From assembly GCA_003222385.1 (NCBI GenBank), contig QHVV01000110.1:10169-46428 (forward strand): DNA of 36,260 bases, given 5' to 3'. The stretch's first letter is position 1, and every line of letters starts with the position of its first letter. The notes under the pieces are model-generated. The model did no database searches and was not told the DNA's origin. It worked only from the letters and a program-made list of their open reading frames with translations. Source of the DNA: Acidobacteriota bacterium. GTDB lineage: Bacteria; Acidobacteriota; Thermoanaerobaculia; UBA5066; Gp7-AA6. The position numbers were made by a program, and so were the translations under genes. Below, piece by piece: positions 1 through 36,260 of this stretch.

Positions 1-137
1 GTGCAGAGGGCGCCCAGCTCCGAGAGATCGACGAAGTCGGTGAACTCCAGGCCGTATCCGAACGTCCCGGACGCGGTCACGATCGGATTCGCGAGCTCGA
101 GCGGCCCGAGCCGGACCCGGAGCGCCGGGTCGGTCAA
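1..137 (-). CDS. pyrD: Dihydroorotate dehydrogenase, class 1B catalytic subunit (N-terminal part only)
   Basis: Only the first 45 codons lie in the window; the gene runs off the left edge. They read [19 protein letters not shown] followed by TFGYG, the typical N-terminus of class 1 dihydroorotate dehydrogenases: the first strands of the FMN-binding TIM barrel, with the conserved NPI-ASG-G signature. The enzyme oxidises dihydroorotate to orotate in pyrimidine synthesis. The start is a TTG (137-135) that overlaps the pyrK stop as TTGA, so the two are translationally coupled. The directly upstream pyrK identifies it as class 1B, the NAD-linked form that works as a PyrD2K2 complex in the cytoplasm. 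The family call is firm; the class rests on the pyrK neighbour. Confidence 0.88.
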
Positions 138-937
138 ATCTTCTCCCAGGCGATCTTCCCCGGCGGCAGGATCGGGCCTTCCATGCAGGAGATCACGAAG
201 GGCTTCTCGGTCGCCGGGATCACGCAACCGAGGCAGGCGCCGAAGCCGCAACCCATGGCGGCCTCGGTCGAGAACTCGGAGGGGCAGTCCAGGCGCTGCA
301 CGACCCGCGCGAGCGCGGCGAACATCGGCATCGGTCCGCAGGCGAAGACGCGGGCATAGAACGGTCCGCGTCCGCCGTCGGCGCGGCGCGCGAACGCGTC
401 GGTGACAAAGCCTTTCTCGCCGAGCGATCCGTCGTCGGTCGAGAGGAACGTCTCGCCCGGGACGATCTCCGCGAACCGGGAACGAAAGACGAGTTCCGCC
501 GCGTTGCGCCCGCCCAGGTAGAGGTCCGCCGGGATTTCCGCGGCGGTGAGCGCGCGAAAGAGCAGCGGAAACGGCGCCGCGCCGATGCCTCCCGCCACGA
601 CGGCGACCCGCGCCCGCGGCGGGAGTCCGGCGAGCGAGAACCCGTTGCCGAGCGGGCCCAGAAGCGCCGCCTCCGAGCCTTCGGCCAGGTCCTCCAGGGC
701 GGCGGTGCCCGGGCCGATCCTCCGCACGAGGAACTCGGCCTCGCCCGCGTCGGGGACGGCGTCCGCGACGGAGTACGCGCGGCGCAGATAGGGACGCAGG
801 CGGCCGGCGACCTCGAGCATCACGAACTGTCCGGGCGCGATTTCGCGGGCGAGGGTGGGAGCGCGGAAGGTTACCGAAAAGAAGCCGGGAGAAAAGACGC
901 GGCGGCGGAGGAGGACGGCCTGGTGGTCGGCCCGCAC
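134..937 (-). CDS. pyrK: Dihydroorotate dehydrogenase electron transfer subunit PyrK
   Basis: 267 residues, normal for PyrK. It passes electrons from PyrD's FMN through a 2Fe-2S cluster and FAD to NAD+. The FAD-binding barrel fills the N-terminal 95 residues, with RRAYSVAD as the flavin-binding RxYS motif. A nucleotide-binding ferredoxin-reductase fold follows, with [14 protein letters not shown] near residue 115 and the late FACGPMPMF motif. The C-terminal [11 protein letters not shown] plus a later ISCMEG provides the four cysteines of the 2Fe-2S cluster. The start is GTG at 937 with no clear Shine-Dalgarno sequence; no better in-frame start is evident. The stop overlaps the TTG of pyrD. 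Homologous ferredoxin-reductase-like subunits exist, but the position before pyrD settles the identity. Confidence 0.95.
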
Positions 938-963
938 GCCGCGAAGGTATCAGGTCTCGATCG

Positions 964-1176
964 TTACGTGATCGCTCCGTACCCTTCGATCCGCTCTCCG
1001 TCCTCGTTCTCGCCTTCGTTCGACGACGCCGACTTCTTCGCGCAACGTTCGCAGCGAATGACGCCTTCCGCCTCGACGAAAGGCCTCGCGTAGTTGCCGC
1101 AGCCGTGGCACCGCCTCATCGACCGGTGAATCGGCTGGACCGGCGGCTCGATGGTCAACTGCAACTGCCTTCTCAT
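964..1176 (-). CDS. Small zinc-ribbon protein, function unknown
   Basis: A 70-residue protein with one treble of metal-binding cysteines: [14 protein letters not shown] near the middle and RCERC about 15 residues later, giving a CxxC-CxxC zinc ribbon. It ends in an acidic, low-complexity tail ([17 protein letters not shown]). The frame is open to 1347, but the ATG at 1176 is preceded by a purine-rich GAAGGAAGTGAGAAGG stretch that works as a ribosome-binding site, and the residues upstream look like translated leader, so the short form is preferred. It lies 26 bp upstream of pyrK on the same strand and may be co-transcribed. No family name can be given; nucleic-acid or protein binding is a guess from the fold only. 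Confidence 0.6.
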
Positions 1177-1505
1177 GGCCTTCTCACTTCCTTCTGTCAC
1201 CACCCGTGACGCGAAGAGAGAGAGCAGGCCGCGTACCATGCGGCATCTATTGGATATAAAAGACTTAATCGATGGTCGTAGGCGAAAATTGTCGCCAGAA
1301 CGAGGAAGTTGTCTGCCCTGGAGGTCAGTTTTGCGCGCCTCCGTCATTCCGAGGAACGAAGCGACAAGCGCCAGGCCCCGTCATTCCGAGGAGCGAAGCG
1401 AGCGCCACACATGTCATTCCGAGGAGCGAAGCGAGGAGGAATCTCGAGCCCGGGAGATCCCTCGCGGAGCCGTCCCGAACGGAGGCGGAGGACCCGCGAT
1501 GACCG
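1177..1505. other. Intergenic region with leader of the zinc-ribbon gene and a repeat cluster
   Basis: This 329-bp stretch carries no convincing gene. Its left half (1177-1290) is the upstream region of the minus-strand zinc-ribbon gene and has the most AT-rich patch of the neighbourhood (about 1245-1275, including TATAAAAG on the plus strand), a plausible promoter. The right half holds three copies of a GC-rich repeat listed separately, which directly follow the 3' end of the E1 dehydrogenase gene. Several short open frames cross the repeats on both strands, but they have repetitive R/S/P-rich compositions and no ribosome-binding sites. Confidence 0.6.
1343..1434. repeat. Three direct copies of a CATTCCGAGGAGCGAAGCGA-type intergenic repeat
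   Basis: A 22-bp unit beginning GTCATTCCGAGGA and ending GCGAAGCGA occurs at 1343-1364 (one base different), 1380-1401 and 1413-1434. The spacings are 37 and 33 bp, separated by unrelated 11-15 bp segments. The last copy is followed by GGAGGAATCTCGAGCCCGGG and AGATCCCTCGCGG, the usual continuation of this family, which contains partly complementary ATCTC/GGAGAT arms. Such GTCATTCCGAGGAGCGAAGCGA elements are known as dispersed intergenic repeats in many phyla. Their function is unknown; at this place they follow the E1 gene's stop codon. Confidence 0.85.
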
Positions 1506-3623
1506 CTAGAAGCCGGTCACTTTGTCCAGCGCTTTCTTGATGTGCGACGGCTGCGGAAGGATGAAGTCTTCGACCTGCGGCTGGTACGCGACGAAGGTGT
1601 CGGTCGCGGCGACCCGCTCGACCGGCGCATCCAGCCAGGGGAAGAGCTCGGAAGAGATCCGCGCCGCGATCTCCGCTCCGTATCCCCAGGAGATCGGGTC
1701 CTCGTAGACGACGACCGCGCGGCTCGTCTTCTTCACCGATTCGGCAATCGCGTCCCAGTCGTACGGAGACAGCGTTCTCAGGTCGAGGATCTCGACCGAC
1801 TTTCCGGTCTCCTCCGAGAACGACCGGGCGGCCTGCACGGAGCGGTACACGGTCGCGCCGTACGTGACGACCGTGACGTCCGCTCCCTCCTGGACGACGG
1901 CCGCCTTCCCGAACGGGACCATGTAGTCCGGTCCGGGATAGGGCGCCTTGTTGTGCGTCTGCCGGTAGAGGTGCTTGTGCTCCAGAAAGAGGACGGGGTC
2001 GTCGCACCGGATCGCGGTGCGCAGGAGCCCGTTGGCGTCGAGCGCGTTGGACGGCAGGACGACCCGCAATCCGGGAATGTGTGTCATCAGGACCGCGCCC
2101 GACTGGGAGTGATAGATGGCGCCGCCGCCGATGTAGCCGCCGATCGCGACGCGCACCACGACCGGACAGGCCCACGTGTTTCCGGAGCGCCACCGCATCG
2201 TCGCGAGCTCGCTCCGGATCTGCATGTATGCGGGCCAGATGTAGTCGTAGAACTGGATCTCGACCACCGGTTTCAGGCCCCGCAGCGCCATCCCGATCGC
2301 GCGGCCGACGATGTTGGCTTCCGCGAGCGGCGAGTTGAAGACCCGCTCCTTCCCATAGACCCGCTGCAGGTTGTGGGTGACCTTGAAGACGCCCCCTTTT
2401 CCCTTGCACTCCTGGAGCACCGCCTCGCGCGAGGCGTCGGCGACGTCCTCGCCGAAGAGCACGATCCGTGGATCGCGCTTCATCTCGTCGCGCATGCAGG
2501 CGTTCAGGAGGTCCACCATCGTGGTCGGGGCGGCGCCTTCCGCCGGCGCGGCGGGCGAAGAGAAGACCGCCGAGGTCGGATCGACGTCGGGCGAGTAGAC
2601 GAAGTCGTAGGCGGATTCGGGGGCCGGGACCTCCGCCGCCAGGGCGCGGTCCGCGGCTTCGTTGACTTCTGCGTCGACCTCCTCTTTCAGCCGCTGGAGC
2701 GATGCCTCCGAGAGAATCCCCTCGCCGACCAGGAAACGCGCCATCGTCGCGACCGGATCGCGAGCGAGGTCGCGCTCGCGCTCCTCTTTTGGACGGTAGA
2801 GCGCCTCGTCGTCGGAGAGCGAATGGCTGTAAGGCCGAATGACGTGCGCGTGGACCAGCGCGGGGCCCTGCCGCGACCGGCAGTGTTCGACCGCCGCGCG
2901 CAGCGCATCGTAGGACTCCACGAAATCGCAGCCGTCGACTTCGGAGATCGAGAGGTTCGGGAAGCCGGTCAGGAGCTTCGAGATCGAGCCGCCCGGCGTG
3001 TTGACCTCGACCGGGACCGAGATGGCGTAACCGTTGTCTTCGATCAGGTAGAGGACGGGGAGCTTCAGGTTGCACGCGGTCGAGAGCGATTCCCAGAACT
3101 CCCCCTCGGAGGTCTGGCCCTCTCCGGCCGAGACGTAGACGACCTCGTCGCCCCGGAAACCCCCGCGGGAGGCGAGCTCCGGGATCTGCGAAAGCCGCCA
3201 CCCTCCCTCTGCCGCCCCAACCGCGTGGAGAAACTGCGTCCCGGTGCAGGAGGACTTCGAGATCAGGTTCAGGCGGCGCGAGCCCCAGTGCGCCGGCATC
3301 TGACGCCCGGCCGAGGAGGGATCGTCCTTCGCCCCGACGGACTGAAGGAACATCTCGTAGGCCGTGACCCCGATCTGCAGGCAGAAGGCGCGATCGCGGT
3401 AGTAACAGTCGAACCAGTCGTAGGCGGGCTTGACGACCATGCCGGCGGCGGTCGTGACCGCCTCGTGGCCGGCGCTGTTGATCTGGAAATAGATCTTGTT
3501 CTGGCGTTTGAGCTGGATTTCTTTGTCGTCGACCCGGCGGGAAAGGTAGATGTTGCGGTAGGCCGCGACGAGCCGGGCGGCATCGAGGCCTCTGTATTTG
3601 TCTGACTGGACTTCGGTTGCCAT
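1506..3623 (-). CDS. Fused 2-oxoacid dehydrogenase E1 (alpha + beta), thiamine-diphosphate dependent
   Basis: About 705 residues joining E1-alpha (roughly 15-330) and E1-beta (roughly 370-705) of a branched-chain 2-oxoacid or pyruvate dehydrogenase in one chain. The alpha half has the ThDP motif [13 protein letters not shown] ending in IEDNGYAIS and the loop [16 protein letters not shown], which carries the S/H residues conserved in the branched-chain type. The beta half has [35 protein letters not shown] and [12 protein letters not shown] low-complexity linker ([11 protein letters not shown]) joins them. The reaction is oxidative decarboxylation of a 2-oxoacid with transfer of the acyl group to lipoyl-E2. 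Start ATG 3623 is preferred over an in-frame TTG four codons upstream. No E2 or E3 gene lies nearby, so its partners must be encoded elsewhere. Substrate specificity cannot be fixed from sequence. Confidence 0.9.
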
Positions 3624-3694
3624 CCGATCGGCCAATATACCAGAGGGTTCCGCGCGAAAGTTTTTGCCGTCCGGTGTTGTTATCTTCTGAGGAC

Positions 3695-4681
3695 ATGAGC
3701 GCCCCGAGCCCCATCGTTTTTCCGAGGCCGGCTCCCCCCGACCTCTCCTCGATCGACGCGCGGCTCGACCTCGAAGAGGAGATCTCGAGGCTCAAAAAGG
3801 AGAAGAGGGCCGTCCTCCTCGCTCACTACTACCAGGAGGAGGAGATCCAGGACCTCGCCGACTTCGTCGGGGACTCGCTCGACCTGTCGCGCCGGGCGCA
3901 GGAAACCGATGCGCGGTTGATCGCGTTCGCCGGAGTGCGTTTCATGGCGGAGACCGCGAAGATCCTGAACCCGACCCGTAAGGTCGTCCTGCCCGACTAC
4001 GAGGCGGGCTGCTCGCTCGAGAACTCGTGTCCGCCGGAGATGTTTCGCGCCTGGCGCGAGCAGCATCCGGGCGCGGTGTCGCTCACCTACATCAACTGCT
4101 CCGCCGCGGTCAAAGCGCTTTCGGACATCATCGTGACGTCTTCGAACGCCGAGAAGATCGTCCGCTCGATCCCTCCCGGGAAGGAGATTCTCTTCGCGCC
4201 GGACCGCCATCTCGGCGCCTTCCTGGTCAAGAAGACGGGCCGACCGATGACGCTGTGGCCGGGCACCTGCATCGTGCACGAGCAGTTCTCGGAGCGCGAG
4301 ATGCTGCGCTTGAAAGCCCAGTACCCCGACGCTCTCGTGGCGGCGCACCCCGAGTGTCCCGAGGGGATTCTGAAATACGCCGACCACGTCGGCTCGACCC
4401 GCTCGATCCTCCAGTTCGCGACGACTGCCGCGGGCAAGAGGTTCCTGATCGCCACGGAGGAGGGGATCATCCACCAGATGCGCAAGCTCGCGCCGGACCG
4501 CGAGTACATCGCTCTGCCCCCGGACAACGGCTGCCGCTGCAACGAGTGCCCGTTCATGAAGCTGAACACGATCGAGAAGCTGTACTTGTGCCTCCGCGAC
4601 GAGCGCCCGGAGATCGTGCTCCCCGAGGAGCTGCGGAAGGCTGCGGAGAAGCCGCTCTTGAAGATGCTCGAGCTGTCCTAG
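3695..4681 (+). CDS. nadA: Quinolinate synthase NadA
   Basis: 328 residues. NadA condenses iminoaspartate (made by NadB) with dihydroxyacetone phosphate to quinolinate, the second step of NAD synthesis from aspartate, using an oxygen-sensitive 4Fe-4S cluster. Visible motifs are [21 protein letters not shown] near the start, [25 protein letters not shown] with cluster ligand C135, HPECPEG with C221 and the C-terminal [12 protein letters not shown] with C285 or its neighbours. The frame is open further upstream, but the ATG at 3695 has a TGAGGA site just before it and begins where family members begin. First gene of nadA-nadC-nadB and divergent from the E1 gene, with about 70 bp between the starts for both promoters. 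Confidence 0.96.
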
Positions 4682-4692
4682 TTTCCTCCCCT

Positions 4693-4718
4693 GTCATCCC
4701 GAGCGCCGCGCGCGAGGG
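4693..4718 (+). repeat. Single GTCATCCCGAGCG-type repeat between nadA and nadC
   Basis: The segment GTCATCCCGAGCGCCGCGCG followed by CGAGGG sits 11 bp after the nadA stop. It resembles the variant GTCATCCCGAGCGAAGCGAGGG of the repeat family at 1343-1434, here with CCGCGC replacing AAGC. It lies in the 68-bp nadA-nadC gap and could be a degenerate relic. Based on pattern likeness only. Confidence 0.5.
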
Positions 4719-4749
4719 CTCCCCTGCTTTTCGGTATCCTCCCGCTCAA

Positions 4750-5625
4750 ATGGACGGCCTCTCCCCTGCGGAGCTGGACGCAAAACTTCGAGAGTTCCTG
4801 GCCGAGGACGTCGGCCCGGGCGACGTCACCACCGACTCGATCGTCCCGCCCGATGCGGTCGCCGCCGCGGAGATCGTGGCGAAGTCGGACTGCGTGGTCT
4901 CCGGGCTCGCGGCCTCGCGCCGGCTCTTCGAGCTCCTCGATCCGGGACTGACCTGGGAGGACCGGGCGCGGCCGGGATCGAAGGTCCCGGCGGGGACGAC
5001 GCTCGCGCGGCTCTCCGGTAAGGCGCGCGCGATCTTGACCGGCGAGCGGGTGGCTCTGAACCTCCTGCAGAGGATGTGCGGGATCGCGACCGCGACGCAC
5101 CTCTACGTCGACGCGGTCGCAGGCACCGGCTGCCGCATCCTCGGCACGCGCAAGACCGCGCCGGGCCTTCGCGCGTTCGATCGCCTCGCCGTGCGCGACG
5201 GCGGAGCCGCCGACCATCGCTTCGGGCTCTTCGATCGGATCCTCGTCAAGGACAACCACCGCGTGATCGCCGGAGGCGTGGCCGCCGCCCTGGAAGCCGT
5301 GTCCCGGAACGCTCGGGCGAACGTGACCGTCGAGGTCGAGGTCGAATCCGAGGAGGACCTCCGGGAGGCCCTTCGGGGCGGCGTCCGGATCCTGCTGATC
5401 GACAACCAGACCGCCGAGACCGTCGCCCGATGGAAGGCGATCGTGCGCGAGGCCGGAGCCTCCGCCGAGATCGAAGCATCGGGCGACATGACCCTCGCGC
5501 GGGTGCGCGATTATGCGTCCGCCGGCGCGGACTCGATCTCGGTCGGCCGGATCACCCATTCCGTGGAGGCCGCGGACATCTCGCTCGAGATCTCGTCCCC
5601 GGCCGAGGGGATGGGAAACCGGTGA
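4750..5625 (+). CDS. nadC: Nicotinate-nucleotide diphosphorylase (carboxylating), quinolinate phosphoribosyltransferase
   Basis: 291 residues, the family length. It converts quinolinate and PRPP to nicotinic acid mononucleotide with loss of CO2. Recognisable are EDVGPGDVTTDSIVP at the N-terminus, the RVALNLLQRMCGIAT helix, the substrate-binding GTRKTAPGLRAFDRLAVRDGG, HRFGLFDRILVKDNH, VEVEVESEEDL, LIDNQ, EASGDMTL and GADSISVGRITHS, which together give the quinolinate- and PRPP-binding residues of the alpha/beta barrel. The start is ATG 4750; the open frame reaches upstream into nadA, but that part is not NadC-like. There is no strong Shine-Dalgarno sequence. The stop overlaps the nadB GTG start (GTGA), so nadC and nadB are coupled. 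Confidence 0.97.
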   Translation: MDGLSPAELDAKLREFLAEDVGPGDVTTDSIVPPDAVAAAEIVAKSDCVVSGLAASRRLFELLDPGLTWEDRARPGSKVPAGTTLARLSGKARAILTGERVALNLLQRMCGIATATHLYVDAVAGTGCRILGTRKTAPGLRAFDRLAVRDGGAADHRFGLFDRILVKDNHRVIAGGVAAALEAVSRNARANVTVEVEVESEEDLREALRGGVRILLIDNQTAETVARWKAIVREAGASAEIEASGDMTLARVRDYASAGADSISVGRITHSVEAADISLEISSPAEGMGNR

Positions 5626-7220
5626 AGACCGCGACGGACGTCCTCGTGATCGGGACCGGCGTCGCCGGCTGCGCGGCTGCTCTCGCCGCGGCCCGCGACG
5701 GCGCGGAGGTGACGGTCGCGACCCGGGCGCGCGAGGTCACGGAATCCAACACGTTCTACGCCCAGGGGGGCATCGTCGCGCGGCCGCCCGGCGACACGCC
5801 CGAGCTGCTCACCGCCGACATCGTCCGCGCGGGCGACGGGCTGTGCGACCCCGAAGCGGTCGGCCTGCTGGCGCGCGAAGGGCCCGACCTCGTGCGCGAC
5901 CTCCTGATCGACGAGCTCCGGGTGCCGTTCGACCGGGAGGGCGCCGACTTCCACTGGACGCTCGAGGGAGCCCACTCGATGCCGCGGGTCCTGCACGTCA
6001 AGGACGAAACGGGAGCGCCGATCGAACGCGCTCTCATCGACGCGTGCCGACGGGAGAAGAACGTGGGGTGGCTCGTTGGGACCACAGCGGTCGACCTTCT
6101 GACGCTCTCCCATGACTCGCTCGATCCGACCGATCGGTACGACCCGCCGACCGTCGTGGGAGCCCAGCTGCTCGAGCGCCAGACCGGCGAGGTGCGGCCG
6201 CTTCTCGCGCGCGAGACGATCCTCGCGACCGGCGGCCTCGGACAGGTCTATCTCCACACGACCAACCCGCAAGGCGCCCGGGGAGACGGCATCGCGATGG
6301 CGCGGCGCGCCGGCGCGAGGCTCCTGAACCTCGAGTTCATCCAGTTCCATCCGACCGCGCTCGTCCATCCGAAGGGGCGCCTCCTGCTGACCGAGGCCCT
6401 GCGCGGCGAGGGTGCCCGGATCACGGACGCCGCCGGGAACCCGTTTCTCGACAAGGTGCATCCGGACGCCGAGCTCGCCCCCCGCGACGTGGTGGCGCGC
6501 GCGATCCACCAGCGCATGCTCGAACGGGACGAGCCCTACGCGCTCCTCGACATCTCGCACAAGCCGGCAGAGTGGATCCGCGAGCGGTTCCCGGGATTGA
6601 CCCATCGCTGCCTGGAGTACGGCTTCGACCTGACCTCCGGACCCATCCCGGTCGTGCCCGCCGCGCACTACTCGTGCGGCGGGGTATCCGTCGACTTCGA
6701 CGGGGCGACGACTCTCGGCCATCTGCGCGCGGCCGGCGAAGTCTCCTGCACCGGCGTGCACGGCGCGAACCGCCTCGCCTCGACGTCGCTCCTCGAAGGG
6801 CTCCTGTGGGGTTGGAGGTCGGGGCGCGCCGCGGTCCGCGCGATCCGCGCCGAACCTCTCCGCCGCCGGGTCGAGGTCCGCCCGTGGCAGCCGGAGTTCG
6901 AGCCGGTCGATCCCGCCCTGATCGCGCAGGACTGGCTCGTCGTGCGCCACACGATGTGGAACTACGTCGGTCTCCTGCGCTCGGAGAAGCGCCTCGACCG
7001 CGCCGGCCGGATTCTCGGGGAGCTGCGCGACGAGATCGAGAACTTCTATCGCCGCGGAACGATGTCCGACGAGCTCGTCGGGTTGCGCAACGGAATCCAG
7101 ACGGCGCTCGCCATCCATCGGGCCGCGTCGGACAACCGGGTTTCCCGCGGCTCGCACTACCGCGAGAACGGCATCGAGGCCGTTCCGACGCCGAAGCGGA
7201 AGAGAGCCACGCTGCTATAG
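5622..7220 (+). CDS. nadB: L-aspartate oxidase NadB
   Basis: 532 residues; FAD enzyme of the succinate dehydrogenase/fumarate reductase flavoprotein family that oxidises L-aspartate to iminoaspartate for NadA. The N-terminus carries the dinucleotide fold VLVIGTGVAGCAAALAAA. Then come SNTFYAQGGI, EGAHSMPRVLH, ATGGLGQVY, FIQFHPTAL, LLLTEALRGEGARI with the catalytic arginine, HYSCGGVSVD, GEVSCTGVHGANRLASTSL and the C-terminal helical domain ending near HYRENG. The start is GTG 5622, overlapping the nadC stop by 4 bp and preceded by GGGGATGGGA. The much longer open frame upstream is antisense-like read-through of nadC in another frame. Order nadA-nadC-nadB is common in bacteria. Confidence 0.96.
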   Translation: MKTATDVLVIGTGVAGCAAALAAARDGAEVTVATRAREVTESNTFYAQGGIVARPPGDTPELLTADIVRAGDGLCDPEAVGLLAREGPDLVRDLLIDELRVPFDREGADFHWTLEGAHSMPRVLHVKDETGAPIERALIDACRREKNVGWLVGTTAVDLLTLSHDSLDPTDRYDPPTVVGAQLLERQTGEVRPLLARETILATGGLGQVYLHTTNPQGARGDGIAMARRAGARLLNLEFIQFHPTALVHPKGRLLLTEALRGEGARITDAAGNPFLDKVHPDAELAPRDVVARAIHQRMLERDEPYALLDISHKPAEWIRERFPGLTHRCLEYGFDLTSGPIPVVPAAHYSCGGVSVDFDGATTLGHLRAAGEVSCTGVHGANRLASTSLLEGLLWGWRSGRAAVRAIRAEPLRRRVEVRPWQPEFEPVDPALIAQDWLVVRHTMWNYVGLLRSEKRLDRAGRILGELRDEIENFYRRGTMSDELVGLRNGIQTALAIHRAASDNRVSRGSHYRENGIEAVPTPKRKRATLL

Positions 7221-7236
7221 TCGCGCGAACGTTCGC
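7216..7236 (+). promoter_or_regulatory. Possible -10 hexamer and 12-bp palindrome before the 7237 gene
   Basis: TATAGT at 7216-7221 overlaps the nadB stop codon and stands 15 bp before the next ATG. Between them GCGAACGTTCGC (7225-7236) is a perfect 12-bp palindrome ending exactly at the start codon, where a Shine-Dalgarno sequence would normally be; none is visible. It may be an operator or a small hairpin covering the start. It is not the spaced GAAC-N4-GTTC LexA site. Confidence 0.35.
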
Positions 7237-7833
7237 ATGAGCCTTCTCTACATTCATTACGAGTCCGACGAGCGCGCCGGGCGGGTGCAGAAGCTCGCGA
7301 AGAGCGGGGCGCACATCATCGTTTCGGAGCCGCGCTGGCCGGCGTTCTGGGAAATCGCCAAGAGGGAAAAGCCGATCGCGGTCGCGGTCGATTTTTCGCA
7401 CGCGCCGTCGCACGCCCTGGAGACCGCGGATTACATCGCCAAGGCGAAGGAGACCCGCGATTCCGCCCTGTACCTGCTGCGGGTTCCGGAGGACCGCCTG
7501 GACGTCGTTCGAAAACGGCTCCCGCAGGCGGCGATCGTCACCGAGCCGGAGCTCGCCGAGCGGCTCGCCGTGATCGAGCGGGAAGCGCAGGCACGCGCGC
7601 TCGAGAAGAAGGAAGCCGCCGCCGTCGCCCGTCGGACGGCCCAGGCTGCCCGACAGGCCGCGCGGAAGGCGGCCGCCGGACCGGCGAAGCCCGCCCGGCC
7701 CGCGAAGGCCGCGAAGCCTCCGAAGAAAGCAAAACCCGCCGCGAAGAAAGCGGCGTCCGCCGCCCGCCGGAAAGCTGCTCGTCCCGCAAAGAAGGCCGCT
7801 CCGAAGCGGCGCCGGACCGGCCCGAAGAAATAG
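7237..7833 (+). CDS. Receiver-like domain with histone-H1-like Lys/Ala/Pro tail
   Basis: 198 residues in two parts. Residues 1-115 look like a degenerate CheY-type receiver: strand LLYIHY, then IAVAVDFSHAPSHALETADY with an Asp (D52) at the expected phosphorylation position, then SALYLLRVPED. The acidic pair after the first strand and the late conserved Lys are not evident, so phosphorylation is doubtful. After a charged helical stretch (about 108-140), residues 140-198 are a tail of KPA/KAA repeats (AKPARPAKAAKPPKKAKPAA) like the tails of AlgP, HU-like proteins and bacterial H1 homologues, which bind DNA without sequence preference. A nucleoid-associated regulator is inferred. It follows nadB by 16 bp but need not be related. 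No family name is certain. Confidence 0.7.
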   Translation: MSLLYIHYESDERAGRVQKLAKSGAHIIVSEPRWPAFWEIAKREKPIAVAVDFSHAPSHALETADYIAKAKETRDSALYLLRVPEDRLDVVRKRLPQAAIVTEPELAERLAVIEREAQARALEKKEAAAVARRTAQAARQAARKAAAGPAKPARPAKAAKPPKKAKPAAKKAASAARRKAARPAKKAAPKRRRTGPKK

Positions 7834-7878
7834 CGCGAGGGACCGGGTCCGCGGAACGACGATCTCCGAACCGTCCGA

Positions 7879-7884
7879 TAGAAT
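7879..7884 (+). promoter_or_regulatory. Possible -10 element (TAGAAT) for the M20 peptidase gene
   Basis: TAGAAT lies 26 bp before the ATG at 7910, in a 76-bp gap after the gene at 7237-7833. It is in the right position for a start site near 7891 ahead of the GGGAGG ribosome-binding site. No convincing -35 hexamer is seen. Confidence 0.3.
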
Positions 7885-7909
7885 CGGCGCCTTTCGAACG
7901 GGAGGACCG

Positions 7910-15944: not shown

Positions 15945-17006
15945 TCAGGAGAGCAGCCCCTTCGCCGCCGCGAATTCCGCGTTCAGGATCGAGGCGCCCG
16001 CGGCTCCGCGGACGGTGTTGTGACCGAGCGCGGTGAACTTCCAGTCCAGGAGCCGGCACGGCTTCAAACCCCCGACGACCGTGCACATCCCTTCGGAGAC
16101 GTCGACGTCGCGCCGGGGCTGGGGCCGGCTCTTCTCGCGAAGGTAGACGAGCGGCTGCGAAGGAGCGGTCGGAAGCTCGGAGACGTCGGCGCGGCCCCGG
16201 AAGCTTTCCCACGCCTCTTCGACCTCGCTCGCCGACGCCTTCCGGGCGAGACCCACCGAAACGGATTCCGTGTGGCCGTCCTCGACCGGAACCCGGTACG
16301 TCATCGCGGAAAGCACGATGGGAGCGGGGCCGCCCGACCCGTCCCGCGCGCCGCCCAGGATCTTCGCGACCTCTCTTTCGATCTTTTCGGCCTCTTCCGG
16401 AATGTCCGGGACGACGTTGCCCAGGATGTCGAGCGACGCCACGCCCGGATATCCCGCGCCGGATACGGCTTGCATCGTCGAGACGAAAGCCCTTTCGACT
16501 CCGAACGCGCGGTCGAGCGGTGCGAGGGCCATCGTCAGGAACATCGCGGAGCAGTTGGCGTTCGTCACGAGCGCCCCCGTCCAACCGCGCCGGACCCGCT
16601 GGCGCTCCAGCAGGCAGAGCGAATCCGGGTTGATCTCGGGAATGAGCAACGGCACGTCCTCGTCCATCCGGTGCGCAGACGCGTTGGAAAATACGAAGAC
16701 CCCGCGCCGCGCGAAGAGCGGCTCGACCTCGCGGGCCGTTGCCGAGTCGAGCGCCGAGAAGACCGCGCGGCAGGGGAGATCGTCGGTCACCGCCGAAACG
16801 TTGAGGGACGCGACGACGGCCGGAAGCGGCGAGGAGAGCCTCCATCGCGAGGCCTCCCCGTAGGGCCGTCCCGCCGAGCGTTCGGAGGCGGCGAGCGCGG
16901 TGATCTCGAACCACGGGTGCGCGGCGAGCCTCTCGATGAATCTCTGGCCGACCGTGCCGGTCGCTCCGAGAACCCCGACGGGAATCTTCTCGTCCGGTGT
17001 CCGCAC
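15945..17006 (-). CDS. asd: Aspartate-semialdehyde dehydrogenase
   Basis: 353 residues. Reduces aspartyl phosphate, the LysC product, with NADPH. The N-terminal [20 protein letters not shown] nucleotide fold, [52 protein letters not shown] with the catalytic Cys, [12 protein letters not shown] and [16 protein letters not shown] with the active-site His region are all present. The [19 protein letters not shown] pattern places it in the archaeal/fungal-type branch, which is also common in several bacterial phyla, rather than the E. coli type. The start GTG 17006 has only a weak purine stretch. First gene of the lysine cluster, divergent from the gene at 17059 with 52 bp between the starts. Confidence 0.95.
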
Positions 17007-17035
17007 CCCGCGAGTCTAACGTCGGAGGCCGCCCG

Positions 17036-17041
17036 TATAAT
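17036..17041 (+). promoter_or_regulatory. Consensus TATAAT -10 in the asd / zinc-ribbon gene divergent gap
   Basis: TATAAT ends 17 bp before the ATG at 17059, so transcription would start near 17048 and give a short leader containing GTGAGG. No clear -35 hexamer at 17 bp (the bases are AGTCTA). The hexamer is rare in a GC-rich genome, which makes it a reasonable -10 for the gene at 17059. Confidence 0.4.
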
Positions 17042-17058
17042 CGTGAGGTTCATTGCTC

Positions 17059-17472
17059 ATGAGCTCCGCAACCCCAGGACCCCGATGCCCGCGCTGTCGC
17101 CGGCCCGTCGCCGCGTGGCGGCTCGCTCACTGCGTCTACTGCGGAGAAAGCTTTCCGCCCGACCTGAAAGAGGGATACGAGGCCCCGGAAGCGCTGAAGT
17201 GGATCGAGCGCCCGGCGATTCCGATCGATGCGGCGAGACAGCTCGAGGTGATGAAGGTCCTGCCCTGGGAAGCGAAGAAAAAACCGAAGCCCGCGCTTCT
17301 CTTCGTCGCGGGGCTCGGGGTCGCCGTGTTCGTGACGATCTTCGTCCTGCTCTACGTGATCGCGAGCCGATACATGCCTTCCTTGAGCTTCCTGGTCATC
17401 ATCATCGGCGCGGTCTTCGTGAGCTATCTCGCGTGGGCGTTCGTTCGCGCGTCCCGCCGAGGGACCGGCTGA
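17059..17472 (+). CDS. Zinc-ribbon membrane protein, unknown
   Basis: 137 residues. The N-terminus has a CxxC-CxxC zinc ribbon (PRCPRCRRPVAAWRLAHCVYC). A linker follows with a ProTrp-containing segment (ALKWIERPAIPIDAARQLEV). Two transmembrane helices come next, PALLFVAGLGVAVFVTIFVLL and LSFLVIIIGAVFVSYLAWAFV. The protein is anchored with the ribbon in the cytoplasm. Proteins of this layout are frequent in Acidobacteriota-type genomes, but no function is known. The start ATG 17059 is preferred over a TTG two codons upstream. It stands alone, divergent from asd, with its own promoter-like TATAAT, and the next gene runs in the opposite direction. Confidence 0.75.
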   Translation: MSSATPGPRCPRCRRPVAAWRLAHCVYCGESFPPDLKEGYEAPEALKWIERPAIPIDAARQLEVMKVLPWEAKKKPKPALLFVAGLGVAVFVTIFVLLYVIASRYMPSLSFLVIIIGAVFVSYLAWAFVRASRRGTG

Positions 17473-17502
17473 CGTCCGTTCTCCTCCATTGCCCGGGGCG
17501 TG

Positions 17503-17526
17503 AAAAAGCCCCGGTCTCCCGGGGCT
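17503..17526 (-). terminator. Rho-independent terminator of the 49-residue membrane protein gene
   Basis: Read on the minus strand, an 8-bp perfect stem AGCCCCGG/CCGGGGCT (17526-17507) with a 4-base loop is followed by TTTTT. It starts 28 bp after the stop of the Lmo0937-type gene. A classical intrinsic terminator and the clearest one in the window. Confidence 0.85.
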
Positions 17527-17553
17527 CGTCGGAGAAGCCGCTCTCGGCGGCGC

Positions 17554-17703
17554 TCAGACGACGGGTCGCCCCTGAATCAACCGGATGATGAGAACGACGA
17601 CTGCGATGACCAGCAGGATGTGGATGAAGCCGCCGAGGGTGTAGCCCGAGATCAACCCCAGGAGCCAGAGAACCAGCAGGATGATGAAAATGGTCCAAAG
17701 CAT
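17554..17703 (-). CDS. Lmo0937-family tiny membrane protein
   Basis: 49 residues, too short for most ORF filters. It reads MLWTIFIILLVLWLLGLISG followed by YTLGGFIHILLVIAVVVLII, then RLIQGRPVV: two hydrophobic segments with a GY-xGG turn and an IH, exactly the layout of the Lmo0937/DUF5670 family. Such proteins are widespread, often highly expressed and stress-linked, with unknown function. A strong AAGGAGGAG ribosome-binding site precedes the ATG at 17703, and a classic terminator follows, so this is a self-contained one-gene unit. The family assignment rests on the pattern and is confident. Confidence 0.92.
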   Translation of the reverse strand: MLWTIFIILLVLWLLGLISGYTLGGFIHILLVIAVVVLIIRLIQGRPVV

Positions 17704-17778
17704 GATGTCTTCTCCTCCTTTTCGGTCGAGCCACCGAAGGCAGCCCGGAGACGTTACAGCGAAGCTCGTGCCAATTCC

Positions 17779-18273
17779 TTGAGCCAGAAGTCCAAAGCCC
17801 GAAGTCCCGCGCCGCCCGCCGCCGGATCGCTCAAGAATCCCGCCGATCTCGTCGCCCGGCTGGAGCTTCTCCTGCCCGAACGCGTCCTGCTGATCGACTC
17901 CCCGAGGGAACTGGCGGCGCTCGTCGAAAACGCACGCGCGAGAGACAAGACGACGCGCGAGACGAGCGGCGATGCGATCCGCTCGGTCAAAGAGAAGTTC
18001 GATGCGATCCTGGTCTGGAGGGAGGACCGCTCCGGATCACGCTCGATCTTCGAAAGCGCGGTCGGGGGGCTGGAGCCGGGAGGAGTGTTGTGGGTCGTGA
18101 CCGCGATGAAGAAAGTCCGCGGGCCGAAGACGCCCGCCGTTCACCGGCTGGAGCTCTCCGACCTCGTCAAGGGTTTCGGCAAGAACGGACTCGCGAACGA
18201 CCGGGAAGTGCGCGTTTCCGGATGGAACGTGGCGTACCGGTTCGTCGGATCGGGGTCAACGCTGAAGAGCTGA
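17779..18273 (+). CDS. DUF3052-like protein
   Basis: About 164 residues from a TTG at 17779; the true start is uncertain because no ATG or GTG lies in frame nearby and no Shine-Dalgarno sequence is visible. The protein has a Rossmann-like pattern without a SAM motif: ERVLLIDSPRELAALV, a FDAILVWREDR strand, SAVGGLEPGGVLWVVTAMKK, then a domain end GLANDREVRVSGWNVAYRFV. This order resembles DUF3052 proteins (small proteins of unknown role with a D-xLLF strand, a PGGxLWV turn and a final W-x-RFV). The last residues STLKS and the stop are contributed by the repeat element at 18253-18330. Likely cytoplasmic; function unknown. Confidence 0.6.
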   Translation: MSQKSKARSPAPPAAGSLKNPADLVARLELLLPERVLLIDSPRELAALVENARARDKTTRETSGDAIRSVKEKFDAILVWREDRSGSRSIFESAVGGLEPGGVLWVVTAMKKVRGPKTPAVHRLELSDLVKGFGKNGLANDREVRVSGWNVAYRFVGSGSTLKS

Positions 18274-18330
18274 ATTGGGGTCAGCCCGGAATTCAACGGT
18301 GGCACGAAATCAGTGATTCAGCGTCGACCC
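18253..18330. repeat. GGGGTCA-type palindromic element between two convergent genes
   Basis: Outer inverted arms GGGTCAACGCTGAA (18253-18266) and TTCAGCGTCGACCC (18317-18330) match 13 of 14. Within lies an inner imperfect hairpin, GAATTGGGGTCAGCCCGG followed by AATTC (18272-18294). The left arm contains the end and stop of the DUF3052-like gene and the right arm touches the stop of the minus-strand PilZ-like gene, so it fills the convergent gap exactly. GGGGTCA-GAATT units resemble REP-like dispersed repeats; the sequence differs from the element at 13816. It may serve as a bidirectional terminator. No adjacent transposase. Confidence 0.65.
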
Positions 18331-18663
18331 TCACTCGACGTAGGGGAAGAACTTCCCCGTCACGCGGAAGAATCGGCCGGTCGCCGAGTCGACGGTCAAC
18401 TGGCACCGGGTCACCTCGAGAGTGGTCGAGAAGGAGACTCCAGGGGCTTTCAGACTGACGGGATACCGCGTGCCGACCTTGAGGGGCGTATTGAAATCGA
18501 ATCTCACGCCGGTCGGCGTGACCTCGAGGACCTGCCGCGCCGTCTCCCAGCGCACTTTGAGCTCGTACTCCGCCGCCTTCGGACGCTTGGGCGGCTTACC
18601 GGAGTCGCTTCCACGCGAAGGACGGTCGGAGACGACGGGTGGGTCGGTCTTTCGGTCAGGCAT
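18331..18663 (-). CDS. PilZ-like domain protein
   Basis: 110 residues. The first 30 are low-complexity and charged (PDRKTDPPVVSDRPSRGSDS). The rest forms a small beta domain: VLEVTPTGVRFDFNTPLKVG, TRYPVSLKAPG, VSFSTTLEVTRCQLTVDS, FFRVTGKFFPYVE. The rhythm, a DxS/TxxG-like turn (TPTGVRF), a PLxxG turn, a VxxC strand and a final F-x-F strand, is that of PilZ domains, which bind c-di-GMP. However, the N-terminal RxxxR is not seen in its usual form, so ligand binding is open. Start ATG 18663. Convergent with the DUF3052-like gene across the repeat element. The family assignment is tentative. Confidence 0.5.
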   Translation of the reverse strand: MPDRKTDPPVVSDRPSRGSDSGKPPKRPKAAEYELKVRWETARQVLEVTPTGVRFDFNTPLKVGTRYPVSLKAPGVSFSTTLEVTRCQLTVDSATGRFFRVTGKFFPYVE

Positions 18664-18770
18664 GTGCGATTTTCGGGGCGAGGTCGGTAGCCCTCGACCC
18701 CTCCCTCTCTAGCGAAACTGACGCCAGGATATTCCCCAGGATCCCGGACCCTTTTTCCGAGAGCCCGACC

Positions 18771-19148
18771 CTACTTCCTGGCGAGCGAGGCTGCAAGTCG
18801 GATCGCAGCCTGCATTCCCTCTTTTTCGCGAGTCGCACGGACGCGGGCTTTCTCCGCCGGCTTCAGTCTCCGGACGTAGCCCATGTATTTTCCCTGGAGC
18901 CTTCGAAGAGCCCGGACCTTCGGCGAAATGGCGACCCGGCGGCGACGAACGCCGCCGGCGCTCTTCTTGGAGGTCCGGCCGGCCCGGCGCGAGCGGCCGG
19001 CGCGAATCCCTTCGAGCGCCGCGAGCCGTTCCCGGAGGCTCGCGATTTCCTTCGTTCGGCCGTTCAGTACCGCCCGGACCTGGTTCTGCCGGATCCTTCC
19101 CTGAGACATGAGCGACTGCAATACATAGTGCGACTCTTCGGGTGTCAT
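18771..19148 (-). CDS. Basic hypothetical protein with helical N-terminus
   Basis: 125 residues from the ATG at 19148, chosen over an ATG seven codons upstream because GGAAGGACGAG lies just before it. The N-terminal 50 residues are helical (TPEESHYVLQSLMSQGR, then IASLRERLAALEG). A Lys/Arg-rich linker follows (AGRSRRAGRTSKKSAGGVRR), then a C-terminal domain beginning ISPKVRALRRLQGKYMGYVR and ending IRLAASLARK. The RLQGKYMG-xxR motif recurs in short hypothetical proteins of Acidobacteriota and Deltaproteobacteria. High basicity suggests nucleic-acid binding, but that is inference. It stands 98 bp downstream of the signalling genes' end on the same strand, with its own upstream region (19149-19246). 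Confidence 0.6.
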   Translation of the reverse strand: MTPEESHYVLQSLMSQGRIRQNQVRAVLNGRTKEIASLRERLAALEGIRAGRSRRAGRTSKKSAGGVRRRRVAISPKVRALRRLQGKYMGYVRRLKPAEKARVRATREKEGMQAAIRLAASLARK

Positions 19149-19246
19149 TCTCGTCCTTCCAACATTCATCGTCAGCGTTCTATGAACCGTTTCGATTGCA
19201 AGGCGACGGAGTGTACAACAAACGCATCCTGTCGATCACACGAATA

Positions 19247-20485
19247 CTATTTCTTACGAGCGGCCACGGCGGTCTTCTGCTTCAATGCGACTTTCTTCTT
19301 CGCGGAAGAACCCCTGGGCGCCCGCGGAAGCAGCGCCAGAACGACTTCGGGCCGGATCACCTTCCCCTCGGTCATGACACAAGCGCGGTGGACGACGTTG
19401 CGCAGCTCGCGGACGTTGCCCGGCCAGTCGTGGGCCTGGAGCAGCTCGAGAGCTTTCGGATCCCATGCCGTGACGCCAGCGTGCTCCTGGTCTTCGATCA
19501 TCTTTCGGAAGTGCTCCGACAGAAGCGGGATGTCGTCCCGGCGGTCTGAGAGAGGCGGGAGCGCGAGCGGGAAGACGTTCAGACGGTAGAAGAGATCTTC
19601 GCGCAACTTTTTGTGCCGAATGGCGTCGTGCGGATCGCGGTTGGTGGCGGAGACCAACCGTACGTCGACTTTGAGCTCCTGTGACCCGCCGACGCGGCGC
19701 AGCGTCCGGTCCTCGAGGACGCGCAGCAGCTTGACCTGCAGCTCGGATCCCATCTCGGTGATTTCATCCAGGAAGAGCGTTCCCCCGGCGGCCTCCTCGA
19801 AATAACCGACGCGGCGTTTGTCGGCGCCGGTGAAGGAGCCGCGCTCGTGCCCGAAGAGCTCGCTCTCGATCAAGGTTGGGGAGATGGCGCCGCAGTTGAA
19901 CGCCACGAAGGGCTTCGCGGCGCGCCGCGACAGGCGATGGATCGTGCGGGCGGCGACTTCCTTGCCGCTGCCGGAGGCGCCAGTGATGAGGACGGGTGCG
20001 TTCGACTTGGCGACGCGGCGGATGATTTCGAAGATCTCGGTCATGACCGGGGAGCGCCCTACCAGGTCGCCCAGCCGTCCCGTTTCCTGCAACTCGGCGC
20101 GGAGAGTCTCGACTTCCGACTCGAGCCGGCGCCGGTCCGCCAGACGGTTGAAAACGACCTCGAGCTGAGCGGGCCGGAGAGGCTTCAGCAGATAGTCAAC
20201 CGCTCCGGCGCGGAGCGCCTCGATGGCGTTGTCGATCGAGCCCTGGCCGGTGATGACAATCCCCTCGCGATCCGTGTCGGTCTCCCGCGCCGCGCGAAGG
20301 ACTTCGATTCCGTCGCCGTCGGGAAGGTGGATGTCGACGATCAGGAGGCGCGGATCGAACTCCTCGATGGCGCGGCTCGCCTCCTTCACGGTGCCGACTG
20401 AACGCGCCTCTCCCCCCAGGTCCTTGACGGATTCCTCGAGTCCTTTCCGGGTCGCCAGATCGTCCTCGACGATGAGAACCTTCAA
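19247..20485 (-). CDS. NtrC-type sigma-54 activator lacking a DNA-binding domain
   Basis: 412 residues. The receiver (1-120) has acidic pair E7-D8-D9, phospho-acceptor D51 in [13 protein letters not shown] and Lys in YLLKPLRP. The AAA+ domain (about 140-370) has Walker [18 protein letters not shown], the sigma-54 contact loop [10 protein letters not shown] (GAFTGA with Phe kept), Walker [10 protein letters not shown] and the arginine-finger/sensor region [11 protein letters not shown]. Beyond [16 protein letters not shown] and a short helix (about 390) there is no Fis-type helix-turn-helix; the protein ends in a basic tail [20 protein letters not shown]. This is unusual among NtrC relatives and recalls FlgR of Helicobacter. 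TTG start 20485 overlaps the kinase stop as TTGA, with GGAGGAG upstream. Confidence 0.9.
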
Positions 20486-21135
20486 GCCGACTCCTCCGGA
20501 AGCTCGAGAACTGCGGATACTCGATCTCCTTGCTGACCGAGCCGAACGACACCACCGGCGCCGGCCGCGTACAACCTCGCCCGGGCGAGTCCCATTCCCC
20601 AATTCTTTCCGGCTGCGGTCGAGCGCGGCGCGAACAATTTCTCCGGATCCTCCGCGGGAAGATTGCCCCGATTCTCGATGCGCGCGCAGAGACGCTCGCC
20701 GGACCTCTCCAGAAAAACGGAAACAGTCGGCGATGCGGACGATTCGATCGCGTTCACGACGAGTGCCGACAGCGCTTCTGAGAGTCTTTCTTTGTCGCCC
20801 GAGACCCGACCTTCGGTCCGTCCCGAGACCGCCAGTCCGTCGCCGGCATAGGGACGCAGAACGGCCTCGATCCACTCGTCGAAGGAAAAGCTTTCGACGG
20901 CGCCGGGAGAAGCGAGCAGGAGCTCTCTTCCTCTTTCGAAGAGCTCGAAAGCCCGTGCGAGCTCGGTCTTCGCGATCTCGATCGACTCCGAAGGATCCTC
21001 GCCACGCGCGAACCGGCGGCTGGCCCCTTCGAGGTGGAGCGAGACCGCCGAAAGAGGGGTCGCGAGATCGTGAAAGAACGTGCGCAGGAACTGGCGGCGA
21101 AAAGAGTCTTCACGGCTCTCCGCGTCCGGCGTCAA
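20482..21135 (-). CDS. Small soluble histidine kinase without a sensor domain
   Basis: 217 residues. After a short N-terminus comes an HisKA-like H-box FFHDLATPLSAVSLHLE (phosphorylatable His near residue 22) directly at the start, followed by a helical segment and a HATPase domain: N-box ALVVNAIESSA, G-box-like ENRGNLPAED and GKNWGMGLARARLYA. There is no transmembrane helix, PAS, GAF or HAMP. It is probably cytoplasmic and regulated by other proteins. The start TTG 21135 has AAGGA seven bases upstream, better than any later candidate. Its stop overlaps the start of the NtrC-like regulator, which is presumably its partner. The opposite-strand hybrid kinase starts 48 bp away, so the region 21136-21183 is a divergent promoter. 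Confidence 0.85.
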   Translation of the reverse strand: MTPDAESREDSFRRQFLRTFFHDLATPLSAVSLHLEGASRRFARGEDPSESIEIAKTELARAFELFERGRELLLASPGAVESFSFDEWIEAVLRPYAGDGLAVSGRTEGRVSGDKERLSEALSALVVNAIESSASPTVSVFLERSGERLCARIENRGNLPAEDPEKLFAPRSTAAGKNWGMGLARARLYAAGAGGVVRLGQQGDRVSAVLELPEESA

Positions 21136-21183
21136 CTCGGCATCCTTTGTGCTACAAACACCCAGATCCTACGGGATCATCGT

Positions 21184-24075
21184 ATGTCAAAAGCCGTCCA
21201 CGTCGAAGACTCGCCGGTCGAGCTCCGGCCGCCCCCGGGAGCGCGTTCGTCTCTCAAGACGCGGCTCAAAGTGTCCGCGTTCGTGGGGCTCGGCATTATC
21301 GCGGCGTGGCTGTATTACACGGTCAATCAGGTGCTGACGCTTTACGACGTCACGCGGGACATTCAGCGGACGACCGATCTGCGCGAGCGGGTCAGCGACG
21401 CGAAGACCGCGATCGCGGAAGCGGAAGACTCGCTCGACCGCTATACACAGACGGGCCAGGGCTACGACCTCTCGCGACACCACAGCGGCCGCACGACGTT
21501 GCGCGCTTCGCTCGGAGCGATTCGCCGCCGGATCCTCTCGGAGAGTTCCCGCGGCTCGCTCGAACACGCAGAGGCGGCCGAAGAGCTCTACTCGAAGGCG
21601 GCCGACCGCGCGATCGGACTGTGGGTGCCGGGAAATCCCTCGGCGGCGCGCGAGCAGCGGGACAACGTCGTCGAGCCCGCCGCTGCTTCGCTGCGCGACA
21701 TCCTTCTCGAGCTGGAGAATCGGTTCGGACGCAGCGAGGCGATTGCCGAGGGCCGCCTGTCCGGCGCCCGCGATTCCGCGACCGCCGCCCTCGTGATTCT
21801 TGGGGGACTGATCCTCTCCGGATTTCTCTGGCTGCTCTCCGACGTGGACCGCCGCATCCTTTCGCCCGCGGTGTCCGCCGCCGGAGCTCTCTCGGATCTG
21901 GCATCCGATCGGCCGCCGCCCCGGCTCTTCGAAGCGTCCGGCGACGAGATCGGCGAGCTCGGCCGGCAGTTCAATCGCGCGGCGGCCGCCTACGAGGACC
22001 GCGGGCGGGCGCTCGAGGAGCGCGACATCCAGGCTTCGGTCAACGCGGTCCTGGCGGCGGCCGCCACGATCAACGACCTGGAGGGCTTCGGCTCGAGAGT
22101 GCTGGAAACGGTCCTCGATGTTTCCGGGGCGGCGTCGGCCGTCCTCTACCTGCCCGACCCGGACGGTTCCTTCGCGCCGGCGGAGTCGGTCGGAGGAAGC
22201 CCCGGATCCGACGACGGGGTCGGAAGAGAGGAGGCGCGCCGGTCGGCGATCGAGAAGAGGTCGATCTTTCTCTCGGTGGGCCCTCGAACTCCGACGATCA
22301 ACGTCTTCGACGGCCGCATCCTGCCGCGCGAGAGCGTGCACGTCCCCCTCGTCTACTTCGACCACGTCGTAGGCGTTCTCGCTCTCGGAGCGGCACAGCC
22401 CTTCACGACGAACGCCCGCAACGTGATCTCGGCAATCGCGCCGAGCCTCGCCGTCGCGGTCGCGAACGCCGCGGCGAACGAACGGGTCGCCGAACAGACC
22501 CGCCGTCTGGCGGAGCAGAACGAGCTGCTCGAAGATCAACGCAGCCGGATCGCGCGAGCCAACCAGGAGCTTCAGAGAGCGTCGGCGTTGAAGGATCGCT
22601 TCCTCGCCTCCGTCTCGCACGAGCTTCGAACGCCCATGACGGTGATCCTCGGCTTCACCGGGGCGCTCTTGAAAGGCGGCCAGGGGAACCTGAACAGCCA
22701 GCAGCGCGAGAGCCTGGAGCGGGTTCAGCGCAACGCCAAGCTGCTGCTCGGGCTCATCAACGACGTCCTCGACATCTCCAAGATCGAGGCGGGCAAGGCC
22801 GAGATCGACCGTCAGACCGTCTTTCTCGCTGCGCTCGCCCGACAGATCGAGACCGACTACGCGGAGCCCGCGCGCAGCAAGGGGCTCAAGCTTCGGGCCG
22901 AAGTCGCGCCGGGGCTCGACTTCGTCGACAGCGACCCCGCGAGGGTGCTGCAGATCGTGGCGAACCTCGTTGGAAACGCGCTCAAGTTCACGGAGAGAGG
23001 CTCGATCACCGTCCGGTTCGAGCCGCGCGAGAAAGACCGATGGGCGATCGTCGTGTCGGACACCGGCATCGGGATCCCGGAGGACGAACAGGCTGCGATC
23101 TTCGACGAGTTCCGGCAGGGGGAAGGGATCGAGCACCGGGGGCGCGGAGGCACGGGGCTCGGCCTCGCGATCGTCAAGAAGCTCGCCGGAATGCTGGGAG
23201 GGACCGTCTCGGTCGAGAGCGCCGCCGCTCAGGGCTCGCGCTTCACGGTGATTCTGCCGCGCGAGCTGCCCGAAGAGCCCCGAGTCCCGGCGGCGGCGGT
23301 CGAGACCGAGGCATGGCCCGTTCCCGCGGGGGAGCCGGGACGCACGGTCCTGATCGTGGACGACGACGAAGGGGTCCGCCGGCTCTTTGCCGGAGAGCTC
23401 GCGCCGCTCGGAATTCGGACCCTGGAAGCGCGCGACGGCCGTTCGGCGCTGGAGATCGCGGCCGCCGAGAAGCCCGACGCGATCCTGCTCGACGTCCTGA
23501 TGCCCGGCCTCGACGGATGGGAAACTTTGCGAAGGCTGAAAGAGCGCCCGGAAACCCGCAATATCCCGGTCATCATTCTCTCCGTGGTGGAGAACCGCGC
23601 TTTCGGGTTGTCGCTCGGGGCGTTCGATTATCTCGTCAAGCCGGTCGAGATCTCGACCCTTCTCGACAGTCTGTCGCGCGCGGGCGTCCTCGCGTCGCGC
23701 GGGCATCTCCTGATCGTGGACGACGACGCCGACGTCCGGCAGCTCCTGACGCAGGAGCTCGTGAGCGCGGGCTATCGCGTGCAGAGCGCGGCGGGAGGGT
23801 CCGAAGCGCTCGAGGCGATGGGGCGGGAGCCGCCGAGCGCCGTGCTGCTCGACCTGATGATGAAGCCGCCGGACGGGTTCGAAGTCCTGTGCCGGATGCG
23901 CGAGGATTCCGCCCTGCGCGAAATCCCGGTCGTCATCGTCACCGCAAAGGATCTCACTTCCAAGGACCGGGAGGTCCTGACCGGGGCGGCGCAGCACGTC
24001 ATCCAGAAGGCCACCGACCCGTCGCGCCTGGTCGCGGAGGTCCTGCGCGCGGTCGAGGAAGAGAAGATCGCGTGA
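21184..24075 (+). CDS. Membrane hybrid histidine kinase: CHASE3-like-HAMP-GAF-HisKA-HATPase-REC-REC
   Basis: 963 residues. N-terminal TM (about 29-47: VSAFVGLGIIAAWLYYTV), an extracytoplasmic helical region of about 150 residues resembling CHASE3 (TDLRERVSDAKTAIAEAEDS, then LDRYTQTGQGY), a second TM (about 199-220), HAMP (about 220-275: RRILSPAVSAAGALSDLA), GAF (about 282-428) and a coiled-coil signalling helix. HisKA has H479 in SVSHELRTP. The HATPase domain (about 582-692) has GTGLGLAIVKKLA. Two receivers follow (D770 in AILLDVLMPG, D890 in AVLLDLMMKPPDG). The ATG at 21184 is used although the frame is open 150 bp upstream. It starts a two-gene unit with the next hybrid kinase (17-bp gap). 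Phosphate flow probably needs an Hpt protein, which is not in this window. Confidence 0.92.
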   Translation: MSKAVHVEDSPVELRPPPGARSSLKTRLKVSAFVGLGIIAAWLYYTVNQVLTLYDVTRDIQRTTDLRERVSDAKTAIAEAEDSLDRYTQTGQGYDLSRHHSGRTTLRASLGAIRRRILSESSRGSLEHAEAAEELYSKAADRAIGLWVPGNPSAAREQRDNVVEPAAASLRDILLELENRFGRSEAIAEGRLSGARDSATAALVILGGLILSGFLWLLSDVDRRILSPAVSAAGALSDLASDRPPPRLFEASGDEIGELGRQFNRAAAAYEDRGRALEERDIQASVNAVLAAAATINDLEGFGSRVLETVLDVSGAASAVLYLPDPDGSFAPAESVGGSPGSDDGVGREEARRSAIEKRSIFLSVGPRTPTINVFDGRILPRESVHVPLVYFDHVVGVLALGAAQPFTTNARNVISAIAPSLAVAVANAAANERVAEQTRRLAEQNELLEDQRSRIARANQELQRASALKDRFLASVSHELRTPMTVILGFTGALLKGGQGNLNSQQRESLERVQRNAKLLLGLINDVLDISKIEAGKAEIDRQTVFLAALARQIETDYAEPARSKGLKLRAEVAPGLDFVDSDPARVLQIVANLVGNALKFTERGSITVRFEPREKDRWAIVVSDTGIGIPEDEQAAIFDEFRQGEGIEHRGRGGTGLGLAIVKKLAGMLGGTVSVESAAAQGSRFTVILPRELPEEPRVPAAAVETEAWPVPAGEPGRTVLIVDDDEGVRRLFAGELAPLGIRTLEARDGRSALEIAAAEKPDAILLDVLMPGLDGWETLRRLKERPETRNIPVIILSVVENRAFGLSLGAFDYLVKPVEISTLLDSLSRAGVLASRGHLLIVDDDADVRQLLTQELVSAGYRVQSAAGGSEALEAMGREPPSAVLLDLMMKPPDGFEVLCRMREDSALREIPVVIVTAKDLTSKDREVLTGAAQHVIQKATDPSRLVAEVLRAVEEEKIA

Positions 24076-24092
24076 CGGGTTCGGGCTAGCGA

Positions 24093-26093
24093 ATGGCGCG
24101 CATCCTCGTCGTCGAAGACTCCCCGGACATCCGCGTTCTCGTGCGGATGCTGCTCGAGGCGGGCGGTCACGAGGTCACGACGGCGGGGGACGGCCGCGCT
24201 GGCGTCGACGCCGCGCGGCGGGAGCGGCCCGATCTCGTTCTCATGGACCTGTCGCTGCCGGTCCTCTCCGGATGGGAGGCGACGAAGGAGATCAAGAAGG
24301 ACCCGGGCACCGCCGGGATCCCGGTAGTCGCCGTCACCGCGCACGCCATGCACGGCGACCGCGAACGCGCCCTCGCCGCGGGGTGCGACGGTTTCATCCC
24401 CAAGCCGATCGACGGCGAGACGTTCGAGCCGCTCGTTCGTTCCTACCTGCGGTCCGCATCGGAAGAGCCCGTTCCGACGGCTTCCGGAGATTCGCCGCCG
24501 GCGGAAACGAAGCCGACCGTGACGGAGCCGGGTCGGATCCTGGTCGTGGACGATCACGACGAAGTCGCGCGGATCATCCGCGCCGACCTCGAGAGCGAAG
24601 GGCACGAGGTCGTCGTCGCGGGGACGCTCGAGGAAGCTTCATCGGTCGCGCAGGACGACCGGCCGTTCGACCTTGCGATCGTGGACGTGATGCTCGGAGA
24701 GGAGTCCGGGTACGACCTCGCGGCGGAGCTCGTGTCCCGCTCCGGCGAATATCTGCCGGTGCTGCTCGTGACCGCCGGAGAGATCGACCGCGAGAAAGGT
24801 TTTGCGGCGGGCGCGGACGACTTCATCGCCAAACCGCTGGACCCGACGGAGCTCGAGGCGCGCGCCCGATCCTTGATCCGCGTCGGCCGGGCGATCCGGT
24901 CCCAGGGACGGGCGGCCCGCGAGCGTTCCGAAGCGTACGAGAAGCTCGTCGAGCTCGATCGGCTGAAGTCGGACTTCCTTTCCACGGTTTCGCACGAGCT
25001 CCGCACACCGCTGAACACGATCATCCTGCTCTCCCACCTGATCGAGCGGGAGGGGCACACACCGACCGACGAAGAGCGCCGGCTGCACGACATCCACGTC
25101 ATCCGAGAGAGCGCCGAAACGCTCCTCCGGATGATCAACAACATCCTCGACCTCGCGAAGCTCGAGGCGGGACAGCGGGACCTCCACCCGCAGCAGGCGC
25201 CTCTCCGGCCGCTCCTCGCCGAGACGTCGGACTTACTCGAGCCGCAGGCTCGCGCGAAGGGCCTGGCGCTCGACACGGAGATCGCCTCCGATCTGCCGGA
25301 GACCGCCGTGCTCGACCGGGAAAAGGTTATTCGGGTTCTCATCAACCTTCTCTCGAACGCCGTCAAGTACACGCAAACCGGGCGCGTCGTGCTGCGGGCG
25401 GCGCCGTGGCAGGACAGCATCACGTTCGAGGTCGAGGACACGGGCAACGGCGTGCCCGCCCACCTCGCGGCGAAGGTGTTCGAGCCGTTCCGGCAGATCC
25501 GCACGGGAGACACCGAGGCTTCGCGCGGGAGCGGTCTCGGGTTGACCATCTCCAAGCAGCTGGTCGAGCTCATGGGCGGCGATCTCCTCTTCGACAGCCG
25601 CGAGGGGGAGGGAACCCGCGTGTCCTTCACCCTGCCGCAGCTCCGCGAGCTGCTCGCCGAGGGGATCGCGGCCGCCGCGCCGGCGGTCGCCGCGAGCGGG
25701 AAGGGGCGGCGGGTCCTGGTCGTCGAGGACGACCCATTCTCGCGCTACGGGCTGAAGAGTCTCCTCGAGTCGGAAGGCTACGAAGTCGCGGAAGCGGCCG
25801 CCCTCGCGGAGGCCGAAGAGGCGATCGAGCGGCGGACGCCGGACGTCCTCGTCCTCGACATCACGCTGCCGGACGGAGACGGCGCCGAGTGGCTTCAGCT
25901 GCTCGTCAAACGCGAAGGTCGATTGCCCTTTCCGGTCCTCGCGCTCACGGGGGTGACCGCCGACGAAGACACCCGGAGGATCGAGCGCGCCGGCGTCACC
26001 GCGATCCTGCAGAAGCCGGTCAACGTGGGGCTTCTCTTCCAGGCGCTCCAGAGCTGCCAAGGCGCGCGGGAGCCGGTTGCCCGGGGACGGTAG
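24093..26093 (+). CDS. Soluble hybrid histidine kinase: REC-REC-HisKA-HATPase-REC
   Basis: 666 residues, no membrane helix. Receiver 1 (1-118: ILVVEDSPDIRVLV, D52, FIPKPID) and receiver 2 (about 147-262: D198 in LAIVDVMLGEESGYDL, FIAKPLDP) are at the N-terminus. The HisKA domain has H301 in STVSHELRTPLNTI, then HATPase (N-box LINLLSNAVKYTQTG, G-box EDTGNGVPAH and GSGLGLTISKQLVELMGGDL). A third receiver ends the protein (about 540-660: VVEDDPFSRYGL, D589, LQKPVNVG). All three receivers keep the acidic pocket, Asp and Lys. Such kinases receive and pass on phosphate in multi-step relays. The start ATG 24093 is 17 bp after the previous kinase's stop, so the two are most likely one transcript. A separate output protein is not encoded beside them, except possibly the divergent NtrC-like regulator. 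Confidence 0.9.
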   Translation: MARILVVEDSPDIRVLVRMLLEAGGHEVTTAGDGRAGVDAARRERPDLVLMDLSLPVLSGWEATKEIKKDPGTAGIPVVAVTAHAMHGDRERALAAGCDGFIPKPIDGETFEPLVRSYLRSASEEPVPTASGDSPPAETKPTVTEPGRILVVDDHDEVARIIRADLESEGHEVVVAGTLEEASSVAQDDRPFDLAIVDVMLGEESGYDLAAELVSRSGEYLPVLLVTAGEIDREKGFAAGADDFIAKPLDPTELEARARSLIRVGRAIRSQGRAARERSEAYEKLVELDRLKSDFLSTVSHELRTPLNTIILLSHLIEREGHTPTDEERRLHDIHVIRESAETLLRMINNILDLAKLEAGQRDLHPQQAPLRPLLAETSDLLEPQARAKGLALDTEIASDLPETAVLDREKVIRVLINLLSNAVKYTQTGRVVLRAAPWQDSITFEVEDTGNGVPAHLAAKVFEPFRQIRTGDTEASRGSGLGLTISKQLVELMGGDLLFDSREGEGTRVSFTLPQLRELLAEGIAAAAPAVAASGKGRRVLVVEDDPFSRYGLKSLLESEGYEVAEAAALAEAEEAIERRTPDVLVLDITLPDGDGAEWLQLLVKREGRLPFPVLALTGVTADEDTRRIERAGVTAILQKPVNVGLLFQALQSCQGAREPVARGR

Positions 26094-26099
26094 CCGAAG

Positions 26100-27077
26100 C
26101 TAGGCGAGCACGTCCCTCCGGAGAAAAACGGCATAGGCGACGCCCGCCGCCGCCACCGCCCAGATCGTCAGGACCACGACCGAGAACGGCAGGGTCATGC
26201 CCGTGATCGGGGGTGGCGACCCCGAGTAGTAGTCGGGCAGCGGAAGGTTCGTCACGAAGAGATAGCGCTGCGCCTCCCAGGACGGCGCGACACGCGGGAG
26301 GATCGTTCCCGCGATCAGCGCCGCGAGCATCGTCCCCATCGCGGCGGCGGTCGAGCGCAGCACGACCGACGTCAGGAACGCGATCGCGCCCACGGTGAGC
26401 GCCGCGAACCACGCGAGCCCGAACGCCAGCAGTGCGTCTTCCCAGAGCGGCAGGGAGCGGACCCCGGCCGCGTCGAAGGTCTCGCCGGACAGGCGAAATC
26501 CCGCGAGAACCGGGGCGCCCCAACCCCGGTAGCCGAAGGCGAGCCCTCCGAAGAGATAAGCGACGAGACCTCCGAGCGCCACGGTCAACGTGATCGCCGC
26601 GACGAGCGCGGCGAACTTCGACGAGAGCACCCGCGCGCGGCCGACCGGCCGGGTCAGGAGCAGCTTGATGGTGCCCTGCGCGAACTCGGACGAGACGATG
26701 TCCGCCGCGAAAAGAATCGCGAGAAGCGGCAACAGGAGGTAGCTCGACGCGTTGGCGAAGGCCCGCGCGAAGAGCGGTCCCGAGACCGCGTCCGGGTTGA
26801 CGTTGCGGTCGAGGTGATACTGCACGCGCGCGATCTCGAAACGGACCCATCGGAGCTGCGTCTTCGGAAGTCGGCCCGAGCGCTCCCAGTTCTGCATCCT
26901 CGCGACGCGCTCCTGCGCCTCGATCCTCCAGTCCCGTCCGGGACGGCGGTCCTTCGCCTGCGTCTGCGCGAAGACGATCAGGCCGTTCAGGGCGACGAGG
27001 ATCAAGAGCGCGACCCGGAACCGCCGACGCTTCAGGAGCTTCAGGATCTCGTTCTCGACGAGCGGCGCGAATTTCAC
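26100..27077 (-). CDS. ABC transporter permease (ABC-2 / NosY-like type)
   Basis: 325 residues, membrane permease with six or so helices: RVALLILVALNGLIVFAQT at the N-terminus, LLLPLLAILFAADIVSSEF, AALVAAITLTVALGGLVAYLF, LLAFGLAWFAALTVGAIAFL, AAMGTMLAALIAGTILP, PFSVVVLTIWAVAAAGVAYA. The cytoplasmic helix DIVSSEFAQGTIKLLLTRPV is the typical NosY/ABC-2 coupling motif. An extended loop at about 45-105 lies between the first and second helices, as in Na+ or antibiotic exporters. GTG start 27077 overlaps the ATPase stop (GTGA). Substrate unknown; exporters of this class move drugs, peptides or ions or support membrane assembly. Converges with the hybrid kinase gene, with 6 bp between the stop codons and no visible terminator. 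Confidence 0.9.
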   Translation of the reverse strand: MKFAPLVENEILKLLKRRRFRVALLILVALNGLIVFAQTQAKDRRPGRDWRIEAQERVARMQNWERSGRLPKTQLRWVRFEIARVQYHLDRNVNPDAVSGPLFARAFANASSYLLLPLLAILFAADIVSSEFAQGTIKLLLTRPVGRARVLSSKFAALVAAITLTVALGGLVAYLFGGLAFGYRGWGAPVLAGFRLSGETFDAAGVRSLPLWEDALLAFGLAWFAALTVGAIAFLTSVVLRSTAAAMGTMLAALIAGTILPRVAPSWEAQRYLFVTNLPLPDYYSGSPPPITGMTLPFSVVVLTIWAVAAAGVAYAVFLRRDVLA

Positions 27078-27994
27078 ACGGTCTCCCCGCCGGTCACCTC
27101 GAGGAAGAGCTCTTCGAGCGTCGAGGACTGGCGTTCGACGCCGAAGACCCGCACATCGGCCGACCCGAGCGCCGCGAGCGCCTCGGGAACGGCCTCGCGG
27201 GGCACCTCGGCCGACACGTTTTCGTCTCCGTCCACACGGGCCGCGCCGTCCCGTGCGAACGTCTTCAGGATCTCGGCCGCTCGCGCCACCGGGCGCGCGA
27301 AGAAGATCAGCCGGTCGGCGCCGCGCTTCGCGAGGAGCTCGCGCACCGGTCCCATCGCGAGCGTTCGGCCGCGGTGAATGATCGCGACGCGATCGCACAT
27401 CTGCTCGACTTCCGCGAGAAGGTGGCTCGAAACGAACACCGCGATCCCGCGGTCGGAGGCGAGGTGCCGGATGAGCTCACGGATCTCGCGGATTCCCGCG
27501 GGATCGAGACCGTTCGCCGGCTCGTCCAGGATCAGGAGGTCCGGCGCCCCGAGCAGCGCCTGCGCGAGGCCGAGCCGCTGGCGCATCCCGAGCGAGTACG
27601 TCGCCACGCGTTCGTCCAGGCGCGATTCGAGCGCGACGAGCCGGGCGAGCTCGGGGATCCGCGATTCCGCACCGTTCGGCAGCATCCGTGCGAAGTGGAG
27701 GAGGTTTTCACGCCCCGTCAGATACGGATAGAGGTCGGTGGACTCGACGATGCAGCCCACCCGCGACATCGCCTTCGAGAAGTCGCGAGCGATATCGAAG
27801 CCCGCGATCCGGATCTCGCCGCGGTCCGGACGCGCCAGGCCCGTGAGCATGCGGATCGTCGTTGTCTTGCCCGCGCCGTTGGGGCCGAGGAACCCGAACA
27901 CCTCGCCTTTGACCAGATCAAAAGACACGTCGGAGACGACCTCGCGTTTTCCGAACCGCTTCGTGAGCGCCCGCGCCGACAGCACGACTTTCAT
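27074..27994 (-). CDS. ABC transporter ATP-binding protein
   Basis: 306 residues. The nucleotide-binding domain (1-220) has Walker A GFLGPNGAGKTTTIRMLTGL, Q-loop region GCIVESTDLYPYLTGRENL (Glu in place of the usual Gln, as in many NatA/CcmA-like ATPases), signature SLGMRQRLGLAQALL, Walker B LLILDEPANGLDP and H-loop VFVSSHLLAEV. The C-terminal 85 residues are the variable regulatory part seen in Na+/drug-exporter ATPases. The start ATG 27994 is 17 bp from the divergent ATG of the SGNH hydrolase, so both have an extremely short leader. Partner permease overlaps by 4 bp downstream. An export role is inferred from the permease type. Confidence 0.94.
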   Translation of the reverse strand: MKVVLSARALTKRFGKREVVSDVSFDLVKGEVFGFLGPNGAGKTTTIRMLTGLARPDRGEIRIAGFDIARDFSKAMSRVGCIVESTDLYPYLTGRENLLHFARMLPNGAESRIPELARLVALESRLDERVATYSLGMRQRLGLAQALLGAPDLLILDEPANGLDPAGIREIRELIRHLASDRGIAVFVSSHLLAEVEQMCDRVAIIHRGRTLAMGPVRELLAKRGADRLIFFARPVARAAEILKTFARDGAARVDGDENVSAEVPREAVPEALAALGSADVRVFGVERQSSTLEELFLEVTGGETV

Positions 27995-28005
27995 CGCCGT
28001 ATTAT
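27976..28005. promoter_or_regulatory. Compact divergent promoter, probably leaderless on both sides
   Basis: Only 17 bp separate the ATG codons of the ABC ATPase and the SGNH hydrolase. On the plus strand CCGACA (27976-27981) is 18 bp before TATTAT (28000-28005), which would put the start at or next to the ATG at 28012. On the minus strand TAATAC (28004-27999) leaves a similar distance to the ATG at 27994. No Shine-Dalgarno sequence fits in between. Both transcripts would be leaderless; the -35 of the minus strand is not apparent. Confidence 0.4.
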
Positions 28006-28011
28006 CCCGGC

Positions 28012-28806
28012 ATGCCCCGGACCTCGCGTCTCTGGCTGTGGCACGTCCCGGCCACGATCGCGACGATCGCCGGTCTCGTTTTCGCCGCCGGATTCTGGCT
28101 GGCTCTGCGCGGAGGCGCCGGCGCAACGCTGGGCGAGCCGCCGCCGGCGGCGGCGAAGCAGGAATCCCTGCGTCCCGCCGGGAAGCGTCTCGTTCTGGTC
28201 CTCGGCGATTCGCTGTCGCACGGCACGGGCGATCCGACCGGAAGAGGTTATGCGGCCGACGTCGCCGATTCTCTCCGGCGGCGCGGCCCCGTCGAGCTCG
28301 TGAACCTGGCGGTCGCGGGCGCGGAATCTTCCGACCTCCGGGAGGTCGTCGGGAGCGCCAACGTCCGCTCGCTCGCGTCCTCGGCCAGCCTGATCCTGCT
28401 TTCGATCGGGGGCAACGACCTGTCGCACTCGCTCGGCGGCGCGGGCGCGCCGGCCGAGGCGTTGTCCGCGGTCTCGGCGGCCCGCGCCCGGCTCGCCGCG
28501 AATCTGCGCGCGATCCTTTCGGAGCTCCGGGCCGCGAACCCGTCCGCGCCGATCTGCGTGCTCGCTCTCTATCAACCTTTCTCGGGAGACGGCCGGGACG
28601 TCCGCGTCGGCGCGTCTCTCGTCCTCGCCTGGAGCAACCTGATCGGCGAGACCGCGCTCGCGTTTCCGAACGTCGCCGCGGTCCCGGTTTTCGACCTCTT
28701 TCAGGGCCGCCCGGACCGCCTCGCCTCCGACCGCTTCCACCCGAATCGCGACGGTTACCGCACGATCGCGGACCGCGTCATCCAGACCCTGCCGCGCGAC
28801 CTCTAG
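28012..28806 (+). CDS. SGNH/GDSL hydrolase, membrane-anchored
   Basis: 264 residues. An N-terminal membrane anchor or signal (about 8-32: LWHVPATIATIAGLVFAAGF) is followed by an SGNH fold: block I LVLVLGDSLSHGTGD (catalytic Ser in GDS), block II AVAGAESSDLREV with Gly, block III LLSIGGNDLSHSLG (GxND) and block V ASDRFHPNRDGY with the Asp-x-x-His pair. It resembles the TesA/lysophospholipase-like GDSL family, acting outside the cytoplasmic membrane on an ester. Start ATG 28012 with the divergent ABC ATPase start 17 bp away. The terminator downstream (28822-28852) is on the other strand. Substrate cannot be predicted. Confidence 0.9.
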   Translation: MPRTSRLWLWHVPATIATIAGLVFAAGFWLALRGGAGATLGEPPPAAAKQESLRPAGKRLVLVLGDSLSHGTGDPTGRGYAADVADSLRRRGPVELVNLAVAGAESSDLREVVGSANVRSLASSASLILLSIGGNDLSHSLGGAGAPAEALSAVSAARARLAANLRAILSELRAANPSAPICVLALYQPFSGDGRDVRVGASLVLAWSNLIGETALAFPNVAAVPVFDLFQGRPDRLASDRFHPNRDGYRTIADRVIQTLPRDL

Positions 28807-28821
28807 AGTCTGGAGCGACCC

Positions 28822-28852
28822 AAAAAAAGCCGCCTCGAAGATCGAGACGGCT
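28822..28852 (-). terminator. Rho-independent terminator of the Tyr-rich secreted protein gene
   Basis: On the minus strand AGCCG-CTCGA arms (28852-28842 paired with 28838-28828, one internal A/C mismatch, 3-base loop) are followed by TTTTTTT (28828-28822). It lies about 40 bp after the gene's stop at 28893. It could also serve as the end of the plus-strand hydrolase transcript but has no T run in that direction. Confidence 0.8.
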
Positions 28853-28892
28853 TGCCGGGAAGGAGGAGTACCCGGCCACTCGGTCCGAATGC

Positions 28893-29402
28893 TCAGCGAT
28901 AGTCGGGGTAGTAACTGCGGTCCCAGTACGACCGGTTGAAGTCGTAGTACGGGTCTCCGCAGTACGCTCCGTCCGGCTGACAGGGCGGGCCACCCCGGTA
29001 ATACCGATTGCCGGAGTAGCCGTCGCCGTAAAAGCCCCGTCCGTACACCACCGGCCTCTCGACAACGACGTAACGGGTCCGATACCGGCGAACCGGGATC
29101 CAGTGCGAGTGATAGAGACGATGCGTCCGGCAGCCGAACACCGGGCTGTAGAAGCCGTAGCCCAGGCGCGGGCGGTAGATCACCCGGTGGCCATACGGAA
29201 CGTACGAACCGACCGGAAACCCCCGATATCCGTAGTATCCGTAGCCGTAGTACGGATCGCCGACGCCGACCGAGATCGAGCCGTGCGGCACCGGAAATCT
29301 CCCGTAGAAGCTGACCTGCGCCTGCGCGGAAGAGGGAACGAAGAACGCCAGCGCCGCCGCGAGGACAGCGCCTCCAAACGCAATTCGAATTGCTTTTCGC
29401 AT
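28893..29402 (-). CDS. Secreted tyrosine/glycine-rich protein, unknown
   Basis: 169 residues from ATG 29402, which has GGAGG five bases upstream; an ATG further 5' is less likely. Signal peptide MRKAIRIAFGGAVLAAALAF then PSSAQAQ, with cleavage near AQA-Q. The mature part is rich in Tyr, Gly and Arg with motifs such as DPYYGYGYYGYRGFPVG, GHRVIYRPRLGYGFYSP and DPYYDFNRSYWDRSYYPDYR; roughly one residue in six is Tyr. Three cysteines lie in the mature chain (GCR, PPCQ, AYCG). Such low-complexity proteins are common in Gram-negative envelopes, and the role is unknown (matrix or surface layer is a guess). A strong terminator follows and an upstream hairpin precedes the start, so it is a single-gene unit. 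Confidence 0.8.
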   Translation of the reverse strand: MRKAIRIAFGGAVLAAALAFFVPSSAQAQVSFYGRFPVPHGSISVGVGDPYYGYGYYGYRGFPVGSYVPYGHRVIYRPRLGYGFYSPVFGCRTHRLYHSHWIPVRRYRTRYVVVERPVVYGRGFYGDGYSGNRYYRGGPPCQPDGAYCGDPYYDFNRSYWDRSYYPDYR

Positions 29403-29419
29403 CACAACCTCCCGCCGCT

Positions 29420-29443
29420 CCTCCAGCGGCATCCTCCTGGAGG
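29420..29443 (-). promoter_or_regulatory. Hairpin in the leader of the Tyr-rich protein gene
   Basis: Perfect 7-bp arms CCTCCAG (29420-29426) and CTGGAGG (29437-29443) with a 10-bp loop, ending 17 bp upstream of the ATG at 29402 and next to the GGGAGG site. The longer reading of the gene would start inside it. It may affect ribosome access or mRNA stability. Intergenic span 29403-29567 otherwise holds no gene. Confidence 0.4.
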
Positions 29444-29567
29444 GGCAATGCAGGTGCCAGGCGGATCAATCTGAAACTAAAGGACTTGTCGAACTGCGCG
29501 CCCCGCGCTCTGTCCGCTCGGAAGGTCAAATGGACGCCGGGAAGGGACGGTCGTGAACCGGCGGGCT

Positions 29568-29879
29568 CTACCAGGGTTTTCGGGCGCGGCCGACCGCTCT
29601 TCCCAGGCCGAACAGGAGCGACGCGGCCGACGCAACACGGCCGAGCTTCGCGGAGAGCGAGCGCTTGCCGAAGAGCTTGTGAAAGACGGTCCACGCCGCG
29701 GCGAGCCCTCCCGCGATGAAGCCCGCCGTCTTCCAGCGGGAGGCGACCCGGTCGATCTCGCCGCGCAGCCCGGAGACCTCGCGTGCGAGAACGTCGCGCT
29801 CGAACTCGCCGCGCCGCCGCAGACCCTCGACCCGGTCGGACCGTTTCGACCCCGTCGGGCGCTTCGGCGCTTCCGTCAT
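29568..29879 (-). CDS. Small membrane-associated protein, YqjK-like position
   Basis: 103 residues. A basic N-terminal region with a helical segment (FERDVLAREVSGLRGEIDRV) leads to a hydrophobic helix WKTAGFIAGGLAAAWTVF, then a basic stretch (FGKRSLSAKLGRV) and a second weakly hydrophobic helix AASLLFGLGRAVG. The ATG at 29879 overlaps the stop of the upstream gene as ATGA. The order (holin-X protein followed by a short basic membrane protein) resembles the yqjE-yqjK arrangement of enterobacteria; that is suggestive, not proof. Function unknown. It is the last gene of the long minus-strand operon beginning at 35430. Confidence 0.6.
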   Translation of the reverse strand: MTEAPKRPTGSKRSDRVEGLRRRGEFERDVLAREVSGLRGEIDRVASRWKTAGFIAGGLAAAWTVFHKLFGKRSLSAKLGRVASAASLLFGLGRAVGRARKPW

Positions 29880-30460
29880 TCCGAGCCCGCCCGGAAGCGT
29901 TCCTCGAGGTCGCTGACGGGCGATTCCGCGCCGACCTTTTCCTCCCGGTCGGTTTCTTCCGGAGTCGCGCTCGCCCTTTCGGCCGCCAGCGCGTCGGCGC
30001 TGGCCGGGCCCTGGTCTCCACCGGGGCCCGGTGCGCGGACGGCCTCGAGGTCGCGCTGAATCTCCGCGCGCGTCGCTGGAAAGTTGAACAGGCGGGCGCG
30101 CGAGAGCGCCTTCGCTCCCGCGAAACCCGCGGCCGCGGCCACGGCGACGTAGAGCACGAACGCGGCGAGGAGGCCCGCAATCGGGCCGCCCAGGAGTTTC
30201 GCGAGGATCGCGGCGACGAGCGCGGTCGCAAGCAGGAGGCCGAGCACGGCGAACAGGGCGGCCACGGAAAATCCCACGGCCGCCTTGCCGAGGCGGGACC
30301 CTTTCTCCGCCAGCTCTTCGCGGAAGATTTCGGCTCGCGTGGCGACGAGCGCGCGCGCCGCCCGCTTGACCGCGGCGATCCGATCCTTCCAGCCCGGATC
30401 CGGAGCGTCTTCGAGGATTTCGGCGTCCGTCTCACCCGTCGGATCGGAGCGGGGAAACAT
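29876..30460 (-). CDS. YqjE/phage-holin-3_6-like membrane protein
   Basis: 194 residues. An N-terminal amphipathic region (KDRIAAVKRAARALVATRAE, then IFREELAEKGSRLGKAAVGF) leads to two long transmembrane helices, SVAALFAVLGLLLATALVAAIL and GLLAAFVLYVAVAAAAGFAG. An acidic, Ala/Pro/Glu-rich C-terminal tail follows (about 140-194). The sequence layout matches the holin-X (Phage_holin_3_6, formerly DUF1469) family that includes YqjE. The family is not a phage lysis holin in most bacteria; envelope stress roles are suspected. The ATG shares one base with the stop of pxpA (TGATG). The tail length is unusual. Confidence 0.7.
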   Translation of the reverse strand: MFPRSDPTGETDAEILEDAPDPGWKDRIAAVKRAARALVATRAEIFREELAEKGSRLGKAAVGFSVAALFAVLGLLLATALVAAILAKLLGGPIAGLLAAFVLYVAVAAAAGFAGAKALSRARLFNFPATRAEIQRDLEAVRAPGPGGDQGPASADALAAERASATPEETDREEKVGAESPVSDLEERFRAGSE

Positions 30461-31233
30461 CAGGCGGCGCCGGTCTCGCGCCGGGTCAGGAGCGCGACGT
30501 CGAGCGGGGCGATCCGAATGCCGGCGGTCCGGAATCGCTCGTGAATCTTTTTCGCGATTTCCGCGGCGCCCGGAGTGTCGCCGTGAAGACAGACTGTGTC
30601 CGCGCGCACCGGGATCGACGATCCGTTCTCCGCGACGGCGGTTCCGTCCCGCGCGAGGCGAACGGCCTGCTCCGCGGCCTCATCGGGGTCCGTCAGCAAC
30701 GCTCCGGTCTGACCGCGCGGCACGAGCGTCCCGTCCGCCCGGTAACGGCGATCCGCGAACGCTTCCTCGGCGACCGGCAACCCGGCTTCGCGGCCCGCGC
30801 CGATCAGCATCGAGCCGGCCGCGCCGACGAGGACGAGGTGGGTCCCGACGCGGCGCACGCCCTCGGCGATCGCGCGCGCGACGTCGGGGAACTCGGCGCC
30901 CCGGTGATACAGCGCGCCGTGCGGCTTGACGTGTGTCAACCGCGCGCCGCGCGACCGCACGAACCCCTGGAGCGCGGCGACCTGGTAGACGACCAGGTTC
31001 TCGATTTCGTCGAACGCCATCTCCATCGCCACGCGGCCGAAGTTCTCCCGGTCCGGGTACCCCGGATGCGCCCCGACGCGCACCCCGCGGGAAAGCGCGA
31101 GCTCGACGGTCTGATCCATCGTCGTGGGATCGCCGGCGTGCACGCCGCACGCGACGTTCGCCGACGTGACGTAGGGGAGCAGCGCTCCGTCGTCCATCCC
31201 TTCCCCGACGTCGGCGTTCAGGTCCACGCTCAC
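30460..31233 (-). CDS. pxpA: 5-oxoprolinase subunit A (LamB/YcsF family)
   Basis: 257 residues, normal for the family. PxpA with PxpB and PxpC hydrolyses 5-oxoproline (pyroglutamate) to glutamate using ATP. The fold is a TIM-like barrel with SVDLNADVGEG at the N-terminus, TSANVACGVHAGDPTTM, VGAHPGYPDRENFGR, HVKPHGALYHRG and DTVCLHGDTPGAAEIAK, all strongly conserved metal/substrate motifs. The start GTG 31233 is next to a second GTG two codons downstream; either fits the MSVDLNAD start. It follows pxpC by 12 bp. The reversed order here is pxpB-pxpC-pxpA, as often found. Confidence 0.95.
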   Translation of the reverse strand: MSVDLNADVGEGMDDGALLPYVTSANVACGVHAGDPTTMDQTVELALSRGVRVGAHPGYPDRENFGRVAMEMAFDEIENLVVYQVAALQGFVRSRGARLTHVKPHGALYHRGAEFPDVARAIAEGVRRVGTHLVLVGAAGSMLIGAGREAGLPVAEEAFADRRYRADGTLVPRGQTGALLTDPDEAAEQAVRLARDGTAVAENGSSIPVRADTVCLHGDTPGAAEIAKKIHERFRTAGIRIAPLDVALLTRRETGAA

Positions 31234-31245
31234 GACAGGCGGATG

Positions 31246-32109
31246 TTAAGCGAGGAACGCGCCAGCGGCGCGGAAGCGGACCGAGGTTCCCGGGAGAGCC
31301 TGAGCGAGGAGCGGCCAGTCCGAGGCGACGACCGTCGCGATCTTCGCGTAGCCGCCGGTGACCGGGCGGTCCGGGCCGAGCACGATCGGAAGGCCGTTCG
31401 CCGGAACCTGGATCGAGCCGAGCGCCGTTCCCTCCGGCGGAATGTCGGGCGGTCGATCGAGCTCGAGCCGGGGCCCGTCGAGCCGGATTCCCCGGCGGTC
31501 GCTGTCGGACGAGATCCGGTAGGTCCCGGAGAAGAAGACTTCCAGGGCTCGGATCGGAAAAAACGACGGCTGCGGACCGGGCAGGACGCGTAGCGCGAGC
31601 TCGCGGCCGAGCGCGACGAGAGAGCCGCCCGGTGCCGGGCTCGGGCCGGCCCGGGCCGGCGGGCCGGTCGTCGGCCGGGCGGGCGGGCTGGCCCGAGCGA
31701 CGAGGTCTCCTTTCGAGAGGCGCGCGACAGGCTCTCCGGGAAGCGGAAGCGCGAGACCGCCCTGGACGCAGAGATAGGCGCGCATCCCGGCGCTCGCATA
31801 TCCAAACGAGACCCGGTCTCCGACCTTCGCCGGGAACGGCTCGTCGAGCGGCACCGCGCTGCCGTTGCACCGCGCGTCGAGGTCCGCTCCCGTGACGCAG
31901 AGAAGCGTGTCCATCCGCAGGACGAGCTCCGGCCCCGCGAGCGTGATCTCGAGCCCGGCCGCGCCGCTCGCGTTGCCCACGGCGGCGTTTCCGCGTTCGA
32001 GCGCGAAAAGATCCATCGCGCCCCCGGCGGGAACGCCGCTCGCTCCCAGGCCGAAGCGCGGCGCGCCCTGGACCGACGTGAAGAGGCCCGGCGTGATCGT
32101 TTCGAAGAG
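31246..32109 (-). CDS. pxpC: 5-oxoprolinase subunit C (biotin-dependent-carboxyltransferase-like); start codon unclear
   Basis: About 287 residues if counted from a codon at 32109 (CTC). The body carries LCVQGGLALPLPGEP, FFPIRALEVFFSGTYRIS, SDSDRRGIRLDGPRLEL, PPEGTALGSIQVPANG and RPVTGGYAKIATVVASDWPL, typical of PxpC/KipA. The first ATG in frame (32016) would drop the conserved FETITPGLFTSVQGAPRFG region, which is readable upstream to the pxpB end. Between an in-frame TAA inside pxpB and that region there is no ATG, GTG, TTG or CTG; an AGGAGG at 32120-32115 points to GTT/CTC (32112-32107). A near-cognate or mutated start is inferred. Residues about 140-160 are a GC-rich Pro/Ala linker (31637-31694). 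Confidence 0.85.
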   Translation of the reverse strand, partial: LFETITPGLFTSVQGAPRFGLGASGVPAGGAMDLFALERGNAAVGNASGAAGLEITLAGPELVLRMDTLLCVTGADLDARCNGSAVPLDEPFPAKVGDRVSFGYASAGMRAYLCVQGGLALPLPGEPVARLSKGDLVARASPPARPTTGPPARAGPSPAPGGSLVALGRELALRVLPGPQPSFFPIRALEVFFSGTYRISSDSDRRGIRLDGPRLELDRPPDIPPEGTALGSIQVPANGLPIVLGPDRPVTGGYAKIATVVASDWPLLAQALPGTSVRFRAAGAFLA

Positions 32110-32123
32110 AACGTCCTCCTCGG

Positions 32124-32825
32124 CTAAGGGAGCGTGCGCGCGGGCTCGTTACGGCTTTCGGCGATGCGAGCGCGGAGATCCCCTTCGGTCATCGGCTGAA
32201 AAAAAACCCGGTCGCCCGGACGAAGGAGGGCCGGAGGATGCGCGGCGGGGTCGAACAGACGAACCGCCGAGCGGCCAATGAGCGTCCAGCCGCCCGGCGT
32301 CTCCGCGGGATAGATCGCGGTCCAGGAGCCCCCGATCGCGACGCTCCCGGCGGGGACCCGCGTGCGCGGAGTCTCGCGGCGGGCCGCGAAGAGCTCGGGA
32401 GGAAGTCCGGAGAGGTACGCGAAGCCCGGAGAGAAGCCGAGGAACGCGACGGTGTAGTCGGCGAGGGCGTGCCGCCGCGCGAGCTCCCCGGCGGAGATGC
32501 CCCGCTCGCCCGCCAGGAGGGTAAGGTCCGGTCCGAACTCGCCCCCGTACGCGACCGGGATCCGGAACCGGCGCGTCTCCCGCGGCGTGGTACGAGCTTC
32601 CTCCGAAAGGCGGCGTAGGCGTCGGACGAGCTTCTCCCGATCGACGACATGCGGATCGAAGAGGAGGAAGAGCGTCGTCGCGCCGGGGATCGCGTCGAGG
32701 AGGCCGGACACGGGTTTGCGCGCGAGGCGGTCCGCGAGCGCGACCGCCGACCGGTTGGCCTCCTCCGCCGAAACGTCCGGGAACTCCGCGAGAAAAGACG
32801 ATTCGGAGACGTCGCGCGTCTTCAT
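32124..32825 (-). CDS. pxpB: 5-oxoprolinase subunit B (allophanate hydrolase subunit 1-like)
   Basis: 233 residues. PxpB pairs with PxpC in the phosphorylation/ring-opening part of 5-oxoprolinase. Motifs: RFRIPVAYGGEFGPDL, FLGFSPGFAYLSGLP, TPRTRVPAGSVAIGGSW, TAIYPAETPGGWTLIGRSA and LLRPGDRVFFQPM, all of the KipI/PxpB family. The start ATG 32825 overlaps the permease stop by 4 bp (ATGA), so it is translated with the transporter. The open frame continues upstream in the antisense-like shadow of the permease and is not part of the protein. pxpC follows after 14 bp. Confidence 0.95.
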   Translation of the reverse strand: MKTRDVSESSFLAEFPDVSAEEANRSAVALADRLARKPVSGLLDAIPGATTLFLLFDPHVVDREKLVRRLRRLSEEARTTPRETRRFRIPVAYGGEFGPDLTLLAGERGISAGELARRHALADYTVAFLGFSPGFAYLSGLPPELFAARRETPRTRVPAGSVAIGGSWTAIYPAETPGGWTLIGRSAVRLFDPAAHPPALLRPGDRVFFQPMTEGDLRARIAESRNEPARTLP

Positions 32826-34207
32826 GAGGCGAGACGGTCGCGTCGCCTCCACAGGAAATACACAGGGATGCCCGTCGCCACCACGGCGTAGCCGGGCCAC
32901 GTGGTCCTCGGGCTGCCCGAGAGCAGCACTCCGATCAGGACCAGGCCCGCGGCGGCGTAGAGGATCGGCAGAAAGGGATACGCCGGCGCCCGGAACGGCC
33001 GCGGAAGGTCGGGCCTCCGCCGCCGCAGGACGATGACCGCCACGACGAGCAGGACGTAGAACAGGATGTCGGCCGAGATCACGTACTCGAGCAGCTCGCT
33101 GTAGCTGCCGGACAGCGCGAGGAGCGACGCCCATAGCGCCTGGGCCCAGAGCGCGTTCGCGGGGACCGCGGCGGAATTCAACCGCTCGAGCCGCCGGAAA
33201 AAGAGACCGTCGCGGGCCATCGCGAAAGAGACGCGGGCTCCCGACAGGATGAGCCCGTTCACGCAGCCGAAGGTCGAGACCATGATCGCGAGCGCCGTGG
33301 CGCCGGCGGCGGCCGGGCCGAACAGCGCGGTCGCCGAGGCCGTGGCGACGCGATCGGCCGGCGCGTGCTGGATCGCGGAGAGCGGGAGGACGTTCAGATA
33401 GGCGACGTTCGCGAACACGTAGAGGGTCGTGACGAGCAGACATCCGACGAGCAGCGCACGCGGGAGAGTGCGACCCGGGGTCTTCACCTCTTCGCCCGCG
33501 AACGTCACGTTGTTCCATGCGGATTGCGAGAAGAGCGGTCCGACCATCGCCGTTCCGACCGCGGCGAGGAGCGCTCCACCGGCGAGCGTCCGTCCGTCGG
33601 GAGCGACGGCGTTCCAGAACCCTCCGGCGTGAAGCGCCGCCCGACTTCCTCCGCCGAGCAGCAAGCCGGCCGCCGTCAGCGCGGCGAGCGCGCCGAGCTT
33701 GGCGAAAGTGAAGACGTTTTGCGTCAGCGTGCCGGTCGCGAGGCCCGTCGTGTTCGATGCGGTCAGGAGCACGATCACGGCGACGCCGACGCCCTGGGCG
33801 GCGGAGAACGACAGCGGGCCGATCCGGGTCCTGGCCTCGGAAACCGCCGGCCAGAGAACGCCCAGGAACTTTGCGAACGCCACGGCGACCGCCGCGATCG
33901 TCCCGGTCTGGACCACCAGGAACATCGTCCAGCCGAAGAGGAAGCCGAACATCGGGCCGTACGCTTCGCGAAAGAAGACGTACTGTCCGCCCGCCTTCGG
34001 CATCATCGCCGCGAGCTCGGAGCAACACAGCGCGGCGATCATCGTCAGCAGGCCGGCGATCGCCCAGGCGGCGAGAAGCCAGCCGCCGGAGCCGAGGACC
34101 CGCGCGCTCCGCGCCGACACGATGAAGATCCCGGACCCGATCATCGAGCCGACGACGAGCGCCGTGGCGTCGAGCCATCCGATGTCGCGAACGAGCTCGC
34201 GCTTCAA
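32822..34207 (-). CDS. APC-superfamily amino-acid permease
   Basis: 461 residues, about 12 transmembrane helices, ending WRRRDRLAS. The first helix holds ATALVVGSMIGSGIFIVSA, the GSGIF backbone-carboxylate binding motif of APC carriers. LCCSELAAMMPKAGGQYVFF, GPLFSQSAWNNVTFAGEEVK and FGCVNGLILSGARVSFAMAR are the LAT-type motifs. A proton- or exchange-driven transporter of amino acids in the inner membrane is expected. The start TTG 34207 fits the family N-terminus, though without a good Shine-Dalgarno sequence. It overlaps pxpB, so 5-oxoproline, glutamate or a related amino acid is a reasonable substrate guess. Common companions of pxp genes are other transporters (Nramp-like YcsG), which makes APC less usual here. 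Confidence 0.92.
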   Translation of the reverse strand: MKRELVRDIGWLDATALVVGSMIGSGIFIVSARSARVLGSGGWLLAAWAIAGLLTMIAALCCSELAAMMPKAGGQYVFFREAYGPMFGFLFGWTMFLVVQTGTIAAVAVAFAKFLGVLWPAVSEARTRIGPLSFSAAQGVGVAVIVLLTASNTTGLATGTLTQNVFTFAKLGALAALTAAGLLLGGGSRAALHAGGFWNAVAPDGRTLAGGALLAAVGTAMVGPLFSQSAWNNVTFAGEEVKTPGRTLPRALLVGCLLVTTLYVFANVAYLNVLPLSAIQHAPADRVATASATALFGPAAAGATALAIMVSTFGCVNGLILSGARVSFAMARDGLFFRRLERLNSAAVPANALWAQALWASLLALSGSYSELLEYVISADILFYVLLVVAVIVLRRRRPDLPRPFRAPAYPFLPILYAAAGLVLIGVLLSGSPRTTWPGYAVVATGIPVYFLWRRRDRLAS

Positions 34208-34225
34208 GGAAGGATCGAAGGGGCC

Positions 34226-34750
34226 TTACCCGCGCCCCTCCGCGCGCGCCGTGAAGTCCGCGAGGCGGTCCATGATCTTGGGGATCAGCTTTCGCGACAT
34301 CCACGCTTCTCCCGAAGAGACCGCCTCGAGGGCCTCCGGCAGAAAGCGCTCGATGTTCTTCTTGGTCACGCAGCCGACCGCTCCGTGCGACAGCGCTTCG
34401 AGAATGCGCTCCTCCGAAGCGCGGCCCACCAGGAGGATGACCCGCGTCCGGGAGCTCTTGCGCCGCACGACGGCGATCAGCGACGCGCCGAACTCCGAGG
34501 AGAGCTCCAGATCGAGCAGGACGACGCGCGGCTTCAACTTCGCGGTCGCGGAAACCGCTTCGAGCCCCGTGGCGGCCTCCCCCACGATCCGCACTCCGCG
34601 CACGCCGTGGAGAGTCCGGATGCAGGCCGCGCGGCTCTTCCGGTCGGGATCGGCGATCAGGACGTTGATGATCGGGACCGGCCTCTTCTTGATCCAGTCC
34701 AGGCCTCCCGGTTGACGAACCGGCTTGCGCGAGCGGCCAGGGCCTTTCAT
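34226..34750 (-). CDS. Stand-alone NarL-type receiver without helix-turn-helix
   Basis: 174 residues. An N-terminal basic extension (residues 1-27) is followed by a receiver: INVLIADPDRKSRAACIRTL, which keeps the acidic residues D34 and D36, and VVLLDLELSSEFGASLIAVV with the phospho-acceptor D80 and the late Lys in GCVTKKN. It ends in an alpha-helical segment (FLPEALEAVSSGEAWMSRKL) that in NarL-type regulators is the linker; the DNA-binding domain is missing. The ATG at 34750 overlaps the stop of the upstream LuxR-type regulator. Both are 18 bp or less from the permease gene, so the two are presumably its regulators. The receiver could act as a phosphate sink or dimer partner. Confidence 0.85.
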   Translation of the reverse strand: MKGPGRSRKPVRQPGGLDWIKKRPVPIINVLIADPDRKSRAACIRTLHGVRGVRIVGEAATGLEAVSATAKLKPRVVLLDLELSSEFGASLIAVVRRKSSRTRVILLVGRASEERILEALSHGAVGCVTKKNIERFLPEALEAVSSGEAWMSRKLIPKIMDRLADFTARAEGRG

Positions 34751-35430
34751 CGCGACACCCGGTTGTACTCGGTGACGAAGAGAGCGAGGCCGAGTCGATC
34801 GGAAAGCCCCAGCTTCCGGAAAATTGCGGTCAAATGCGCCTTCACCGTGGCCTCCGTGATATTCAACCGGCCCGCGATTTCCTTGTTGCTCGCCCCGCCG
34901 CCGATCAGCTGCGCGATTTCGCGCTCCCTCGGGGTCAGTCGGTCGAGCCGCGTATCCAGGTTCGGGGGAAACTCCTTGTGTCGGCGCTCCGTCAGGGACG
35001 TCAGCTCTTCGAGCAGCGGCGCGAACACGTTCCGGGCGACCCAGATCTCTCCTTTGACGACGACCATGACCGCCTTGCGCAGCAGGTTCGGGTCCATGCC
35101 GTGGCTACAGTAGCCCCTCGCTCCGACCTTCAGCGCGGCCAGCCCTTCGCGGTCGTTGGGAGTGCTCGTCATGAGAATGATGGCGGTCATCGGGGACGCC
35201 TTCTGGACCGCCGGTACGCCCTCCACCCCGCCCAGGCCCGGCAGCGCGAGATCGAGCAGGAGGATCGCGGGCTTCAGGTTCGCCATCCCTTTGTCGAGCG
35301 CGGACCTCTCCGCGGCCTCGTAAACCGGAAACTTCTCCTGCAGGCCGGAGCTCCACTGGGCGCGTACACCCGCGATCGGACTCGCGATCAAGACCACGGA
35401 TGCGGAAGCCGCTCTCGCCTTGTCGGACAT
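34747..35430 (-). CDS. LuxR/NarL-family regulator with degenerate receiver
   Basis: 227 residues. The receiver (about 10-130) retains D60 in ILLLDLALPGLGG but not the acidic pocket (VVLIASPIAG in place of a DD/DE pair), and the usual Lys is replaced in GYCSHGMDP. The C-terminal LuxR helix-turn-helix (about 160-220) is intact: LTPREREIAQLIGGGASNKE, IAGRLNITEATVKAHL and IFRKLGLSDR. A transcription factor, probably phosphorylation-independent or working with the adjacent full receiver. The start ATG 35430 is upstream of a TTCC-like region with no clear Shine-Dalgarno sequence. It heads the operon with the permease and 5-oxoprolinase genes. Confidence 0.88.
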   Translation of the reverse strand: MSDKARAASASVVLIASPIAGVRAQWSSGLQEKFPVYEAAERSALDKGMANLKPAILLLDLALPGLGGVEGVPAVQKASPMTAIILMTSTPNDREGLAALKVGARGYCSHGMDPNLLRKAVMVVVKGEIWVARNVFAPLLEELTSLTERRHKEFPPNLDTRLDRLTPREREIAQLIGGGASNKEIAGRLNITEATVKAHLTAIFRKLGLSDRLGLALFVTEYNRVSR

Positions 35431-35553
35431 GAAGGACTCGGGAAACGCTACAGGGGCGGGGCCGGAGTGTCAACGAAGTTGAGATCCGGGCCGGTCAAAC
35501 CGAGACGAAAGTCGCAATCTCTCGGCTCGCTCACTCGGGTCCGGATCCCGGGT

Positions 35554-36260
35554 CTACCGCTTCGTGAAGCCTTCGATCTCCCCCAGAGCGTCCCGCGCGA
35601 TCGCCGCGACGTTGGGATCGGGATCCGAATCGGCGAGCGATCGGAAGAGGCCCGCATCCGCGGCGTGGTGCAATGACCCGAGCTTCTCGAGCGCGCTTTC
35701 GCGCACCGACCGGTTGCGGTCCCGCGAGAGCGTCCGCAGAGTGTCGGCGAGCTTCGGGTCTTCCGGCGCGGCTCGGAGCCAGCCGGCGAGCGCCACGGTG
35801 CGGACGTCCTGGACGTACTCAGTGTTGGTGAACTTCTCGAACGTGGGGGCGAGCGCGGCGTCGCCGAGCTCTGCCAGACCCTGGATCGCGCCCAGGCGGA
35901 TCACGTCCCAGTACTGCGAGTCGCGGGAGAGCTGCCGCTCGAGACTCGCACGCGCAGCGGAGCCAGCCGTCCTCGCGAGAGAGACTTCGGCCGCCGCGAC
36001 GACGTCCTCGGCGCGATCACGGGAGATCGCGCGCCCGAGCGCTTCCACCGCCACCTTTCCTCCCGCGCGGCCGAGGGCGATCGCGACGGCTCGCCGCAGG
36101 CGCCGGTCCGGATCGGCGAGGGCCCGATCGAGCGCGGGAACGGCGGCCTCTCCGCACGATCCCAGGTCGATCGCGGCCTCCTGGCGTAGTCCCCAGTACG
36201 CGTTCGGGTCGGCCACGACGCGCGACAGCGCGGTGATCGTCTCGTCGCGCCCGCGGTAAT
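35554..36260 (-). CDS. C-terminal part of a probable M1 family aminopeptidase with HEAT-like repeats
   Basis: The gene is cut by the right edge; 235 codons are visible. An in-frame GTG at 36216 exists, but the reading frame continues in good codon use to the edge (YRGRDETITALSRVVADPN), so the true start is outside. The sequence is a run of helical pairs of about 30-40 residues (YWGLRQEAAIDLGSCGEAAV, RRLRRAVAIALGRAGGKVA, RLGAIQGLAELGD, RSVRESALEKLG). It resembles the HEAT-like C-terminal domain of large M1 metallopeptidases, which have this ITALSRVV-DPNAYWGLR start. The catalytic domain is not in the window, so a HEAT-repeat protein of another kind cannot be excluded. Region 35431-35553 before the next operon holds no gene. 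Confidence 0.7.
   Translation of the reverse strand, partial: YRGRDETITALSRVVADPNAYWGLRQEAAIDLGSCGEAAVPALDRALADPDRRLRRAVAIALGRAGGKVAVEALGRAISRDRAEDVVAAAEVSLARTAGSAARASLERQLSRDSQYWDVIRLGAIQGLAELGDAALAPTFEKFTNTEYVQDVRTVALAGWLRAAPEDPKLADTLRTLSRDRNRSVRESALEKLGSLHHAADAGLFRSLADSDPDPNVAAIARDALGEIEGFTKR

Follow-up and report, generated by a model that had tools for sequence, protein, structure and literature searches.

The DNA analyzed here, hereafter the window, is a 36,260-nucleotide stretch from the genome of a soil bacterium of the Acidobacteriota (contig QHVV01000110.1 of assembly GCA_003222385.1), and the gene under study occupies positions 7237-7833 of its forward strand, from an ATG start to a TAG stop. 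It encodes a 198-residue protein composed of a pseudo-receiver, a long helix, and a basic tail. The genomic setting is a nadA-nadC-nadB run, with the gene lying 16 nt 3' of the nadB frame (L-aspartate oxidase; 5076-7220, forward strand; TIGR00551, 453.5 bits against a cut-off of 452.75) and 76 nt 5' of a gene encoding an M20-family dipeptidase (7910-9286, forward strand; PF01546, E 1.5e-18). Homology within the nadB frame begins near codon 184, which places the true nadB start near 5619. Elsewhere in the window, an open reading frame at 24093-26093 combines tandem receiver domains with a hybrid histidine kinase and is possibly a phosphorelay.

Of 19 genomes examined in the order, 5 carry the gene, counting the window's own genome (G000), and the orthologues share 48-68% identity over residues 1-114. 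Two come from the same family (G001 and G002, with 68% and 66% identity) and two from the same order (G004 and G006, about 49-50%). Between G004 and G006, which belong to one genus, the 114-residue core differs by 36 synonymous and 3 non-synonymous codon changes and the 58 codons that follow by 25 and 7, respectively; these counts indicate strong purifying selection on the core and weaker purifying selection on the helix region. With orthologues in four other genomes and such selection on its core, the open reading frame is a real gene. Its upstream neighbor is nadB in G000, G001, G002, and G006 (the contig ends on that side in G004), and the M20 gene lies downstream in G000, G001, G004, and G006, a contig end being reached in the remaining genome. 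When 149 genomes of the class were searched with a profile, no further members of this group, which we refer to as the tail clade, came to light; the rest of the wider family recovered there consisted of DUF3052-like fusions, described below, and the two weakest matches were ordinary OmpR-type regulators. No tail gene was seen 3' of nadB in the order's other family (f2), and among the genomes searched the tail gene is confined to two families of one order. In genome G008 (locus L089), a short tandem repeat, which can be read as SREAPKSRLPGKRRNRGFPGSAEIAA, forms a long array downstream of nadB, with a DUF4332/HhH-like open reading frame nearby on the opposite strand.

An earlier, sequence-only reading of this locus had reported that the gene lacks a Shine-Dalgarno sequence and carries a palindrome at its start, and had suggested control by a regulator or by structure. 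The sequence bears out the missing Shine-Dalgarno sequence, and the palindrome GCGAACGTTCGC (7225-7236) exists as a perfect 12-bp repeat. As a regulatory site it was rejected: it is single-copy in the genome and missing from the orthologues, and given that the 36-kb window holds 36 perfect 12-bp palindromes, approximately one per kilobase, its occurrence here is attributed to chance. A search against Rfam revealed no RNA elements in the window. The proposed control by palindrome or structure is unsupported, and the absent Shine-Dalgarno sequence is better explained by a conserved -10-like hexamer, TATAGT (7216-7221, forward strand), which overlaps the nadB stop codon 15 nt 5' of the ATG. The same hexamer is present in G001 and G002, 9 nt 5' of the orthologue ATG, and it is rare in the genome: a count of TATA[AG]T over both strands of 698 kb gave 14, of which 5 lie 4-19 nt before an ATG. 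Transcription usually starts about 7 nt 3' of a -10 box. The conservation of TATAGT in three genomes only hints at a leaderless or short-leader mRNA: in G001 and G002 it would have no leader or almost none, and in the window's gene a leader of less than 10 nt; such an mRNA would account for the missing Shine-Dalgarno sequence. A scan of positions 5000-10000 of the window found no consensus sigma-70 promoter, so that this reading of TATAGT is based only on conservation. Besides this one, both strands of the window together contain a single TATA[AG]T, a TATAAT 17 nt before an ATG (17036-17062), which is possibly another short-leader start.

The sequence-only reading had described the N-terminal part of the protein as receiver-like, and comparison of its predicted structure with receiver (REC) domains supports this. 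In an AlphaFold2 model of moderate quality built from three sequences (pLDDT 71, pTM 0.68), residues 1-102, up to the end of beta5 (7237-7542, forward strand), belong to a domain with the order b1-a1-b2-a2-b3-a3-b4-a4-(b5)-a5, which is the order found in CheY, and strand b3 ends at D52. A Foldseek search of the PDB returned receivers as all of its top 15 matches (probability 0.99-1.00, TM-scores of about 0.5-0.6) and as most of its top 50, with a best E of 2e-3, none falling below 1e-3. Independently of the structure, profile comparisons with hhalign linked the tail clade to a family of fused receiver-like proteins (REC-DUF3052; 97.9%, E 4.5e-13), and that family to canonical receivers (97.0%, E 1e-10). 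The REC-DUF3052 profile also matched many receivers in the PDB, at E values down to 1.8e-4, and the structures matched include FrzS (2gkg), a pseudo-receiver of solved structure. Direct comparison of the tail clade with canonical receivers was weak (76%, E 2e-5), and the tail-clade profile alone found no receiver in the PDB using hmmsearch, such that the case for homology runs through the intermediate REC-DUF3052 family. No member scanned reached the cut-off of Response_reg or any other Pfam model, the whole protein gave nothing above cut-off and only low-complexity matches against Pfam and NCBIfam, and a sequence search of the PDB with the full protein gave no useful match. The isolated domain's only Pfam trace is Usp, at an E of 0.02 and below cut-off, which would favor another Rossmann-like or Usp-like fold; given that structure search and profile comparisons both point to receivers, we consider such a fold extremely improbable. 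Homology of the N-terminal domain to receivers, in degenerate form, is therefore supported.

When 37 members of the family are aligned with two OmpR-type receivers, the extent to which the active site has degenerated becomes visible. The Mg-binding acidic pair (D-D) of receivers is replaced throughout the family, mostly by H-W/F/Y; most relatives carry H-W, and the window's protein carries H7-Y8 (7255-7260, forward strand). Arg or His stands in place of the conserved Thr (R82 in this protein), and the Lys-bearing loop is deleted in 37 of 37 members. The phospho-acceptor Asp is kept in 35 of the 37, with Val in L067 and Ser in L074. In the window's protein it is D52, within the segment DFSHAPSHALE (residues 52-62; 7390-7422, forward strand), which carries a family motif around D52 and P57, both invariant in the tail-clade alignment (A4). 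The earlier claim that only the Asp is preserved was thereby upheld, D52 being the sole one left among the five canonical receiver residues. A pseudo-receiver has been defined as a receiver without any one of these five residues (Bourret et al. 2025, PMC12632262). With a recognizable receiver fold, a replaced acidic pair and Thr, and no Lys loop, the N-terminal domain is a pseudo-receiver under this definition and departs from canonical, CheY-like receivers. With pseudo-receivers and atypical response regulators it shares a receiver fold devoid of the residues needed for phosphotransfer, but differs in scoring below cut-off with every Pfam model for pseudo-receivers or Response_reg. With aspartate-less receivers it shares a phosphorylation-independent receiver fold; it is not one of them, given that the clade has kept D52 without exception. 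Retention of the Asp in the tail clade and in nearly all relatives could mean that the protein is still a phospho-switch, with D52 taking phosphate from a small-molecule donor or an unusual kinase and the modification altering the contacts of the tail. Loss of the Mg2+-binding acidic pair, substitution of Thr by Arg or His, and deletion of the Lys loop in every member, together with loss of the Asp itself in two relatives, make such a phospho-switch highly unlikely.

The receiver-like half of the protein belongs to a family that extends across the phylum. Among 396 Acidobacteriota genomes sampled phylum-wide, 52 match the profile at E <1e-8; the roughly 34 hits with E <1e-18 are family members, and the weaker hits are mixed with ordinary receivers. 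In nearly all relatives inspected, the receiver-like domain is followed by a domain with the motif S-G-T-P-L-x-K-K-L-G or a variant thereof, which resembles DUF3052 (PF11253) at an E of 0.002-0.02, below cut-off. These fusions comprise L036-L044, most of L051-L072, and L075-L077, and no database name was found for them. They constitute a phylum-wide Acidobacteriota fusion family in which both halves fall below Pfam cut-offs in the members scanned. At least one short stand-alone member also occurs (L073), and L074 and L060 seem to be damaged or incomplete. The family thus has at least three architectures: the DUF3052-like fusion, the receiver-like domain alone, and the receiver-like domain with a basic tail. 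The earlier statement that the protein has no named family stands insofar as a database name is lacking; its receiver half nonetheless belongs to a recognizable Acidobacteriota family, in which a DUF3052-like domain is the usual fusion partner.

The tail clade and the fusions share a homologous receiver-like domain (mostly with H-W for the acidic pair), the retained Asp, a D-L-x-x-x-P-S-x-G-R motif, and a shortened b4-b5 region. They differ in that the fusions have a DUF3052-like C-terminal domain where the helix and basic tail stand here, and in f2 the fusions are not located beside nadB. The window's protein thus has the receiver-like domain of the REC-DUF3052 family and not its C-terminal domain. 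PF11253 matched nothing in G000, G001, G002, G004, or G006, and because the model also misses most of the divergent fused copies, absence of a DUF3052-like domain from the tail-clade genomes is only suggestive. In a phylogenetic tree the tail clade is monophyletic (support 99/97) but sits on a long stem, where long-branch attraction may be at work, and the tree assigns it neither a definite place among the DUF3052 forms nor an exact sister.

In the position of the DUF3052-like domain, the tail-clade protein has a helix and a tail. In the full-length AlphaFold2 model, helix alpha5 is lengthened to 44 residues rich in E, K, R, and A (residues 103-146; 7543-7674, forward strand), and is followed by a disordered K/A/P/R-rich tail of histone-H1/AlgP-like composition (residues 147-198; 7675-7830, forward strand), with a per-block pLDDT of about 50 and no secondary structure. 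The sequence-only reading had placed a Lys/Ala/Pro-rich tail of about 60 residues after the receiver-like domain; the composition holds, but the disordered part is nearer 50 residues and lies behind the 44-residue helix. Across four orthologues, the last 60 residues consist of 88-92% K+R+A+P and have a net charge of +19 to +24 (+24 in the window's protein), in contrast to a core that is near neutral; tail composition in G006 was counted in frame past an in-frame TAG. The composition is retained while the sequence drifts, and each of the four tails has retained a K-rich end (KKKK or PKK). When 698 kb (19% of the genome) was scanned by composition, this K/A/P/R stretch was the only one of its kind among 4,216 frames, so the tail does not reflect a genome-wide composition effect. 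When the same genome was searched with the tail by alignment score, only the tail itself was found, in a search where low-complexity handling may hide others.

The tail might instead be a passive, drifting low-complexity extension of a receiver-like domain that functions alone, perhaps regulating NAD synthesis or the peptidase. Conservation is poor beyond residue 114, where the sequence varies in length from 73 to 111 residues. In the G006 orthologue (contig C112, L005) the in-frame TAG follows residue 151 and precedes the K/P-rich part, and both frame and composition continue past it. The TAG may truly shorten the protein, in which case the tail would be dispensable in G006, or it may reflect an error in the draft genome. 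The gene also keeps its place beside nadB and the M20 gene in both families that have it. Against these points, the charge, the K/A/P/R composition, and the K-rich end persist in all four tails despite drift, and the tail has no counterpart in the 698 kb scanned. We therefore regard a passive tail as unlikely, at around one chance in five.

The closest parallels to the tail are AlgP (AlgR3) and PhaF of Pseudomonas, in which a structured N-terminal part precedes a disordered, K/A/P-rich, H1-like tail. The tails of these proteins have a known or presumed DNA-binding activity and position granules; a nucleoid-tethering model has been put forward for them (PMC9239181). Their N-terminal domains are not receivers but alpha-helical (AlgP) or granule-associated (PhaF), and their tails are long tandem KPAA repeats, whereas the tail described here shares their cationic, disordered character and composition but not their repeat structure, its only periodicity being an 18-bp unit in 2.2 copies at 7673-7712. 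Pseudo-receivers and H1-like tails are each known; their pairing was not found, and no receiver with an H1-like tail as its output is reported, in the literature searched. AlgP, whose tail is the nearest by composition, associates with polyphosphate granules (PMC9239181), and polyphosphate kinase 1 is present in four of the five genomes carrying the gene, which would fit a tail that binds polyphosphate or RNA in place of chromosomal DNA and a protein that organizes granules or ribonucleoprotein. The enzyme was not detected in the window's own genome, however, which is 95% complete, and the gene neighborhood contains nothing related to polyphosphate or RNA. Such a role appears about as unlikely as a passive tail.

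We give about an even chance to the leading mechanism, a phosphorylation-independent adaptor in which the pseudo-receiver binds a partner, the helix dimerizes or spaces the protein, and the cationic tail holds DNA. Having lost most of its active site, the pseudo-receiver would probably be unable to bind Mg2+ or to catalyze phosphotransfer by the normal route; its most probable role would be that of a constitutive protein-protein interaction module. The 44-residue alpha5 helix could dimerize the protein or act as a spacer, while the cationic tail would use non-specific electrostatic contacts to anchor it to the nucleoid or, with lower probability, to RNA or polyphosphate. The binding partner of the pseudo-receiver would thereby be brought to DNA, as proposed for AlgP and PhaF. 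Dimerization, DNA binding, tethering, and the identity of the partner are elements that we infer, whereas the reality of the gene, its conservation, its homology to receivers, the lost active site, the anatomy of helix and tail, and the missing DUF3052-like domain are computed results. The neighbors nadB and the M20 peptidase do not indicate chromosome biology, which counts against a nucleoid tether; so do the moderate structural model, the lack of PDB receivers among the hits of the tail-clade profile alone, the tail's lack of regular KPAA repeats, and the TAG ahead of the basic tail in G006. A signaling fold coupled to nucleoid binding, as first suggested by the sequence-only reading, is plausible by analogy with these systems.

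A 2025 review describes the on-off switching of bacterial pseudo-receivers as a mystery (PMC12632262). Given that a single degenerate receiver occurs here in at least three architectures, the family offers a natural comparison of outputs. It is conceivable, albeit somewhat short of an even chance, that in this one order, where a basic tail stands in the position of the relatives' DUF3052-like domain, a phosphorylation-independent pseudo-receiver puts a partner on the nucleoid by means of an H1-like tail. If the tail does bind DNA, an H1-like disordered tail would join the known outputs of receiver-type domains.
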